IMG/VR virus record: IMGVR_UViG_3300044695_008209
Coordinates: 62,001-126,000 of that record
Length of the DNA stretch: 64,000 nt
DNA from: a virus
Direction: 5' to 3' (one strand)
Numbering within the stretch: the stretch's first letter is position 1; each line of letters begins with the position of its first letter. This document shows, one piece after another, positions 1-64,000 of the stretch. The notes under the pieces were generated by a model, which searched no databases, was not told the DNA's origin, and was given only the letters and a program-made list of their open reading frames with translations. The translations under genes and the position numbers were made by a program.

Positions 1-909
1 AAGGCGGCCATGGACGACCTGCACGCCGCTTCCGTCTACGAGAACAAGGGGATGCTCTCCGTCCAGGTCGTGCCCAACCCGGCCGAGCCGCAGACGTACA
101 CCAACACGGACACCTCGATGGGAACGCGGGTCTTCCGGTGGCTGCAGTCCGTGCGGGACAAGCTGGTCGCCGGGAAGCTCGACCTCGCCAAGCCGGACAT
201 CCCGGGCCCACACGGAATGGCGCTCACGGGTGCGATCACAGTGGTGAAGGTGCTCCCCGAGGGGGGCACGGTGACGTGGTCTACGAACATCAGGGACCTC
301 GTCGGACCGCAGCTCCAGGACGAGTTCCCCTTCTCCAGCATCACCTACACGGAGCAGACCGGGACCGCCGCCTACCTGCCTCTCGAGGAGGCGATCAAGC
401 CCGCCTGGGTATCTGAGACCTACTCGAACAAGCTCATCGGGGGCTTCTACAAGCAGATCCTCGGTTGCGGTTCGATCCACGATCTGTACCCGAACGTCTC
501 TCCAGGAGAGGCCCCGGACGGGGTGCCCTACTCCGGTGCCAGCATCGAGCGCGTGACGGAGGCCCTGGTGGCGGAGTACTCCGCCAGTTCGGATGGAGGG
601 TACCTCGGGCACGAGTTCATCCGCGGGAAGACCGGCCGCAGCTACGCCAGCATCGGCCAGGTGTTCGGCTACGAGACTGGAACCGGAGAGAGCCGGAAGA
701 AGGTCGAGGGGTTCTACACCCAGTCCATCGGGGACTTCTCCGGGCTCAAGGGGGACCGGTGGACGTGGATGACGGAGTCGAACGGGACGCTGGTGAACGA
801 GCACGAGGACAACAAGATCGACCCCGGCCTCGACCCGCGAAGCGGGAGACGTGCTCCAGCCCTCGCCTACCAGTACGAGTTGACCCGGGCCTTGGGCCGC
901 CGGGGTTAG
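1..909 (+). CDS. Virion-block protein, 5' end outside the window
   Basis: The reading frame is open from the first base, so the true start probably lies upstream; the first in-window ATG is at 10. I do not recognise the family. The visible 302 residues are polar with no membrane segment, and have mixed alpha/beta character with many Gly, Ser and Tyr residues. It is the first gene of a co-directional block leading to baseplate genes, so a tail or head-completion role is likely from context only. The last codons overlap a TATA-type hexamer that may be a promoter for the next gene. Confidence 0.7.
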   Translation, partial: KAAMDDLHAASVYENKGMLSVQVVPNPAEPQTYTNTDTSMGTRVFRWLQSVRDKLVAGKLDLAKPDIPGPHGMALTGAITVVKVLPEGGTVTWSTNIRDLVGPQLQDEFPFSSITYTEQTGTAAYLPLEEAIKPAWVSETYSNKLIGGFYKQILGCGSIHDLYPNVSPGEAPDGVPYSGASIERVTEALVAEYSASSDGGYLGHEFIRGKTGRSYASIGQVFGYETGTGESRKKVEGFYTQSIGDFSGLKGDRWTWMTESNGTLVNEHEDNKIDPGLDPRSGRRAPALAYQYELTRALGRRG

Positions 910-915
910 TATAGA
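910..915 (+). promoter_or_regulatory. Candidate -10 hexamer TATAGA
   Basis: TATAGA lies 29 bases upstream of the ATG at 939 in an otherwise GC-rich stretch. The context (TATAG, then TCCCA and GGAG before the start) resembles the stretch before 62068. No convincing -35 is visible. It could serve host RNA polymerase or the phage enzyme. Confidence 0.3.
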
Positions 916-938
916 GTCCCATCGTCTCGGAGTCCTGC

Positions 939-1154
939 ATGCCGACCGCCATCTCCATCGACACCCTCCGCGCCTTCTCGTCCGAGATCTCTGGGATGCA
1001 GAAGGAGTCCGCGGCCACGCTCCCGGACAAGTGGACGGCAGCAGCCCTTCTTGCCGGCGGAGCGATCGGGTCGCACGTCCTGAAGAAGGCCGTACAGGAC
1101 TGGAAGAACGGGCGGCAGATGCGGGTGCAGCAGGCCAGCTACGGAGGGTACTGA
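939..1154 (+). CDS. Small Ala/Gly-rich protein
   Basis: A 71-residue protein with a GGAG ribosome site before the ATG. Residues 1-26 are polar. Residues 33-47 are Ala/Leu/Gly-rich and could form one short membrane-type or packing helix, and the C-terminus is basic. The stop overlaps the next ATG (TGATG), so the two genes are probably translationally coupled. The family is not recognised. Its N-terminal QKESA resembles short EK-x-A motifs in other small virion-block proteins of this window (46912, 56627). Confidence 0.7.
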   Translation: MPTAISIDTLRAFSSEISGMQKESAATLPDKWTAAALLAGGAIGSHVLKKAVQDWKNGRQMRVQQASYGGY

Positions 1155-1678
1155 TGAGCGACGTCGTCAAGAAGCCGGAACTCCACGACTCCCCCGCGCT
1201 CGAGTCCTACGCGAAGTGGCGCCCTCGCCTGCGCCGTGGGGCCTCGTGGGCGTTCCCCGTCGCCGCGGTCGGCAAGGCTGTCGGCGGCGAGGCGCGTACC
1301 ATCGTCCCGCTCACGATCGCTGCCGGAATGGCAGGCGCCGCGGACGCGACGCTCGAAGAGAAGCTCCGGCAGTACAAGGACCACAAGGCCCGCGCGCTCG
1401 TGCAGCGCGGATTCGAGGAGAAGCACATGAGCAGCAAGAAGGCGAGTGTCGAGGATGCCAGCCTGTTCCCCGACGCTGCGGTCACCGCTGCTGAACGAGA
1501 GGCGAGCATCACGCTCACCGGACTCACGCGCAAGCGCGACGAGCTCTCCGCGCGGGCGAACAGCCAGCTGTCGGACTACTTCCCCTCCGCCGCGAAGCAG
1601 AGCGGCAGCTACGGGCGCGGGCTCCGCGTGACCACCGGCCACGGCTCGATCGCGCAGCTGCTCGCCGGCTCGAAGTAG
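1154..1678 (+). CDS. Unknown protein of the virion block
   Basis: A 174-residue protein. I chose the ATG at 1154 because it overlaps the previous stop as TGATG; upstream in-frame starts would run into the preceding gene. It has a basic N-terminal third, an Ala/Gly/Val-rich hydrophobic stretch around residues 32-63 that could be one or two weak membrane helices, then a polar helical region rich in Lys and Glu. No family is recognised. It sits directly before the sigma-like gene, in the same operon. Confidence 0.7.
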   Translation: MSDVVKKPELHDSPALESYAKWRPRLRRGASWAFPVAAVGKAVGGEARTIVPLTIAAGMAGAADATLEEKLRQYKDHKARALVQRGFEEKHMSSKKASVEDASLFPDAAVTAAEREASITLTGLTRKRDELSARANSQLSDYFPSAAKQSGSYGRGLRVTTGHGSIAQLLAGSK

Positions 1679-1683
1679 GGCGC

Positions 1684-2571
1684 ATGGGCCTCCTCCTGCG
1701 CGCCTTCGAGAAGCGGGCGACGGGCAGTGTTCTGCCGGTCGCGCCGCCCGTGGCTGCGTCTGCGCCAGCCACGCTGCCCGCACCGGCGGCAGGCGTGCAG
1801 TGGCATCCGGACTGGGCACCAGAGGGCGGGTGGCAGGAGCCCGGGAACGCGAAGGGCTGGCGCCGCCCGGCGCAGGAGGGGAGGCGGAAGGAACTCTTCC
1901 TCTGGGACCAATGGAAGAAGGGCGGGCAGACTCCGGAGCTGTCGGCGCCCCTCCTGAAGTCCCTGCGGCCGGTGATCTACTCGCAGGGCGTCCGCGCCTG
2001 GGCAGACCGGGTTCCGGTGCAGACTCCCGTGCTCGAGGCCAAGGCAGTGCAGCTGACCCTCGGCGCGCTGGAGTCGTACAACCCGGTGAAGGCCCAGCTG
2101 AACACGCACGTCACGAACACGCTGAAGGGCATGCACCGCTTCGCGACCACGCGCCAGAACATGACCCGGCTGACCGAGGCACGCCGGCGTCTGGTTGGAC
2201 CATACCAGCGGGCCCTCTCGCGCCTGAAGGACAAGCTCGAGCGAGAGCCCACCGTCCTTGAGCTCGCCGACGAGATGAAGGAGTCGCCCGCCAACGTGGA
2301 GAAGCTCCTGCTGGAGATGAAGGACGATCTCATGTCCTCTGGCGCGATGGATGACCCCTTCCTCGACGAGACCTCGGAGTCGCGCCTCAAGCTCCAGCTC
2401 ATCCGGTACAGCCTCACCCCCGACGAGAACACGGTCCTGGACTACCTCATGGGCACGGGCGGTAGGCCGAAGATCGAGAGCACGGGGGCCATCGCGAAGC
2501 GCGAGGGTTGGTCCGACTCTCGCGTCTCCCAGATCAAGAACGCGATCATGCGCAAGTGGAAGGGCAAGTGA
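1684..2571 (+). CDS. Sigma-70-like RNA polymerase specificity factor
   Basis: A 295-residue protein. Residues 15-40 are a Pro/Ala-rich tail. Residues 80-165 resemble sigma region 2, with a helix pair around ALESYNPVKAQLNTHV that matches the region 2.2-2.4 pattern (AL..FDP then a KFSTY-like segment). Residues 172-215 resemble region 3 (LEREPTVLELADEM). Residues 232-295 resemble region 4, with a helix-turn-helix ending in REGWSDSRVSQIKNAI. Region 1.1 is absent. It is encoded among virion genes, well away from early-type genes. With a phage RNA polymerase gene at 50319, the natural inference is that it directs that enzyme, although it could redirect the host polymerase instead. The fold call is fairly firm; the partner is inferred. 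Confidence 0.8.
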   Translation: MGLLLRAFEKRATGSVLPVAPPVAASAPATLPAPAAGVQWHPDWAPEGGWQEPGNAKGWRRPAQEGRRKELFLWDQWKKGGQTPELSAPLLKSLRPVIYSQGVRAWADRVPVQTPVLEAKAVQLTLGALESYNPVKAQLNTHVTNTLKGMHRFATTRQNMTRLTEARRRLVGPYQRALSRLKDKLEREPTVLELADEMKESPANVEKLLLEMKDDLMSSGAMDDPFLDETSESRLKLQLIRYSLTPDENTVLDYLMGTGGRPKIESTGAIAKREGWSDSRVSQIKNAIMRKWKGK

Positions 2572-2807
2572 GCGAGTCCACCCTCCAGACGTTCATCGAC
2601 GAGCTCGAGGAGGTCCTGACCGAGTACCTCGACTCCGAGACTGCGCGCGTCGAGAACGAGCGCGACTTCCTCCTCTCGGTGTACAACGGACGGACGGACG
2701 GGATCACCGTCGAGGATGTCTCGACGGAGTTCACCATGAAGTACCTGTCTGGCAACCTCGGGGACTACATGCCCATCGAGGAGGACGTGAGCACACCCAG
2801 CGGCTAA
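2568..2807 (+). CDS. Small acidic protein
   Basis: A 79-residue protein starting at the GTG that overlaps the sigma-like gene's stop (GTGA). It is strongly acidic, with a helical, coiled-coil-like first half rich in Glu, Leu and Val, and no Cys or membrane segment. The function is unknown. Tight coupling to the sigma-like gene makes a regulatory partner (for instance an anti-sigma or adaptor) thinkable, but an ordinary virion accessory role is equally possible. Confidence 0.65.
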   Translation: MSESTLQTFIDELEEVLTEYLDSETARVENERDFLLSVYNGRTDGITVEDVSTEFTMKYLSGNLGDYMPIEEDVSTPSG

Positions 2808-2817
2808 AGGAGTGGGC

Positions 2818-3516
2818 ATGTCCACCGAGCGCGTACTGAACTTTGAGGTCACCACGACGCTGTCCGTCAGCCAGTTGGACGCGGATGGGGTCGCGACCGC
2901 CATCAACGCCGACGCGACCCCGACCCTCGAGATCGTCCAGGCCGGCGTCGTGGTGAACGAGGCGGAGTCCGCAGTCGTGACCTCGACCGGAACGGGCACC
3001 TACGAGTGCGCGTGGACACCGCTGCTCGTGGGCCGGCACGTCTTGACGTGGACGTACACGGTGGGAGGGGACGAGTTCACCTCGGAAGAGAAGGTCGATG
3101 TCATCGCCGACATCAGCGGGGAGTCCGACTCTTCGCTCCCAGGAGAGGCTGTCCCCGCCGTTCCCGACCTGGGCGAAGCCGGCACCTGTCGGGTGTTCGG
3201 GCAGTTCTACGACGCGACCGGAAACGGGGCCCAGGGGATCTACGTGCGCTTCACACCGGACCGGGACTCTACGTCCTTTCTGGCGTCCGGCATCGTCGCC
3301 GTCGAGGTCACGGCCGTGAGCGATGAGGACGGCGCTCTGGAGTTGTACCTGGTCCGCGGCGTCACGGGCATCCTCGCCATCACCGGCGTCGGGGTCGTTC
3401 GCCGTGTCACGGTGCCGACCACCGGGCAGATCAACATCAAGGACCTGGCGGACAGCGGGGATGACCCCCTCGAGGTGCAGACTCCGGTGTTCCACAAGCT
3501 CCCGCGGAGGTCCTGA
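2818..3516 (+). CDS. Ig-like virion accessory protein (duplicated module, copy 1)
   Basis: A 232-residue, all-beta-looking protein. The ATG at 2818 follows AAGGAG at a good distance, so the in-frame GTG at 2812 was not used. Residues about 3-95 look like an Ig-type beta sandwich (alternating Thr/Val strands, a GTGTYECAWTP turn). Residues about 120-215 form a second module with CRVFG, QGI, DEDGALELYLVRG, a VP turn and an IKDL ending; the same layout recurs in the next gene. It is probably a surface or tail decoration protein. Its stop overlaps the next start as TGATG. Confidence 0.65.
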   Translation: MSTERVLNFEVTTTLSVSQLDADGVATAINADATPTLEIVQAGVVVNEAESAVVTSTGTGTYECAWTPLLVGRHVLTWTYTVGGDEFTSEEKVDVIADISGESDSSLPGEAVPAVPDLGEAGTCRVFGQFYDATGNGAQGIYVRFTPDRDSTSFLASGIVAVEVTAVSDEDGALELYLVRGVTGILAITGVGVVRRVTVPTTGQINIKDLADSGDDPLEVQTPVFHKLPRRS

Positions 3517-4442
3517 TGGTCCCGGTCACCCTGCTCATCACCGACGACTCCATCTCGCAGGAGGCGGTGGCCGACGTCGTCGTGCGGTTCTACAGCGAGG
3601 ACGGGAGTACCTTCGTCACTCAGGCGCAGACCGACGAGAACGGGGAGCTCACCCTGGACCTTGAGGATGCGACCACCTACTGGGTGCGCTTCTTCAAGAT
3701 CGGGTACCAGTTCGAGTCGAAGCTCACCATCGACGTGGACTCGGGAGCGTCGTCGAACACCTTCGACATCGAGGCCGTGGACCTGGAGGTGCTCCCGCCC
3801 TCGACCGTTCCGATCCTCTGCCGGGTGTCCGGCTACGTGGCCGGCGGGGATCTCACGCCGCGACAGGGCATCACGTTCACCTTCACGCTCACGGGCAGCC
3901 CCCGCGTGGCTGCGGGGCGCGTGATGGTCCTCCAGGACCTCGTTACCGTCACCGATGCGGACGGGTGGCTCGAAGTCGAGCTGGTTCGCGGGGGCGTGTA
4001 CGACTGCGTGGTCGAGGGGCAGGACGACGTCGTCTACCGGGTCAAGGTCCCGGACCGCACGTCGATCGGTATCACCGATCTGGTCTGGCCCTACCTGGTG
4101 GAGCTCGTCTACCAGCAGGACGGCGTGGACGTGACCGAGGTCTCCGTGCCAGTCGGCGAGACGGTCGAGATCGACACGTATGTGCGCTTCTCCAGCGGGG
4201 TGGTGACCCCCTTCAAGTACGACGGAGACGTCGGGTGGCGCGAGGTCAGCAACTACCTGACCCTCTTGCTCGGAGACTCCGGCATCGCAAGCCAGACCAT
4301 CTCTGCGGGGGTGATGACGATCACAGGCAACACGGTCGGCGAGACCACCATCACCGCCTCCGTCATCCCCAACATCGAGGCGGCGCGCCTTCCTGAGCCG
4401 ACGAGAACCCTCCCGACGCTGACCATCACTGTGACGGCGTAG
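3516..4442 (+). CDS. Multi-domain beta virion protein (duplicated module, copy 2)
   Basis: A 308-residue protein. The N-terminal ~85 residues resemble a carboxypeptidase-regulatory-like or prealbumin-like beta domain (TDENGELTLDL, then a Tyr-rich turn). Residues about 100-195 repeat the module of the upstream gene (CRVSG, RQGI, TDADGWLEVELVRG, VP, GITDL). Residues about 205-305 resemble a bacterial Ig-like group 2 domain (VPVGETVEID, then GNTVGETTITASV). Such domains usually sit on exposed phage surfaces. The function is inferred from fold and context only. Confidence 0.65.
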   Translation: MVPVTLLITDDSISQEAVADVVVRFYSEDGSTFVTQAQTDENGELTLDLEDATTYWVRFFKIGYQFESKLTIDVDSGASSNTFDIEAVDLEVLPPSTVPILCRVSGYVAGGDLTPRQGITFTFTLTGSPRVAAGRVMVLQDLVTVTDADGWLEVELVRGGVYDCVVEGQDDVVYRVKVPDRTSIGITDLVWPYLVELVYQQDGVDVTEVSVPVGETVEIDTYVRFSSGVVTPFKYDGDVGWREVSNYLTLLLGDSGIASQTISAGVMTITGNTVGETTITASVIPNIEAARLPEPTRTLPTLTITVTA

Positions 4443-4444
4443 CC

Positions 4445-5872
4445 ATGGGCACGAGCATCAAGGAGTCCGCCCTCCTCGACGCTGCCGCACGCGTCTCCAG
4501 TGCCACGGTCGGCGCCTCGCGCGGTCCGGGAGGCTACCGCTCGGTGGACGGGGAGTGGGAGAAGCTCCGAGGCAAGCTGGCGCGTGCGTTGGTGTCCGAC
4601 CCCGATCTGGTGACGTACTTCGCCTACCTCGCGTCCAACCGCGCGTGCGCCTTGGCGCAGAAGGCGGCTGCGCAGCTCTGCAGCATGGCGGTGTCCGTGG
4701 AGGGCTGGAAGTACGCCCAGGTCGAGGCGAAGCCTCCCACCCAGCTCCAGAAGACACTCGCCACCGTCACGACGCGGGACACCTTCAGCGCCGCAGACGC
4801 GTCGCGCCTCTCCACCGAGGTGAACACCTACATCGCAGCAGAGCTGATCCCGAAGATTACCAAGGGAGGGCGGCTGCAGACGCGCGGCACCGAGGCGTAC
4901 TCCGACTACCGCAAGACGCGCGACGAGCTCATCGTGACGTGGAAGAAGCTCCGCCAGGCCCTCGCTGCCTCCTCGGGAACGCGGTTCTTCACCGAGGCCC
5001 CGCTGCGGAACGTCGCGCTCAGCGTGCCGCTCGCCGCACTGGACGCGACGGCCTCGCTCCTCGACCAGGCGAAGCTGACCGACTTCACGGTTCAGCTCGC
5101 CGCGGCGGGCGCTGCCGTAGCGGCGATGGGGCGTCGCGTGGGTCTCAAGACGCGGCTGTGCACCGGTCCGACGGAGTTCCCAGGAGAGGTGACCGTCAAC
5201 GCGACCATCGAGTCGGGGACGGTCGCCGAGATCACGATGGTCCCTGCGCCGGCGCTGCTGGGCATCAAGCCCGGAGACTCGGTGGTCTCTACCGACGGGA
5301 AGACGGCAACCGTGTCGGCGGTCGGAGACGCGGGGATCACGCTCTCAGCCTCCACGATCACCTCCATCAGCGAGGGGGTGTCGGTGTTCTCCGCTGCCTA
5401 CCTCCAGTGGGAGACCTTCGCCCTCGCCCTGGACGCTCCCTACGCGGAGATGCCGTCCGAGGCGCAGCTACTGTCCGAGGTCCGGCGCAAGGAGAGTCCG
5501 AGTGCGGCCAGGATCCGCGGGCTGATGGAGTTCCTCTGCCGCGCCGCAGCGATCCTCGACAGCGTTTCCTCCGACGCCTCGGCGGCGCTGACGCGCGTGG
5601 GGGGCGAGCAGTACGCGTACCCCGGTGTTCCGGTGGCCACGCTGTTGCGAGAGTTCTCGCCGACGTTCGACGCGAAGACGAAGCAGGCGGGGAACCGGCT
5701 GCTCTCCGAGTTGGAGAGCGGAGGGTTCGACTACGCGGTCGAGCTCCTCTACCGGGGAGAGGTGGACTTGCTGATGCTGCTCAACGCGTCCGACGTCTCC
5801 AGGTCGGGGAGGCTGGACTCCGCGGTCGCTGCCCTCAGCACCTACTCGGGAGGTGCTCGTGGGGTGGGATGA
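4445..5872 (+). CDS. Unknown 475-residue tail-region protein
   Basis: A largely helical, Ala-rich protein with an interruption around residues 235-315 that reads as a small beta domain. That part contains LGIKPGDSVVSTDG, a variant of the GD-type beta module common in the large tail proteins of this window. No enzyme motif, signal peptide or membrane segment is seen. It lies directly upstream of the gp25-like and gpJ-like genes, so a baseplate or tail-assembly role is likely. No family is recognised. Confidence 0.65.
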   Translation: MGTSIKESALLDAAARVSSATVGASRGPGGYRSVDGEWEKLRGKLARALVSDPDLVTYFAYLASNRACALAQKAAAQLCSMAVSVEGWKYAQVEAKPPTQLQKTLATVTTRDTFSAADASRLSTEVNTYIAAELIPKITKGGRLQTRGTEAYSDYRKTRDELIVTWKKLRQALAASSGTRFFTEAPLRNVALSVPLAALDATASLLDQAKLTDFTVQLAAAGAAVAAMGRRVGLKTRLCTGPTEFPGEVTVNATIESGTVAEITMVPAPALLGIKPGDSVVSTDGKTATVSAVGDAGITLSASTITSISEGVSVFSAAYLQWETFALALDAPYAEMPSEAQLLSEVRRKESPSAARIRGLMEFLCRAAAILDSVSSDASAALTRVGGEQYAYPGVPVATLLREFSPTFDAKTKQAGNRLLSELESGGFDYAVELLYRGEVDLLMLLNASDVSRSGRLDSAVAALSTYSGGARGVG

Positions 5873-6191
5873 AACACGTGTCCAGGTCGCGCAGGCCGTC
5901 GCCGTCATTCGGGCGAGGGAGGTCGCTGACCGTGGGACGAACACGACGCTCGAGATCTCCTTGCTGGAGGAGATCGTGGCCCTGGACTCCGCGCAGACCT
6001 CTGCCGTGGACACTCTGGGCGCCGGGAACCTGATCGAGCACGCGGACGACGGGAACGTGCGGCCCGGACGACTGCAGCAGCTCGAGGCGATGCGCACGCT
6101 GTTCTTCGGGGACAGCGCCTCCGGTCAGGAGGGCCTTCTTGATATGATGCGGAAGATGCCGGATCCCTCCGAGCCATCGGAGCAGTCATGA
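5859..6191 (+). CDS. Small tail-region protein of unknown function
   Basis: A 110-residue protein. The GTG at 5859 is preferred because GGGAGG sits five bases upstream; an in-frame GTG at 5853 is the alternative. The gene overlaps the end of the upstream gene by 14 bases and the start of the next by four (ATGA). It is acidic and helical, with a Met/Pro/Ser-rich C-terminus. No family is recognised. Position just before the gp25-like wedge gene suggests an assembly factor or minor baseplate part. Confidence 0.6.
   Translation: MGWDETRVQVAQAVAVIRAREVADRGTNTTLEISLLEEIVALDSAQTSAVDTLGAGNLIEHADDGNVRPGRLQQLEAMRTLFFGDSASGQEGLLDMMRKMPDPSEPSEQS
6143..6148 (+). promoter_or_regulatory. Candidate -10 hexamer TATGAT
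   Basis: TATGAT, one base from the bacterial consensus TATAAT, lies 45 bases upstream of the ATG at 6188, inside the end of the preceding gene. No recognisable -35 is present. It could start a transcript for the baseplate genes, or be chance. Confidence 0.22.
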
Positions 6192-6835
6192 GCGCCGCAG
6201 ACTTCCAGGCCCTCGCCTTCAGCGACCTCGCACCTCTTCGGTCCGTCGGGTTCTACTCGCAAGACCCGCTCACCCTCGACGTTCGCGGCTCCTCCTTCGT
6301 CGGAGTGACCGGCGTCAACGTGAACGGCACCCCTGCGCTGGAGTACATCGTCGTCTCCTCGACTCGCATCCTCGTGCAGGTGCCCAAGGCCGAGCTGCAC
6401 TCGCAGCTCAAGTCCGTGCGCGTCATCTTGGCCCGGTCCGGGCTGACGGCCGCGGCTCTCGTCTCGTTCGACGCTGTCGTGCCGGGTGTGCGCGCGACGG
6501 GCTTCACGAAGATGATGCAGGCTTATCTCCGCGTGCTCTTCACGAACCCCGGGGACGACCTCGCGTACCCGTGGCTGGGTGGCGGCATGTACGGCTTGGT
6601 CGGGAGCGCTGGGACGCCGAGCGAGCTCCGTGCACGCGCGTCGGTGGGAGTGAACACCGCCGCCCAGCACCTGATCCGCCTTCAGGTGAGAAACCCTGTG
6701 CTCACAGACGCGGAGAAGCTACGCTCCGCCACGCTGCTGCAGGCCGACTACAACTCGGCGACGTCTTCGATCAATGCACGAATCGCGTTGACTGCACTGG
6801 ACGGCACCACCGGCAACCCCCTCGTGAGCGTGTAG
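6188..6835 (+). CDS. Baseplate wedge protein, gp25/gpW-like
   Basis: A 215-residue protein. Residues about 25-100 look like an IPT/TIG-type Ig domain (DVRGSSFVGVTGVNVNG). Residues about 105-200 resemble the gp25/gpW wedge family, in particular LFTNPGDDLAYPWLGGG at 118-134, which matches the conserved F-T-x-P-G-E...P-x-x-G segment. The next gene is gpJ/gp6-like, the same order as in P2 (W then J) and T4-type baseplates. The protein should form part of the sheath-initiating wedge. An N-terminal Ig fusion is less usual for the family. The call rests on motif plus synteny. Confidence 0.65.
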   Translation: MSAADFQALAFSDLAPLRSVGFYSQDPLTLDVRGSSFVGVTGVNVNGTPALEYIVVSSTRILVQVPKAELHSQLKSVRVILARSGLTAAALVSFDAVVPGVRATGFTKMMQAYLRVLFTNPGDDLAYPWLGGGMYGLVGSAGTPSELRARASVGVNTAAQHLIRLQVRNPVLTDAEKLRSATLLQADYNSATSSINARIALTALDGTTGNPLVSV

Positions 6836-6837
6836 AG

Positions 6838-9800
6838 ATGGCGAACATCAACTCCCAGGCCGAGGCCATCCGAGACTTCCTTGTGGGGCGTCTCGAGCTC
6901 TACGACCCGAGCATGGACACGTCGGAGGGCTCTGCCCTCTGGTCGCAGGTGATCGAGCCGACGTTCGAGCTCCTGGGCACGGATCCGTTCGACACGGACA
7001 TCCGCTCGTTCTTGAAGGACCGGGTCACCCAGGCGTTCCCGCTCATCTCCGCGCAGGACGGCGACGCGCTCGTCGACCTCCTCATCACCCCGCTCGAAGT
7101 CCTGCTCGAGCCGCTGAAGCGCGAGATCCAGATCATCCGCAAGGGGCAGTCCGCTCGGTACCCCGAGAACCTGCGCCTCGAGGACGCCCGTGACCTGGCT
7201 GCCAACTTCTTCATCGAGTGGCGCAGCGGCACTCGTTCGAGCGGGGTGGTGCGCATCTACTTCGCGGCACCGACGCACCTGACCGTGCTCCCCACCGCGG
7301 AGTTCTCGACAGCCAGCGGGCTGCTGTTCTACCCGACGCGCGCCATGACCGTGCGTCCGGAGACGATGCTGCTCTACCGGTCCGGCCAGGAGTACTACGT
7401 CGACGTGCCCCTCACGGCGGGGGACTCGACGATCGGGCACAACATCGAGAAGGGCGCGATCACCGGCGTCCGCGGCATCACGGGGTTCTCCCGCATCACG
7501 AACCTCCGGCCCTTCGAGGGAGGCTCGAGTCCGGAGACCGCCGCCGAGCTCCTGGCGCGGGTGCAGTCCAGCCTGGCGGAGCGCACCCTCAACGTACGTC
7601 GCGGCATCGTGGCGAGGCTCGAGACGGACTTCGCGTCGGTCGTGGACGTCGAGGTCGTCGGCTTCGGTGACCCCGAGATGGCGCGCGACATCATCACGGG
7701 CGGGGGTGAGGGGTCCGTCATCGCGAGCGGCGTCTGCTTCATCGTGGGCCAGTTCGTGCTGATGTTCTCGGCGTTCGAGGACCGTGGCTTCGCCGGCACC
7801 ACGGTGATCTCCGAAGGGGACGAGATCGAGCTGAACTTCTGGAGCTTCCTGTACAGCACCGAGGTCGGTGCCGCGAACGAGAAGTTCAAGATCGACACGA
7901 TCCTCTTCGACTCCAGGAACAGCATCACGGAGATGCCGTCCATCCTGCTGTTCCGCATCGACGGCGTGCCCTCCGTCACCTCACCGGTCGCCGGGGCACT
8001 CCCCGGAGTCCTTCCCGGTGTCTTCGCTGTGGTCCGCTCCACGGGCAAGATCGAGATCTCCGACATCCCAGGGGGCATCCTTGACCCGGACACCCTGCGG
8101 GGCACCATCGAGATCAACGACAACGAGGTCCACGTCGGCGGGCACTACGACGTGTGGCTCCGCGCCGCGAGCGCCACTGCAGACTCCGCCACCCACGAGG
8201 CCGTGCGGTCCGAGACCGCGCTCCTCGAGGGTTCCGACGTGGTCCTCGCGGGGGAGAGCTCCACGTACCGACACATCGTCCACCGGACCTACACCGTCAG
8301 CAGCTCCACGTCGTTCCCGCTGGGTGCAACGCTGTCCTGCGCGAGCAGTCGGGCCTCTGCGGTGATCGCCGAGGTCAGCCGCGCGGGTGCCGTCTACACG
8401 TACATCCTCTGGGAGATGAACGGCGTCGAGTTCGCCATCGGGGACAACGTCACGGATGGGACCACCACGGGAGTTCTCTCCGCGGTCAGCACGACCTCCT
8501 GGAAGGACTCGGGAGTCGAGCGCGGCATGGCCCTCTCGCTTCCCGGAGGGAACGAGGAGGGGACCTACCGCATCCTCAAGGTCGACGGGTCCTTCCTCTA
8601 CATCGACATCAACCTCACGACGACGGGACGTGACCAGCTCTTCCGTGTGCTCTCCGAGGTGACGCTCGACCTCTTCTCGCCCAAGACCATCCTCATCCCC
8701 TTCGGAGAGGCCGAGGGCGACGACCTCCGCACCGTCATCGGCTCCAAGACGGTGCGCACCACTACCAATCTGCAGGACTACGGCGTCGCCGTGGGCGACA
8801 CGATCGAGATCCTCGCCGGCGATGACGAGGGGTCCTACACGATCACCGCGTGGGACACGACGTACGGGGGACAGGGCGCTGTCCTCAGCGCCGTGATGAC
8901 CGCGACGAACTCGTCGGTGACCTACCGGGCCTACCGCACGCAGCAGGCGATCCAGCGCCCCCTCCTGCGCATGATCCCCGACGGAGTCGTGCTCCTCGAC
9001 GGCGACGGGCAGGACAGCGGCTACAAGATCCCCAACGCGCTCCCTGTCGACGTGCGCCCCGTCCACGCCTTCTCCGGGGCGAAGACCATCGCGGAGGGAC
9101 TCAACGGCTTCGTCCTGATGGACCCCGGCAGCGGGTGGGCGCCGAGTGCGGATTACACCGTCGACATCGACACCTACGACTGGGCCGGCAGGACGGGAGG
9201 AGACTTCGAGGCCTTCTACACGGAGGAGAAGTTCCGCCGCGCGTACACTGACGAGGCGCTCAGCAGCGCCGGCGGCTACATCGCGGTCATCTCGGTGCAC
9301 GGCAGCACCGGCCAGATGTACCTGGACTCCAACCTGCCCAGCGAGGTCAAGGACTTCCTCGGGAACATGCAGGACTGGCTGCTCGACATCATCGCTACCT
9401 TCGGCTTCGGCGGTGACGAGGAGGCCCTCGTCACCGCGTTCAGTCCGCTGAAGTTCGGGCCGGCGGAGGCGGCGCTGCCGCTCCTGATGCAGTTCGAGAT
9501 CCTCATCCCCTACGAGGTCTTCGACGGCTGCAACAACGTGTTCGTGGCGCTCCCCGAGTTCGACTGGAAGAACGAGTTCGAGGCCACGGACACCTTCAAC
9601 GACGCGCTGGACCGTTTCAACGACGGCACCATGCCTGGGAAGGCGCCGGCGCTGCTGAAGGCCGTCGCCGGCGACGCGCTCGCGATCACCAGCGGCCTGA
9701 ACGCGGGCTCCTACATCATCGAGAGCGTGCAGGCGTACACGTTGGTCAACATGCGCGCGGTCGTCGACGGCGGGGGCGCCATCGACCTCGACAACGCGTA

Positions 9801-12800
9801 CAAGGTCGCCCTGGTCGTCATCCGGGACGAGTTCCCGGTGCCGGCGTTCTACGGCCTCGACACCTTCTTCAAGGAGGGGGCCCCCGCATGGAGCGTGCCG
9901 GCCGTTGCCGACCTCCCGTTCTCCGTCGTGGACGTGGACGGGAACCCCGTGGATGGGTGGACCTGGGTGGAGAAGGCCTTCGAGTGGCTCTTCCAGACGC
10001 TCAACGCGCTCGGATTCGACCTCCCCTCCGGAGTGAGCCTCGATGCGCCCGAGACGCTGAAGGCGCTCTGGCAGATGCTCTTCAGCTCCTACACGGTGGC
10101 CCGGCCCACGGCGCCTCAGTACCTGCGGATGTACTTCCAGGAGCCCACCAGCTGCACCGTGTACGCGCCGCAGGTGTGCGCGCGGTACCAGTGGGCGCTG
10201 CCGGTGCTCGTACCGGCAGATGCCATCACCGGGGTAGAACTCACCCTCCCCCTCCCGGACCTCGAGGGGCTGACGGTCTCGCTCGAGGTCGAGCGGCTCA
10301 CTGGGTCCGTTCCGCTCACTGGAACCCTCACCGCCGACTTCAACACCGCAGCCACCCTGGAGGAACTCGCGGAGTTCCTCCAGGCGCTCCTGGACCCGAC
10401 TGGCGAGTACGTGACCTTCTCGGGCCCGGCGACGGTGACCGGGTCGCTCTCCGTCACGCAGGCCGTCGGCGGCATCGACGAGTACCTGTACCTCTCTGCG
10501 ATCAGCTTGACCGCGGGCTTCCGCGTGCTCGGCTTCTACGGTCCGGCGCCGGCCAAGTTCCCCGAGGTCGACACCACGACGACGTGTGCCACGATGTACG
10601 AGCGGATCACGACGACCACCGACGCCCTGGGCATGAAGCTCACCGTCAACACATCGTTGACGTGCGTTGTCGGGCTGGACGTCTTCGTGGGATCCTTCAC
10701 GATCGGCGAGGCGGTCACCGCGCTCCCTTCTGGTGCCTCCGGCACGGTGTGGGCCTTCGCGGACGATACGACCAACGCAGCTGCCGGGTATCTCTGGATT
10801 TCCGATGTGTCGGGGACCTTTTCTGCTGGCGACGCCATCACCGGCTCTGACAGCGGGGCGACCATCGCCGAAGCCTGGGTCGTCGACATCGACAAGGTCT
10901 GGGAGATCGAGGTGACCGATGGAGTTCTTGCATCCACGCGTACCTTTGAGGAGGTAGCAGCTGCACTGCAGGCGGCCACCGTGGCTGCGGTGCAGGACGA
11001 CATCATCGCGGTCGGCACTCCTGGCACCTTCGACGACGTGCAGATCTCCGCTACCTTCGAGGTCACGATCGAGTTCGTGGATCAGTCCGGCACTGGAGCC
11101 GGTCCGGGGAGGTACGAGATCAACATCGCGGACTCCGGCAGCCCCGCGTTGATCGACAACTTCAGCGTGGACTCGCCGACGGACATCACGTGGGTGGACT
11201 TCGCAGTGACCTACGTCAATCCCACGCTGCCGACGTTCAGCACCGCCACCGAGCTGCTCGGGGCGGACTACACCCCCGCGGTCACCGTCCCCGAGATGTC
11301 CACGGACGACGGGGTCACCACCGTCACGCTCAGCCCTACGCTGACCTACTGGGAGGCCCTCACCTTCAAGACGGAGGTGTGCGACCTCATCGACAGCGGG
11401 GACTACGAGGGGGCAGCCCAGGCGCTCAACGCGAAGGAGGACTGGACTGCCAGTGGGGGCGTTCGCCACCTGTTCTGGTCGGACACCGGGTCTGCCCTGC
11501 GACTGCGCGGCATCGTAGGAGGGGTCGACTCCGTCGTCTCCATCATGGACGCGAACCGCCTGGGCTTCCCTATTCCGGGAGGTATCGCCCTTCCCGCGGC
11601 GTCCGGAAACGGCACCACAACGGTCGCCTGGATGGCACAGGGGAGCACCACGGCCGGAGAGACCGAAGCGGCCTTCGAGCACCCCCATGCACCGACTCTC
11701 TTCGTGGGCACGGTAGGGGCCAGCGAGCTCCTCTTCACCCCGTCGGCGGAGGCCGACGCGTACCAGATCTTCCCGGGCCAGACGAGCGAGGGGGAGACCG
11801 CGGTGACGGGTCTTCCTCGTGACATCGTGATCGGCACCCCGTACAGCGGGCAGCTGTCGGCGGAGTGCGTGTTCACGGACGACGCGTACGCGGCGCCCAT
11901 CGAGCTCGACATCCGAGAGGAGGCAGACTGGCTGCTCGTGTACGAACAGCGTCGCATGCTCGAGCACACCGACTACACCGCGCTGGACACGGACATCTCC
12001 GGAGACCGCGTCGCGGCGGTGGTCACGTCGTTCGGCTCGAACCAAGTGAGCCTGCTGGACCTCGGCGACGCCAACGAGTTCACCTTCCTCGCCCCCAACA
12101 GTGGCCTTGAGTTCGACCAGGTGCAGGTCGGCGACGTGCTCTTCATCGAGGAGGGCGACGACGAGGGCGGCTACACGGTCCTCGAGCGCTCCAGCACGAT
12201 CCTCACCCTCGACCGCAACCTCACCGCGAGCACCGAGCGTGTCTACCGCTATGGCAACGACGGCATCCTGATCGTGGACGCTGTGGACGCCAAGGTCACC
12301 TCTGCGACCGGGTTGTTCACGAGCGACGACATCGGGAGGTACCTGACCCTCTGGGGCTCGAACCGCGAGGCAACGGACGGGAGCTACAAGATCACCGCGG
12401 TGGAGACGGACGGCTCTGGGTGCACCCTCGAGGCTGACGTCTTCCCCGAGACCGAGACCGACGTCCACTGGGTGGTCGTCAAGGCGCCGGTGGACGCGCT
12501 CGGCGACTCCTCCATCCTGGGCCGCACGGCGCTCCTCGGTGTCCGCCCGATCCGCGTCTACAGCGGGACCCCTGCCGAGCTCCGCGTCGTGCAGGTGTCC
12601 CCGACGCTCGTGCGGGCAGAGTCCACGGTCTTCACCGCTCTGACGGAAGCGGGCGAGGTACCGCGGAGTGGTGTGAAGCAGCCCTACAAGTTCGTCCGCC
12701 CGGGCACCCAGCACATCTCGTCCACGCTCATGAACGAGCAGAGGGAGCGCGGGCTCTACTACTTCGACGCCCTCACCACCTCCTTGGGCGGCGGCGAACT

Positions 12801-13488
12801 CTACAACCTCCCGGAGCACACGAAGGTGGAGCCGGTCTTCGGGACCTACGACTCCCACGGGTATCGGATCGACGTCAGCGACAACAGGTACACCTTCTCC
12901 ACGAAGGAGGAGGCGACGCTCTCGCTGTCCGCGGTGTTCCTGCCGACGGGCCTGGACGACACGTTGAGCAACCTGGTCACGGTCAGCGACCAGAGCATCC
13001 GCTTCGACTACGAGTACGTGCCCACGGTGGCGGAGGTGCAGAGCCTCCTCTCCTCGGAGCTCGACCGCGTCCTCTGCGCGAACGCCCTCGCGCGGCACTT
13101 CCTGCCCGCGTACGTCTCGCTCGACATCACCTACACGGGAGGGAACAGCCCAGCCACGGTGGTTGCGGCGCTGCAGGACAGCATCAACTCGATGAGCGCC
13201 GTCGACGAGCTGGACCTGTCCAAGCTCGAGAAGATCCTGCACAACAACGCCGTGACCCAGTACGGCCACCCCATCACGCTCATCACGCTCACCCACGACA
13301 TCGACCGGAAGATCGTCGGGACGCAGGCTGAGGGGGTCATCAACGACGACAACATCGCGTACAACGGTACGAATCGCACCACGTTCTTCATCGCAGGAGC
13401 TGACGCATCCTCCGGGGAGGAGGTGGACGCCCCCGCCGGGGCCAGGATCCGCTTGACCCGAGGCACCACCCGCTCGACCTTCAGGTGA
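6838..13488 (+). CDS. Giant baseplate J/gp6-like wedge protein
   Basis: A 2216-residue protein. The ATG at 6838 is three bases after the previous stop; the frame is open further upstream but only through another gene. The N-terminal ~350 residues carry the baseplate-J layout: a helical start, then a beta region with SARYPENLRLEDARDLAANF, a FEGGSSPETAAELLARVQSS segment and LNVRRGIVARLETDF. This is much longer than P2 gpJ (about 300) or T4 gp6 (about 660). The excess consists of beta modules, several of the repeated type with GV-x-GD, G-x-Y and V (for example around residues 560-610, 640-690 and 1760-1820). The C-terminus again has J-like helical segments. It probably forms the baseplate wedge body with decorations. 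Codon use dips in GC3 around 10600-11100, hinting at mosaic exchange. Confidence 0.75.
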   Translation: MANINSQAEAIRDFLVGRLELYDPSMDTSEGSALWSQVIEPTFELLGTDPFDTDIRSFLKDRVTQAFPLISAQDGDALVDLLITPLEVLLEPLKREIQIIRKGQSARYPENLRLEDARDLAANFFIEWRSGTRSSGVVRIYFAAPTHLTVLPTAEFSTASGLLFYPTRAMTVRPETMLLYRSGQEYYVDVPLTAGDSTIGHNIEKGAITGVRGITGFSRITNLRPFEGGSSPETAAELLARVQSSLAERTLNVRRGIVARLETDFASVVDVEVVGFGDPEMARDIITGGGEGSVIASGVCFIVGQFVLMFSAFEDRGFAGTTVISEGDEIELNFWSFLYSTEVGAANEKFKIDTILFDSRNSITEMPSILLFRIDGVPSVTSPVAGALPGVLPGVFAVVRSTGKIEISDIPGGILDPDTLRGTIEINDNEVHVGGHYDVWLRAASATADSATHEAVRSETALLEGSDVVLAGESSTYRHIVHRTYTVSSSTSFPLGATLSCASSRASAVIAEVSRAGAVYTYILWEMNGVEFAIGDNVTDGTTTGVLSAVSTTSWKDSGVERGMALSLPGGNEEGTYRILKVDGSFLYIDINLTTTGRDQLFRVLSEVTLDLFSPKTILIPFGEAEGDDLRTVIGSKTVRTTTNLQDYGVAVGDTIEILAGDDEGSYTITAWDTTYGGQGAVLSAVMTATNSSVTYRAYRTQQAIQRPLLRMIPDGVVLLDGDGQDSGYKIPNALPVDVRPVHAFSGAKTIAEGLNGFVLMDPGSGWAPSADYTVDIDTYDWAGRTGGDFEAFYTEEKFRRAYTDEALSSAGGYIAVISVHGSTGQMYLDSNLPSEVKDFLGNMQDWLLDIIATFGFGGDEEALVTAFSPLKFGPAEAALPLLMQFEILIPYEVFDGCNNVFVALPEFDWKNEFEATDTFNDALDRFNDGTMPGKAPALLKAVAGDALAITSGLNAGSYIIESVQAYTLVNMRAVVDGGGAIDLDNAYKVALVVIRDEFPVPAFYGLDTFFKEGAPAWSVPAVADLPFSVVDVDGNPVDGWTWVEKAFEWLFQTLNALGFDLPSGVSLDAPETLKALWQMLFSSYTVARPTAPQYLRMYFQEPTSCTVYAPQVCARYQWALPVLVPADAITGVELTLPLPDLEGLTVSLEVERLTGSVPLTGTLTADFNTAATLEELAEFLQALLDPTGEYVTFSGPATVTGSLSVTQAVGGIDEYLYLSAISLTAGFRVLGFYGPAPAKFPEVDTTTTCATMYERITTTTDALGMKLTVNTSLTCVVGLDVFVGSFTIGEAVTALPSGASGTVWAFADDTTNAAAGYLWISDVSGTFSAGDAITGSDSGATIAEAWVVDIDKVWEIEVTDGVLASTRTFEEVAAALQAATVAAVQDDIIAVGTPGTFDDVQISATFEVTIEFVDQSGTGAGPGRYEINIADSGSPALIDNFSVDSPTDITWVDFAVTYVNPTLPTFSTATELLGADYTPAVTVPEMSTDDGVTTVTLSPTLTYWEALTFKTEVCDLIDSGDYEGAAQALNAKEDWTASGGVRHLFWSDTGSALRLRGIVGGVDSVVSIMDANRLGFPIPGGIALPAASGNGTTTVAWMAQGSTTAGETEAAFEHPHAPTLFVGTVGASELLFTPSAEADAYQIFPGQTSEGETAVTGLPRDIVIGTPYSGQLSAECVFTDDAYAAPIELDIREEADWLLVYEQRRMLEHTDYTALDTDISGDRVAAVVTSFGSNQVSLLDLGDANEFTFLAPNSGLEFDQVQVGDVLFIEEGDDEGGYTVLERSSTILTLDRNLTASTERVYRYGNDGILIVDAVDAKVTSATGLFTSDDIGRYLTLWGSNREATDGSYKITAVETDGSGCTLEADVFPETETDVHWVVVKAPVDALGDSSILGRTALLGVRPIRVYSGTPAELRVVQVSPTLVRAESTVFTALTEAGEVPRSGVKQPYKFVRPGTQHISSTLMNEQRERGLYYFDALTTSLGGGELYNLPEHTKVEPVFGTYDSHGYRIDVSDNRYTFSTKEEATLSLSAVFLPTGLDDTLSNLVTVSDQSIRFDYEYVPTVAEVQSLLSSELDRVLCANALARHFLPAYVSLDITYTGGNSPATVVAALQDSINSMSAVDELDLSKLEKILHNNAVTQYGHPITLITLTHDIDRKIVGTQAEGVINDDNIAYNGTNRTTFFIAGADASSGEEVDAPAGARIRLTRGTTRSTFR

Positions 13489-13723
13489 TCAGCCCATGCG
13501 CTGGACAGTGAGCCACGTAACAGACCCCGTCGTCGTCGAAGACGTCGGAGGGGTTCGAGGGCAGCCGGGCAACCAGGGCGCGCCCGCACTCCGGTCGGGG
13601 GCACTTTCGGCGTGTGATCGCTACGCGACGATCGACGTCCACCCGCGCCCTCTCCTCGTTGGTCGGGACGTACCCCTTCAAGAGGTCGCGCGCTGCAGCC
13701 GGATGGAGTACCTGTAGAACCAT
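13481..13723 (-). CDS. Small four-cysteine (zinc-type) protein on the opposite strand
   Basis: An 80-residue protein with strong G/C third-position bias, so clearly coding. Its ATG shares the palindrome CATG at 13721-13724 with the + strand gene starting at 13722. AGGAGAA just upstream (13733-13727) supports this start. Cysteines at 41, 46, 68 and 73 form two C-x4-C pairs, a plausible zinc site. It is the only - strand gene inside a 27 kb + strand virion block, like a moron insertion. It overlaps the end of the baseplate gene tail to tail by eight bases. The function is unknown; a nucleic-acid-binding or regulatory role is possible. Confidence 0.72.
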   Translation of the reverse strand: MVLQVLHPAAARDLLKGYVPTNEERARVDVDRRVAITRRKCPRPECGRALVARLPSNPSDVFDDDGVCYVAHCPAHGLIT

Positions 13724-15992
13724 GGCTTCTCCTATCATCTCGAACCGACGGCCAGATGAGGGGGACACTGCGGTCTCCATTGATACCCCGTTCCGCTTCG
13801 GGGTTCGAGACCTGGACACCCGGGCTGACCTGACCACCGTGTACTGCTCGGTCACCTACGCGAAGGCTGTCTACGTGCCGGAGGTGCTTCCGACGCTCGA
13901 CGAGACCCTGGAAGCTGCGGGCGCGTCCCTGATCCTCAGCATGTTCGACGACGCGGCGGGTGTCGTGAACCCGGGAGACCCCTGCGATCAGACCATCGAG
14001 ACGGTGGGGCCGAGCTCGGTCTACCGCATCGAGAAGTCCGGCGTGGACCTCTCGCCACAGGAGGGGGTGCTCTACGTCACCCTGCCGGCGCAGGATGCGC
14101 CCGGCCCGTACACGTTGAAGGTGCAGCTGGACCTGGTCGCCGTGACCGCTGCCGGGGCTGCGTACACCACGCATGCCGACTTCGTAGGCGTTGTCGTGGG
14201 GTTGGTCTACTGGCCCGAGAACACCGGCATCTTCCTCCTGTTCCGAGACGACGGCACGAAGCGGGTCTCGATCGTCGGACCTTCCACAGACGGGGTCGGC
14301 ACTCGCTCTGTTGAGACCTCGACGGTCTACGACTGGACCGAACCCGCGGTCTACACCATCTACTTCGACCCCACGGTGTTCCGGCGGAAGGCCCTCGTGT
14401 GCGCCACGGACGCGCTGGGCACGGAGACGGTCCTCGCAGAGATCGATCTCGACACCCTCAACGAGTTCCTCCCCTCCGTTCGCATGGGCAACCTCTACGC
14501 CGAGAACGCGCCGAGTGGCGTCACGGCAGTGATGGGACTCGACAGCACCAACCAGGGCGACTACCTCGACATCTACGGATTCTCCTTCGCCAACTACGGG
14601 AAGGTCCTCCTGGTGGGCGGGAGTCAGACAGCCTCCAGCTTCGTGGAGACACTGCCCACGGAGCTGGTGGAAGTCGTCGGGTCTGAAGGTGCGGAGGAGT
14701 GGGCATCGTCTGGGACCTTCGAGGAGGAGAGCACCGGCACGGCCCTGCACATCACCGCAACCTCCGGACCAGCCATGAAGACCCGGGAGGAGGCGGACAC
14801 CGCACAGGCCGCATGGCTGCTCACGGGGAAGTTCACCGCGCGCAACTCGGTGCACGAGGGCTCGTACAACACCGGGATGGGCTTCCTCGTGGAGGACGGC
14901 ACGCGGAAGATCAAGCTGGCCCTCCTGGACAACTTCGTGGGGGTCACCCTCGGCATCGAGGACGCCACCCTCGACGAGGACGACTCCCTCACCGGCTATG
15001 CGCTTCCGGTCGACGCCGTAGACTGGGAGGAGGACGTCACCTTCACTCTCCTCGGGTCTTCGGCAGGAGGACGCGACGCCATTCGGCTCTTCGTGGGGAC
15101 CGAGGATGTCGTCCCGGTGGCGAGCACGACCTACTCGTCCCTCGGGTTCACCGCCACGACCGAGTCGCGGGTCTCGTTCGGGTTCATCGAGACGGGGGAC
15201 TTCTCGGGGGACTTCTACCTCGTCAACCTGTGGATGATCCCCTACGGGTTCTTCTACGAGGGGTTCGAGGCGTCTGCTCCCGACGGCCAGGGCTGGACCC
15301 GGACATCGGCGCTGGGGTCCCGCGTGCTCGGGACGGCCTCAGTGTCGGTGGACTGCACCGCAGCTGGGGCCTACGACATCTACTCGATCGAGGACTCCAC
15401 CTACGACGCGACGTCCGGTGCGGCCGCCTTCATCAAGGTCAAGGTGACGGGCTGGACCGATGCGAGCGGTGCGGCGAGCCCCCTGCGCTCCGAGTTCGGC
15501 CCCGTCCTCGTGCTTCGGGCCGGGAGCACGGGAGCCGGGCTGCGCTTCATCGTGAACGACGATGGGGTCGCCTACGTGTTCCTGTCGAACGAGGAGTCGG
15601 ACTACCTCGACGTGCTGGCGCAGAACGCTGCCGGCGTGGCCATCTCTGCCGAGATCGACCTCAGCACCGCGCACGTGTTCCTGGTGGACGTGAAGCCGCT
15701 CCAGTACATCCGGCTCTACATCGACTACTCCACCACACCGGCGATCGAGGCCGAGTGGCCCGCCACGACCCTCCTCCGCTCCCTTCCGACAAACCTGCCC
15801 GCGAACTCTGTCATCGCGTTCGGGTCGCTGAACGAGGACGCCGGGGTCGCGTGTGAGGTCGCCTTCCTGCGCGGGGGTGTCGGGAGGGGCTACGACATCA
15901 AGGCGACCCTCTCCGTGTCGGAGGCGGAGATGCAGGCCTCGGTTTATGGCAGCACCGCGGATGTCTACATCGACGTCCAGGACGAGGACTGA
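13722..15992 (+). CDS. Large beta-rich tail protein
   Basis: A 756-residue protein, acidic, Gly/Thr/Ser/Val-rich, with no Cys cluster or enzyme motif. The ATG at 13722 starts immediately after an intergenic stretch occupied only by the opposite-strand gene. Residues about 330-700 have two concanavalin/laminin-G-like halves (each with a DG-turn, a GF/GFSF strand and repeated LRSE or IRLF strands), suggesting carbohydrate-binding jelly rolls. It lies between the J-like and PKD-bearing tail genes, so a tail-tip or fibre-attachment role is inferred. No family is assigned with certainty. Confidence 0.65.
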   Translation: MASPIISNRRPDEGDTAVSIDTPFRFGVRDLDTRADLTTVYCSVTYAKAVYVPEVLPTLDETLEAAGASLILSMFDDAAGVVNPGDPCDQTIETVGPSSVYRIEKSGVDLSPQEGVLYVTLPAQDAPGPYTLKVQLDLVAVTAAGAAYTTHADFVGVVVGLVYWPENTGIFLLFRDDGTKRVSIVGPSTDGVGTRSVETSTVYDWTEPAVYTIYFDPTVFRRKALVCATDALGTETVLAEIDLDTLNEFLPSVRMGNLYAENAPSGVTAVMGLDSTNQGDYLDIYGFSFANYGKVLLVGGSQTASSFVETLPTELVEVVGSEGAEEWASSGTFEEESTGTALHITATSGPAMKTREEADTAQAAWLLTGKFTARNSVHEGSYNTGMGFLVEDGTRKIKLALLDNFVGVTLGIEDATLDEDDSLTGYALPVDAVDWEEDVTFTLLGSSAGGRDAIRLFVGTEDVVPVASTTYSSLGFTATTESRVSFGFIETGDFSGDFYLVNLWMIPYGFFYEGFEASAPDGQGWTRTSALGSRVLGTASVSVDCTAAGAYDIYSIEDSTYDATSGAAAFIKVKVTGWTDASGAASPLRSEFGPVLVLRAGSTGAGLRFIVNDDGVAYVFLSNEESDYLDVLAQNAAGVAISAEIDLSTAHVFLVDVKPLQYIRLYIDYSTTPAIEAEWPATTLLRSLPTNLPANSVIAFGSLNEDAGVACEVAFLRGGVGRGYDIKATLSVSEAEMQASVYGSTADVYIDVQDED

Positions 15993-18900
15993 ATGCCGCC
16001 TACCCGCACATCCGCCTTTCACGGCTTCACGGTGGAGCCGGCTCGCACTAAGCCGGTGGCGGGGATCGACCCGAGCTCGTCCAGCAAGGTCGTGGGCGCG
16101 ATCATCCGGCTAAACGGACGAGCCTCGACAAGCGCCGACGGTTCTGAGCTCTCCTACGCGTGGAGCTTCTCCTCCACCCCGCTGGGCAGCACCGTCACCG
16201 AACTCACCAGCGTCGACGACGACGGCTCGGTTGTCACCTTCGTTCCGGACGTCACGGGGGAGTACACGATCAGCCTGGTCGTCAGCACGCCCTACCGCAG
16301 CAGCGACCCCGTCACCGCGACCGTGGAGGCGACGACCGTCCTCCTCCCCCTGTCTCTGCGGACCACCCCGGACGGGAAGATCATCTTCAACGTCGTCTCG
16401 TCGTTCTGGAAGATGGTCGAGCGCAACGCCGTGTTCTCGACCCTCTGGTCCGGGTACATGCAGTCGACCGCGAACGACATGCTGCGCGCGTTCCAGGTCG
16501 ACTACGGCAAGTCCATCGACACGATCCAGGAGATGTTCCAGCGCCGGTGGATCGCCTACTCTCCCGCACTGGAGCTCGACTCCGCCCAGTGCACCGCGGT
16601 GTACGGACGCCACCAGGGAGGCTCCGGCGCGTTCACGGTGTCCGGCGTCCTGGCGGGGGTAGGCGTCATCGTTAGCGATCGAGAGGTGGTCCTCCTCGAC
16701 GGCACCCCGACGACGTCAGCCGTCGGCTCGTCCCTGGTCGTCTACACGAGCGACGGGTCCCCCGGCAATCTCGGCGAGTACACGATCAACCGCCTCAACT
16801 CGGACAACTCCGGGTACATCATCTCGTCCGCGGCGGTGTTCCCGGCGCCCCTGGACGACCGTATCGCCGCGCTGACGACCCTCGTGACCGTCGCGGGCTC
16901 GACGACGATCTACGACGCGGACCTCCTTCAGGACTTCGTAGCGCTGGGCGTCACCGCCGGAGACGTCCTCCGGCTGGAAAGCGGGTCCGACTCCGGGTAC
17001 TACACGGTCACCGCGGTGAACGTCGGGAACGTCCGCACCTTCACGGTCGACCGCGCTCCCACGAAGACCCGGGCATCCCGCGCCGGGACGATCTTCAACG
17101 CAGTGCGCATCTCCGCGGCGAAGGTCGCCTCATCCGCGACGTCCACGGTGTTCCTGCCCGCAGATGAAGCTGACCTCACCGTGTTCGAGGCGCGCACGCT
17201 CGCCGGGGCCGGGACCGTCATCAGCGCGTACGAGATCGTGGTGGAGCCGAGGCACGTGCTCTCCGGGATGATCGGAGAGCGGCTGTACCTGACGACAGGG
17301 GGCTCCTCTGGGAGATCCTTCACCATCACCGGGCTGAACACCGCTGGGAACGGGTACCGCGTGGGGGCGTCGTTCGGCGTCGCCACCTACCCGACTGAGG
17401 TCACGTACAGCCTCACGAGCAACGCAGACGTCACGGACCGCGTTCTCATCCTGGAGGACGAGGCCTACGAGATCGTGTCCGCCACGTACGACAGCGGGGT
17501 GGACCCGGAGGATGGAGGGCGAGGGGCCGCGTGGATCGTCGTCCTGGCCGAGGCCACCGCGCCCACCGGACGCGAGGGCATGTCCTGGAGGATCGCCGCG
17601 ACGCTCTCCACGACGGAGTACGAGGACCTCGAGGAACTCGGTGTCACCGCCGGCGACCTCCTGATCCTCGAGGCGACGCGGAGTGACGTTGGGTTCGCCG
17701 GCGAGGTCCCCTGTTACATCTTCGGGGCCACGGGGTCCAAGATCTCATTCGACCTCGGGAAGGCACTGCCTGCGCTCGGCGCCTACGGGAGCCTCTCGGA
17801 TCAGGAGGTCCTGGACCTCGCGACCGGGTTGCGGATCCCGCGTGTCTACGAGGACGACGCGGGGGACGTCCAGATCATCCTGACCGCGGAAGAGGTCCAG
17901 GCCCTGGTGCTGAGCACCGCGTTCCAGTCGACCTACAGCAACGTGCCCCTCACCTCCTCGACGGCCATCGCGCTCGACCCTTACACGATCACGTTCAGCG
18001 TGAAGAAGGTCATCCGGAACTGCAGGATCCCCGTGGACGAGACGCTCTTGTCCGTCCCCTCGCTCTTCGAGTACATCGCGGAGCCGACCACCGGGGTGAA
18101 CGCCGACGGGGAGAACATCCTCGTCACCGACTACGGGACGGTGACGACCCTCGACCGCGCACCTCTGGAGCTGGTGGAGAACCGCGACTACACCATCAGC
18201 GCCGAGGGGAACGTCTCCGGGACGAACCTGGCGACGACAGCGGGTTCCGGCGTCCTGGAGATTCCGGGCGGTGACCTCCTGGACCGAGATCTCCGCGTCG
18301 GGGACTTCATCGACATCACGAGCGGCCTCGACCAGGATCGCTACTACGTGAGTTCCGTGCTGGACTCCGAGCACGTGCGCACGCTCACGGCAGACGGAGG
18401 CACCCCGTCCACAACGGCGTCCTCCCTGCGCTACACGATCGTCCGGCGGGTGCAGGGCAACTTCATCCGCTTCGTGGACGGGATGTTCACCCCGGACTCC
18501 CCGGCCCCCGACCGGTTCTGGGCACAGCTCAGCCTCTTCGACAACAACCCCACCATCGAGGACAACTTCGGGATCCTCGTGGGGGTGACGAAGGAGCAGC
18601 TCGACGAGTACGGTTCGTCCCAGGTCTCCTACCGCGGGGCGGTCCGGGCGCTGATGTACGCATGGGCGAGCGGCCCCACCATCCGGAACGTGACCGTCGG
18701 GAACCACGTGCTGATGGGGCTCCCGGTCACCGAGGTGCGCGGCAACATCATCGACGTCGACGCGAACTACGACACGTCGCGGTCACGGGGTCGCGTGCTG
18801 GTCGAGGACCTGACCCCGGAGGGGCAGCCGTCTGGGCTCGTGCGGGCCTACTTCTACTCCAGCAGCGTGGAGGGAGGTCTCGCCGCCTTCCAGGGCTTGG

Positions 18901-20837
18901 CGACCAACCCGACCACCGGGGCGGAGTACGCCGTCGACGACGTCGTCCCCGCGATGTCGGCCCTCTCGAAGAGCATCGTGGTCGACGACTACCTGACGGA
19001 CCCCCTGTGGTGGAAGTCGAGCAACTCCACAGGAGCGACCGAGCTCCAGAAGTTCCACACCTGGCAGGTGCTCGTGGACTCCAGCCAGGTGGACTCCCGC
19101 GACATCCCGCTCATCACCGATTTCTGCCTCGGGATCCGCCCGATCTACACGAAGCCGAAGGTCGTGTTGGTCCTCTACCTCTACGACACCGTGACCATCG
19201 AGGAGCAGCTGACGCTGTCCGGGGACCTGTTCCTCTACGACGACCCGATCCTGAGCCTGGAGTCGACGCATATGGTCGACTCCTACAACGGCAGCGGCCT
19301 GGCGCACCGCGTCTTCGACTACGGATCCTTCTCCACCAGGACGCTCTTCGAGGGAGCGGACCTGGTCACGACAGTAGGCACCGGGGTCGTGACTTCCGCG
19401 CGTGGCGGGTTCCTGAGCGTGCTCGACGCGGACCCCCTGGCACATGCGCCCAACGAGCCGGTGGCCATCCTCCTGGGCGTCAACAGCGCCTTCGAGGAGG
19501 GCGTCTACTACCGAGGGACCCCGCTTGTGCGTACGGGGGACATCCTGTTCATCCGCGATGGCGCCAACCGCGGTCGCTACTCGGTCGTCTCGGTCGACAG
19601 CGACACCCAGCTCACGGTTGACGAGCTCCCGGACTACCCCCCGACGACGCGCCCGGCGGCGGAGATCGAAGCCGGCACGGACCAGACCTTCCAGATCCAG
19701 CGGGAGGACTCCTACATTCTCGTCTCCGGCGCGGGCACCGTGTTGAGCAACGCCGGTGCCGGCGACGACGTCACCAGCGTGGTCGAGGACATGACCGGCG
19801 GCTTCCGCTGGAACGGCGTCGCCGTCGGCGACATCCTCGTCATCACCAGTCTGGGGGACGGCATCGTTCCCGGCACCCACGAGGTGCTGGAGGTCGGTGT
19901 GTGGAACGCCGGCGATCGGGAGGACCTCGACACGAAGCTGGTCGTGCGCGGCACGCTGAACGTCGGGGGCGCGTTCACCTACTACGTGATGCGCGACGGC
20001 CTCCGCACGAACCCGCTGGTCGAGATCACGGACCTGGTCCTCACGGTCGGATCGAGCGTGGTGTCGAGCGCGCTCACGAACTTCGAGCTCCTGTACCTGC
20101 GCCCGGGCGACCAGCTCGAGATCCTGATGGGCACCTATGCAGGGCAGTTCTTCGACATCATCGACACCCCCTCCTCCACCAGCGCGCACCTCCGCAACTT
20201 CACCTCGACCGTGAACGACCCTGGGACCGTTGCGCGGGTGGTGCGCCCGACCATCTTCGAGAGCGGGGACCCTCGCGATGAGGACTGGGAGCTCGAGAAG
20301 TTCTGCCTGAGCGACGACGTCACCGTGACGATCCTCGAGCCCCGTGTAGACGTCGTGGGCCCGCTTGCAGACCTCGATTTGACCCTCGATACGACAGACC
20401 CCCTGCCGGAGAACTGGACCGCGACGGCGACGTCTGCAACGGACCTCGCGGTGGCCGGTGTCCTGCCGGGGGACAAGCTGTCCATCGAGAACGCGCACGC
20501 CAACTCCGGGGTGTTCGAGGTGGTCAGCGTCGCTGGAACCTCCGCGGTCATCCGCGGGCTGTGGGGGTCGGAGGAGAACCCCGTGGCGGGGTCGTTCTCC
20601 GCGCTCGACCCCGCCTGGGACGTGGTGGATGACACGGCCACCCTCACCACCCTGCCCCTGCCCTCCGGACTGGCCGCCCTCGACGGCGTTGTGCTGCCGG
20701 GCGACGTACTGGTCGTGGATGGAGTAGGCTCCTTCGTCGTGGCCTCTGCTTCTGGCGCGGTGCTCACGCTCACCCGTGATACGGGAGTGAACCCCCTCGC
20801 CAGCTATACTGGTCGAGTCACGCGGAGATCTGTCTGA
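15993..20837 (+). CDS. Giant tail protein with N-terminal PKD domain
   Basis: A 1614-residue protein starting right after the preceding stop. Residues about 12-113 form a PKD domain (RLNGRASTSADGSELSYAWS, then GEYTISLVV). Residues about 125-190 are helical and aromatic (SSFWKMVERNAVFSTLWSGY) and recall the start of gpI/gp7-type tail proteins that follow gpJ in contractile phages. The rest is a series of beta modules with the GV-x-GD...G-x-Y-x-V pattern (for instance around 310-360, 760-810, 1170-1210, 1265-1300, 1360-1400 and 1480-1520). It is probably a baseplate or tail-fibre network protein. The stop overlaps the next ATG as TGATG. Confidence 0.68.
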   Translation: MPPTRTSAFHGFTVEPARTKPVAGIDPSSSSKVVGAIIRLNGRASTSADGSELSYAWSFSSTPLGSTVTELTSVDDDGSVVTFVPDVTGEYTISLVVSTPYRSSDPVTATVEATTVLLPLSLRTTPDGKIIFNVVSSFWKMVERNAVFSTLWSGYMQSTANDMLRAFQVDYGKSIDTIQEMFQRRWIAYSPALELDSAQCTAVYGRHQGGSGAFTVSGVLAGVGVIVSDREVVLLDGTPTTSAVGSSLVVYTSDGSPGNLGEYTINRLNSDNSGYIISSAAVFPAPLDDRIAALTTLVTVAGSTTIYDADLLQDFVALGVTAGDVLRLESGSDSGYYTVTAVNVGNVRTFTVDRAPTKTRASRAGTIFNAVRISAAKVASSATSTVFLPADEADLTVFEARTLAGAGTVISAYEIVVEPRHVLSGMIGERLYLTTGGSSGRSFTITGLNTAGNGYRVGASFGVATYPTEVTYSLTSNADVTDRVLILEDEAYEIVSATYDSGVDPEDGGRGAAWIVVLAEATAPTGREGMSWRIAATLSTTEYEDLEELGVTAGDLLILEATRSDVGFAGEVPCYIFGATGSKISFDLGKALPALGAYGSLSDQEVLDLATGLRIPRVYEDDAGDVQIILTAEEVQALVLSTAFQSTYSNVPLTSSTAIALDPYTITFSVKKVIRNCRIPVDETLLSVPSLFEYIAEPTTGVNADGENILVTDYGTVTTLDRAPLELVENRDYTISAEGNVSGTNLATTAGSGVLEIPGGDLLDRDLRVGDFIDITSGLDQDRYYVSSVLDSEHVRTLTADGGTPSTTASSLRYTIVRRVQGNFIRFVDGMFTPDSPAPDRFWAQLSLFDNNPTIEDNFGILVGVTKEQLDEYGSSQVSYRGAVRALMYAWASGPTIRNVTVGNHVLMGLPVTEVRGNIIDVDANYDTSRSRGRVLVEDLTPEGQPSGLVRAYFYSSSVEGGLAAFQGLATNPTTGAEYAVDDVVPAMSALSKSIVVDDYLTDPLWWKSSNSTGATELQKFHTWQVLVDSSQVDSRDIPLITDFCLGIRPIYTKPKVVLVLYLYDTVTIEEQLTLSGDLFLYDDPILSLESTHMVDSYNGSGLAHRVFDYGSFSTRTLFEGADLVTTVGTGVVTSARGGFLSVLDADPLAHAPNEPVAILLGVNSAFEEGVYYRGTPLVRTGDILFIRDGANRGRYSVVSVDSDTQLTVDELPDYPPTTRPAAEIEAGTDQTFQIQREDSYILVSGAGTVLSNAGAGDDVTSVVEDMTGGFRWNGVAVGDILVITSLGDGIVPGTHEVLEVGVWNAGDREDLDTKLVVRGTLNVGGAFTYYVMRDGLRTNPLVEITDLVLTVGSSVVSSALTNFELLYLRPGDQLEILMGTYAGQFFDIIDTPSSTSAHLRNFTSTVNDPGTVARVVRPTIFESGDPRDEDWELEKFCLSDDVTVTILEPRVDVVGPLADLDLTLDTTDPLPENWTATATSATDLAVAGVLPGDKLSIENAHANSGVFEVVSVAGTSAVIRGLWGSEENPVAGSFSALDPAWDVVDDTATLTTLPLPSGLAALDGVVLPGDVLVVDGVGSFVVASASGAVLTLTRDTGVNPLASYTGRVTRRSV
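20805..20810 (+). promoter_or_regulatory. Candidate -10 hexamer TATACT
   Basis: TATACT lies 32 bases upstream of the ATG at 20837, inside the end of the preceding coding sequence. The spacing is like that of the hexamers at 910 and 62038. There is no clear -35. Confidence 0.27.
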
Positions 20838-21028
20838 TGCTACGCAAGCTCCTGAAGGAAAGGACCAAGGTGCTGGACTCCCTCCGGATCTTCGGCGGGA
20901 GGCGTGCAGCGGGCGAGCGCGGCATGCGCATGCCCGATGGGTCTCCGGTGCCGGTCGAGCACATCATGAAGACCTTCGGGGTGACCCGAGAGCGCGCGGT
21001 CGAGATCGCGCAGAGGCAGACCCGATGA
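20837..21028 (+). CDS. Small basic protein
   Basis: A 63-residue, strongly basic protein (many Arg and Lys) overlapping both neighbours by four bases or fewer. The last ~25 residues (VEHIMKTFGVTRERAVEIAQ) look like a short UBA- or helix-turn-helix-type helical unit. It may be a nucleic-acid-binding or assembly factor, but the family is unknown. Confidence 0.65.
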   Translation: MLRKLLKERTKVLDSLRIFGGRRAAGERGMRMPDGSPVPVEHIMKTFGVTRERAVEIAQRQTR

Positions 21029-21648
21029 GCCCCTTCCACATCTTCCGCAAGATCCTCCCCGCGCGGCTCTTCTCCGACGTCTTCAAGCACAACCCGCAGA
21101 TCAAGGGTCACTTCCAGCTGGAGACCCGCGAGGGCGGGAAGCTGCGTCAGCGCACCGAGGGCTTCAACATCTGGACGCTGACGGGCCGCGAGTACATCGC
21201 CGAGATCGTCGCCCTGCAGGCCCGGAGTCCGAGGACGACCTTCCGTGACGACCGCATCGCCTACATCGGCATGGGCTCGGGCGCGCAGGCCGAGGTCTCC
21301 AGCATCGAGTCCCTCGTGGACCCGGTGGTCTACAAGACCGGAGAGTACCTGGCCGCCCTCGACGCCCCCGCCACGTTCCCCACGTCGGGCACGGCGACGA
21401 CGAACACCGCGGTGCGCTTCGTGCGCGAGTTCTCCCAGGGGGAGATCAGCCTCGGGTACAACGTCGTCCTGACGGAGGCGGGGCTCTTCACGGACGGGGA
21501 CCCCAACGACAACTGGGACTACGTCACCCCGGTCACCGACTTCGCCACGGCCGCAGGCCGTGCGCCGATGGCCTACAAGACCTACGAACCCATCACGAAG
21601 ACGGTTGACTTCACCCTTCGGGCGATCTGGGATCTCCGAATCGTGTAG
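21025..21648 (+). CDS. Virion structural protein, function unknown
   Basis: A 207-residue protein overlapping the previous gene by four bases (ATGA). After a basic amphipathic start (residues 1-20) it is beta-rich, with Gly turns such as YIGMGSGAQA and TEAGLFTDGDPNDNWD. The pattern recalls small phage proteins adjacent to tail fibres, where such a domain ends in LRAIWDLRI. It directly precedes the giant fibre-like gene, so a fibre connector is a reasonable inference. Confidence 0.65.
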   Translation: MSPFHIFRKILPARLFSDVFKHNPQIKGHFQLETREGGKLRQRTEGFNIWTLTGREYIAEIVALQARSPRTTFRDDRIAYIGMGSGAQAEVSSIESLVDPVVYKTGEYLAALDAPATFPTSGTATTNTAVRFVREFSQGEISLGYNVVLTEAGLFTDGDPNDNWDYVTPVTDFATAAGRAPMAYKTYEPITKTVDFTLRAIWDLRIV

Positions 21649-21662
21649 CAAGAGGAACCACA

Positions 21663-24600
21663 ATGTCGACGAAGTACACCCGCCGCCCGTTCGCCATGGG
21701 CAACACCGCCAACCCGGTCGTGGTCACGCCCGAGCTGCGCGGTTCGCTGATGAAGGATGCGTCGGGCGAGTTCCCCGCGCTCTCGGTTCCCAGCGAGCTC
21801 GCAATCGAGACGGAAGAGCCCACCACCTCGGGGGGCGTGTCGGCCGTGTTCAGCACGTCGGCCACGATGACGCAGATCCTCGCGGACATCAACGGTACCG
21901 CAGGCCTGGTCGGCTTCGTGACGGCGGAGGAGGTCGAGGGGTGTCTCGTCCTGAAGAGCGCCGGTGCGGGAGAGGGTGCCTACGTCCGCATCATGCCGCC
22001 CGTCTCCGGGTTCGACGACGCGTCGGCGGTCTTCGGCTTCGACGTACATCCGCACCCCCTCGCCACGGTCTCTGCCGGCGACCTCCTCGATGCACCGGTG
22101 CGCCCGCGCCAGCAGATCAACCCGGTCGGCACGAAGTTCATCGCGACGGGAGAGGACCGTGTGGGGTCTGCGTACAACCGCGCCCTTCAGACGCTCTCCT
22201 TGAACAGCGACACGCTCTACACCTGGCTGCAGCGGTCCGTCGCCCGGCCCGTCTCCATCACGGTCGACGCCGTCGAGCATGCGGCGTACCTGACCACCAA
22301 CGCGGACGGCAGCATCGCGCAGGTCGACCTCTCCGACCTCTCCGCGTTCGACGCGTCTCTCGGGGATGTGCGCCTCTGCGTCGGGGGCACTGCAGGCCTC
22401 ACGAGGGACAGCACCCTCAACGAGATCGCGGAGCTCTACGAGGTCACGGACACCGGCCTGAAGGAGATCCCCGCGCAGGACCGGACCGTCCGGGTCGGTG
22501 CCGTCACGCGCGGGAAGCGCACGGCCGTACTCCCGACGTTCGCGGACGACGCGAGTGTTCCCACCACTCCCGTCCCGAACACCCTCCTCACCACGGCCGA
22601 CGGCGGAAACGCCCTCGGCGTCGACCGCGCGAAGCACGCCGGCGTGGTCATCACGGAGATCCGCCAGCGCACGACCATCGTCTGCACGGGGGCGACCTTC
22701 GTCACCAGCGGGGTCACAGCCGGGGACATCGCCACGATCTCCGGGGCCGCCATCAGCAGCCCGTTCAACCACGACGGTGCCTACCTCGTGGAGACGGTGG
22801 TCTCCGAGGAGGAGCTCGTCCTCCGCCCGGTCGACACGTCCGAGACGGTGCGCGAGCTCAATCCGGAGACGGGCGCCTTCGGCTCGGTGGTCATCTCCTC
22901 CGGCGGAGAGTGGGAGCGGTCCCTCTGGGTCTCGTTCTACCCGCCGATCCCGCGGATGCCCGAGGACGGGAAGATCGTCCTCACCATCCCGGTGGAGGCC
23001 GCCCTGGGGTCCCTGGCGCTCGCCGACCTGGTCAAGGGCAGCACGCGCACGAACAACAACGTCGACGGGTGGGCACTCCTCAACCTCTGGCGCGGGCTGA
23101 CGCTCGCCGGCGTGTACCAGGGCATGTCCGGACAGAACGGCAGCGGGTTCTTCGGCGCCATCACACACCGCCCCCTGCGCGCGGACCGTCAGGCTGCTGC
23201 TGCGACCTCGGCGGGTACGACCTCGCGCAGCAGCACCGGAGCTGCCGTCCTGGACGCGCACACGCTCCGCCTCACGGCCGCGGCAGCGGACCGCTTCGAC
23301 ACCTCCGATGTCGGCCTCACGATCCTCCTCAACGCCGGCCCTCTCCTCGCGAACGAGCCGTGGACGATCGTGCGCCTGATCGACAACGCCACCGCCGAGC
23401 TGGCCCCTCCCATCTTCCGCACGGGGTACCAGGAGCCGGACGGAACGACCGTGGCGGTGACGTCCTGGAGTGTGGTCGAGGGTGACGCCATCGACCTTCA
23501 CGGGACGATGCACGTTGTCTCACCCGAGTTCTTCGGGGAGGGAGACACCGCGCCAGCGGAGGGCGGCTACGTCTTCTCTCGCGAGCAGCGTGATGTGGGC
23601 ACCACCGACCCGCCGGTGCCCGGGCTCTTCTCCTTCCTGCACCTCGAGCGCATCCGCCTCACCAACGGCGGCACCAACATCACCATCACGACGGCGGGGC
23701 CCATCTCGGCCGACGACGTGCTGCCTCTCAGCTTCGCGCCCGAAGACACCTCGAACATCTTCGGGGAGACCTACGAGACCAAGACGGGCGCGGCGCAGTC
23801 CTCCCTCACCTTCGTCCGCATCCTGAACGGGAAGAACGCGGGCCTGTACCGCGTGAAGGATGTGAAGGACTCGAGCATCAGCTCCAACGCCGTCACCGTC
23901 CAGCGCCTCGACGGGACGCCTGTCGTGTTCACCGCAGAGGCCGAGGCCCAGATCGCGTTCTACAACGCGAAGGTGGGCATGTCCGTGCCCATCTACGGCG
24001 GGCCCGGCGCGGTGGGGATGTGGGGCGCGGCGCTGAGCCTCCTCGCAGACGCTGAGGAGACAGGCATCGCCGCCGACTTCGGGCTGCGCCTGGGCTGGCG
24101 CGGCGCCGGCGGCGGCATCATCGCCTACGTCAACGACCCGGAGTTCAAGTCCTTCGACAACGGCGACGGCGGCGACGGCCCGCTCATCACGGCCATCCTC
24201 CACGCGCCTGCGGACGGCATCGACCTCAAGGTGATCGGCGCGGACACCGGCAGTAGCGCGCGGCGGTCGTCCTTCGGCTTCCGCATCCGCGCGCACACCA
24301 GCCGGCACGACTACTCCCTCTCGAACCCTGGCCCGAGCGGCTCCCTCTTCCACTCCAACGCCTCCTTCGGCGGGTACATCGGGCAGACCGGGAAGGATCC
24401 CGCCCTCGTCCTCGTGAAGCACGATGCGGACGAGGCCGGCGACGAGACCACGCAGTACTCCAAGCTGACCCCCAGTGCGACGCTGGCTGTCGGGCGTGCA
24501 GGCGCCTCGAGCGTCGATGACCTCTCGGGTCCCGCAGGGCGGGGCTCTGCCGTCGAAGCCGCAGGCTCCGTCTACGTCTACAGGCACACCTTCGAGGCCG

Positions 24601-27260
24601 GCACCAACCCGGCGTGGAGCGAGGGTGGCATCTACTCCGAGGACGTCGTCGGAGCCGGGCGCTGGCTCTACCCGATCGTCGGGGTCTACGACTTCGGCGC
24701 CTCTCCGTACTACGGGACCGGGTCCTTCTCTGGGTGGGAGGCCCCCACTCAGCTCGGAACCCAGGGACAGGTCTACCCCCCGTCGGTGGGAGATGCCGAC
24801 CCGGCCGCGGAGATGCTCGCGCCCGACTACACCATCTTCAACTTCGCACACTCCGGAATCGCGCACTTCGCAGATGTGACCGTGATGGTGCCTGCACTGA
24901 CGGCCCCGTTCAACCGTCTCGTCGGGCTGCGCTTCAAGCTCAACGACCCGACTGCCTTCCTCGACCAGACCGAGTTCGCCATCGTCGGTGCTGTCGTGTC
25001 TGCGGAGAACCGTCTATACCTCGCGCTGCACTCGGAGACCGAGACAATCGCAGTCGACGCTGGACACGAGCGGTACTTCAAGATCCTCGGGCACCGCTGG
25101 CACGAGGCGCACCTCAACATCGGGGAGTTCTTGCTCTTCGGCACCAGCATGGGCCGCGGGGAGCTGGAAGTGATCCCGCTGATCGGGGTGCTCACGGACG
25201 ACGTCAACAACGCACTGGCGCGCGGGCCCTTTGCAGCACCTTCCGACCCAGAGCTGCAGACAGTCGAGGCCCTCTCGCCCTACTCGTGGACCGGCCATGA
25301 TGGAGTCCGCATCGGACTTGCGACGAGCTTGGCAGGGATGCCTGGTGTAGACGTCACGGCAGCGGCGTACTCGGGGGCGGTGTCGTGGCCTGGCGGTGCG
25401 TACACGTTCGCGCACCACGGGTGGGCTGCGGATTCCTTCGAGCCACGCGGCGCCTTCCCCAACTTCGCGTCCGTCGCGGTCGATCGAGCTCTCGACGCAG
25501 AGAACCCGACTCTCGACAGCACGTACAAGGGCTCACTGCTCGTCAATGACGTGGCGATCTCGTTCCCATTCGTCGGCACTGCCGGTCAGCTGACGTGGTC
25601 CGAGAAGTGGGGCGGCTGTCTTCACCTGAACCGTAGTTCAGTAGGTTCTTCCGTACAGATGCGGGTCTGGAGACCTGGGCACTCTGTCGTGTTCAAGGGA
25701 CACCTGTCGCTCCGTCTGACCCTTCTCCTTCAGGTGCAGAACTCGAAGTCCATGACCCTGGCGCTGCGAAAGGCGAACGGCACCGTCGTGGCGACCGGGA
25801 ACGCTTCCATCACGAGCAGCGTGACCCCCCAGGAAGTCGTCGTTGACCTGAGCGTTCTCGACGAGTCCGTCCTCCACGAGGGTGCTGCGGGTGCTGTGGC
25901 GGCGGACCGCAGCGCGGAGATGATCTTCCCCACGCTCGACGTCTTCGTGCAGAACTCTGGCGACGACGTCTACCTGCTCGAGTTCAGGGTTGAGCAGCTG
26001 ACCAAGCCGGTTCTGCATGACGGACCCCTCCTCGTGGCAGGCCCCGTCCTCGCGCACTCCTTCCGGTACGCCGAGGCGGTCAAGGGGTACGACACCCGCG
26101 GCCCACTGGATGCCGACATGCTCACGGGCAGCGGCTACGGCCTCGTCAGCGGGTCCCTCGACCCCATCCTCGCTCCGGCCCCGGACTCGGTCTGGGACCG
26201 AATCGGAGCGCAGGAGGTCGACGGTACCCCTGGGCGGATCCGCGCGAACTTCGGCGGAGGCGGGAGTGTCTGGTACCAGCTGGTCGCGCCCAGGGAGCTC
26301 TTCTTCTCCAAAGGACCCACCTCCGCCACCATCACCCTGGTGAACGGCGCGTACGACCCGCTCCTCTTCATCTACAAGACCTGCGACACGACCGGGGCAG
26401 ACCCGGACATCCACAGCGAGAACTTCCAGCTGCCGGGCAGGACTGGGTTCTCGGTACCGTTCGACCCTCCGCACGGGGCGCTGCTCACATCTCTCGCGCT
26501 CAGCATGAGCTTTCGCCCCAACTACCACACCGGGGACGACGACCTCCATTGGGGCATCTTCCGCACCCTGGACGCGTCAGGGGTCATCTCGTTGGGAAGC
26601 AGTGCTACGGCCAAGGGCGTCTTGGACAAGGCGAAGAACGACACGGCTGCAGGGGTCTACGTGGACCTCTGGAGGCACAACACGCTGGACATGGGGATCG
26701 CAGAACCCCAGAACGCCGAGTTCAGCGAGACACTGCCCCCCTTCGGATATCCGGAGCGCATCGCGCGGCTCACCGTCGACCTGTCGGGAGTGACGCCTCC
26801 GACGTGGCGTGCAAACCAGGTGGACCCTGCGAAGATCCCCTACTACACGGGCGCGGGAAAAGACGTGTTTGCGGGCCAGGAGCACTTCGTCCGGAAGAGC
26901 TGGGATCTCCTGCAGGCAGTCGACCCCGAGTACCAGCAAGCACTGCGTGTTGACCGCAGGCAGTACACGTACTTCATCACGATCTCGTTCTGGGGCGGCC
27001 CGCGGGATACGAGCACTCTCGACGGGAGCACTGTCTACGCGTACTCCCGGGCCCTTGGGTTCGGAACGATGGCAGAGTACAACGATGGGTCCGCGCTGGG
27101 CGGCACTCTGAGCGACCCCGCAGTTCGGGTAGCGGCTGGGTACCCAGGAGAGTACGGGGGTCCGAACGGCGAGGACGCCATGCACTTCCCGCCACAGGCG
27201 AAGTTCCGCGGCGCCCGACTTGGGTGGATCACTGATCGGTCCGGAAATGGTGGCTGGTAG
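21663..27260 (+). CDS. Giant fibre-like virion protein
   Basis: A 1865-residue protein with an AGAGGAAC ribosome site upstream. It is mostly beta-rich and acidic; no chaperone or enzyme motif is evident. Residues about 340-380 carry one copy of the GD-type beta module (GVTAGDIATISGA). The C-terminal third (from about base 25000) has visibly more A/T third positions and more aromatic, His and Trp residues than the first two thirds. That fits an exchanged receptor-binding region. The gene ends with no gap against a convergent - strand gene at 27261. The role as a host-recognition fibre is inferred from size, position and mosaicism. Confidence 0.65.
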   Translation: MSTKYTRRPFAMGNTANPVVVTPELRGSLMKDASGEFPALSVPSELAIETEEPTTSGGVSAVFSTSATMTQILADINGTAGLVGFVTAEEVEGCLVLKSAGAGEGAYVRIMPPVSGFDDASAVFGFDVHPHPLATVSAGDLLDAPVRPRQQINPVGTKFIATGEDRVGSAYNRALQTLSLNSDTLYTWLQRSVARPVSITVDAVEHAAYLTTNADGSIAQVDLSDLSAFDASLGDVRLCVGGTAGLTRDSTLNEIAELYEVTDTGLKEIPAQDRTVRVGAVTRGKRTAVLPTFADDASVPTTPVPNTLLTTADGGNALGVDRAKHAGVVITEIRQRTTIVCTGATFVTSGVTAGDIATISGAAISSPFNHDGAYLVETVVSEEELVLRPVDTSETVRELNPETGAFGSVVISSGGEWERSLWVSFYPPIPRMPEDGKIVLTIPVEAALGSLALADLVKGSTRTNNNVDGWALLNLWRGLTLAGVYQGMSGQNGSGFFGAITHRPLRADRQAAAATSAGTTSRSSTGAAVLDAHTLRLTAAAADRFDTSDVGLTILLNAGPLLANEPWTIVRLIDNATAELAPPIFRTGYQEPDGTTVAVTSWSVVEGDAIDLHGTMHVVSPEFFGEGDTAPAEGGYVFSREQRDVGTTDPPVPGLFSFLHLERIRLTNGGTNITITTAGPISADDVLPLSFAPEDTSNIFGETYETKTGAAQSSLTFVRILNGKNAGLYRVKDVKDSSISSNAVTVQRLDGTPVVFTAEAEAQIAFYNAKVGMSVPIYGGPGAVGMWGAALSLLADAEETGIAADFGLRLGWRGAGGGIIAYVNDPEFKSFDNGDGGDGPLITAILHAPADGIDLKVIGADTGSSARRSSFGFRIRAHTSRHDYSLSNPGPSGSLFHSNASFGGYIGQTGKDPALVLVKHDADEAGDETTQYSKLTPSATLAVGRAGASSVDDLSGPAGRGSAVEAAGSVYVYRHTFEAGTNPAWSEGGIYSEDVVGAGRWLYPIVGVYDFGASPYYGTGSFSGWEAPTQLGTQGQVYPPSVGDADPAAEMLAPDYTIFNFAHSGIAHFADVTVMVPALTAPFNRLVGLRFKLNDPTAFLDQTEFAIVGAVVSAENRLYLALHSETETIAVDAGHERYFKILGHRWHEAHLNIGEFLLFGTSMGRGELEVIPLIGVLTDDVNNALARGPFAAPSDPELQTVEALSPYSWTGHDGVRIGLATSLAGMPGVDVTAAAYSGAVSWPGGAYTFAHHGWAADSFEPRGAFPNFASVAVDRALDAENPTLDSTYKGSLLVNDVAISFPFVGTAGQLTWSEKWGGCLHLNRSSVGSSVQMRVWRPGHSVVFKGHLSLRLTLLLQVQNSKSMTLALRKANGTVVATGNASITSSVTPQEVVVDLSVLDESVLHEGAAGAVAADRSAEMIFPTLDVFVQNSGDDVYLLEFRVEQLTKPVLHDGPLLVAGPVLAHSFRYAEAVKGYDTRGPLDADMLTGSGYGLVSGSLDPILAPAPDSVWDRIGAQEVDGTPGRIRANFGGGGSVWYQLVAPRELFFSKGPTSATITLVNGAYDPLLFIYKTCDTTGADPDIHSENFQLPGRTGFSVPFDPPHGALLTSLALSMSFRPNYHTGDDDLHWGIFRTLDASGVISLGSSATAKGVLDKAKNDTAAGVYVDLWRHNTLDMGIAEPQNAEFSETLPPFGYPERIARLTVDLSGVTPPTWRANQVDPAKIPYYTGAGKDVFAGQEHFVRKSWDLLQAVDPEYQQALRVDRRQYTYFITISFWGGPRDTSTLDGSTVYAYSRALGFGTMAEYNDGSALGGTLSDPAVRVAAGYPGEYGGPNGEDAMHFPPQAKFRGARLGWITDRSGNGGW

Positions 27261-27617
27261 CTAAGGGGGAACCCCGAAGGGCTCAGACCTCCTCGCAGAT
27301 GAGGCCCTGCGTGCCCAGGCCAGCGGCTGCCACCCCAGAGGGCAGCAGTCGTTGTAGTCCACCGAGCGATCCTCGCCCTCCACAGAGCACGTGGAGGGGA
27401 GCAGGACTCCGTCCTCCATGCGCCTGCCGGCGTACACCTCGATGAGCCGCTTCGGCGACGCGGGCATCTCGTCGATGGAGATCACCCCACTCACTTCGAC
27501 AGGTTTCAGCTCGAGGACGGGCATCGACGTGACCTCGAAGGCGCCGCACTCCTCGGGAACGTCGTCGGCGCGAGCAGCGGAGCAGGAGAGGAGGAGGATC
27601 AGGAAGATGTGTCGCAT
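27261..27617 (-). CDS. Small exported lipoprotein with a possible C-terminal frameshift
   Basis: A 118-residue protein. Residues 1-18 are a signal peptide with lipobox LLSC, so Cys12 could be lipidated and the protein anchored outside the inner membrane. A second possible cleavage follows ARA. Six Cys residues are seen in all, with a CCPLGW motif near residues 90-95. The last ~22 codons have poor G/C third-position bias, while the -1 frame from about 27320 to 27283 has almost perfect bias and ends GLICEEV. The natural C-terminus may therefore lie in that frame. Candidate roles are an outer spanin-like or superinfection-exclusion lipoprotein; neither is proven, and no partner spanin is visible nearby. 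Confidence 0.65.
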   Translation of the reverse strand: MRHIFLILLLSCSAARADDVPEECGAFEVTSMPVLELKPVEVSGVISIDEMPASPKRLIEVYAGRRMEDGVLLPSTCSVEGEDRSVDYNDCCPLGWQPLAWARRASSARRSEPFGVPP

Positions 27618-27624
27618 AGAAACT

Positions 27625-27655
27625 CCGGGTTGTACTTACTTATGACACAACCCGG
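27625..27655. repeat. Perfect inverted repeat upstream of the lipoprotein gene
   Basis: CCGGGTTGT and ACAACCCGG form nine-base perfect arms around a 13-base AT-rich spacer, eight bases from the lipoprotein start codon. It could be an operator, an RNA hairpin masking the start, or a weak terminator. Confidence 0.6.
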
Positions 27656-27679
27656 GCACGCGTTTCACGACTAAAGAGA

Positions 27680-27709
27680 GCGGGCGGAGCGCTTTCGCAC
27701 TCCGCCCGC
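27680..27709 (-). terminator. Rho-independent-type terminator of the DNA-metabolism strand
   Basis: A ten-base perfect GC-rich stem (GCGGGCGGAG with CTCCGCCCGC) has a ten-base loop. On the - strand it is followed by TCTCTTT. It lies downstream of the last gene of the - strand run (27786) and upstream of the lipoprotein gene, so it should separate the two transcripts. Confidence 0.65.
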
Positions 27710-27727
27710 CTCAGTGGGCTGCCGCTG

Positions 27728-27779
27728 CCGGGGTACCTACTGCCGATGTCCCCTGCGGGGGTGCGATCGGTAGCCCCGG
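27728..27779. other. Structured non-coding stretch with nested hairpins
   Basis: An outer stem pairs CCGGGG with CCCCGG, followed inward by CTA/TAG, CCGAT/ATCGG, and an inner hairpin CCCC-TG-CGGGG. The bulges are small. The element sits between the last - strand coding frame and the terminator. It could be a structured 3' UTR protecting the transcript or a small RNA; I see no coding frame in 27710-27785. Confidence 0.4.
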
Positions 27780-27785
27780 AGCAGC

Positions 27786-27974
27786 TCACCCTTGGACTGG
27801 AAGACCGAGGCGCAGAAGTTGCCCGAGGAGAGCGGCGTCGTCGCTGTTGACGTCCAGGTACACACCGAGGTTCTTCTCGGCCCACTGGTGCAGCTCCTCC
27901 GCAGACAAGCCGCGGAGGAGCGCCACGTCTACTTCAACGAAGCGCCCCGCCTTGGGGCTCTCCTCGCTGATCAG
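27786..27974 (-). CDS. Small acidic ORF with CTG start or -1 frameshift origin
   Basis: A 62-codon frame with near-uniform G/C third positions and an acidic, Leu-rich product (GLSAEELHQWAEKNLGV). There is no ATG, GTG or TTG at its front. The frame can begin at CTG overlapping the upstream TGA as CTGA, or be entered by -1 slippage from the upstream RG-rich gene, which it would extend. I cannot tell which. The coding nature is well supported by codon bias; the start is not. Confidence 0.5.
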   Translation of the reverse strand: MISEESPKAGRFVEVDVALLRGLSAEELHQWAEKNLGVYLDVNSDDAALLGQLLRLGLPVQG

Positions 27975-29047
27975 TCCGAGACACGCTTGGCGACGTCCGC
28001 CAGCGTCTTGTCCTTCTTGTCGATGTCGTCGAGGTAGATCGACTCGACGCCGACGTGCACCTCGGCGAGCTGGGCCTTCATGCCCTTCAGGGTCTTGGTG
28101 GTGTTCGCGTCCGCCGCGTCGACCTTGGCGTCGATCTCGCCGAGGCTCTTCTCGACCGCGTCGAGGCGCTTGCCGATCTCGTTCTGGCCGTCGAGCACCG
28201 CCTCGAGCAGCTTCACGAGCCCGCTGGCGAGCCCGCTGGTGTCACCGCCGCCCGAGGACTTGGTCTCGGACTTCGGCTCCTCCTTCGGCTCCTCGGACCC
28301 ACGCCCGCGGCCGCGACCGCGCGGCTCGTCCTTCGGCTCGTCCTTGGGCTTGTCCTCGGCTCCGCGGCCCCGGCCACGACCCCGCGGCTCGTCCTTCGGC
28401 TCCTCCTTCACGTCCTCCTTGGACTCCTCGGCGCGGCCCCGGCCACGGCCGCGCGGCTCTTCCTTGGGCTCCTCGGCCTTGCCGCGCCCGCGCCCGCGGG
28501 GCTCGTCCTTGGGCTCCTCCTTCGGCTCCTCGGCCTTCGCGCGGCCGCGACCGCGCGGCTCGTCCTTCGGCTCCTCGGCCTTGCCCCGGCCGCGACCGCG
28601 CGGCTCGTCCTTGGTCTCGGGGGCCTTGCCGCCCCCGCCACCCTTCTTGGCCGCGGCGCTGAGCTCGAGGACCTCGCTCTCGTCGAGCTCCTCGATGCCC
28701 GGGAACGCGTCCTTGAGGATCTCGTAGAGCCCGTCGATGTCCATCTGGAAGAGCTTGAGGTCGTTGGGCTTGGCGAGGCCCGCGTCGACGGCGAGCTGGC
28801 GGAGGGTGGGCTTCTTGACACTGGCCATGATGTTCGGTTCCTTGGTAGACGATGGGGGATTCGGGGTAGGGAGTAAGGAGTGCGCGCCCATCTCTTCGAG
28901 CACCCTCACCCTCGCAGCCTGTACACCAGGCTGCGCATCTTCGTAGAGTTCGCAGCGACTCCTATCGACGAGCATCTGGGCGGTCACCCGTTTGCATCGA
29001 GAGAGGTGTTCGCACCCTAAGCAGCTGCCACGCTCAGAGCATGTCAC
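27971..29047 (-). CDS. RG-rich low-complexity protein with Cys-rich head and coiled-coil tail
   Basis: A 358-residue protein from a GTG that overlaps the upstream stop by 14 bases. Residues 3-32 contain Cys at 3, 9, 12, 18 and 32, a zinc-type head. Residues about 74-130 form a helical acidic domain. Residues about 140-275 alternate PK(D/E)EP with RGRGRG runs. Residues 280-358 are a predicted coiled coil. An internal ATG at 28828 with AAGGA upstream would give a 285-residue product without the Cys head, so two products are possible. RG-type stretches often bind nucleic acid, and the mix of acidic and basic blocks suggests condensation or scaffolding. The function is not established. Confidence 0.6.
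   Translation of the reverse strand: MTCSERGSCLGCEHLSRCKRVTAQMLVDRSRCELYEDAQPGVQAARVRVLEEMGAHSLLPTPNPPSSTKEPNIMASVKKPTLRQLAVDAGLAKPNDLKLFQMDIDGLYEILKDAFPGIEELDESEVLELSAAAKKGGGGGKAPETKDEPRGRGRGKAEEPKDEPRGRGRAKAEEPKEEPKDEPRGRGRGKAEEPKEEPRGRGRGRAEESKEDVKEEPKDEPRGRGRGRGAEDKPKDEPKDEPRGRGRGRGSEEPKEEPKSETKSSGGGDTSGLASGLVKLLEAVLDGQNEIGKRLDAVEKSLGEIDAKVDAADANTTKTLKGMKAQLAEVHVGVESIYLDDIDKKDKTLADVAKRVSD
28265..28625. repeat. Imperfect tandem repeats encoding PKDEP-RGRGRG units
   Basis: Seven or so units of roughly 40-60 bases, each coding for a Lys/Glu/Pro stretch followed by an Arg-Gly stretch, lie inside the RG-rich gene. Unit length varies, so expansion and contraction by slippage or recombination is likely. 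Confidence 0.75.
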
Positions 29048-29363
29048 GGCTAAATCCCGTGGTACGCCCGTCCCCCCAACACCGCATCACGGTGAGATCG
29101 GGACATCCGAACGTAGTGCATTTTCCGTCGCACCCAGGAAGCTGGCTGAGGAGCCGGTTCTTGTGCTTCGTGATGTGCGCCTGCATCGCCTTCCGGCGCT
29201 CCTGCAGTCGGTCTTCGGGCAGACCCTCCTCCGTGAGGATCAGCTCGACGAGGTCGGCCCGGTTGTTGTCGCGAGACACGTTCCCGAGCCCTGCGACTCG
29301 TGCCACCTGGACGAGCTCGCTGCGGTTCATCTGGCTCAGCATGCTGCGGATGTCGTCAGCCAC
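29034..29363 (-). CDS. SAP/HeH-like DNA-binding protein with Cys cluster
   Basis: A 109-residue protein. Residues about 8-50 have a SAP/HeH-like helix-extension-helix pattern (SELVQVARVAGLGN, then NRADLVELIL), a fold that binds DNA. Residues about 78-95 contain a Cys cluster (CDGKCTTFGC, then C), which may bind zinc. It overlaps RusA upstream and the RG-rich gene downstream, within the recombination/replication operon. Specific function unknown. Confidence 0.6.
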   Translation of the reverse strand: MADDIRSMLSQMNRSELVQVARVAGLGNVSRDNNRADLVELILTEEGLPEDRLQERRKAMQAHITKHKNRLLSQLPGCDGKCTTFGCPDLTVMRCWGDGRTTGFSRDML

Positions 29364-29865
29364 GTAGGTCTCGCAGGTAGGGGGTGGGGACGCCGTAGCG
29401 TTCTGGGTCTGCCTCTTCCAGGATCATGTGCACCTCTGGTATAGCGCTGTCCCCGCCGACCAGCTTCACACCGTGACCCTCCCAGAAGAGGGAGTCATCA
29501 ATCCCGATCGCTTCCGCGAGTGCGTCCTCGAGGAGCTTACGCCTATTCGTGGTATCGACTCGCTTATACGGACTTTTCGTCGTTCCTTTCAGCCACCCGG
29601 CCGTGAGGAGCTCGTCCGAGGGGAAGACGAAGATGAAGGACAGCTCGTACACCGTCCACGGCTTGTGCTCCCGGACGAACTTCTGCACCTCGATGAAGTA
29701 GGCGTCGTTGATGTGGCGCACGACCAGCTTCTTGTAGTTCAGCGCCTCCGTCGTGTACCTGATCATCGCGTGGCGCTTGCCACCGTACTGGGTGTAACCG
29801 ACGTCGCGGATGTGGTTGTCCGACGGGGGCAGGACGCCGTACGAGATGCTCAGGCAGCGCGTCAT
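29356..29865 (-). CDS. RusA-like Holliday junction resolvase
   Basis: A 169-residue protein, the usual length scale for phage RusA relatives. Residues 101-124 (KRVDTTNRRKLLEDALAEAI, then GIDDS) match the RusA core K-x-D-x-x-N...DAL...DD. The likely metal ligands are Asp104, Asp114 and Asp123/124. It would cut four-way junctions in replicating or packaging DNA. It overlaps the upstream gene by four bases and shares the operon with a Cas4-like nuclease and a RecA-like protein, consistent with recombination-dependent replication. Confidence 0.72.
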   Translation of the reverse strand: MTRCLSISYGVLPPSDNHIRDVGYTQYGGKRHAMIRYTTEALNYKKLVVRHINDAYFIEVQKFVREHKPWTVYELSFIFVFPSDELLTAGWLKGTTKSPYKRVDTTNRRKLLEDALAEAIGIDDSLFWEGHGVKLVGGDSAIPEVHMILEEADPERYGVPTPYLRDLRG

Positions 29866-30470
29866 TCGCGCTCTCGGCCGCGCCGGCGGAACCTGTCCGC
29901 TCCGGGGTGGTCCTGCGGGATCCGGTCGACGCTGCCACCGCGGAAGCCCATGTCGAGCTCCATGCGCTTCGTCTCGATGATGCGCGAGATGAACTTCGCG
30001 TCGCGGGCCGCCCCCTCGGCGATCGTCGTGAGGAGCTCGAAGTAGGTCTTGGCCTCGATGTAGTTCGCGTTGGCCTCGATGTAGCGAACGTCGAGCGCGG
30101 CGAGGTCCGCCTTCTCCTGTGCGGTGCCCACCTTGGACTTCCGCACGGCGGCGAGCACCATGTCGAGCTTCTCCTTCGAGGAGAGCATCTCCGCCCGGGC
30201 CAGGACCACCTGCCCGGCCGTGTAGTCGGTGAAGGCCACCTGCAGGCCGTAGTACTCCCCGATCTCATTGGGCTTGAGCGAGGGCAGGTTGATGGGGACG
30301 CGCCCGTCGTAGACGCGCCCGTTCGACATGACCGGCGGGGTGCTCCGCAGCTCGAGGCCGGTCTTCGCGAACTTCCGCAGCGCGCGATCCTCGGCCTCGT
30401 CGTAGCGGTCGAGCCCCTCCTCGAGGGGCATGGACATCAGGTCGTCGGCGTGTTGGGTTCCTCTGGCCAT
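29862..30470 (-). CDS. Unknown protein of the recombination operon
   Basis: A 202-residue protein. The ATG at 30470 is chosen because it directly follows the Cas4-like gene's stop; a longer frame upstream would run antisense-like through that gene. The middle and C-terminal half are long amphipathic helices rich in Ala, Glu and Lys (likely coiled coil), ending in an Arg-rich tail. No known motif. It could be an accessory factor for the flanking nucleases, judged only by position. Confidence 0.65.
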   Translation of the reverse strand: MARGTQHADDLMSMPLEEGLDRYDEAEDRALRKFAKTGLELRSTPPVMSNGRVYDGRVPINLPSLKPNEIGEYYGLQVAFTDYTAGQVVLARAEMLSSKEKLDMVLAAVRKSKVGTAQEKADLAALDVRYIEANANYIEAKTYFELLTTIAEGAARDAKFISRIIETKRMELDMGFRGGSVDRIPQDHPGADRFRRRGRERE

Positions 30471-30472
30471 GG

Positions 30473-31327
30473 CTATTTCCTCACGGTGAACGCCTTCCCG
30501 CCCTTCTTGTCGAGGCGCTGGGGACAGTCCTTGCTGTAGGGGCACTCCGCGCACTCCGCGGGCGACGCGTCGGCGATGGGCGGGGTGCCCTCGTCGAGAG
30601 ACTCCTGCACGCGCTCTCCCTTGGTGCGCGACCACCGACGGAACACCGAGGGGTCGTACACCTCGACGTACTCCTTGATGTCGTGAGGCCAGTCCTTCGA
30701 GATGTACAGGTACACCGTGAAGGGGGCGTCGAGGGCCGTCGCGTACAGCCCGCCGGCCTGGATCCTGTGCTCGCCCTTGGGCTCCTTCAGCGCGTTGAAC
30801 TCGGAGCCCATGCTCTTGATCTCGAGCACCCCGCGTACCTCTGGGAGCGTGACGAGACCGTCGGTGTTCCCGGCGACCAGCGTCCCGATCTCGATGCGCT
30901 TCTCGTCCTCGAACGCGTCGCCCAGGTCCTCGTGCAGGATCTCCTGGACGAGATCGTGCATCGCGTGCCCGATCTTGAAGGTGAACATGAGCGGCGGCTT
31001 GAACGTGGCCTGCGGCGCGAACTCGCCGGTCACGTCGTAGTACAGCCGCAGGACGCACTTGTCCGCCGAGGACGGGTGGATGACGCCTACCGTCCTCGGC
31101 TTGGGGCGCTTCCAGATCCCGGTGCCCTTGCAGTGGTGGCACTCCAGCCCCTCCGCGTCGATGGCCGTGATCTCGGCCAGGTACGCGGCGCGCGTGAGGC
31201 CGACCTCCTTGGACTTCCTCTGGAGCCCGGCGATGACGCGGCCGCGCAGGTTCAGCGCCTCCGCGGCCGCCTTGATGTCGCGGTCGTGCGCCCCCTTGAG
31301 GTCGTCGATGCTGTGGATGGGGGTCAT
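30473..31327 (-). CDS. Cas4/RecB-like Fe-S exonuclease
   Basis: A 284-residue PD-(D/E)XK nuclease. The core motifs are GHAMHDLVQ (His121), GNTDGLV (Asp156), GVLEIKS (Glu169, Lys171) and QAGGLY (Gln190, Tyr195). Cys91 together with Cys259, Cys262 and Cys268 gives the four-Cys iron-sulphur layout of Cas4/AddB-type enzymes. An extra CHHC pair at 63-66 may bind zinc. It likely resects DNA ends during recombination or degrades host DNA. No Cas1/Cas2 or CRISPR array is visible, so a CRISPR role is not supported. Confidence 0.8.
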   Translation of the reverse strand: MTPIHSIDDLKGAHDRDIKAAAEALNLRGRVIAGLQRKSKEVGLTRAAYLAEITAIDAEGLECHHCKGTGIWKRPKPRTVGVIHPSSADKCVLRLYYDVTGEFAPQATFKPPLMFTFKIGHAMHDLVQEILHEDLGDAFEDEKRIEIGTLVAGNTDGLVTLPEVRGVLEIKSMGSEFNALKEPKGEHRIQAGGLYATALDAPFTVYLYISKDWPHDIKEYVEVYDPSVFRRWSRTKGERVQESLDEGTPPIADASPAECAECPYSKDCPQRLDKKGGKAFTVRK

Positions 31328-31779
31328 TGATTCTCACGGTAGTTGGTAAGGAGTTGCTCGAACCAGTCGCTCGGCAGGACGACGAACTGCTCGCGCAGGT
31401 TGTCCTCGAAGGCGATGCGCATGATGGGGATCTCGTCCCCCTGCGCGGCTGCTGCGATCTTCCGGAGGTCAGCGCGTCGCAGCACGAAGGAGTCCTTCGT
31501 CGTGGTCTTGTCCTCCTCCCGGAGCAGACCCCTGATCTTCACGTCGCCCTTGTCCTTCCCGGCGCCGGAGTTGGCAGTGAGCCTCCCGCCGACGCTGCGG
31601 GCGTTGAACTTCTCCTGGCGACTCGAGCGCCCGCGGGTCGTCTCGCGCTTCGGCAGGCGCTTCTTCTCGTGCGGGTCGCCGAACTGGAAGTCGCACGCCC
31701 TGCAGACGTAGCCACGACCAGCCGGCGCCTCCGACACGTTGATCCGCAGCGTGCACTGCGGGCACATCGGCACTCGCAC
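31324..31779 (-). CDS. Zinc-ribbon PD-(D/E)XK nuclease, Hjc-like
   Basis: A 151-residue protein. Residues 6-29 form a zinc ribbon (CPQC, then CRAC). Residues about 62-140 match a phage endonuclease family with SGAGKDKGDVKIRG (Asp), REEDKTTTKDSFVLRR (Glu/Lys) and a DLRKIAAAA helix, the GD...E-x-K pattern of PD-(D/E)XK resolvase-like enzymes. A structure-selective DNA-cutting role is likely. It overlaps the Cas4-like gene by four bases. Confidence 0.6.
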   Translation of the reverse strand: MRVPMCPQCTLRINVSEAPAGRGYVCRACDFQFGDPHEKKRLPKRETTRGRSSRQEKFNARSVGGRLTANSGAGKDKGDVKIRGLLREEDKTTTKDSFVLRRADLRKIAAAAQGDEIPIMRIAFEDNLREQFVVLPSDWFEQLLTNYRENQ

Positions 31780-32976
31780 TTATGGCACCAACGCCACGTT
31801 CGCTGCGCGGAGGATCTCCTCGGTGAGCTCCCCGATGAGGTCGCACGACACGATGGCCGCGGCCGCCTTGTCCTTGCTCGCCCCGAGGATGAGGCCGCTG
31901 TAGGAGTACGAGTTCCCGTTCTTGTCGATGAGGTCGTACTCCAGGCCGAGGCGGAGGAGGAGCTCCCCCATGTCGATGTCGCAGTCGGCGAACATGTAGT
32001 TGTACTGGCCGGTGTGCCCCTCGTACCCGCCCGCCTTCTGCTTGGTGATCTCCCACTTCTCGACCTTGCCGACGCGCTCCTTGTCGTCGTCGCTGCCCTT
32101 CGTCACCCACGCCATGCGCTGCAGCTCGACGGTGAGGAAGCGGGCGTGCTTCAGCGCCCACCCGCCCGACTCGTGCGTCTGCTTCTCGAAGGCCTGCGCC
32201 TTCAGCTTGTCGCGCACCTGGTTGATGCCGACGAAGCAGGTGAGGTTCGGGTTGCCCTTGGCGTCGGCCCCGAACGCGCTGGTGAGCTTCCGCATCAGCT
32301 TCGTGTTCAGCCCTGCGGGACCGCCCACACGGCTGTCCTTGTCGAAGCCCTGCTCCTCCTCGGCGTCCGTCAGGATGGACCCGAAGGAGTCGAGCGCGAC
32401 GATGTTGAAGTCGCCGCTGCCCACGAGGTCGACCGCGATCTCGAAGGACTCCTCGGCCGTGCTCGGCGGTACGACCACGAAGGTCCCCACCTGCACCTTG
32501 AGGGCCTCGCGCTCCGCCGCCGAGAGGGCCGGCAGGCGGAGCGACTTGCGACGCTGGTCCTCCTGCGCGATCTCGTCGTTCGACAGGGCGACCTTCACGC
32601 CGCAGCTGTGCCCCTGCGTCTTGTCGTAGGGGAGCTCGGTCCCGATGACAGCGATGGCGCACTCCTCGCCGTAGATGCGCTGCTGCCCGCGGATGAGACG
32701 GTTGAGCAGGAAGTTCTTCCCCTCGCCCGGCTTGCCGACGAGCATGGTCATGCCGCCGGCGGGAGCACCGCCGTTGGTCGCGATGTCGAGGTCCGGGATG
32801 CCGAAGGCCAGGCGACGCATCGCCCAGGGCATCGTGTACTCGTCCCCCATCATCACGTGGCCCGGGTACCGACCCTTCAGCGTGGTGACGAGGGTACGCA
32901 GGCGGTCTTGCTTCGCAGAGCGGGGGATCACGGGCTCTGCGCCCGGCTCCTCAGCGCTGGCTTTGCGTCGGGCCAT
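31780..32976 (-). CDS. RecA/UvsX-like recombinase
   Basis: A 398-residue protein. The Walker A is GKPGEGKN at 81-88, with Asn where Ser/Thr is usual. Walker B is NIVALDSFGS (Asp196). There is a DNA-loop-like region around residues 213-240 and FVGINQVRDK as the conserved Asn-Gln motif. It should coat ssDNA and catalyse strand exchange for recombination-dependent replication and repair. Its start lies inside the end of a zinc-ribbon gene (26-base overlap), implying coupled translation. RadA or a DnaB-type ATPase is less likely given the GINQVRD motif and length. Confidence 0.8.
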   Translation of the reverse strand: MARRKASAEEPGAEPVIPRSAKQDRLRTLVTTLKGRYPGHVMMGDEYTMPWAMRRLAFGIPDLDIATNGGAPAGGMTMLVGKPGEGKNFLLNRLIRGQQRIYGEECAIAVIGTELPYDKTQGHSCGVKVALSNDEIAQEDQRRKSLRLPALSAAEREALKVQVGTFVVVPPSTAEESFEIAVDLVGSGDFNIVALDSFGSILTDAEEEQGFDKDSRVGGPAGLNTKLMRKLTSAFGADAKGNPNLTCFVGINQVRDKLKAQAFEKQTHESGGWALKHARFLTVELQRMAWVTKGSDDDKERVGKVEKWEITKQKAGGYEGHTGQYNYMFADCDIDMGELLLRLGLEYDLIDKNGNSYSYSGLILGASKDKAAAAIVSCDLIGELTEEILRAANVALVP

Positions 32977-33139
32977 TCTTCTTCTCCTTCGGTTCCCACG
33001 GCTCGGATCCGCAGGAGGGGCAGTTCGGGGTGAGCCCCGCGTAGTTGACGTGAGCAGAGCCGCACTGGGGGCACGGGCGGCCCTTCATGCTGGCGATCTT
33101 GTCGAGTTCGCTGTCGAGCACGACGCCGTTCTTCTCCAT
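32951..33139 (-). CDS. Small zinc-ribbon protein
   Basis: A 62-residue protein. The ATG at 33139 was chosen because AGGAGG lies five bases upstream; a GTG at 33163 would add eight residues before that site. The body is a rubredoxin-like ribbon: CPQCGSAHVN, then CPSCGS. It overlaps the RecA-like gene, so it may be a recombinase or replication accessory. No specific family is assigned. Confidence 0.68.
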   Translation of the reverse strand: MEKNGVVLDSELDKIASMKGRPCPQCGSAHVNYAGLTPNCPSCGSEPWEPKEKKNGPTQSQR

Positions 33140-33166
33140 GACGACCTCCTGATGTGTACTCACACT

Positions 33167-33478
33167 CTAACCGGGAAGGGGCACGCCGGAGAGCTTCTTG
33201 CGAAGAGATCTCACGGGTCGAATCGTGAGGATGATCCTGCGCACCTCTGCCCGCTGCACGGCGTCCTCACCGTGCAGCGGATTCCCCACCACGGTGTCCC
33301 GCCGGTACGTGCGGATCGTGGGGATGACCCGGAAGAGTCCGCGCAGGATGACCTCACCCTGCTGCAGGAACTCCTCCTCGATGAGCACCCCGAGTTCATC
33401 CAGAACGTGTGCGACGACGTCCTTCGTGTACCCGGTGCGTGCTGCGACTTCGTCGCGCATCCGCGTGTGGGTGAGCAT
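33167..33478 (-). CDS. HU/IHF-like DNA-binding protein
   Basis: A 103-residue protein starting at the ATG that overlaps the MazG-like stop (TGATG). The HU layout is clear: an N-terminal helix pair (VAARTGYTKDVVAHVLDELG), then EFLQQGEVILRGLFRV leading into the DNA-binding arms, and a C-terminal strand-helix with IRPVRSLRKKL. It would bend or compact phage DNA, or assist recombination and packaging. It lacks the usual Arg-Asn-Pro arm tip; VVGNPLHGE takes its place. Confidence 0.78.
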   Translation of the reverse strand: MLTHTRMRDEVAARTGYTKDVVAHVLDELGVLIEEEFLQQGEVILRGLFRVIPTIRTYRRDTVVGNPLHGEDAVQRAEVRRIILTIRPVRSLRKKLSGVPLPG

Positions 33479-34107
33479 CAGCCCTGCTTGGGATCGGTGA
33501 GCGCCGCGCGCTCTGCTGCCAGATCGCGCTCCTCGAAGCGCACTCCGTCGTACTGCGCCGGGAACCGCGCACGGAGCTTCGCGATGTTCCGCGCCATCAC
33601 GGTCTCCCGGGAGATGCCGAAGGCCTGGCACACGCCTCCGACGCCGCGCCAGATGTCTCGCAGGGCCACGAACGCCGAGTCGGGGTTCAGGTCCTTGGCG
33701 TGGATCGCGTGGCGCCGAACGAGGTCTGCCCAGAGGCAGATGTACGCGACGAGGCGTCGTTCAGCTTCGGTCCGCGGGAGGGACATCAGCTCCTCCTCCG
33801 GATCATCGAAGTCCCGCAGGTTCAGGGCGTCGAGCCCGACGGCCCAGTACCACATGACGTCCCCGAGCTCCTCGAGGGTGTTCACGCGGTCCCCCCGCTC
33901 GATGGCCTGCTGGAGCTCGACGATCTCGGTCGACATCCCCAGCGCACTGTGGAGCAGGCGAACCTTCGCCTCCCCGATGATGCCCTGCATCCGGGGCTCG
34001 GTGAGGAGGATCTGCCCGTGCACGTGGATGTCGACGGGTACCTCGAAGTACGGCACCTTTTCGGTGCGCACGGCGTCCCGGACGTAGAGATGGACGGTCT
34101 CGTTCAC
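33478..34107 (-). CDS. MazG-like nucleotide pyrophosphohydrolase
   Basis: A 209-residue protein. The all-alpha NTP pyrophosphohydrolase motif is present: E-x2-E at 61/64 (TEIVELQQA) and E-x2-D at 80/83 (LEELGDVMWY). The C-terminal helix has the family's N-x-x-K-L-x-x-R-x-P ending (RNIAKLRARFP). The product likely hydrolyses (d)NTPs or alarmones, which phage MazG proteins are thought to do to tune host metabolism or clean the dNTP pool. It overlaps both neighbours by a few bases in the replication operon. Confidence 0.78.
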   Translation of the reverse strand: MNETVHLYVRDAVRTEKVPYFEVPVDIHVHGQILLTEPRMQGIIGEAKVRLLHSALGMSTEIVELQQAIERGDRVNTLEELGDVMWYWAVGLDALNLRDFDDPEEELMSLPRTEAERRLVAYICLWADLVRRHAIHAKDLNPDSAFVALRDIWRGVGGVCQAFGISRETVMARNIAKLRARFPAQYDGVRFEERDLAAERAALTDPKQG

Positions 34108-34484
34108 TTCTCGGTCTCCTTGGTGAAGGGGAGGGGGGTCTGCGCATCCGAGGGCTCATCCCCGGGACGCTCGTAGGGGGTGTACTGCTCGCGGTACGAA
34201 CGCGGGTCCGGGCCGCGCCCACAGAGGTGGTCGAACATCTGCGTGTACCAGACAGCCTTCCGCTCGTCCTCGTCCACGGGCCCCTTCAGGCCCTTGCGGT
34301 CGCGGTACTTGAAGGCGCAGGACGCGCAGTGAACGGCGAATGCCGCGTCCGCGATGCCGCATCCGGCCGCCAAGGCGTCCGTGAACCAGTCGCCGGCGCG
34401 GTCGCGGATGCGGTCGATCGTCTCTCGGCCCTCCGCGCTGTAGCGCACCGGCGCCACGTTGAAGCCGGTGTTGTCGTCGCTCAT
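34104..34484 (-). CDS. DUF3310-like phage protein
   Basis: A 126-residue protein with a DUF3310-type pattern: P-x-R-Y near the start (VAPVRYSAEGRETIDRIRD), then an A-x-x-KY-R-x-RK stretch (FKYRDRKGLKG), then DEDERKAVWYTQMF. The family is common near phage nucleotide-metabolism genes, and its biochemical role is unknown. Here it sits between the MazG-like protein and the DNA polymerase, in keeping with that context. Confidence 0.55.
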   Translation of the reverse strand: MSDDNTGFNVAPVRYSAEGRETIDRIRDRAGDWFTDALAAGCGIADAAFAVHCASCAFKYRDRKGLKGPVDEDERKAVWYTQMFDHLCGRGPDPRSYREQYTPYERPGDEPSDAQTPLPFTKETEK

Positions 34485-37016
34485 TTAGCCCTTCCCCTCG
34501 CCCCAGTTGAGGGCGTCGTTGATGTCGATGAGGATGGGGACCCGCATAGGGAACGGGTTCTCCATCAGGGTCTTGACGCGGCGCTTCGCCGCCGTGACGA
34601 TCTCCGGGATATCTGGGACCTCCCAGATCAGCTCGTCGTGCACCTGCATGAGCATGCGCGCACCCAGCTGCCGGAGCTCGACGTCGCTCTCACACTTGTC
34701 CATCGCTGCGTTGCAGATGTCGGCTGCGGAGCCCTGGATGCGGCTGTTCGGCGCCTGGCGATCCGCCTGCGACGACTTCATCCGGTCGTTGGAGATGATC
34801 TCCGGCAGCCGGCGAGGGTGACCGATGACGGTGTAGACCGCGAGGTCCTGCCGACACTGCTCCCTCGTCCGCTCGATGAACTGGCCGATGCCGGGGAAGA
34901 TCTCCCACAGGTACCGGTCGATCAGGTCCTGCGCTTCCGGGCAGGAGTCCCGGAGGTGCCCGTCACGCCCCTTGCGCTTGACGATGGGCAGTCCCAGCTG
35001 CATGCCCAGCTTCAGGGCGCCGATGCCGTACACGATGCCGAAGCCGGTGCTCTTCAGCGCCTTTCGAGCGTCGATGAGCATCTCCTCGAAGTCGGTGGGG
35101 GCCCGCCCCTTCCCCTCTTCGTGCGCCGCCGCGACGTCCTTTGCCGCCTTGGCCATCTCGTAGGTGATGCCCGGAGGCAATCCCGCAGCGCCCAGGGCCG
35201 ACGCGAGAGCCACGGTCTTGCAGTGGAGGTCCTGCTTCGCGTGGATGGCGCCGATCATCGCCTCGTCCTCGCTGAAGTGGGCGAGGATGCACATCTCCAG
35301 CTGCTTGAAGTCCGCCACGACCAGCCGCATCGGGAAGTCCGGATCGAGGTCCGGCCCCTTCACGTCGCGCAGGTGCGGCAGGCAGATGTCCTGGCTGCAG
35401 TCCCCCCACCGACCGGCGACGAACAGCCGGCGGATGAGCTTCCCCCACTTCCCCTTCGCGGGGATGTTCTGGAGGTTGGGGTCGCTGGAGGCGAGTCGCC
35501 ACGTGCGCGCGCCGCCACCGTTGAGGGACGTGTGGATCCGGCGAAGACGGTCGATCCACTTCGGGAGCCCGACCATGTAGTCGCCGTGCAGCTTCCGGAA
35601 CTTCCGGTGCTCGAGGATGAGCGTTGAGAGCTTGTGCCCCTTGCCGGCGAAGTTCTCCAGAACCTCGGCATCCGTGCTCGGCTCCTTGATGCCGCTCGCA
35701 CCGCCGGTCGTCATCTTCTTGGGAGTGTCGCCGAAGGGGTCGAACCACTTTCCCTTCGCGTCCTTCTCGAACAGCTTGGCTCGGAGCTGGTCCGCACTCT
35801 GCGGGTTGAAGGACAGGTCCCCGGTCTCGGACACCACCGCCCGCTCCAGGCGGTCGAGTTCCTTCTGCATGTCGACCGCGTAGGCGTGGGTCTGCTCCAC
35901 GTCGATCGCGAAGCCGCGCCGCTCGAGGTTCCAGAGGATCTGCTGGAACTTCGTCCGCTTGGTCTCGTAGTGCCAGAGCAGGAGCTCTGGGCGAACCTTG
36001 CGTGCGAGCACGTCCTCCGTGATCATCTCCATCTCCGGTCCCGCCAGCAGCGTGCGCATCTTCGGCACCAGCGAGAACGACCCCCAGCTGTCCAGGCTGG
36101 CGTAGTCGCACGCGCTCTCGCGTAGGGCCTCCACTGGGTTCTCCGGGATGCCGGTCTGCGCGAGCAGGAAGTCGTAGACGACCTGCGTCGCCTCACGCAG
36201 GCTGGGCTCGCTCTCCGTCAAGGAGATGAGGTCCTTCCGGTCTCTGGGAGCGATCTCGTCCGGCGCCCCGAGGAGCTGCATGAACTCGGACACGTACCGG
36301 TGCACCCCGGACTGCTGCTCGACGAGCCCGAACTGCTCAGCGATCGCCACCACCTGCCGGGCGGTGAGCGTACACTTCGCCGCGCGCAGGGACAGGTGAA
36401 GCCGCTTCACCGCCTCGAGGACCTCGGGATCCCCCTCAACGCGCTTGAGGCGCAGGAGCACGTCGCGAGCCCACTTCTGGGCCATCTCGACCATGCCCTC
36501 GTGGTCGTGGAGCTCGAGGATGTCGTGGATCTCGCACATCGTGCGGACCTCCTCATCCTTGACCCCCGCGCTGCCGAACACGTCCTTGAAGGTGGACATG
36601 CGGAGGCCGAGGTATTCCAACGCGCACGGCTTGAGGCCGTGCTGTCCCTGGCGGTTCTCGTCGATGCAGAAGTCCATGTCGACGGTGTCGACGATGTGGC
36701 CGCGGAGACGGATGCCGTGGTTGGCCAGCAGGTGCTGGTCGTAGTTCGAGTTCGACAGCCGCTTCTCGATCTCCTCGTCTTCGAGCAGATCCGTGAAGAT
36801 GGGCAGCAGCCGAACCGGGCCACAGATGCGGGCCTCGTGGACGGCGAGGGAGAAGAAACGGATGCGATCCCGGACGATGTCGAGGCCGGTGGTCTCGGTG
36901 TCGACGCCCAGGCCTTGGCGGGGCGCCTCCTGCTCGAAGTACGCCTTCCACTGGAGCGCCTGCTCCACGGTACGGACGTAAACCGGCACAGGGGTCCGGA
37001 TGATGTCAAAGCGCAT
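34485..37016 (-). CDS. Family A DNA polymerase with 3'-5' exonuclease and exo-domain insertion
   Basis: An 843-residue polymerase. Exonuclease motifs: I is Asp39/Glu41 (VDTETTG), II is Asn89...Asp93, III is Tyr305...Asp309. About 150 residues (150-300) lie between exo II and III, an unusual insertion. In the polymerase domain, DPNLQNIPAKG precedes motif A DFKQLEMC (Asp569). Motif B is KALKSTGFGIVYG and motif C is VHDE (793-795). There is no 5' nuclease domain. This is the replicative polymerase, downstream of primase, helicase and ssDNA-binding genes. A terminator and a TATAAA hexamer lie just upstream, so it may have its own promoter. Confidence 0.92.
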   Translation of the reverse strand: MRFDIIRTPVPVYVRTVEQALQWKAYFEQEAPRQGLGVDTETTGLDIVRDRIRFFSLAVHEARICGPVRLLPIFTDLLEDEEIEKRLSNSNYDQHLLANHGIRLRGHIVDTVDMDFCIDENRQGQHGLKPCALEYLGLRMSTFKDVFGSAGVKDEEVRTMCEIHDILELHDHEGMVEMAQKWARDVLLRLKRVEGDPEVLEAVKRLHLSLRAAKCTLTARQVVAIAEQFGLVEQQSGVHRYVSEFMQLLGAPDEIAPRDRKDLISLTESEPSLREATQVVYDFLLAQTGIPENPVEALRESACDYASLDSWGSFSLVPKMRTLLAGPEMEMITEDVLARKVRPELLLWHYETKRTKFQQILWNLERRGFAIDVEQTHAYAVDMQKELDRLERAVVSETGDLSFNPQSADQLRAKLFEKDAKGKWFDPFGDTPKKMTTGGASGIKEPSTDAEVLENFAGKGHKLSTLILEHRKFRKLHGDYMVGLPKWIDRLRRIHTSLNGGGARTWRLASSDPNLQNIPAKGKWGKLIRRLFVAGRWGDCSQDICLPHLRDVKGPDLDPDFPMRLVVADFKQLEMCILAHFSEDEAMIGAIHAKQDLHCKTVALASALGAAGLPPGITYEMAKAAKDVAAAHEEGKGRAPTDFEEMLIDARKALKSTGFGIVYGIGALKLGMQLGLPIVKRKGRDGHLRDSCPEAQDLIDRYLWEIFPGIGQFIERTREQCRQDLAVYTVIGHPRRLPEIISNDRMKSSQADRQAPNSRIQGSAADICNAAMDKCESDVELRQLGARMLMQVHDELIWEVPDIPEIVTAAKRRVKTLMENPFPMRVPILIDINDALNWGEGKG

Positions 37017-37037
37017 GCAGACCTCGTCTGATCACGG

Positions 37038-37043
37038 TTTATA
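37038..37043 (-). promoter_or_regulatory. Candidate -10 hexamer TATAAA for the polymerase operon
   Basis: On the - strand TATAAA (37043-37038) lies 27 bases from the DNA polymerase ATG and just after a terminator, a typical place for a new transcription start. No clear -35 is seen. Confidence 0.38.
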
Positions 37044-37049
37044 GGCAAG

Positions 37050-37083
37050 AAACGCCGCACCCCCCGAAGGAGGTGCGGCGTTT
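37050..37083 (-). terminator. Strong hairpin terminator between the ssDNA-binding-like and polymerase genes
   Basis: A twelve-base perfect stem (AAACGCCGCACC with GGTGCGGCGTTT) has a ten-base loop. It lies ten bases after the end of the upstream - strand gene. The arms carry A and T runs, so it could act in either direction. Confidence 0.7.
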
Positions 37084-37092
37084 CAGGGTCAG

Positions 37093-38412
37093 CTACTCGC
37101 GCCGACGCCGGCGAGGGGCGTCCTCTTCCGGCTCAGCGCGCCCGCGCCGGCGCGGGGTGTCGTCCTCGTCCGGCTCCGCCTCCGCGCGACCACCCCGACC
37201 GCGGGGCTTGTCGTCGTCCGCATCGTCGCCGCCGCCGTAGCGGGAGTACTTGCTCTCCCCCTTCTCCGGCGGGAACGGGTTGCGGATGCCGAGCGTCCGC
37301 GCGAGGAACTCGTGGTCCTTCGGCTCGTGGACCTTCTCGAAGTCCCACTGCGACGTGGCCTGCTTCCGGATGTCCATGTCCTCGACGAAGATCCACCCGC
37401 CGTCGTCGTCGTACTTCGGGTAGTACTCCTTACCGTCCTTCTCGAACTCGATCAGGTAGTTCCCGTTCGGGAGCTGGTACTGGTCGAGCGGAGTGATCTT
37501 CTTGACCACGATGTGCGAGTTGGTCCCCTCGCCCTCCTTCCGCACCCGGGCGACGACATCGAACGCGCTCAGCGGCTCGGGCCGCTTGCAGGAGTTGCAC
37601 GTGTTCTCGGGCACCGGCAGGCCGATGTGTCCGCACTTCTTGCACTTCTCCCGGGACATGGCGAAGGCCGCGACCTCCTTCTTGCCCATGTCGTCCTTGT
37701 CGACGTCCGCCAGCTCCTCCTCGCACTGCTCGCAGGTGAAGGCGATCGGGGTGAGGTCTCCACCGCACCGGCAGAACTTCGCCGCGTCCGCGTCGATCTG
37801 CGCCAGGTCATCGCGGTGGCCGCCGCCGACCTCGATGTACCGCTTCTGGAACATCCGGACCGTGCCGTCGTCGATGTAGTTGTCCAGGTCCGCGAGGATC
37901 CGCTTGCGGTCGCTGGGGCGCTCGACCGGCTCCCACACCATGACGGGCTTGCCGCGGTTCTCGCCGTCCTCGTGCTTGACGACCTTGCCATCCCGCTCCA
38001 GCGGCACCTTCTCGTACAGCCCGAAGTGCAGGATGTTGAAGCTGAAGTCCGGCTTCTTGGTGACGCGCCGATCGCCCTCCGCCTGCGCCTTGCAGCCCAG
38101 GCAGTCCTTCTTCCCCGCGTCGATGCCGCACCGCGCGGTCATGAACGAGCCCTTGCCCGAGGGCTTGAGCTTGAGGTGGTGCATCTGGCAGGTGTGGAAG
38201 TGCGCCAGACGCACCTCGCCCGTCTTCTCGTCCACGTCTTCCGGGTTCTCGTACGCCGCCCGAGTGAGGAGGATGTCCTCTTCCTCGGCCTTGGGGATGT
38301 CGTACCGATCCCGCCACGATCCTCGCCAGCCGGTGCCCTTCCCGGCCCTACGCGACTTTCCGTCGAGCACGCTGCGGCGGAGGCCGCTCACAACCCTATT
38401 CTGAGTGCTCAT
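37093..38412 (-). CDS. Probable ssDNA-binding protein with zinc ribbons and Arg-rich tail
   Basis: A 439-residue protein with three Cys clusters. One is in the N-terminal third (HFHTCQMHH, then CGID, CLGC), the others near residues 215-285 (CRCGG, CEQC, then CKKCGH, CNSC). Beta-rich stretches between them could form an OB-type fold. The C-terminal ~70 residues alternate acidic and Arg-rich blocks. Position between primase and polymerase fits a gp32-like replication ssDNA-binding protein, and zinc in the core is known for T4 gp32. The assignment is inferred from composition and context, not a recognised signature. Confidence 0.5.
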   Translation of the reverse strand: MSTQNRVVSGLRRSVLDGKSRRAGKGTGWRGSWRDRYDIPKAEEEDILLTRAAYENPEDVDEKTGEVRLAHFHTCQMHHLKLKPSGKGSFMTARCGIDAGKKDCLGCKAQAEGDRRVTKKPDFSFNILHFGLYEKVPLERDGKVVKHEDGENRGKPVMVWEPVERPSDRKRILADLDNYIDDGTVRMFQKRYIEVGGGHRDDLAQIDADAAKFCRCGGDLTPIAFTCEQCEEELADVDKDDMGKKEVAAFAMSREKCKKCGHIGLPVPENTCNSCKRPEPLSAFDVVARVRKEGEGTNSHIVVKKITPLDQYQLPNGNYLIEFEKDGKEYYPKYDDDGGWIFVEDMDIRKQATSQWDFEKVHEPKDHEFLARTLGIRNPFPPEKGESKYSRYGGGDDADDDKPRGRGGRAEAEPDEDDTPRRRGRAEPEEDAPRRRRRE

Positions 38413-39400
38413 GATAGTTCCTTCTCCATTCTCTGAGTGAAAGAGGCGTCCCGAGCGCCTCGTCGATTTCGGCCTGAGTCAAGTCGTCGGGTTGCAACTT
38501 GATTTCTGGGTAGGGGTAGCGCATGACAGCTACGTCCTGGCCCCGGAGCTTATATCCAATCTTGGACGTTCCTACGCGCCCCCAGTGGTCATTGTCGCCA
38601 CACAGGATGATCTTCGTTCCCAGGCGTTCGAGGAACATTTGCTGCGTGAGCGAGAGCCCGGTTCCCATGACCGCCACGGTGTTGTAGTAGCCGTGCTGGA
38701 CGAGCCACAACGCCGCCTTGTAGCCCTCGGTGACGTACACCGGGCCAGCACCCTTGCTGTGGTAGACGGCCGCGTAGACCTTCTCCCAGCGCCAGAGGAA
38801 CTGCCTGTTGTTGATGTGGTACCCGCGGAACCCCATCTCCACGAGCTCCTGCTCGTAGACCCTGTACTTGCCGCCCCCTCCCGGGTCGTTCGGCTTTCCC
38901 ACGATGCCCGCGAGCGTCCCGTGAAGGTCGCGGATGGCGTACGTGGTGCGGTGTCTTTCGGTGTCGACCCCGACATCGTTGTCCTGCAGCACCTGCGGGT
39001 CGAACCCTACGCGCAGGAGCTCGGCCGGGGCGTACTCGAAGAGCCCGAGGATCTTCTCGGGCAGCGGGTACTCCGTCAGGAAGATGCCGCCCGAGGCGAC
39101 GACGTTCTTCTTCTTGCTGACGGGGACCAGGTACGGCCGCAGCCGCTCCATCGTGCGGTCGATGTACTGGTCGGACTTGTGCAGCCTCTTGAGGAGCTGC
39201 GTGAGCCCGCCCGCCCCACAACCTGCGAAGCAGTTCCACTGCCCGGTTGCGGCGTTGAAGCTGAAGGAGGGGGTGGATTTCCCCCGCACTTCTCCGTGGA
39301 TCGGGCAGAACCCGATCCAGTTGCTGCCGGAACCCTGACGGAGTCCGTCCACCAGGGGGAACACCGTCGAGAGTACCGGTCCCTGCTGGGCCGGCGGCAT
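38396..39400 (-). CDS. DnaG-like DNA primase
   Basis: A 334-residue primase. The N-terminal zinc site is Cys32, His35, Cys57, Cys61 (FCPIHGE, then WNCFAGCGAGG). The TOPRIM core has VYVTEGYKAAL (Glu225) and LCGDNDHWG (Asp269, Asp271). It is shorter than bacterial DnaG because it lacks the C-terminal helicase-binding domain. It overlaps the ssDNA-binding-like gene by 17 bases and follows the DnaB-like helicase by three, so helicase and primase should be co-expressed. It makes RNA primers for lagging-strand synthesis. Confidence 0.88.
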   Translation of the reverse strand: MPPAQQGPVLSTVFPLVDGLRQGSGSNWIGFCPIHGEVRGKSTPSFSFNAATGQWNCFAGCGAGGLTQLLKRLHKSDQYIDRTMERLRPYLVPVSKKKNVVASGGIFLTEYPLPEKILGLFEYAPAELLRVGFDPQVLQDNDVGVDTERHRTTYAIRDLHGTLAGIVGKPNDPGGGGKYRVYEQELVEMGFRGYHINNRQFLWRWEKVYAAVYHSKGAGPVYVTEGYKAALWLVQHGYYNTVAVMGTGLSLTQQMFLERLGTKIILCGDNDHWGRVGTSKIGYKLRGQDVAVMRYPYPEIKLQPDDLTQAEIDEALGTPLSLREWRRNYHEHSE

Positions 39401-39403
39401 GGG

Positions 39404-40840
39404 TCAGCGGATCCGCGGACTGCTGACTTTCTTGCGGGGCCCGGACTTCCCCGGTGTCCCGAAGGCCGCTGCTGCGGGGGTCGGAGCGGAACCACCGCCC
39501 TCGGCGCGTGCCTCGTCCTCGTCGTGGTCCTTCTTGTCCTTCAAGAAGGCGTTCACGTCCACAGTCGCTTGGAGCAAGCTGAAGTCCTTCCCCGGATGGG
39601 CGTTGATGACGAACGGGTTGAGCACGGCGTCGCGCGTGCCCGGGAACGTGAACATGAGCTTCGGTTTGCCCGTTGCCAGGTTCCGAGCCTTGAACACGCG
39701 CATCAGCAAGTCGGTGTCCTGCCCGATCGCGTCAGCGTACCCGACCTCGTCGGTGTCATCCCCAGAGGTCTTCGATGCGCCGCGGTTCGCCTGCGTCGTC
39801 CCGATGACCGGGACCGCGAGGGTCTGGGCCATGTTCTTGAGGTCCGACGAGATGTTGGACACCTGCTTCCACTCGCGGCTGCGCTGGTTCGTGCGCCCGT
39901 CCCGCATCAGGTAGAACCCGTCCACGATGATGAGGTCGGCGCCGAAGCGCTCGGCCTCCGCGGACAGGATGTCCACCGTGGCACCCTTCGACCCGCTGCT
40001 CAGCTTCCGGTCGCTGAGGAACGTCATCGCCGCCTTCCGCCCGCCACCGGACGTGGCCTTCTCCCAGTCGGAGAGCCCCTCGAGGGTGTTGAAGAACTTC
40101 TTCTCGTCCTCTGCGGAGAGCTGCCCGCTCTTCAACTCCTCGTAGTCGATCTCGGCGATGATGGAGGCCGCCCGTCGCGCGAGGATCCGATCGGACATCT
40201 CCTTCGAGTAGACGAGCACTCGGTAGCCGCACAGGTACGCGTGGCAGGCGATGGCGATCGCCACCCAGGTCTTCATCTGCTTCGGACGAGCGTAGATGAC
40301 GATGAAGTCCTCCGGCTGCATTCCCGCGGTCGCCTTGTTCAGGGGCGCCCACGGGAACGGGAGTCCGGTGATGCCGCCGGCCTCCTGCATGCGGTCGTAG
40401 TCCTCACGCATGCCGAGCGCGGCGGACGACATCAGCAGGTGCTTGCTCTCACTGCCCTGCAGGCTCAGCTCCCGCAGCTGTGGAAGATACGCCCCCAGGA
40501 TCACCTGCGGGTCCTCGCCCTCGTCGAGCAGCCCGTCGATCTCCTCAACACTGGCACGGATCCCGGCCTTGACGTTGTTGTCGACCACCTCCTTCGCCAG
40601 CGCGTCGATCGGGTCTCTCGAGGGGCAGTAGTCGAACTCGGGGAAGTGCCGGCGAACGCGGTCCAGACTCGGAACTACCCCGCCGGTGTGGACGTTCGTG
40701 AACGCGTCCGAGATCCACCGGTACATCTCCCGGCCTTCTTCCGTCTGGAGGAAGGCGGCGTTGAAGCCAGAACGCCGAAGCGTCGAGATGTCGCCGTCCC
40801 GGATGATGTTGGAGATGAGAGTGAGTTCCACGTTCGCCAT
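39404..40840 (-). CDS. DnaB-like replicative helicase
   Basis: A 478-residue protein. The N-terminal helical domain spans about 1-130. The RecA-type core starts near 155 (GGITGLPFPWAPLNKATAGM). The Walker A reads ARPKQMKT at 184-191, keeping Lys-Thr but replacing the usual Gly residues. Walker B is LIIVDGFYLM, followed by an IGTTQANRG sensor-like motif. A long Ala/Gly/Asp-rich tail follows residue 425. It is the 5'-3' fork helicase, paired with the adjacent primase. The atypical Walker A is shared by some phage relatives, so I do not treat it as inactive. Confidence 0.85.
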   Translation of the reverse strand: MANVELTLISNIIRDGDISTLRRSGFNAAFLQTEEGREMYRWISDAFTNVHTGGVVPSLDRVRRHFPEFDYCPSRDPIDALAKEVVDNNVKAGIRASVEEIDGLLDEGEDPQVILGAYLPQLRELSLQGSESKHLLMSSAALGMREDYDRMQEAGGITGLPFPWAPLNKATAGMQPEDFIVIYARPKQMKTWVAIAIACHAYLCGYRVLVYSKEMSDRILARRAASIIAEIDYEELKSGQLSAEDEKKFFNTLEGLSDWEKATSGGGRKAAMTFLSDRKLSSGSKGATVDILSAEAERFGADLIIVDGFYLMRDGRTNQRSREWKQVSNISSDLKNMAQTLAVPVIGTTQANRGASKTSGDDTDEVGYADAIGQDTDLLMRVFKARNLATGKPKLMFTFPGTRDAVLNPFVINAHPGKDFSLLQATVDVNAFLKDKKDHDEDEARAEGGGSAPTPAAAAFGTPGKSGPRKKVSSPRIR

Positions 40841-41140
40841 TCAGAGTTCCTCTTCGTCGGGTGAGACTTCTTCGAGGGCGCGCCCGTCTGCCGCCGCCTT
40901 CTCCAGCACCGACTCTTCTCCGAGCCCGACCAGGCGCCCCATGTGAAGGCCTACCGCGTACAGGAGCGCCTCGAGGTCGCGCTGGAGAGGTTCGGGCAGT
41001 GGGAGGGTCGTCTCCTGTGCCCGGGCCAGCACGCTCACGCTGCCGGCCCCCTCGTTGATGGCAGCGATGTTGTACCGAACGGAGATGCCTCCGTCGGTCA
41101 CGAGCAGCGCGGTGGGCTGGATCTCTACACGAGCGCCCAC
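40841..41140 (-). CDS. Small acidic protein
   Basis: A 99-residue protein next to the DnaB-like gene. The N-terminal half is beta-type (ISVRYNIAAINEGAGSVSV), the C-terminal half helical and acidic. No motif is recognised. Position suggests a replication accessory, but nothing in the sequence proves it. Confidence 0.65.
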   Translation of the reverse strand: MGARVEIQPTALLVTDGGISVRYNIAAINEGAGSVSVLARAQETTLPLPEPLQRDLEALLYAVGLHMGRLVGLGEESVLEKAAADGRALEEVSPDEEEL

Positions 41141-41142
41141 GG

Positions 41143-41511
41143 CTACTCCCTGGACCGCGCACGTTTCTCGGCCCGGGCGAGGAGGGTCGCCTTGTAGATC
41201 CCCTCCGCCGTGTCGATCGCGTCGGAGGTGAACCGAACCGCCAGAGAAGAGGCGAGGTCAGCGGCGCGCTCCACGTCTTCCTCCGACTGGTTGCAGGTCA
41301 GGCTGACGGTGCAGTGGGCGCCGAACCCATTGCCGAAGTCCTTGTCGGCGAGCTCGAAGGAGCAGGCCACTCGAGCGTTCCCGTCACCGACCAGGTCACG
41401 GAGTTTATCACGGGGCATGTCTACGTCCTCAGGGGTGATGGGGCGATCGAAGTAGAGGGGCTTGTCCGTGCTGAACTGGATGCGCCAGTGGACGGTGCCG
41501 ATGTCGAGCAC
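41143..41511 (-). CDS. Unknown small protein
   Basis: A 122-residue alpha/beta protein with one central strand pair (AHCTVSLTCNQS), a helix with SEEDVERAADLASSLAV, and a basic C-terminus. No known motif. It sits between two other unknown genes in the helicase-to-uracil-glycosylase stretch, two to five bases from each neighbour. Confidence 0.65.
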   Translation of the reverse strand: MLDIGTVHWRIQFSTDKPLYFDRPITPEDVDMPRDKLRDLVGDGNARVACSFELADKDFGNGFGAHCTVSLTCNQSEEDVERAADLASSLAVRFTSDAIDTAEGIYKATLLARAEKRARSRE

Positions 41512-41516
41512 GTGCC

Positions 41517-41993
41517 CTACTTCAACTCGGGAGGCAGGGACACCGACGCCGTGCCCGTCTTCGTCTGGATGTAGGTCTCGTACCGCACGCGCTGCTTCGC
41601 TGGCAGACGCGCGATCTGGTGGGGCACGACCTCGTACCTGAGGACGCCCAGCTTGATGAGCTCGTCGAGCTCGTTCGACTCGGTGGCCCTCTCGATGAGG
41701 CCGGCGCTGTCCACCGTGGTGCTCTGGGCGGCGTTCTTCACCTGCACGGCGTGCCCTCCAACGAGGTGCAGTCCGGGCCCCAGGAGCCTGCAGGCGACCT
41801 TGGCGGCCTCCTGCAGCCCGGGCACCTCGGCGCGGGCCTCCTCGAGGGCCTCCATCACCTCCGGCATCTGCTCCCGCAGACCGGCCTCGATGGAGAGGAT
41901 GGTCTGCGTGCGGGAGGCGAGGGCAGTGATGGCGAGCTCCGCAGCCTTGGCGGCGTCGGAGGGCTCGTCGTTCTCGAAATCACGTGGGTTCAT
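41517..41993 (-). CDS. Unknown acidic helical protein
   Basis: A 158-residue protein. The first ~85 residues are helical and Ala/Glu-rich (likely coiled coil), and the rest mixes strands and helices, with NELDELIKLGVLRYEVVPHQ. It directly follows the uracil-DNA glycosylase gene. I recognise no family. Confidence 0.65.
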   Translation of the reverse strand: MNPRDFENDEPSDAAKAAELAITALASRTQTILSIEAGLREQMPEVMEALEEARAEVPGLQEAAKVACRLLGPGLHLVGGHAVQVKNAAQSTTVDSAGLIERATESNELDELIKLGVLRYEVVPHQIARLPAKQRVRYETYIQTKTGTASVSLPPELK

Positions 41994-42737
41994 CTAAGGC
42001 TCCAGGAAGCTGTGCTGGTAGTAGTCGTTGAAGAGCCTGTTGAGCAGCCGGAGGGCATACCGCAGGTCTTCGATGGTCTCGTACGTCTTGCCTTGCTTCT
42101 TCTTGACCAACTTCTGGTCCCCCTCCCGCAGGAGCTGCGAGGGACACATGATGGCGAGCATGGGGTACCGGACGGGGTTCCCGGTCACCGGACTCGGGAT
42201 GCTGATGTCGAAGATGACCCCGTGCTTGTCCGAGATGGCCACGGACTTCCCCACGAGGATCGACGCTGGGGTCTTGCCAGTGGCGATGATGAGCGCGGGG
42301 TCCACCGCGTAGATCGTCCGCCGGAGCCGGTCCGAGCAGTTCTTCACCTCGAAGGCGGAGGGGGTGCGCTTGTCTTCCGTGCGGCAGAGCACCGCGTTGG
42401 TCCAGAAGACGTGCTCGTCCAGGTAGTTGCGCAGCTTCTCGAAGTACACGGCGTCCTCGCCGATGCTGACCGCCTCGGAGAAGTCGGGGTCATCCTGTAC
42501 CGGCCACGCACGGGCGAAGACGTCCATGAGCAGCTTTCCGGAGTCACCCACGTGGGTGACTCCCTCCGCATCCTCTTCCTCTCCGGGGACCTCCCCGACG
42601 ACGAGGATGCTCGCTCTGCTGCTTCCCCCGCCGAACACGACCTGCTTGCGGGACTTCACGAGAAGGGGGCAGCGGGTGCACTCCCCGTACGCCTCCTCGA
42701 GCTCGAGAAGTGCCTCGCGTCCGCAGACGTGTCCCAT
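41994..42737 (-). CDS. Family 4 (Fe-S) uracil-DNA glycosylase-like protein
   Basis: A 247-residue protein. The family 4 pattern is clear: Cys20 and Cys23 (CTRCPLL), VVFGGG, GEVPGEEED at 48-56, THVGDSGKLL, then FWTNAVLCR (Cys118) and Cys134, together giving four iron-sulphur ligands. It should remove uracil from DNA or act as a polymerase-associated processing factor, as for other phage members. The second catalytic loop, usually H-P-S, is replaced here by MCPSQ, so activity is uncertain. It overlaps the next gene by one base. Confidence 0.78.
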   Translation of the reverse strand: MGHVCGREALLELEEAYGECTRCPLLVKSRKQVVFGGGSSRASILVVGEVPGEEEDAEGVTHVGDSGKLLMDVFARAWPVQDDPDFSEAVSIGEDAVYFEKLRNYLDEHVFWTNAVLCRTEDKRTPSAFEVKNCSDRLRRTIYAVDPALIIATGKTPASILVGKSVAISDKHGVIFDISIPSPVTGNPVRYPMLAIMCPSQLLREGDQKLVKKKQGKTYETIEDLRYALRLLNRLFNDYYQHSFLEP

Positions 42738-43126
42738 CAGGTACCCCTGGGCCGCAGCGGGCCCATGCCGGGGATGAGCAGCCCAGAGCCGCCCGTCATC
42801 ACCCGGTTGAGGTTGATCATGTTCTCGCAGGTGCTGAGGTCGAGGAACGCATCCACGCGCGCGATGATCTTCGTCGGTCCCTCGAACGGCCCGATGGGCA
42901 GCGGAAGCAGGGTCATCTCGATGGCCCCGCTCTGCTGCGGCCTGTGCTGCACGACGAGCTCGTACGCGTCCTTCAGCGCGATGTACCCGGGCCCGAAGCC
43001 CGAGGCACCCATGGCAGCCTTCGCGGAGCTGTCCAGCTTGCCGACGTAGTAGTACTTGTCCGAGCGGATCCCGATGAGGCCCGCTACGCCCGCCACGTCC
43101 GCGGCGCCGTTATGGTTCTTGTCCAT
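42737..43126 (-). CDS. Unknown protein downstream of the SF2 helicase
   Basis: A 129-residue protein. The ATG at 43126 follows AGGGAGA; the frame is open upstream only through the helicase gene. The protein has Tyr/Gly-rich strands in the first half (DKYYYVGKLD), a PLPIGPFEG segment, and a Gly-rich end. No family is recognised. It overlaps the helicase's last 43 bases, so translation is coupled. Confidence 0.62.
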   Translation of the reverse strand: MDKNHNGAADVAGVAGLIGIRSDKYYYVGKLDSSAKAAMGASGFGPGYIALKDAYELVVQHRPQQSGAIEMTLLPLPIGPFEGPTKIIARVDAFLDLSTCENMINLNRVMTGGSGLLIPGMGPLRPRGT

Positions 43127-44520
43127 GTGTCTCCCTTGACCAGCCAGCCAGTTTTTCGGCACCACTTCAGGACGGACTGCAGCATCCCGAAGCTGTGATG
43201 GACCTCCCTGTCTGCGAACAGGTCGACGACGGGGTCCAGCTTCCCCTTGAGGGGACGCAGGATCCTCCCCACCGACTGCACCCACTCAGTGGGGGCGTAA
43301 TCATCGATCGACAGCGGCGTCGTCATGACCAGCGCGCTGAGGTCGGGGCGGTTGTAGTTCTCCTTCCCGACGTGCAGGGTAGCGACCACCACCGGGTAGT
43401 TGTTGAGCTGCCGCAGCCGCTCCTCCGCACCCTTCTCGTCCCCGGTGATGCCGCCGGCGAGGATGCCGACGTCCGTGAGCGCCCCCACGAGCTCGTACAC
43501 GTGCTTCTTAGAGTGGCTCAGCACATACACCTTGTGCCCTTGAGCCAGCCGTTCTTGCACCACGCCCACGATCACCTGGTTGCGCTCAGAGAGGCTCCCC
43601 AGCTTCCCTCGCAGCTTGGAGATGTTCGGCTGCTTGAGGACGTCGAGGATGTCCGGGTCGTCGTCCGCGAGGACGGTCCCCGTCTCGTGCAGGTGCACGC
43701 TCGGCACCAGCGAGTCCTCGGAGGGGTCGTCGTACAGGACCGGTCCGAGGTGGTAGAGCACGATGCCCTCGCAGCGGTCTCGCCTCTTGAGCGTCGCCGT
43801 CAACCACAGGCGTTGCCCCATCGTCAGGTCCGACCCGCGGGCGAACCACTCCGCTGCCTGGTGGTGCGCCTCGTCGTAGATGGTGAGCGCGAACCGGGAG
43901 TGGAAGTCATCCGGGAGCTTCCCGGCCTCGGCGCGCTTCACGAGCGTCTGGATCGTCGAGAACACGACCTCGCGCCTGTAGTCGAGCTGGTCTCCAAGAA
44001 CCCACCCGACAGGCCCCTTCATGTCGAACATCGTGCGGAGCTCGGTCTCCCAGTTACGAAGGTGAGCCTCCTGGGCGGAGACCACCAGAACCGGGCCCCC
44101 TACGATGCACGCGTACCGCAGGCCGAGCACCGTCTTGCCCTTCCCGGTGTCCAGCCGGAGCCCGCCGTCCACCCCACCAGCCGCGGCGCCCTCCAGGGCA
44201 AGCCACGCTCCGTGCTGGTTGGGGCGGAGCGCGAACCCGGGCTTCGGGGCAAGGCTCGAGGGCGTGAAGGATGGTGGACGCAGGTCGACCACCTGGTCGA
44301 TGCCGAGACGGCGCAGTGCTGCCGGGAGGAGGTAGTTCCGCGGTACCTCAAGGTGGTGGGGGTGCCGACGTACCAGTGTGCGAGGCTCCATCCCCGCCTC
44401 GATCCCGAAGGTGAGCGCCGTGCGGATGGGTGCCTCCGCCACGAGGCTCTTGGGAAGGAAGAGGGACGCCCCGATGTACGTGACGTCGGGCTCCAGCACG
44501 GGCAGGCGGAAGGTCGGCAT
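43084..44520 (-). CDS. SF2 DEAH-box helicase, UvsW-like
   Basis: A 478-residue protein. Motif I is DTGKGKT at 124-130, motif II DEAH at 216-219, motif III TAT near 241, and motif VI QSVGRILRP near 415. The ~95-residue N-terminal part is divergent. Phage relatives (T4 UvsW) unwind branched intermediates and regulate origin use in recombination-dependent replication. It is the second gene of the - strand run, after a Cys-rich protein. A helicase activity is well supported; the exact substrate is inferred. Confidence 0.83.
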   Translation of the reverse strand: MPTFRLPVLEPDVTYIGASLFLPKSLVAEAPIRTALTFGIEAGMEPRTLVRRHPHHLEVPRNYLLPAALRRLGIDQVVDLRPPSFTPSSLAPKPGFALRPNQHGAWLALEGAAAGGVDGGLRLDTGKGKTVLGLRYACIVGGPVLVVSAQEAHLRNWETELRTMFDMKGPVGWVLGDQLDYRREVVFSTIQTLVKRAEAGKLPDDFHSRFALTIYDEAHHQAAEWFARGSDLTMGQRLWLTATLKRRDRCEGIVLYHLGPVLYDDPSEDSLVPSVHLHETGTVLADDDPDILDVLKQPNISKLRGKLGSLSERNQVIVGVVQERLAQGHKVYVLSHSKKHVYELVGALTDVGILAGGITGDEKGAEERLRQLNNYPVVVATLHVGKENYNRPDLSALVMTTPLSIDDYAPTEWVQSVGRILRPLKGKLDPVVDLFADREVHHSFGMLQSVLKWCRKTGWLVKGDTWTRTITAPRTWRA

Positions 44521-45006
44521 CTACTCGTCCTCGTCCTCTTCGTCGCGCGGCCGCCTGTCTGCGGGGCGCTGCTCTGTGGGCCGCTTCGCGGCGGTCCGCT
44601 TCTTCATGATCTCGCGGAACGGATCCTCGTAGGGCGCCCGGGGGATCTGGTCCAGGGCGAAGACGGACTCGACCAGCCCCGCGCGGGCGCCGGAGAGCAC
44701 GCCGTTGAACATCAGGGCCTCGAAGAAGCCCAGGGACGCTTCTTCACGTTCCAGGTAGGACTCGGGGTCGGGGTTGACGGCGATCGACGGACCGGGCCCG
44801 CGGCGCCCGTCCCTCCTCGTATCCCGGTCCTCTCGCCGGTCCCCGCGATCCTCACGATCGTCGCGGCGCTTGTTCTTCACGATGACGGCACAGGTCTGCT
44901 CCCAGCGACAGCGCTCGCATGTCCGGTCTCGGGGGTCGTGTTCTCGCGGATCGCCGAAGCAGTTCGGACGCCGGAGGTTGCTTGATTGGTCCTCGTGTCT
45001 GGGCAC
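44521..45006 (-). CDS. Cys-rich Arg/Asp-rich protein, first gene of the replication strand
   Basis: A 161-residue protein with a GTG start preceded by AAGGAGG. The N-terminal 40 residues have four Cys (NCFGD, then CERCRWEQTC), a zinc- or iron-sulphur-type knuckle known from small phage proteins. Residues about 47-72 are Arg/Asp-rich, and the tail from about 135 is again charged with a DEEDEDE end. The composition suggests nucleic-acid or protein binding. As first gene of the rightmost - strand operon it may be expressed early. Confidence 0.65.
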   Translation of the reverse strand: MPRHEDQSSNLRRPNCFGDPREHDPRDRTCERCRWEQTCAVIVKNKRRDDREDRGDRREDRDTRRDGRRGPGPSIAVNPDPESYLEREEASLGFFEALMFNGVLSGARAGLVESVFALDQIPRAPYEDPFREIMKKRTAAKRPTEQRPADRRPRDEEDEDE

Positions 45007-45086
45007 TTAGAGCCCTCCTTGGTTACTCCCCTTATGACCGGGGTATGTTAGGGTCTGCCCCACCTGCCCTCCGTCTGAGGTACCCG
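45007..45086. promoter_or_regulatory. Divergent intergenic region, likely bidirectional promoter
   Basis: This is the only place where the DNA-metabolism strand and the second virion block start back to back. The 80 bases contain CCCC-TTATGAC-CGGGG (a short inverted repeat) and TATGTT at 45044-45049, 43 bases before the + strand start. Both flanking genes have good ribosome sites. A promoter pair is expected here from layout; the exact elements are not proven. Confidence 0.45.
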
Positions 45087-46109
45087 ATGCGCGTTCTCGA
45101 CATTGCCGACGACTCCGGCGCGTTCCTCCTGTCCCGGGTCGGGGCGGAGGACTTGAACCCCCTCGTGAAGACCGCTTCCTGGAAGGAACCGGCAGAGATG
45201 AGGACGCGGGACTACGCGCTCCTCCTCATCGACACGGACGGGAAGGAGCACGGGAAGTACGCCTGCCACGATCCCGGCAACGTCATCGTCTCCATGGCGT
45301 ACCTCGAGAACGCGCAGCCGTACCTCAACCGTGCCGCGGTGAAGACGGCGGCGGCCGTGCTGTCCTCGCTGGCACGGGACTGGGGACTCGAGGTGCCAGG
45401 CGAGATCCAGAAGCTGGCGAACCTCTCACTCTCCGAGACCGACCGACGGGACATCGTCGATGCCCGCCGCGTTCGCTACAACCCGCCGCGGCAGGGCAGC
45501 ACCCAGAAGACCGCCTCCAGCCCCTTCGAGAAGGTGGCCGAGGCGAAGGAGCGGTGGGCGGACCTCGACCCGTTCCAGCGGCGTGCCGTCGCCTGCGAGA
45601 TGATCAAGGCCGCCGAGAGCGTCCCCCTGTCCATCCCGAACCGGTTCTACCAGTACGCCGGCGAGAAGCTGAGCAGCGGGTTCTCCTCCGCCATGCACCG
45701 GCGCCTGGACTACGTGAGCGACCCGGAGGTGGCCGAGGGCTACAGGACCCTCGCGAAGATCGCGTCGGCCTGTGAGCCGGACAGCGTGGTCCAGTCCCTC
45801 TACGAGCTGGACGCGCTGGCGCACCTGCGCTGGGCCGGCGGGGACCGCTACGGGGACGACCTGGCGGACCCCGTGCGCTGCGTCTACTCGACGACCAAGA
45901 TCGCGGCCTACTCCTGGAACCACGGAGCCGAGTTCACGAACGAGAACGACCTCTTCGTGTTCTCCACCCATCCGACCGGCGGGTCCAGGTTCCTCAGCGT
46001 CTTCACCCCTGAGGTCTGGCAGCGCTTCCGTACCTCTCCCGTCTCGACCTTCCAGGCCATGCCGCTCGAGCAGAAGATCCTGGTGTCCCGCATGGCCCGC
46101 GAGGTGTAG
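45087..46109 (+). CDS. Unknown 340-residue virion-block protein
   Basis: The ATG at 45087 follows GAGG at seven bases; the open frame upstream is antisense to another gene. The protein is mixed alpha/beta. It has KTAS-type tripeptides at residues about 36 and 148 and a central helical region (residues about 155-290). No enzyme motif or membrane segment. It begins the + strand block leading to the portal, so a head or head-assembly role is likely from context. Confidence 0.65.
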   Translation: MRVLDIADDSGAFLLSRVGAEDLNPLVKTASWKEPAEMRTRDYALLLIDTDGKEHGKYACHDPGNVIVSMAYLENAQPYLNRAAVKTAAAVLSSLARDWGLEVPGEIQKLANLSLSETDRRDIVDARRVRYNPPRQGSTQKTASSPFEKVAEAKERWADLDPFQRRAVACEMIKAAESVPLSIPNRFYQYAGEKLSSGFSSAMHRRLDYVSDPEVAEGYRTLAKIASACEPDSVVQSLYELDALAHLRWAGGDRYGDDLADPVRCVYSTTKIAAYSWNHGAEFTNENDLFVFSTHPTGGSRFLSVFTPEVWQRFRTSPVSTFQAMPLEQKILVSRMAREV

Positions 46110-46111
46110 CA

Positions 46112-46918
46112 ATGGCCGACGGGACTGCAGATCTCGTGCGGCTGCTTGCGGATCCAACCGCATCCCCGCTCGCCCTTATGAGAGCTTTTACGTCCAGATT
46201 CGGGGTCGAGTGGCTCACGTGGGACTACACGGCGCTGCGCATGACGCTCGAGCGGGAGCTCCACGTGCAGGTCTCCCCCCAGACGATGAGCAAGGCCGTC
46301 GGCGGTGCTGCCATCGCGGTGAGCGACACCTTCTGGACAGACTGGGAGCACTTCCACTTCCTGGTCCAGGCGCTGAACGGGCGCATCCCCGACTTCAAGA
46401 ACCACCAGGAGCTGTCCGTTGGCCTGATGATGCGGGCCGTCCTGGTCGCCCAGGCGATCCGGAAGGAACTCGGCAAGCTCGTCGAGACGGTCCCCTTCTC
46501 GGAGGAGGTCGCGCGCTACGTCGCCGCCCAGGCGCTGCAAGCAGGAGTCTGGTACCTGCCTCCTCCGCTGGAGTTCGCCACCCGGCACGCCAGCGGGCTG
46601 AGCTACCGGTGCAAGGACTGCGGCAACACGTCCCCGGTCTTCGTTGACGACGGTCTCTGCGACGTCTGCGTGCACCGCTTCGACACGAGCCAGCTCGGCA
46701 GGTGGACGCCCGACCCGGAAGAGCTCGCGAAGGGCCGCGGGAGCAGCATCGAGTACTTCGAGAAGAATCCGACAGGTCCGATCGTCCGGAGGCTCCAAGA
46801 GTTGCACGACCACCCCGGTCGCACGCTCCAGGAGAACCAGACGGACATCTGCACCGGGAAGATCCTCGCCGCGGTAGAGTACGCACGCCAAGGGCAGTCC
46901 GGGGAGTCCGCGTGGTAG
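46112..46918 (+). CDS. Unknown protein with zinc ribbon
   Basis: A 268-residue protein. The first ~150 residues are helical with several Trp/Phe. Residues 163-190 form a zinc ribbon (YRCKDCGNTSP, then CDVCVHRF; Cys167, 170, 183, 186). The C-terminal segment is polar. It sits two genes before the portal, in tight operon spacing. It may be a head-assembly or packaging accessory, but no family is known to me. Confidence 0.65.
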   Translation: MADGTADLVRLLADPTASPLALMRAFTSRFGVEWLTWDYTALRMTLERELHVQVSPQTMSKAVGGAAIAVSDTFWTDWEHFHFLVQALNGRIPDFKNHQELSVGLMMRAVLVAQAIRKELGKLVETVPFSEEVARYVAAQALQAGVWYLPPPLEFATRHASGLSYRCKDCGNTSPVFVDDGLCDVCVHRFDTSQLGRWTPDPEELAKGRGSSIEYFEKNPTGPIVRRLQELHDHPGRTLQENQTDICTGKILAAVEYARQGQSGESAW

Positions 46919-47514
46919 ACCACCTCATGTACCGAGCCTGCTTCCGCGAGCTGGAGAAGTCCGCTGGGCTGGGGACCCGCGCAGCGGCCTGGGCCGGCGG
47001 GCACGCCGCACAGGTCGGTGGTGCCGTGAAGCACTTCGCTCACGACGTGGGGGATGCCGCACTGGGCACGGTGCGCCCCAGCGCGTGGAAGGCGGGGGTT
47101 CAGGCCGGCAGAGAGGAGATGAAGAAGGGTCCCTTGGCCGCGGGCATGACGGCTCTCATGGTGCCCATGACCGCCGCCGACACGGTGCACACCATGAAGA
47201 CGAAGGTGGACCCCGTCACCGGGCGGCAGATCGGTCTCGGGGAGCGAACTGCCGTCGCCGCGGGACGCATCGGTTCCTCGGTGGCCGGGATGCGCTACAT
47301 GAACGCGCAGAGCGGAGGCTTCTTGCGCGGCATGGGCGTTCAGGCGGGCGGGGCGGTGCTCACCGACGCGGTCACCAGCCGGGTCGGCCGCGCAGCTGAC
47401 AACTTGGCCGCGCGCAAGCCGCCTGCGACAGCGATCGGCGCAGGTGTCGGTACCCCCAACCGCGTCGTGCCTCACCTTGGGGGCGGGACACCCGTCGCTC
47501 GAGGAGTCGTATGA
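46912..47514 (+). CDS. Ala/Gly-rich small virion-block protein
   Basis: A 200-residue protein. The GTG at 46912, with GGGGAG five bases upstream, is preferred over the ATG at 46927, which lacks a site. The N-terminal LEKSAGLG is followed by long Ala/Gly/Val/Met stretches that could insert in or pack against membranes or form head core helices. The stop overlaps the portal start (ATGA), so a scaffold or internal head protein is possible. No family. Confidence 0.6.
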   Translation: MVDHLMYRACFRELEKSAGLGTRAAAWAGGHAAQVGGAVKHFAHDVGDAALGTVRPSAWKAGVQAGREEMKKGPLAAGMTALMVPMTAADTVHTMKTKVDPVTGRQIGLGERTAVAAGRIGSSVAGMRYMNAQSGGFLRGMGVQAGGAVLTDAVTSRVGRAADNLAARKPPATAIGAGVGTPNRVVPHLGGGTPVARGVV

Positions 47515-49622
47515 GCTCCGACCCCACCCGCTTCTCTGGTCGCTCGACTACGGCCTCCTGGACGAGCCGCGGCTACGGCGTGCGGTACCCGTCGCCCTTC
47601 TTCGACGTCGCGCAGCAGTTCCTCCCGGAGAACGTGCACCAGCTGCACCTCTGGTGCCGCTTCTACTTCCTGACGAACCCCGTCATCAACGTCGCCTGTC
47701 AGAAGATGGCGGAGTACCCCGTCACGCCGCTCGTGTGGGAGACCGACGACAGCGAGCTCAAGTCCCTCTACACCAGCCTTGAGGCCCACCTTCGCCTGCG
47801 CCAGTTCCAGGTCGAGATCGGCCTGGACTACAACGTCTACGGAAACGGCTTCGCCAGCGTCTTCTTCCAGTTGGAGAAGTACCTGGTCTGCAAGAACTGC
47901 AAGGAGCGGTACCGCGCCTCGAAGAACCGCAGCCGCTACAAGTGGAAGAACGGGCGCTTCTTCCTCACCTGCGGGAAGTGCCACACGGAGGAGTACGCGG
48001 ACCAGGCCGACACCTACCCGCGGAACGTGCGCGGGGCCCGACTGGTCCGGTGGAACCCCGAGAACGTCGAGATCAAGCACAACGAGGTCACCGGCAACAG
48101 CCGCTACTACTACCGGCTCCCGCGGAGCGTCACGAACGACGTAAGGCTCGGGGACCCTGAGACCATCGAGACCCTCCCCTACCAGTTCCTCGAGGCGGCC
48201 CGCACTGGCAAGGCGCTCCTCTTCCACCCGGACAACTTCTTCCACCTGAAGCGCCCCACCATCGCCCAGAAGGACCAGGGCTGGGGATCGCCGCTGATCT
48301 TCCCGCTCCTCAAGGACGCCTTCTACCTGCAGGTCATGAAGAAGGCGCAGGAGAGCCTCCTTCTTGAGCACGTCGTCCCTCTGCGCATCGTCTTCCCGGG
48401 CCCCACCACAGGGGGGAACGACGGTCCCTTCGGTGCGTACAACCTGACGAACTGGAAGCAGAAGATCGACATCGAGCTGGCCATGTGGAAGCGGGACCAT
48501 AACTACATCCCGATCCTGCCCATGAACATCGGGTTCCAGCAGATCGGCGGGCAGGCCAAGGCGCTCATCCTGCACCAGGAGTTCCGCATCCACGCCGAGC
48601 AGATGCTCGCCGGTGCGGGCATCCCGGTGGAGTTCGTCTACGGCGGCCTCCAGTGGAGCTCCTCGAACACCTCGCTGCGCGCCTTGGAGAACACCTTCCT
48701 CGGCTACAACATCGAGCGCTTCAACCTCACGCGCTTCGTCGTCGACAAGGTCGCTGCCCACATGGGGTGGCCGACGATCCCGTTCCGCTTTGAGAAGTTC
48801 CGCATGGCGGACGACCTCCAGCGCGCGATGTTCTACTTCCAGCTCAACCAGGCGCAGAAGGTCTCGGACCAGCGCCTGTTGGAAGAAGTCGGCGAGGACT
48901 GGGACACCGAGAGCGAGCGCATCGCCGGCGAGCGCGTGAAGCAGATCGACGCGCAGAGGAAGTCGCAGCTGGCGACTGCCGAGATCCAGGGCGCAGCGCT
49001 GCTCCGCACTTCGCGCTACCAGGCCAAGGCCAACGAGCTGACGATGCTCGCGCAGAACAACGCCCAGATGCAGATCCAGCAGGCCCAGGCAGACGCCGGG
49101 ATGCTGGCGCCACCTGGAGCCGACCCGAACGCACAGGCAGCCGGCGGCCCGGCCGCGCCTCCGGCGGGAGCAGCGCCAGGAGCTCCGGGCAGCCCCGGGG
49201 CCGGTGCGCCGCCCGAGGACCCGGCTGCAGCCGGGCCGCCGGCACCCGTAGACCCCAACGCTGCACCCCCTGCCGGGGGACCCGCCATGTACGCCGAGAA
49301 CGCAGGAGCGCCGAACACCTCGGCAGCGCCCGTCGCCATGGCTGGGATGGAGTCGCCCCTGCAGATGGGCCAGGGCGGGATGGACCTCCGGTACGTCGCA
49401 CAGCGCGCGGCGGCCTACCTTCGCACGGTGGAGGCGCAGAACGGCAAGCAGGCGATGTTCCAGGAGCTGCAGAAGCTCCAGATGGAGAACCCGCCCATGT
49501 ACCAGCTCGTGGTGCAGCTCCTGAACGACACCGGATCTGCGGCAGATCCGATGAACGCGGCCAAGTCCCCGACCACGCCTCGCTCGGCAGCACAGCGGGA
49601 CCCCAGCCGGACTGTGGGCTAA
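47511..49622 (+). CDS. Portal protein with inserted zinc ribbon
   Basis: A 703-residue protein. Portal character comes from the helical/beta wing-stem layout: the early NPVINVACQKMAEYPVTPLV and GLDYNVYGNGFASVFFQ segments, then GWGSPLIFPLLKDAFYLQVM, and the AGIPVEFVYGGLQWSSSNTS, then LRALENTFLG core with a long C-terminal helix. Residues 127-157 insert a zinc ribbon (CKNC, then CGKC), rare in portals. The tail (about 520-610) is Pro/Ala/Gly-rich. Portals form the dodecameric ring at the head vertex through which DNA enters and leaves. The terminase is outside the window. Confidence 0.75.
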   Translation: MSSDPTRFSGRSTTASWTSRGYGVRYPSPFFDVAQQFLPENVHQLHLWCRFYFLTNPVINVACQKMAEYPVTPLVWETDDSELKSLYTSLEAHLRLRQFQVEIGLDYNVYGNGFASVFFQLEKYLVCKNCKERYRASKNRSRYKWKNGRFFLTCGKCHTEEYADQADTYPRNVRGARLVRWNPENVEIKHNEVTGNSRYYYRLPRSVTNDVRLGDPETIETLPYQFLEAARTGKALLFHPDNFFHLKRPTIAQKDQGWGSPLIFPLLKDAFYLQVMKKAQESLLLEHVVPLRIVFPGPTTGGNDGPFGAYNLTNWKQKIDIELAMWKRDHNYIPILPMNIGFQQIGGQAKALILHQEFRIHAEQMLAGAGIPVEFVYGGLQWSSSNTSLRALENTFLGYNIERFNLTRFVVDKVAAHMGWPTIPFRFEKFRMADDLQRAMFYFQLNQAQKVSDQRLLEEVGEDWDTESERIAGERVKQIDAQRKSQLATAEIQGAALLRTSRYQAKANELTMLAQNNAQMQIQQAQADAGMLAPPGADPNAQAAGGPAAPPAGAAPGAPGSPGAGAPPEDPAAAGPPAPVDPNAAPPAGGPAMYAENAGAPNTSAAPVAMAGMESPLQMGQGGMDLRYVAQRAAAYLRTVEAQNGKQAMFQELQKLQMENPPMYQLVVQLLNDTGSAADPMNAAKSPTTPRSAAQRDPSRTVG

Positions 49623-49625
49623 AGG

Positions 49626-49648
49626 GCGGCCCCTACCGGGGGACCGCC
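49626..49648. terminator. Hairpin between convergent portal and - strand genes
   Basis: GGCGG-CCCC pairs with GGGG-GA-CCGCC around a short loop, with a two-base bulge. It follows the portal stop at once and contains the stop of the opposing gene, a usual place for a shared bidirectional terminator. No long T run follows. Confidence 0.45.
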
Positions 49649-49821
49649 AACATCAGGACGGAGCTCGCCTCGCCACACGCGTCGCACTCCCCGTCTTTCC
49701 AGTACGGCTGCACTGCGAACCCCCCGGTGCAGGTCGAGCACACCCACACGTAGTCCGGCGCCCTGTCCCCCAGTTCCTCCGACAGGAGCGGACATTCCCC
49801 GCAGTTGACGTCCCCGCACAT
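49633..49821 (-). CDS. Cys-rich small protein facing the portal gene
   Basis: A 62-residue protein with seven Cys (2, 7, 10, 28, 31, 46, 49), arranged as CGEC, CSTC and CDAC and suggesting one or two zinc sites. The ATG at 49821 follows a G-run. The open frame continues upstream with good codon bias to about 49940, but no usual start codon is found there, so the N-terminus may be longer. It belongs to a cluster of tiny - strand genes between the portal and RNA polymerase genes. Function unknown. Confidence 0.55.
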   Translation of the reverse strand: MCGDVNCGECPLLSEELGDRAPDYVWVCSTCTGGFAVQPYWKDGECDACGEASSVLMLAVPR

Positions 49822-49931
49822 CCCCCCGCGGTTGTACCTGCCGGCCGGCAGTCGAGCGCGCGCACTTCTGGTGCTGCGCTCGAGCAGGGGGCAGAACGCG
49901 AGGAGCCCTCCCTCCCCCGGGATCGTCGGGT

Positions 49932-50018
49932 CTACTCGAAGGGCCGTCCGTCCGGCGGGTTCATCCAGCTGCGTGCGATCTCGAAGCCGCCGGAGCGGGG
50001 AGTCTCGTCGCCGCTCAG
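49932..50018 (-). CDS. Micro-ORF with CTG start or -1 frameshift origin
   Basis: 28 codons with nearly perfect G/C third positions (product includes PRSGGFEIARSWMNPPDG). No ATG, GTG or TTG precedes it in frame; a TAG lies three codons upstream. It can start at CTG overlapping the upstream TGA as CTGA, or arise by -1 slippage from the 50015 membrane-type ORF. The same junction is found at 27972-27974. Confidence 0.42.
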   Translation of the reverse strand: MSGDETPRSGGFEIARSWMNPPDGRPFE

Positions 50019-50125
50019 GCACGGCTACCCTGCCTCTGGGCCTTCATCGAGTTTCCGAAGTCTACGATGAAGGCCATCGCGCCTCCCACGAACGCGAAGA
50101 CCATCATCCATGCCAGTGGACTCAT
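50015..50125 (-). CDS. Single-span membrane micro-protein
   Basis: A 36-residue ORF. The ATG at 50125 follows GGGAG at six bases; an ATG at 50131 would add two residues. Residues 3-24 (PLAWMMVFAFVGGAMAFIVD) are a clear membrane-spanning helix, followed by a basic tail. Third-position bias is strong in this frame and weak in the overlapping 50025-50273 frame over the same bases. It could be a holin-like or pore-type small protein, or a membrane regulator. No lysis cassette is visible beside it. Confidence 0.5.
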   Translation of the reverse strand: MSPLAWMMVFAFVGGAMAFIVDFGNSMKAQRQGSRA

Positions 50126-50273
50126 CAACATCTCCCAGATGCGCCTCGGCGCTCGGTCCTGATACGGCGTTCTCGACGAGCTGCGCAAAAGCGCGTAGCT
50201 CGGTCCCCTGCGGTGCGGTGCTGCGCCTCTGACGGGGCACCTTCGGACGTCCCGTGGTAGATATGTCGGACAC
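50025..50273 (-). CDS. Small basic ORF overlapping the membrane micro-protein
   Basis: An 82-codon frame from GTG (GGAG six bases upstream; another GTG at 50279). The first ~45 residues have good codon bias and a basic Pro/Arg/Gln-rich start, then a helical ELRAFAQLVENAVSG segment. The last ~35 codons have poor bias where the membrane ORF overlaps. Either the two overlap genuinely, or the upstream frame shifts into the downstream one, or the C-terminal part is unselected. Confidence 0.4.
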   Translation of the reverse strand: MSDISTTGRPKVPRQRRSTAPQGTELRAFAQLVENAVSGPSAEAHLGDVDESTGMDDGLRVRGRRDGLHRRLRKLDEGPEAG

Positions 50274-50318
50274 GGTCACCTCCACTTCTCTTATGCCGGA
50301 TAGCGGAGAACTTCTACG

Positions 50319-53300
50319 ATGCCGAACCTGAACCCGGAAGCCGCCTTCGAGAGCCTCAAGGGACAGGTGGCGGCGACGATCCGGGCACAGTTCCCTTTCG
50401 AGGGTGCCACGCGCCGGCTCGAGATCCTGGACGTCCTCTTCGACGAGAAGTCCAACACTGCCGCGGATGCGCACCACATCGACAACCTGGAGGAGCAGCT
50501 CAAGGCACGCACGACGGGCATGACGTGGGGCGTGAAGGTCCGCGGCCACCTGCGCCTCGTGGACAAGGCCTCCGGGCACACCGTCGAAGAGGCGACCGTC
50601 ACCCTGACCAACCTCCCCAAGATCACGCGCCGCTACTCCTACATCATCGACGGGCAGGAGAGGCAGCACGACAGCGTCTTCCGCTCGAAGTCGCGGGCCT
50701 ACCACCGCATCGCGTCGAACGGCGACATCCAGGCACGCTGGAACCTGGCACGCGGCCACGGGTTCGACCTCACGTACGACCCGGTGAAGGGCCGGATGGT
50801 CATGACGATCGGGGACTCGAACATCCCGCTCTACTCCGTGCTCCGCGTCCTCAACGTGGGGGACGCCGCGATGGAGCGGCAGTGGGGGCCCGAGGTGTTC
50901 CGCGACAACGTCAAGGCGGCGAAGCCGGGAGACGTGGACAAGATCTACACGGCGCTGCACCTGCGCATGGCTGACCGGTCTCCCGGCTCTCCGGCGCAGC
51001 GCGCAGAGAAGATCCGCGAGTACTTCGAGCAGGAGACGGAGGTGCTGCCGGACGCGATGAAGGCCGCCTTCGGCAAGGAGTACACCACCGTCAACGGAGA
51101 GAACCTCCTCCTCTCGTCCGGGCGACTCCTCGCCATCCAGAAGGGCCGCCTGAAGGAAGACCCTCCCGCGCACGAGCTCCCGGACGACCGGCAGGCCCTG
51201 TCCGCGAAGTACCTCGCGACGACGGAGGACTTCGTGATCGAGGCTCTTCGCCACCACGAGGCGAGCCTGCGGAAGCAGGTTCACGACCGCATCGACAAGC
51301 CCGAGTACAGCATCACCGACATCATGTCGCCGAACTCCTACGGGCGCGTCGTGCTCTCTCCCTTCCAGCACGCCCAGCGCCCGGAGCAGACCAACCCGCT
51401 GCAGTTCCTCTCCGGGTACATGCGCACGACCATCCGTGGCAAGGAGTTCGGCGGCGTCGGCGGCGAGAAGATCAACCTGGACGTCGAGAAGGAGCTGAAC
51501 CCCACCCACCTCGGGTTCATCGACCCCATCCAGACCCCCGAGGGGGAGGACACGGGCATCGCGCTCAACCTGCCGCTCGGGATCTCCCTGACGCGCGGGA
51601 CTGCCCGCCCCGGCACGAAGAGCCGCGCATCTCCGGGGCAGGAGATCCGCACGAAGGTCTACGACACCAAGGCCGGGCAGCTCGTGCTGGCGACGCCGGC
51701 GGAGCTCGAGCACGAGATCGTCGCGTACCCGGACCAGGTGCGCTGGACAGCCGGCCGTCCTACTCCAATCGCGAACGAGGTCATCTGCTACGACGAGCAG
51801 CGGAAGACCTCGAAGCGCCCGTGGTCCAAGGTGCGGTACGTGCTCCCCTCCGCGAAGGCGCTCCTCTCCTTCAGCGCGAACCTCATCCCCTTCCTGCAGA
51901 ACAACAACGGCAACCGGGCGATGATGGCGGCCAAGCAGCAGGAGCAGGCACTCGCGCTGGTACACCGCGAGGCCCCGCTCGTGCAGGTCAAGACGGACGG
52001 CACCAGCACCTTCGAGCACGTCGTCGGGTCCTTCGTCACGCACACGGCCCCTGAGGCAGGGGTGGTGAAGCACGTTGAGCCGGGAGCCATCCACCTCCAG
52101 ACACAGTCGGGGCTGGTGAAGATCCCCACCTACAACCACTTCCCCTTGAACGGAGGGAAGAACTCGCTGCACTCCATCCCGGTGGTGAAGGCGGGGCAGT
52201 CGGTGGAGAAGGGGGCCCTCCTCGCGGACTCGAACTACACGAAGGACGGGGCCCTCGCTCTCGGGGCGAACCTCCGCGTGGCGTACGTGCCTTGGAAGGG
52301 CCTGACCTTCGAGGACGGCATCGTCGTGTCCGAGAGCGCCGCGAAGCGCATGTCGTCCGACCACATGCACGCGCTCGAGATCACGGTCTACGCGGGCATG
52401 GTCGGAGCGGAGCCCGGCGCGATGGCGAGGTGGCGCGACTATGCGACGCCGGCGCGCGGCACGTCCGAGCACGTCAGCAAGCTGGACGACCGCGGGATCA
52501 TCCGCGAGGGGACAGTCGTCCACACGGGCGACGTCCTCGTCGCCGTTCTCAGCCCGAAGCAGCCGAATGAGTCTGACTTGGCCGCGGGGCGCATCCACAA
52601 GACGCTGGCGAAGTCGTACCGGGACGCCTCCCTCGTCTGGGACCACGACTACTCTGGCAAGGTCGTGCGCGTGCTCGTCTCGGAGGCGATGAACCGGAAG
52701 CACGTCACGGTCCACATCGCGACGGAACAGCCGCTGGTGGTCGGAGACAAGCTGGCTGGTCGACACGGCAACAAGGGCATCATCAGCCGCATCGTGCCGG
52801 ACCACGAGATGCCCCACACGGCTGACGGCGCTCCGGCAGACCTGCTGCTCAACCCCGCCGGGGTACCGAGCCGCATGAACATCGGTCAGGTCCTGGAGAC
52901 CGCGGCCTCGAAGATCGCCCAGAAGACGGGCAAGCCCTACGTCGTGGAGAACTTCGTCTCGGGGGTCGACTACTCCGCGAAGGTCATGCAGGAGATGCAG
53001 AAACACGGGCTGACGGACACGGAGGAGATGTTCGACCCCGTGACCAAGCGGTCCATCGGCAAGATCATGGTCGGCCCGCAGTACATGCTCAAGCTCCACC
53101 ACCAGGTGGAGAAGAAGGCGACCGCGCGCTCGATGGAGACCGGGTACACCCACACTGGTGAGGCCCCGAAGGGGTCCGGCATCCCTGGCGGTGGCCAGAA
53201 GATGGACATGCTCACGACGTACGCGATGCTCGCGCACGGGGCCAACCACAACCTCCGCGAGGCGTACACCTTCAAGAGCGACGGGGACCAGAACGCCGCC

Positions 53301-56300
53301 TGGGCCGCCGTGATCACGGGCAACCCGTTGCCGCCGCCGCAGCCCACGCGTGGGATGTCGCACTTCCAGAACTACCTGCGCGCCCTCGGCGTGAACGTGG
53401 AGAAGCGGAAGGACGACTACCACCTCTCCCCGCTGACGGACCTGCACCTGCTCGGCGACGAGAAGCGTGGGTTCCGCGGCATCTCGAACGGAGAGATCAA
53501 GCTGCCCGAGAAGCTCTCCGTGGCGCGTGGAGCGCGCACGGTCGAAGAGCACGGCGGCCTGTTCGACCCGAAGGTCACTGGCGGCATCCAGGGCAAGTTC
53601 TGGAGCCACGTCACCCTGGCGGAGCGGATGCCGAGCCCGCTCTTCGAGCCTGCCATCCAGACCCTGACGGGCCTGACCAAGAACCAGTTCAACAGTATGG
53701 TGGGTGAGAAGGGCTACGTCGACGGGAAGTCCGGGTTCCACACCATCGTCGAGCGGCTGGCCGCCCTCGACGTCGACACCGAGCTGAAGAAGGCCCAAGC
53801 TGAGGTCGGGAAGTCGAGCCGCGCCACGCTGAGCCGCTCGATGAAGAAGGTCCGCTACCTCGAGGCCCTCAAGGCGAGCGGGCTCACCCCCCTTGAGGCG
53901 TACACGAACAAGTACCTGCCCGTCCTGCCGCCGTCGGTGCGACGCGTGTCGATCGGACTCGATGGAACACAGGTTCTCGACGATCGGAACCCGCTGTACC
54001 TGGCGGTCGGCCACGCGAACGGGATCCTCAAGGCGGCGAAGCCCTCCACCCCCCACGAGGACATGCAGAAGGCGCGCGCGTCCCTCTACAGCAGCATCCG
54101 CTCCCTGAAGATGACCGGCATGACGACCAGCCCCGGCTCCGGCAAGCCGCGGCACATGCAGGGCCTGATGGAGCTCCTATCCGGCAAGACCGAGGACCAC
54201 GGCGCCCCCAAGGAGAGCTTCTTCCAGGAGGGCGTGCTCGCGCGTCGCCAGGACCTGTCCGGGCGCTCGACGATCGTGCCGGAGCCGGCCCTCGGTCTCG
54301 ACCAAGTCGGGGTGCCCCGCCAGATCGCCATGGAGATGTACAAGCCCTTCGTCGTGCGTGAGCTCGTGCGAGCGGGCAAGACTCCCATCGACGCGCTGAA
54401 GTGGGCGACCGAGAAGAAGGACCACCCGCAGGTGATGGACGCGCTCGAGCGCGCGGTGTCCGAGCGGCCTGTGTTCCTGAAGCGGGACCCGTCCCTGCAC
54501 AAGTTCAGCATCATGGCCTTCCACCCGAAGATCGTGGACGGCAGCGCCATCAAGATCCACCCGCTGGTCACCGGAGGCTTCAACGCCGACTTCGACGGGG
54601 ACACGATGGCCCTCTACGTCCCGGTGTCTGCCGAGGCGGTGGAGGAGGCGCACAAGATGCTCCCCTCGAAGAACCTGTTCTCGCCCACCCACTTCGGCCT
54701 GCTTCCCGTCCCCGGGCAGGACTCGCTCCTGGGCATCTACCAGGCCACGAAATGGGGCACCGAGGTTCCCGTTCCCGCGGGCACCACTGCCGAGCGCGCG
54801 ATGCAGATGATGCACGACGGGAAGCTCAAGCCGACCGACGTGATCACCATCGACGGGAAGAAGACGACCGCGGGGCGCCTGTCTCTCGCCAGGTTGCTTC
54901 CGACTGAGATGCAGGGGAACGAGAAGCTCCTGCACGACTCGGCCTTTCGCCTCAACAAGGATGGCGTCGAGAAGATGCTCTCCACGGTGGCGCGGGAGCA
55001 CGACAAGGGGTTCTCCGGGACGGTCGACGGGTGGAAGGACCTCGGGAACCACCTGTCCTACCTGAACGGCAGCTCCTTCTCCATCAACGACTTCCACGAC
55101 GGGGTCGCAATGCGCGACCGCGTCCTGAAGCCCTACGCCGAGCAGGAGAAGAAGCTCCACGCCACCCCCATGTCCCCGCGAAAGCGGGATCAGGAGATCG
55201 TCAAGCTCTACCAGGGGGCGCAGGCAGAGCTGAAGTCCGTCGGCAAGGTCAGGTACGACGCAGGCAGCAACCGCGTCTGGGAGTGGGCGCAGTCCGGGGC
55301 CCGCGGCAACTGGAACCAGTTTGCGCAGCTGACCCTGGCGCCCGTCCTCGTCGAGGACTTCGCCCGACGTACCGTCCCTGTGCCCATCACCAAGTCCTTC
55401 GGGGAGGGGCTCTCCGTCTCGGAGTACTGGGCGTCGATGCACGGAGCTCGTAAGGGCACGCTTGACCGTGCGCAGGGGACCCGTGAGCCCGGCGCCGTCC
55501 AGAAGGACATCGTCAACACGACCATGGGGATCCAGGTCACGGCGGAGGACTGCGGCTCGACCGAGGGCAAGCAGATGTCCCTGGGCCACAACGACATCGT
55601 CGGGCGCTTCCTCGCGCACTCCGTGAAGATCGGGACGGTCGACGTCCACGCGGGCGAGCTCATTACCCCCGCGCTCGTCTCGCAGGCGAGGAACGCGGGC
55701 GTCGTCGAGTTCGTCGTGCGCTCTCCCCTCTTCTGCAGGATGGGGAAGGGGGTCTGCGCGAAGTGCTACGGGCACAACGAGCGCGGAGGCCTGCACGCGA
55801 TCGGCACGAACCTCGGGGTCATCGCGGGGCAGGCGCTCAGCGAGCCCATCACGCAGCTCGCGATGAAGACCTTCCACACAGGCGGTGTTTCCAGCGCCGG
55901 CCAGTCCAGCGCCGTGGACTCCTTCAAGCGGGTGAAGCAGCTCTTCATGGTCCCCGACAAGCTGCCGGACAAGGCGGTGCTCGCCGTCATCGGGGGCAAG
56001 GTCGGGAAGATCTCCGCAGACGCACGCGGTGGGTTCACGGTCGACATCGAGGGCAAGCCGCACCGCGTCGTCACGGGGCACCTCCTCGAGAACGTCAAGA
56101 CGGGGGCTACCGTGCACCGCGGTGACCCGATCTCCACGGGCCCCATCGACCCGCACGAGCTCCTGGAGCACACCAAGAGCATCGGGCGGACGCGGAACTA
56201 CATCACGGACGAGGCCACTGCCGCGTACCAAGGCACGGTTCGGCAGCGGAACGTGGAGATGGTGGTCCGTGGGATGACGAACCTGACCGAGGTCCACAAC

Positions 56301-56630
56301 GCGCCTCCTGGAAGTCCCTGGCACCGCGGGGATATGGCACCGCTCTCTGCCGTCGACGAGCACAACGCCATCGCGACTGGCGAAGGCCACGAGACCATCT
56401 CGCATACCCCCACTCTTCGGGCGATGACGCTCGTGCCACTGTCCGGAACCGAGGACTGGATGGCACGGCTCAACTATCAGCGCCTCAAGGAGACGTATAC
56501 TGAGGGTGCTGCCCAGGGATGGAAGTCCAACATCCACGAGCACCCGATCCCCGGCCTTGCCCACGGGGCAGAGTTCGGGCTACATCCACCAAAGACCCGC
56601 GCACCACCGCCTTCTGGAGCACACCGATGA
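50319..56630 (+). CDS. Single-chain RNA polymerase, fused beta and beta' subunits
   Basis: A 2103-residue protein. Beta part, about 1-1010: YIIDGQERQHDSVF and QTNPLQFLSGYMR with PIQTPEGEDTG (rifampicin-pocket region). Then come YVPWKGLTFEDGIVVSES, GDKLAGRHGNKGI (809-821) and PSRMNIGQVLE. Beta' part, about 1055-2103: ISNGEIKLPEKLS and GGLFDPKVTGG, RRQDLSGRSTIV (1309-1320), and the catalytic loop NADFDGD with Asp1424, 1426 and 1428. These are followed by zinc site 2 (Cys1745, 1806, 1813, 1816) and the bridge-helix/trigger-loop segment AGQALSEPITQLAMKTFHTGG (1836-1856). The beta' N-terminal zinc domain is missing. E. coli beta plus beta' total about 2750 residues, so this is a compact version. 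Template-dependent transcription is expected. No alpha or omega gene is visible; phiKZ-type phage enzymes work without alpha. Confidence 0.93.
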   Translation: MPNLNPEAAFESLKGQVAATIRAQFPFEGATRRLEILDVLFDEKSNTAADAHHIDNLEEQLKARTTGMTWGVKVRGHLRLVDKASGHTVEEATVTLTNLPKITRRYSYIIDGQERQHDSVFRSKSRAYHRIASNGDIQARWNLARGHGFDLTYDPVKGRMVMTIGDSNIPLYSVLRVLNVGDAAMERQWGPEVFRDNVKAAKPGDVDKIYTALHLRMADRSPGSPAQRAEKIREYFEQETEVLPDAMKAAFGKEYTTVNGENLLLSSGRLLAIQKGRLKEDPPAHELPDDRQALSAKYLATTEDFVIEALRHHEASLRKQVHDRIDKPEYSITDIMSPNSYGRVVLSPFQHAQRPEQTNPLQFLSGYMRTTIRGKEFGGVGGEKINLDVEKELNPTHLGFIDPIQTPEGEDTGIALNLPLGISLTRGTARPGTKSRASPGQEIRTKVYDTKAGQLVLATPAELEHEIVAYPDQVRWTAGRPTPIANEVICYDEQRKTSKRPWSKVRYVLPSAKALLSFSANLIPFLQNNNGNRAMMAAKQQEQALALVHREAPLVQVKTDGTSTFEHVVGSFVTHTAPEAGVVKHVEPGAIHLQTQSGLVKIPTYNHFPLNGGKNSLHSIPVVKAGQSVEKGALLADSNYTKDGALALGANLRVAYVPWKGLTFEDGIVVSESAAKRMSSDHMHALEITVYAGMVGAEPGAMARWRDYATPARGTSEHVSKLDDRGIIREGTVVHTGDVLVAVLSPKQPNESDLAAGRIHKTLAKSYRDASLVWDHDYSGKVVRVLVSEAMNRKHVTVHIATEQPLVVGDKLAGRHGNKGIISRIVPDHEMPHTADGAPADLLLNPAGVPSRMNIGQVLETAASKIAQKTGKPYVVENFVSGVDYSAKVMQEMQKHGLTDTEEMFDPVTKRSIGKIMVGPQYMLKLHHQVEKKATARSMETGYTHTGEAPKGSGIPGGGQKMDMLTTYAMLAHGANHNLREAYTFKSDGDQNAAWAAVITGNPLPPPQPTRGMSHFQNYLRALGVNVEKRKDDYHLSPLTDLHLLGDEKRGFRGISNGEIKLPEKLSVARGARTVEEHGGLFDPKVTGGIQGKFWSHVTLAERMPSPLFEPAIQTLTGLTKNQFNSMVGEKGYVDGKSGFHTIVERLAALDVDTELKKAQAEVGKSSRATLSRSMKKVRYLEALKASGLTPLEAYTNKYLPVLPPSVRRVSIGLDGTQVLDDRNPLYLAVGHANGILKAAKPSTPHEDMQKARASLYSSIRSLKMTGMTTSPGSGKPRHMQGLMELLSGKTEDHGAPKESFFQEGVLARRQDLSGRSTIVPEPALGLDQVGVPRQIAMEMYKPFVVRELVRAGKTPIDALKWATEKKDHPQVMDALERAVSERPVFLKRDPSLHKFSIMAFHPKIVDGSAIKIHPLVTGGFNADFDGDTMALYVPVSAEAVEEAHKMLPSKNLFSPTHFGLLPVPGQDSLLGIYQATKWGTEVPVPAGTTAERAMQMMHDGKLKPTDVITIDGKKTTAGRLSLARLLPTEMQGNEKLLHDSAFRLNKDGVEKMLSTVAREHDKGFSGTVDGWKDLGNHLSYLNGSSFSINDFHDGVAMRDRVLKPYAEQEKKLHATPMSPRKRDQEIVKLYQGAQAELKSVGKVRYDAGSNRVWEWAQSGARGNWNQFAQLTLAPVLVEDFARRTVPVPITKSFGEGLSVSEYWASMHGARKGTLDRAQGTREPGAVQKDIVNTTMGIQVTAEDCGSTEGKQMSLGHNDIVGRFLAHSVKIGTVDVHAGELITPALVSQARNAGVVEFVVRSPLFCRMGKGVCAKCYGHNERGGLHAIGTNLGVIAGQALSEPITQLAMKTFHTGGVSSAGQSSAVDSFKRVKQLFMVPDKLPDKAVLAVIGGKVGKISADARGGFTVDIEGKPHRVVTGHLLENVKTGATVHRGDPISTGPIDPHELLEHTKSIGRTRNYITDEATAAYQGTVRQRNVEMVVRGMTNLTEVHNAPPGSPWHRGDMAPLSAVDEHNAIATGEGHETISHTPTLRAMTLVPLSGTEDWMARLNYQRLKETYTEGAAQGWKSNIHEHPIPGLAHGAEFGLHPPKTRAPPPSGAHR

Positions 56631-57028
56631 ACGCCTTCGAGAAAACCGCAGCCTTCTACGACACCGCCCTCTCTGCGCCGACGACCGACAAGGTCGCCAG
56701 CGTCTACGAGATCTACAAGCAGGCCGGCTTCGACAAGGACGCGGGACTCGCCTCCGGCATCGGAGAGGCCGTCGCCGCCGGCGGGAAGTGGGTCGGGCAC
56801 CAGGTCGGGCGCGTGGGTGGCGCGATGCAGCGGACAGCCTTCCAGGCGTCGAAGGGCGTCCCCACGCAGGGGCAGGCCATGCTCCACGCCGCCGGACAGG
56901 GCGTGCGCAACCTGGGCAAGGGGATCGCGGCGAACCCGGGCACCGCAGCCGGCGTCGCCGGCGTTGGCCTCGCCGGTATGGGGGCCGCGGGAGTGGCCGG
57001 TCGGATGTCCGCCCCTCGCCAGCAGTAG
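56627..57028 (+). CDS. Small Ala/Gly-rich membrane-type protein downstream of RNA polymerase
   Basis: A 133-residue protein whose ATG overlaps the polymerase stop (ATGA), so its translation is coupled to it. The polar N-terminal third begins FEKTAAF. The C-terminal ~35 residues (GTAAGVAGVGLAGMGAAGVAG) are small-residue hydrophobic, a likely membrane or packing helix. It resembles the 46912 product in composition and start motif. It may anchor or pack a virion component. No family. Confidence 0.65.
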   Translation: MNAFEKTAAFYDTALSAPTTDKVASVYEIYKQAGFDKDAGLASGIGEAVAAGGKWVGHQVGRVGGAMQRTAFQASKGVPTQGQAMLHAAGQGVRNLGKGIAANPGTAAGVAGVGLAGMGAAGVAGRMSAPRQQ

Positions 57029-57049
57029 GTTCCGCCCACGAGGAAGATC

Positions 57050-58222
57050 ATGACGACCAAGAAGCAGGGGACGCATGACCTCCCGAACAAGGGCAAGTCC
57101 ACGGGCGGGGGCGCGGGGACGCCTGCGCTCATCCAGGCGGGGCGGATCCTCGACGTCGACCCACTGAGGTGGACGTGCGTCATCAAGACCGACGGCGGAG
57201 GCGACGTCTCGAGGACTTTCCGCGACGTTCCACTCGGCGGCATGTACCTGCACCCCCTCGGAGATGGCATCTTCGTGATGCCCGAGCCTGGTGCGCTGGT
57301 GTGGGTCTGCAAGCCGAGCGAGGGGGACGCGTCCGCGTTCATCGTCGCCTACCGGCCCTACCCGCGCAGGGACAACGTCACCTCGACCGAGGCCAACAAG
57401 CCGACGACCACCAGCAATCGTCCGCGCCTCAGTCCCGGCGACTTGGCGTTTCTCGGACGAGACCAGAACGGGCTCTTCGTGCGTCGAGGGCAGCTGACGG
57501 AGATCTTCGGAGGCCCGCTCGCACGGACGCTCTACCAGGGACGCACCGGCACGATCCACTCCTTCGCCCAGACGGTGAAGCTCGACGTGTTCGGCGGCTC
57601 AGTCCGCTGGGACGTGGACCGCCCCGAGCTCGACCCGGACGGCCACCAGGGAACGCGCGTGGACCTGAAGGCGAAGGAGTACGCGGACGACCGCGCCTAC
57701 GTCTCCAGGATCCAGATCGGCAAGTTCGACGCCAACACCACCATCTCGGAGCCCGTCCTCCGCGTGCAGGTCTTCTCGAGTGGAGATGCGGAAGAGGCGT
57801 CGCTCGTCCAAGCAGCATCCCTCGCGGCGAACAAGGACGGCGAGGTCGAGCTCTCTACGACTGGGAACGTGACGGTCGACGTGGTGGTGGGCGGCGCGCC
57901 GGTCGCGTCCGTGCACGTCTCGAAGGACGGCACGATCGCGATCACGGGGACCGCGGCCGTCGCGGTTCAGGGGACTTCGGTGACCCTCATCGCAGGTAGC
58001 ATGCAGATGGCTGTGGCCGGTGCCGGTGCCTCCGTCGGTGCCGAGGCCGGGGTCAAGACCAAGGTGTTGAAGGACCTGGCCTTCAGCACTGACGCCGCGG
58101 CTGCCTGGACCGAGGTCATGGCACTCTGTACCGCACTCGGACTGCCGAGCACGAACATCGCGAAGCATCTCGCCTCCCTGAGCGCAGCGGCCTACACCTC
58201 GACGGCGCTGGAGACTGAGTAG
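57050..58222 (+). CDS. Baseplate central spike-like protein, gp5/gp45 type
   Basis: A 390-residue protein. Residues about 25-125 look like the OB domain of gp5/Mu gp45-type spikes (ALIQAGRILDVDPLRWTCV, then PEPGALVWVCKPSEGDASA). Residues about 250-330 have repeating short beta strands with Gly turns (NVTVDVVVGGAPVASVHVSK), as in a spike beta-helix. No lysozyme domain is present. The spike pierces the outer membrane at contraction. The fold call is moderate; the position, between the RNA polymerase and fibre genes, fits a tail gene. Confidence 0.6.
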   Translation: MTTKKQGTHDLPNKGKSTGGGAGTPALIQAGRILDVDPLRWTCVIKTDGGGDVSRTFRDVPLGGMYLHPLGDGIFVMPEPGALVWVCKPSEGDASAFIVAYRPYPRRDNVTSTEANKPTTTSNRPRLSPGDLAFLGRDQNGLFVRRGQLTEIFGGPLARTLYQGRTGTIHSFAQTVKLDVFGGSVRWDVDRPELDPDGHQGTRVDLKAKEYADDRAYVSRIQIGKFDANTTISEPVLRVQVFSSGDAEEASLVQAASLAANKDGEVELSTTGNVTVDVVVGGAPVASVHVSKDGTIAITGTAAVAVQGTSVTLIAGSMQMAVAGAGASVGAEAGVKTKVLKDLAFSTDAAAAWTEVMALCTALGLPSTNIAKHLASLSAAAYTSTALETE

Positions 58223-58750
58223 ATGCCCGGGCCGCACCTTCCATCCATCCGGCAGCGCGTACATCGACGCCTCAACCCGGGTCGACTGGCGCAGGACGGC
58301 TTGCCGGAACTCCTCGCTCAGGTGCTCTACGACGAGCTCCTCGAAAACCCGGGACCGCAGGGCGCCCCAGGTACCCCCGGTGCTCCAGGAGTAGCCGGTG
58401 ACCCTGGACCACAGGGGGATCCTGGGCCTCAAGGGGACCCCGGGCCGCAAGGAGATCCTGGTACCCCCGGAGGGACTGACCCCGCGCTCGAGATGGAGCT
58501 GGCCTTCAAGGTGGCCAACGCGAGCAACTTCAAGAAGCCGACCTACAACCTTCAGGGGCAGCTGACGGTGGTGGACATCTGGGAGACTCCGGCGATGCTG
58601 GTGAAGCTGTTCAGCAAGGCGCTGGCGTACACGGACGGGAAGCTGACCACGTCGACGCTGACACGCATCTCGGACGGCGCTACGCTTGTCCGGACGCTCA
58701 CGTACGCTGCTGAGAAGTGGGACGGTACGACCTCGGTATACACCCCATGA
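58223..58750 (+). CDS. Collagen-like repeat protein
   Basis: A 175-residue protein. Residues 44-84 form about 13 Gly-X-Y triplets ([19 protein letters not shown]), a collagen-like stalk that trimerises in many phage fibres. The N-terminus is basic and the C-terminal ~90 residues are a small beta domain. It lies directly before the large fibre-like gene. A role as fibre or connector is inferred. Confidence 0.7.
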
Positions 58751-58773
58751 CCTCGACGGGCTAAGGAGGGTCC

Positions 58774-61700
58774 GTGGCAACCTTCAACCTCGCCTCGGGC
58801 GGCACCACCTACTGGCACGACACGGCGTACACCACCCGCGCCGGCGGGGACACGTACAACCTGTCGCTGGGCTCGATCCTCATCGTGGACGGGGACTGCC
58901 GCTTCGGACCGAACACCACGACGGCGACCGGCCCCCCAGGCGTCATCGACATCGCGGCGAACACGGGCGGCGAGTTCCGCATCGACGGAAGCGGCGTCCG
59001 CCTGATCCCGTACAAGACCGGCTCGGGCAACGTCCCGGCGCTGGACACGGCCATCACCATCGGCGGGGTGAGCGGGAAGCTGCTGGGGGTCTGGGCGACC
59101 ATCGACGTGGCCCCGACGGCGGTTGGCGCGGGGATGCCCCCAACCGGCTTCATCAAGGTGCGCCAGGTCACCGGAGGCACCTACAAGGGCGGCACGCTGG
59201 GCGGCATCGGGGCCGTCGCGCTGGGCGACACGGGCGCGGCCCTGACGATCACCGTGGCGGCCGGCGCCAAGACCTTCACGCGCGGCGCGGGCGACTTCAT
59301 CGCGGACGGCATCAAGCTCGGCGACACGGTGGTCACCAGCGGCTTCACGAACGGGGGCAACAACGGCACCTTCGTCGTGACGACGATCACGACCACGGTG
59401 CTGACCTTCTCGGCGGCGACCGGGCTCGTGGACGAGACGGGCAACGGCAACGAACAGGTCATCTCCCAGACCGTGGACATCGTTGGCTGGATCGACTTCT
59501 CGGCGGACGACAACGGGACGATCACGGTTCGCCGCCTCGGCACGTTCAAGACGCGCGGGGCCTGGTTCGAGCTGGGGAAGACCAGCGGGAACCGCAACCA
59601 GACGATGGCGCTGCCCTGCTCCGGGCAGACCGCGTTCTGGATCAGCGGGGTGTGGATCGAAACGGCGGTCGCAAGCGGGCTGTTCGAGTATTGGCCATGC
59701 CTGACGACGAACGCGAACGGCGGCTGGACTACCGCGAACCAGGGCACGGACGGACGCTCACGAGCGGTCATGTGCGACGCGGCGAACAAGGTGATCCGCA
59801 TCGGCGCCGACGCAGCGGCGACGAGCATCGGAGAGCTGCCGGGAGCGGGCCGACGGGTGGTGGTCCCCAACGTGTTCCTGATGACGAACACGACGGCGGC
59901 CCGCACCGTGGCGGTCATCCCCAACGCGACCCCGGCCACCCGCTTCGAGTTCTTCACGTCCGGCGGCGCCGTGATCGACATGGAGTACACCGAGTGCAAC
60001 TGGTGCGCGAACACGGCCGCCACCAGCTTGAACCAATGCTACTCGATCACGATGACGAACGTGACGTGGGGGGACGTGCTGTTCCTCGGCGAGTGCGCCA
60101 CGCCGATCATCTGGAACAGCGGAGGCGTCAGCCCGATCAACCCGCAAGAGACGGCGGCGTTGATCGTCTCGTCGCAGTTCAACGGTGGCACGTTCACGGA
60201 CTGCAAGTTCTGGCGTGGCGGCGCCATCGGAGCTGGCGAGTACAGCGTTTCGCTTGTCACCTGCACCGACCTGAACTTCGTGCGCTGCCGCTTTGGCCAG
60301 GCGACGCTGAACACGAACGCGACCGGCTACTCGCTGAACGTGAACTCCTGCGTGCGGACGACGTTCACGACGTGCTGGATCACGGGCGGCGCCCTGATCA
60401 CGACCTGCTCGTTCACGACGTTCACGACCACGACGTACATCCAGCGGCACTCCGGCACGTCTGGGGCGACCCCGACGATGCACGTCTGGACGGTCGCGGG
60501 GCGCTCCAGCGACACCTTCCTTGACGGCCTGGACTGGGGCGGGTTCACGAACGTCCACGCCTACGGCGGCCTCCTGTCCGTAGCGGCGAGCGACCGCACC
60601 GAGCTGCGAAACGTGGGGACGGCCGCCGCCCCGCTGACCCTGGGCTCGGCGAACCAGACTCGGTTCCTGCTCACCACCGGCAGCGGCTGCGACGGCGTGA
60701 CCCTCAAGCGGGTCTACACGGACAACGCCAACGGGCTCTACTCCACGACGAACGGCGACAAGAACATCCTCCTCCAGAACGTGTGGGCGGACGCCGCGGA
60801 CAACTTCGGAGCCCAATGGTTGAGCTGCATCCAGAAGGGGTGCCGCGGCTTCGGCACAGTCGTCACGTCGTTCACGGCGTCCTACGACAACATCTTCTGG
60901 GACACGTTCAACGCGACCACGACAGGCAAGATCGGCATCCACTTCAACGAGGCGGTCGGTCCTGACGCCCCCTACGTCGCGCTCACGGGCACGGCGAAGT
61001 TCACGGCATCGGGCTTGATCTACATGCCGAACTCGGGCGACACGGCCACGTTCACGTTCCCCTACTACGTCATCGGGTACAACGGCTTCACCATCCTCGA
61101 GGAGACGCTGGCGAGCGCGAGCGGCACCATCAAGGACCGGATGCGCGTCCAGTACCAGATCGACAAGAACGACGGGGCCGGCTTCGGGAGCTACCACAAC
61201 CTGCACTACAACCGGACGGGTGGCGGCGGGACCGTCGGCCAGTTCACGATCACGATGACGAACACCGTGGGCGTCGAGGTCGGGGACTACGTGTTCGGGA
61301 CGAACGTGGGTGCGTCGGCCCGCGTGACCAGCGTGGACAACGGGACGACGGTGACGGTCAACGTCGCGAACGGCGGGGCAGTCTCGGGCACCCTGCGCTT
61401 CAACCAGCTCCCCTTCGAGGCGAGCGTCAGCCAGGCCAACGGGTTCAAGCTGAATCTCAAGATCACCTGCGAGACGACGGACACCACGAACAACACGATC
61501 CACACGCTCCACGTCCAGGGCATCACGACGAACGACGCGAACGGCATCCAGCGTCAGTACCCGCTGGACGTGGTGACGGTCACGCTGTCGAACCTCGTGG
61601 TTGGGAGCCGGTACAGCATCCTCCGGGCCGACGGCGTGACGCTGCTGGCGACGGGTACGGCCGCGAGCTCGACGGAGAAGCCGACGGTGACCTACCCAGG

Positions 61701-61839
61701 CGCCCCGGAGAACATCATCATCCGCGTCCGCAAGGGGTCGGCGGCGACCAAGTACTTCCCGTTCGAGACGCAGGCGCCCATCACCCGCTCCGGGGCCTCG
61801 GCGTTCATCTCCCAGACCCCCGACACCCTCGCAGCGTAG
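58774..61839 (+). CDS. Large Thr/Gly-rich fibre-like protein
   Basis: A 1021-residue protein with a GTG start after AAGGAGGG. It is dominated by short Thr/Gly/Val strands and repeated Gly-Asn turns, as in a beta-helix or fibre shaft, and has one GD-type beta module (DFIADGIKLGDTVVTSGF) near residues 175-215. There is no enzyme signature. Thr-rich codon choice (ACG, ACC) is heavier than in neighbours. A receptor-binding or fibre-shaft role is inferred. Confidence 0.6.
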   Translation: MATFNLASGGTTYWHDTAYTTRAGGDTYNLSLGSILIVDGDCRFGPNTTTATGPPGVIDIAANTGGEFRIDGSGVRLIPYKTGSGNVPALDTAITIGGVSGKLLGVWATIDVAPTAVGAGMPPTGFIKVRQVTGGTYKGGTLGGIGAVALGDTGAALTITVAAGAKTFTRGAGDFIADGIKLGDTVVTSGFTNGGNNGTFVVTTITTTVLTFSAATGLVDETGNGNEQVISQTVDIVGWIDFSADDNGTITVRRLGTFKTRGAWFELGKTSGNRNQTMALPCSGQTAFWISGVWIETAVASGLFEYWPCLTTNANGGWTTANQGTDGRSRAVMCDAANKVIRIGADAAATSIGELPGAGRRVVVPNVFLMTNTTAARTVAVIPNATPATRFEFFTSGGAVIDMEYTECNWCANTAATSLNQCYSITMTNVTWGDVLFLGECATPIIWNSGGVSPINPQETAALIVSSQFNGGTFTDCKFWRGGAIGAGEYSVSLVTCTDLNFVRCRFGQATLNTNATGYSLNVNSCVRTTFTTCWITGGALITTCSFTTFTTTTYIQRHSGTSGATPTMHVWTVAGRSSDTFLDGLDWGGFTNVHAYGGLLSVAASDRTELRNVGTAAAPLTLGSANQTRFLLTTGSGCDGVTLKRVYTDNANGLYSTTNGDKNILLQNVWADAADNFGAQWLSCIQKGCRGFGTVVTSFTASYDNIFWDTFNATTTGKIGIHFNEAVGPDAPYVALTGTAKFTASGLIYMPNSGDTATFTFPYYVIGYNGFTILEETLASASGTIKDRMRVQYQIDKNDGAGFGSYHNLHYNRTGGGGTVGQFTITMTNTVGVEVGDYVFGTNVGASARVTSVDNGTTVTVNVANGGAVSGTLRFNQLPFEASVSQANGFKLNLKITCETTDTTNNTIHTLHVQGITTNDANGIQRQYPLDVVTVTLSNLVVGSRYSILRADGVTLLATGTAASSTEKPTVTYPGAPENIIIRVRKGSAATKYFPFETQAPITRSGASAFISQTPDTLAA

Positions 61840-61847
61840 GAGCACCG

Positions 61848-62042
61848 ATGGACAAGCTCGCGATCCCCTTCGTCATCGTCTCCACCCCAGACGATGCGAA
61901 CGAGCCCAACGTCGGAAGCGCGACATGCGGCTGCTGCGGCTGCGTGTTCCGCTACGACCTCGCGGCGCGCATCGGCGTCGAGCTCGTGGTCAACACCGAG
62001 AACCTCTACGCGCTCGCCTGCCCTGATGACTGCGCGGTATAG
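61848..62042 (+). CDS. Small Cys-rich protein between fibre genes
   Basis: A 64-residue protein with six Cys: CGCCGC at 27-32, then Cys58 and Cys62 (CPDDC). The spacing suggests a zinc or disulphide knuckle. It follows the fibre gene by eight bases and ends over a TATA hexamer. Function unknown. It may be a fibre assembly factor, or one of the many zinc-type small proteins of this phage. Confidence 0.6.
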   Translation: MDKLAIPFVIVSTPDDANEPNVGSATCGCCGCVFRYDLAARIGVELVVNTENLYALACPDDCAV

Positions 62043-62043
62043 T
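62038..62043 (+). promoter_or_regulatory. Candidate -10 hexamer TATAGT
   Basis: TATAGT lies 30 bases before the ATG at 62068. The stretch TATAGTCCCA is very like the one before 939. It is a repeated arrangement in the window, but there is no -35. Confidence 0.3.
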
Positions 62044-62067
62044 CCCACATCCTGACCGGAGCCTCCC

Positions 62068-64000
62068 ATGGGCATCGAAACCGACTTCCTCATCGACTAC
62101 ACGAACAAGCGCGTCTACCACAACGCGGGCTCGACGGTCTACACCGTGAACGCCCTGTACACGCTGCTCATGGACACCTTCGATGAGATCGTCCAGATGG
62201 ACGACACCGTGCCGATGTCGGCCCAGACGCCTACCGAGTACACGATGATCAACGGCTGGTTCATCGACGACGTGTCGGTGCAGTACCTGTCCGGTGGTGC
62301 CATCAAGACCTCCGGCTACCTCAACGCCATCCAGGTCGTGACGCTGGTGGCCGGCGGCTACGTCGGCGCCATCGGCTCGGACATCGGGAAGCTCGTCACC
62401 GACGACGGCGGGAACACCGGCAACCTCATCGCCTACGACAACGTCCTTCGGAAGTGGTGGATTCGCTGGGGCACGACCGTGGCCGCGAGCAGCACCATGG
62501 CGATCACGGGCGGCACCGGCGCAGGCGTCACCATCGCCTCGGGATCGACCACCGGCGAGGACCTGTACGCGAACGCCTACACCCTTGGCACCATCGAGAG
62601 CTCCCCGGCGCCCCAGGTCTACGTCTACCAGAACAAGATTCGCGTCGCGGAGTGGTCCGCGCTCTCGAACTGGGACCCCGGCCAGATCGACGTGCTCCTC
62701 AAGGTGAAGGAGGCCGGCACCCTCATCGACGGCGGCCTGGCCACCGTGCTGGCCCGGCAGTCGGGCGACCTGTTCTCGCACTTCTCCATCGACCTCTCGG
62801 CCGGCGGTCGAAACGCCATCCCGCTGGGCACCTCGGACGACCTCAACGAGGACACCGGGGAGCACTACCTGCTCTACGACGGGCAGACCTCGGCGTTCGT
62901 CAACGGCGAGCGCCTCAACGGGCAGACCTCGGGCGCCACCGCGGAGCTCGTGCTCGACACCGACAACGGCACCACGGGCATCCTCAAGCTGCGGAACGTG
63001 CGCGGAGTGTTCGCGAACGACGAGAACATCCGCTCTGGGGTGACCGTGCGTGCGGTGGCCAACGGGGTCGTCGGCGACACGCTACTCACCTACGACGCCC
63101 AGAGCGCCAACTTCTCGTCCATGGCCCAGGTCCTCACCGGCTCCCTCTCGGGGGCGAAGCGCCTCCTTCGCGGGCAGCAGGACAACGGCGCAGCCGGCAT
63201 CCTCGTCTGCTCCGTGAACGGCGCCGTGTTCGGCGTGAACCGGACCCCCTACTACAAGGCGTTCGTGGACAACGACGTGGTGAGCGGCGCCTCCGAAGGC
63301 TCCTGCACGCTCGACGCCGCGAGCACCACGCTCGTCGCCGGCTGGGACGACATCACGGTGGCCTTCGTCAACGGCACCGTCACCCACGGCGGCACCACAG
63401 GAACCTTCGCCTCTGGCGAGCGGGTGACCTGGAGCGCGGGCGCACAGAGCGGCATCGTCCTCAAGGACGCGAGCGGCACCCTCACCCTCGGGAACTGCAC
63501 GAACACCGCGCTCAACGGCGTCACGGTCACCGGCGACAAGAGCGGGGCCACCTGCTCCCCCAACCAGAACCTCCAGTCCGCCCACACCATGACCAAGGCG
63601 TTCGAGCAGCAGAGCGCGAACCCCTACGACGTCATCGTGGAGTGCGGCGCGCTCTACAACGCCGGCCGCACGCTCGCCCAGGTCTACGAGTACCTCAAGT
63701 ACCTGACCCACGACGGCCAGCTCTGGGACTTCTACACGGTCGTCGCTGGCGTCATCACCAAGGTCAAGGGCGAGAACTACATCCAGGCGTACACGGGCTA
63801 CTCGCCGGTCGTCACCGCTCCGTTCGGCACCTTCGCGGGCGGCAAGCTGTTCGGCGCCCAAGGCGTCTGGGTCGAGGGCATGGCGCTCTCGCAGAGCTAC
63901 CAGGTCATCGACTCCAACGGCGTCGGGCAGGCCCCCTACGCGAGCGTCAACATCGTGGTCAGCTCGGTCGTCTCGGGTGACCGCGTGTCGGTGTTCCGCG
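62068..64000 (+). CDS. Large fibre-like protein, 3' end outside the window
   Basis: At least 644 residues, open to the window end. The ATG follows CCGGAGCC. The first ~70 residues mix helices and Tyr/Thr strands (FLIDYTNKRVYHNAGSTVYT). The rest is Gly/Thr/Ser/Val-rich beta sequence with repeated GA/GD turns and several Cys (CSVN, CTLD, CTNT, CSPN). No family is assigned. It is probably another fibre or tail-decoration protein given its position after two fibre-type genes. Confidence 0.6.
   Translation, partial: MGIETDFLIDYTNKRVYHNAGSTVYTVNALYTLLMDTFDEIVQMDDTVPMSAQTPTEYTMINGWFIDDVSVQYLSGGAIKTSGYLNAIQVVTLVAGGYVGAIGSDIGKLVTDDGGNTGNLIAYDNVLRKWWIRWGTTVAASSTMAITGGTGAGVTIASGSTTGEDLYANAYTLGTIESSPAPQVYVYQNKIRVAEWSALSNWDPGQIDVLLKVKEAGTLIDGGLATVLARQSGDLFSHFSIDLSAGGRNAIPLGTSDDLNEDTGEHYLLYDGQTSAFVNGERLNGQTSGATAELVLDTDNGTTGILKLRNVRGVFANDENIRSGVTVRAVANGVVGDTLLTYDAQSANFSSMAQVLTGSLSGAKRLLRGQQDNGAAGILVCSVNGAVFGVNRTPYYKAFVDNDVVSGASEGSCTLDAASTTLVAGWDDITVAFVNGTVTHGGTTGTFASGERVTWSAGAQSGIVLKDASGTLTLGNCTNTALNGVTVTGDKSGATCSPNQNLQSAHTMTKAFEQQSANPYDVIVECGALYNAGRTLAQVYEYLKYLTHDGQLWDFYTVVAGVITKVKGENYIQAYTGYSPVVTAPFGTFAGGKLFGAQGVWVEGMALSQSYQVIDSNGVGQAPYASVNIVVSSVVSGDRVSVFR

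Follow-up and report, generated by a model that had tools for sequence, protein, structure and literature searches.

We find that the window (the whole 64-kb stretch of DNA analysed here, part of a 182,777-b phage record) encodes a bacterial-type, two-barrel (beta-beta') RNA polymerase with a near-complete catalytic core, and that its gene is one uninterrupted ATG frame on the plus strand (50319-56630) with a product of 2103 aa. Pfam recognizes in this chain the Rpb2 domains 3 and 6, followed by the Rpb1 domains 2, 3 and 5 (E-values down to 1e-68), and the NCBIfam models of both rpoB (2e-103) and rpoC (7e-139) match it. The claim of an earlier note that the beta and beta' halves reside in one phage polypeptide is thus confirmed.

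Catalytic core, missing parts and predicted fold

The polymerase gene, its upstream neighbor and the elements assigned to the product are as follows:

47511..49622, plus strand: portal protein gene, 30% identical to the portal protein gp204 of Salmonella phage Arash (E 1e-80)
50319..53417, plus strand: beta-like half, residues 1 to ~1033 according to the alignment with E. coli RpoB
52743..52778, plus strand: GDKLAGRHGNKG of the beta double-psi barrel, residues 809-820; K811 corresponds to E. coli K1065 and K819 to K1073
53418..56627, plus strand: beta'-like half, residues ~1034 to 2103, lacking the N-terminal zinc finger
54582..54602, plus strand: NADFDGD, the catalytic Mg-binding motif, residues 1422-1428; D1424/D1426/D1428 correspond to E. 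coli beta' D460/D462/D464
55551..55766, plus strand: zinc site 2 cysteines C1745, C1806, C1813 and C1816, assigned by alignment
55827..55886, plus strand: trigger-loop segment GQALSEPITQLAMKTFHTGG, residues 1837-1856; M1849, K1850 and H1853 correspond to E. coli M932, R933 and H936

The DxDxD motif of two-barrel beta-beta' polymerases is present with all three catalytic Asp residues intact (D1424, D1426, D1428), as reported earlier. The beta residues R1106 and H1237 and the bridge helix of the E. coli enzyme are also matched (R852, H928 and R1711 in the phage chain), and the trigger-loop R933 is replaced by K1850. In-frame, intein-like insertions are found at the active site, at the beta QTPE motif and at the trigger loop, i.e. 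in the kind of places that inteins occupy in essential enzymes. Residues 560-1480 were modelled with AlphaFold (mean pLDDT 82.9, pTM 0.72), and the solved folds nearest to this model are those of bacterial beta.

The earlier description of the conserved cores as "nearly complete" is correct for the catalytic core but not for the periphery. According to the alignment, the phage chain has a deletion that removes the N-terminal zinc finger of beta' together with its four Cys (E. coli beta' 65-89), and the E. coli inserts SI1, SI2 and SI3 are absent. The loss of the zinc finger weakens the label "complete bacterial RNA polymerase" rather than "RNA polymerase", as phage two-barrel enzymes are generally reduced.

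Cellular transcription cores consist of several polypeptides and assemble on alpha. The 182,777-b record yielded no genes for alpha or omega (PF01193, PF01000, PF01192) in a search that was positive for 13-14 control genomes; the record may be incomplete, and both subunits could be borrowed from the host. A natural one-chain core with a recognizable trigger loop and bridge helix could be expressed from a single gene.

Distribution and relatives of the fused form

The same fused frame is present in at least 92 other IMG/VR contigs of uncultured phages, and the single-chain form was found in none of 50,697 cultured-phage records. Its recurrence in these contigs excludes both chance and an assembly artefact joining two genes, a possibility raised in the earlier note, and implies that the fusion is not rare in nature. 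The designation "uncommon" should therefore be abandoned: in a widespread phage lineage the enzyme is normally fused, and this form looks rare among cultured phages only. The sole two candidates for a beta|beta' split at the classical junction were both rejected: L009 carries a one-base deletion with respect to its 99.9%-identical twin L006, and L080 has in-frame TGA codons at expected Trp positions, so that this phage appears to read TGA as Trp. The 64-kb window contains no tRNA genes, and a scan of genome contigs for a clue to the host returned two bacterial rpoBC operons and nothing else.

That the frame is an artefact after all, or a host rpoBC fusion of the Helicobacter/Wolbachia type captured by the phage, strikes us as scarcely credible. 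The fusions in these bacteria (PRK09603, PRK14844) do carry beta and beta' in one chain, as here, and PRK09603, the fused Helicobacter-type model, is the best NCBIfam match of the product. However, these host enzymes are full-size (with profile lengths of 2890 and 2839, compared to 2103 aa), they do not share the absence of the beta' zinc finger, and the phage product misses both equivalog cut-offs, reaching about a tenth of each (550 of 5372 bits for PRK09603, 486 of 4632 bits for the other model). Moreover, a branch with support 100/100 separates the phage enzymes from five bacterial lineages, in a tree that contains no Helicobacter or Wolbachia row, and the portal gene is found upstream of the polymerase in 17/17 relatives compared. 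Host capture was rejected on the NCBIfam scores and the tree.

Judged by sequence, the nearest cultured phages are Salmonella phage Arash and Vibrio phage D69. With Arash the window phage has in common the terminase, portal, capsid, tail, hydrolase, sigma and helicase genes. The Arash proteins gp206 and gp216 (OQ632216) are ~31% and ~26% identical to the single chain, respectively, and 96% of the chain is covered in the Vibrio phages D69/D148/D181; in these cultured phages, too, the polymerase is preceded by the portal gene. The beta-beta' fusion point in Arash and D69 is the same as in the 2103-aa protein; however, their beta' is broken after the active site, where the latter is unbroken, and the second beta' gene lies downstream, ~5 kb away in Arash and <1 kb away in D69. 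These cultured relatives give access to the two-piece version of the enzyme.

In Arash-type phages the enzyme works although its chain is interrupted at one or two other positions, therefore continuity is not essential, and the 2103-aa product could be cut post-translationally into beta and beta' parts, in which case the active enzyme would not be a single chain. We regard this as very improbable, since the AlphaFold model shows the beta/beta' junction as an ordered hairpin, predicted with confidence (pLDDT ~84-92) and without a disordered linker, and the fusion has been kept in the at least 92 contigs.

Concerning the origin of the single chain, we can offer a tentative scenario, to which we give somewhat less than an even chance: an ancestor of this tailed-phage lineage may have fused beta to beta', giving rise to a minimal bacterial-type holoenzyme of one chain and one sigma, which the virion carries and which reads a promoter class of its own, and the Arash-type phages may later have broken the chain again elsewhere, among other positions at the beta' site of cyanobacteria and of the phiKZ-type enzymes. 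The root position of the fused form and its status as one clade have a support of 18 in the quick tree and are recovered in 15% of bootstraps of the careful tree. In the quick tree a very long branch leads to the two-gene enzymes of Cobetia phage Carin-5 and Yersinia phage GN1, for which half of the columns are empty.

Other known phage polymerases resemble the single chain in part. The crAss-like gp66, YonO, P23-45 gp96/gp64 and QDE-1 also have both double-psi barrels in one chain, and the crAss gp66 is a virion RNA polymerase. The same is true of P23-45 gp96 (PMC10770324), but beyond the catalytic motifs the sequences of such enzymes have almost nothing in common with beta/beta' (PMC5467207, PMC10770324), whereas in our phage the core, the trigger loop and zinc site 2 are recognizable in sequence and a sigma homolog is present. 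The single chain would bridge the multisubunit enzymes of hosts and those phage enzymes that are also single chains but very divergent, such as YonO and crAss gp66. The virion and non-virion polymerases of the phiKZ/AR9 type (PMC7598289) are two-barrel phage enzymes without alpha and omega, one form of which is found in the virion, and their beta' is broken after the barrel, as in Arash; however, each comprises several polypeptides and there are two enzymes per phage, compared to one chain and one enzyme here.

The published mReC clade (PMC7481178) comprises metagenomic tailed phages that, like those described here, have bacterial-like cores of beta and beta' on a branch separate from all bacteria. 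It was mined from IMG/VR with criteria that a fused protein would pass, although the paper does not report a fusion of the mReC enzymes themselves. The single-chain family possibly overlaps this clade. Metagenome 3300017989 is the source of 2/3 named mReC representatives and of one fused relative (L076). The mReC terminase family PF03237 is absent from the window record and occurs in 13/26 relatives (5 over the cut-off), and the mReC capsid family PF07068 was found in 0/27 records (the window record and 26 relatives), with the paper itself reporting capsids in 8/97 contigs only. The single-chain enzyme may give an identity to this deep, biochemically unexplained branch.

The sigma homolog, the virion and the promoter-like element

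We consider it reasonably probable that this tailed phage, whose genome measures ~183 kb, has a virion RNA polymerase that is a single chain, lacks alpha and depends on sigma. One polypeptide would fold to give the two large subunits of the crab claw, with a covalent, structured connection in place of the usual contact at which beta ends and beta' begins, and together with a phage sigma it would form a two-protein holoenzyme that includes no phage-encoded alpha or omega. This holoenzyme would be packaged in the virion, enter the cell along with the DNA, and start the transcription of early (minus-strand) genes at a phage-specific promoter, with an A-rich element near -31, GG(T)CATAAG as the -10 element and a T-1 G+1 start. 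If true, a one-chain core with its cognate sigma would show how little suffices for regulated, promoter-specific transcription. The relevant features of the window are:

1684..2571, plus strand: sigma-factor homolog (P0002, 295 aa), likely promoter-specificity partner
27639..27644, minus strand: CATAAG element, promoter-like
31779..31784, minus strand: CATAAG element, promoter-like
45031..45036, minus strand: CATAAG element, promoter-like
46175..46180, minus strand: CATAAG element, promoter-like
50025..50273, minus strand: putative 82-aa gene with a GTG start, downstream of the CATAAG element at 50290..50295
50290..50295, minus strand: CATAAG element, divergent from the polymerase gene; its position upstream of the polymerase is kept in four relatives (L005, L006, L010, L008)

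The product of 1684-2571, proposed earlier as a likely partner of the polymerase, proved to be homologous to gp10, the sigma found in the Arash virion (31% identity, E 2e-21). Its own match to Sigma70_r3 is below the Pfam cut-off (E 1e-4); in gp10, region 3 is over the cut-off (9e-9) and region 2 is weak. We infer that the single-chain enzyme depends on sigma, and sigma-dependent initiation at phage promoters is its likely biology, rather than promoter-independent transcription. Phage sigma factors that act on the host RNA polymerase are common, and the homolog, identified as a sigma by its comparison with Arash gp10, could redirect the host enzyme to CATAAG promoters, leaving something else for the fused polymerase to do. 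This we find unlikely, since sigma homologs accompany the phage polymerase across the lineage (21/26 related records) and since the Arash virion contains the two together, at comparable numbers of spectra per residue.

In the Arash virion proteome (PMC10585845), gp206 ranks first by spectral count (3516 spectra), with 1210 spectra for gp216, 467 for the sigma gp10 and 1148 for the helicase gp217. Per residue these correspond to 2.3, 2.0, 2.0 and 2.4 spectra, respectively, compared to 1.5 for the portal protein. The authors caution that enzymes detected in the virion may be carry-over, and several of the 116 proteins detected are clearly non-structural (PMC10585845). By analogy with these homologs of the enzyme and of its sigma, and bearing in mind that the Arash polymerase is two-piece, the single-chain enzyme is probably packaged; as the virion of this cultured cousin holds the two-piece version, the single chain probably enters the cell with the DNA.

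The CATAAG element occurs at 37 sites compared to ~3 expected under an order-2 model; all are intergenic (P ~1e-33) and all are on the minus, i.e. early-gene, strand, with none on the plus strand. Within the 64-kb window alone there are 5 matches, which is not significant. An element of this class is also found in one near and one distant relative (G001 and G003, respectively), and its Arash counterpart is a GGTATAAG version, likewise with TG at +11/+12; in two other relatives (G002, G019) the k-mer search for promoters picked up no such element. The phage enzyme would recognize CATAAG, and the element renders the early-transcription hypothesis testable.

A somewhat less unlikely alternative than redirection of the host enzyme, but still one we do not favor, is that the single chain is a non-virion enzyme for middle or late genes, like YonO or the phiKZ nvRNAP, with the host polymerase reading the early genes. 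The polymerase gene shares the plus strand with the virion genes and is therefore probably expressed late, and there are no CATAAG elements on that strand. However, late expression beside the portal gene is what one would require of a protein that is to be packaged, no protein of the Arash virion is detected more than the homologous enzyme, and the 182,777-b record gives one RNA polymerase match only, so that a single enzyme is encoded. Moreover, the -7 place of the Arash minus-strand element is G in 16/22 sites and T in 1/22, where host sigma70 wants T.

The k-mer search for a late (plus-strand) promoter motif returned only reverse complements of the early element. One plus-strand upstream region contains a host-like promoter, TTGACC-N17-CAGAAT, spotted by eye; by its resemblance, it is the late genes that would be read by the host polymerase, contrary to the non-virion alternative. 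The Arash TATAAG, with its preceding TGG, also resembles an extended -10 site for the host RNA polymerase.

Both polymerase halves in one chain

The beta and beta' halves of the window's RNA polymerase (RNAP) are encoded by a single continuous frame, as the earlier note had read from their signatures, and the Pfam search proposed there finds Rpb2 domains followed by Rpb1 domains in one chain. The domains are listed in their order along the product.

50319-56630 (+): single-chain RNAP, ATG start, no interruption, 2103 residues
Residues 356-418: Rpb2 domain 3
Residues 579-939: Rpb2 domain 6 (E 1e-68)
Residues 1309-1448: Rpb1 domain 2
Between Rpb1 domains 2 and 5: Rpb1 domain 3
Residues 1697-1872: Rpb1 domain 5

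This is the only polymerase in the 182,777-base IMG/VR record from which the window, bases 62,001-126,000, was taken. Among NCBIfam models the product matches rpoB (E 2e-103) and rpoC (E 7e-139), the top match being the model of the natural Helicobacter-type beta/beta' fusion. However, all scores fall well under the cut-offs (550 versus 5372 bits for the fusion model), which rules out a host copy and identifies the enzyme as a divergent relative.

Equivalents of E. coli residues were read from a 46-row alignment. In beta, K1065, K1073, R1106 and H1237 of E. coli correspond to K811, K819, R852 and H928; in beta', D460, D462 and D464 correspond to D1424, D1426 and D1428, and R346, R352, R425 and R780 to R1310, R1316, R1389 and R1711. 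The trigger loop residues M932, R933 and H936 align with M1849, K1850 and H1853, and the cysteines of zinc site 2 (C814, C888, C895 and C898) with C1745, C1806, C1813 and C1816. Missing from the window RNAP in this alignment are the beta' N-terminal zinc finger (E. coli 65-89), stretches corresponding to the beta inserts SI1 and SI2, SI3 (beta' 944-1129) and the final 32 residues of beta'. Where the two halves join, about 4 beta and about 14 beta' residues are trimmed, and the chain runs on at about residue 1033. An AlphaFold model of residues 560-1480, built with 27 family members (mean pLDDT 82.9, pTM 0.72; about 84-92 over the joint), predicts a beta hairpin at the joint, and its closest solved structures are bacterial beta subunits.

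Distribution, insertions and breaks of the fused frame

Profile searches of IMG/VR, which yielded at least 381 relatives, recovered one frame that runs from beta through the beta' active site into the C-terminal part of beta' in at least 99 loci on at least 92 distinct contigs, both counts being lower bounds. The single-chain frame is therefore neither an artefact nor rare, so the earlier note's view that such an enzyme is uncommon is not supported, and the assembly error joining two genes that would have refuted the note is excluded. The frame is complete in at least 85 contigs, usually with 2020-2200 aa, and the G+C content of the loci measured ranges from about 39 to 68%. A search of 50,697 cultured-phage records found no single chain of this kind; three records exceed 80% coverage, all of them Vibrio phages with the RNAP in pieces.

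The longer frames contain intein-like insertions, found after NADF(D/N)GD in six loci, within the beta QTPE motif in two and in the trigger loop in one, with two apiece in L005 and L079. The single RNAP frame of L005 (L005:9986-18907, 2973 aa) has one insertion after the catalytic NADFDGD and the other within the trigger loop (AMK, then the insertion C...HN, then TFHTGG). NADFDGD is present in 85 of the 92 sequences counted. Three related intein-bearing RNAPs (L026, L079 and L087) have NADFNGD, in which Asn replaces the second catalytic Asp directly before the Gly and the intein, NG being prone to deamidation; this may indicate a dead enzyme, a post-translational conversion or something else.

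Two apparent beta/beta' splits were rejected: L009 is one base shorter than L006 and otherwise 99.9% identical, and L080 (record G011, 205,518 b, G+C 35%) has five in-frame TGA codons, several at family Trp positions. The sigma homolog of the L080 phage also holds one TGA, and the codons in both genes suggest recoding of UGA as Trp; if UGA is so read, the L080 RNAP is fused. The frame of L091 is broken by one TGA at a position that is not Trp-like, either an error or a true break.

In the cultured Salmonella phage Arash and Vibrio phage D69, the first protein (about 1525 aa) comprises beta and beta' to beyond the active site, and a second gene encodes the remaining beta' (606-609 aa); beta' is divided between two genes, in contrast to the one chain of the window RNAP. 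In Arash the chain is broken close to where cyanobacterial rpoC1 ends and rpoC2 begins (profile positions 550/619 and 5/1230), and phiKZ-type phages have the same beta' break site as Arash and the cyanobacterial genes (PMC7598289). In a further phage group the chain is broken again about 80-100 residues past beta' GGLFD, the joint being kept within the first gene wherever GGLFD was found. In Vibrio phage D181 a segment with a homing-endonuclease gene inside (L004:9459-10407), probably an intron, interrupts the RNAP between the positions of query residues 527 and 529; D69 lacks it.

Comparison with bacterial RNAPs, as proposed in the earlier note, sets the phage enzymes apart: in two trees (46 and 25 rows, with six or five bacterial rows) a branch with full support separates them from the bacterial rows. 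In the better tree the broken, multi-gene forms group into a clade of their own and the fused forms do not (15% of bootstraps). The simplest reading of these trees, which do not fix the root among the phage enzymes, would therefore be a single early beta-beta' fusion with later breaks.

Sigma homolog and virion proteins

1684-2571: sigma homolog, 295 aa (31% identity to Arash gp10, E 2e-21)

Arash gp10 is annotated as sigma and was detected in the virion (PMC10585845). Of 26 related records, 21 encode a homolog of this window product, and four of the five records without one are only 100-131 kb in size. A six-frame search of the window phage record revealed no alpha or omega gene. This record shares with Arash terminase, portal, major capsid, tail, hydrolase, sigma and helicase genes, and the window, Arash and the 17 relatives compared all have the portal gene directly upstream of the RNAP. 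In Arash virions no other protein reaches the spectral count of the RNAP (3516), alongside 1210 for the beta' C-terminal part, 467 for sigma, 1148 for helicase, 877 for portal and 1333 for capsid (PMC10585845); its authors warn of possible carry-over. Per residue, these counts amount to 2.3 for RNAP, 2.0 for beta' C, 2.0 for sigma, 2.4 for helicase, 1.5 for portal and 4.3 for capsid. Shortly after the window RNAP, a 175-aa protein (58223-58750, +) carries a collagen-like repeat resembling the collagen segments of tail fibres.

The CATAAG element and a proposed scheme for early transcription

The promoter-like element CATAAG occurs 37 times in the 182,777-base record, each time on the minus strand and never on the plus strand of the virion genes (an order-2 model predicts 2 and 1, respectively), and all 37 copies are intergenic (intergenic sequence makes up 12.8% of the record; P ~1e-33) according to gene calls from a simple custom script rather than a standard gene finder. 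The window alone has 5 copies versus 3.6 expected from dinucleotide shuffles, so the signal stems from the early-gene region outside it. Relative to the C, the aligned sites carry AA at positions -20/-19, a G at -2 and TG at +11/+12; if CATAAG is a -10 hexamer, this pattern would match an A-rich -35-like element and transcription starting at T-1 G+1. The element is also found in records G001 (88% RNAP identity) and G003 (46%), and no such signal was seen in two other relatives. Its Arash counterpart is GGTATAAG, with TG at the equal position, G rather than T at -7, and 21 of 22 sites on the minus strand. One CATAAG copy (50290-50295, -) lies upstream of the RNAP gene on the opposite strand, pointing away, and is followed in the window by a putative 82-aa gene; the copy is conserved at this place in four relatives (L005, L006, L008 and L010), the distance to the RNAP start being about 24-40 b across the set.

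The gene, with its core and its fusion, the partners and the CATAAG element are shown here; as the probable mechanism we propose that the single chain and sigma would be produced late, alongside virion proteins, packaged and then delivered with the DNA, and that they would recognize the CATAAG promoters, with sigma required, and transcribe the minus-strand early genes. Phage multisubunit-type RNAPs, virion RNAPs and single-chain two-barrel polymerases are already known. A single chain with a near-complete bacterial catalytic core and a sigma partner, as the norm of a widespread lineage, is undescribed in the literature found, with subscription papers and preprints mostly outside the search. 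The lineage may be the published mReC clade, whose authors handled beta and beta' as subunits (PMC7481178).

Late genes may be read by the host RNAP. A host-like TTGACC-N17-CAGAAT lies outside the window in the phage's own record (G000:C1 ~146,319-146,380), directly upstream of the gene preceding the major capsid gene, and is possibly a late promoter for the host enzyme.
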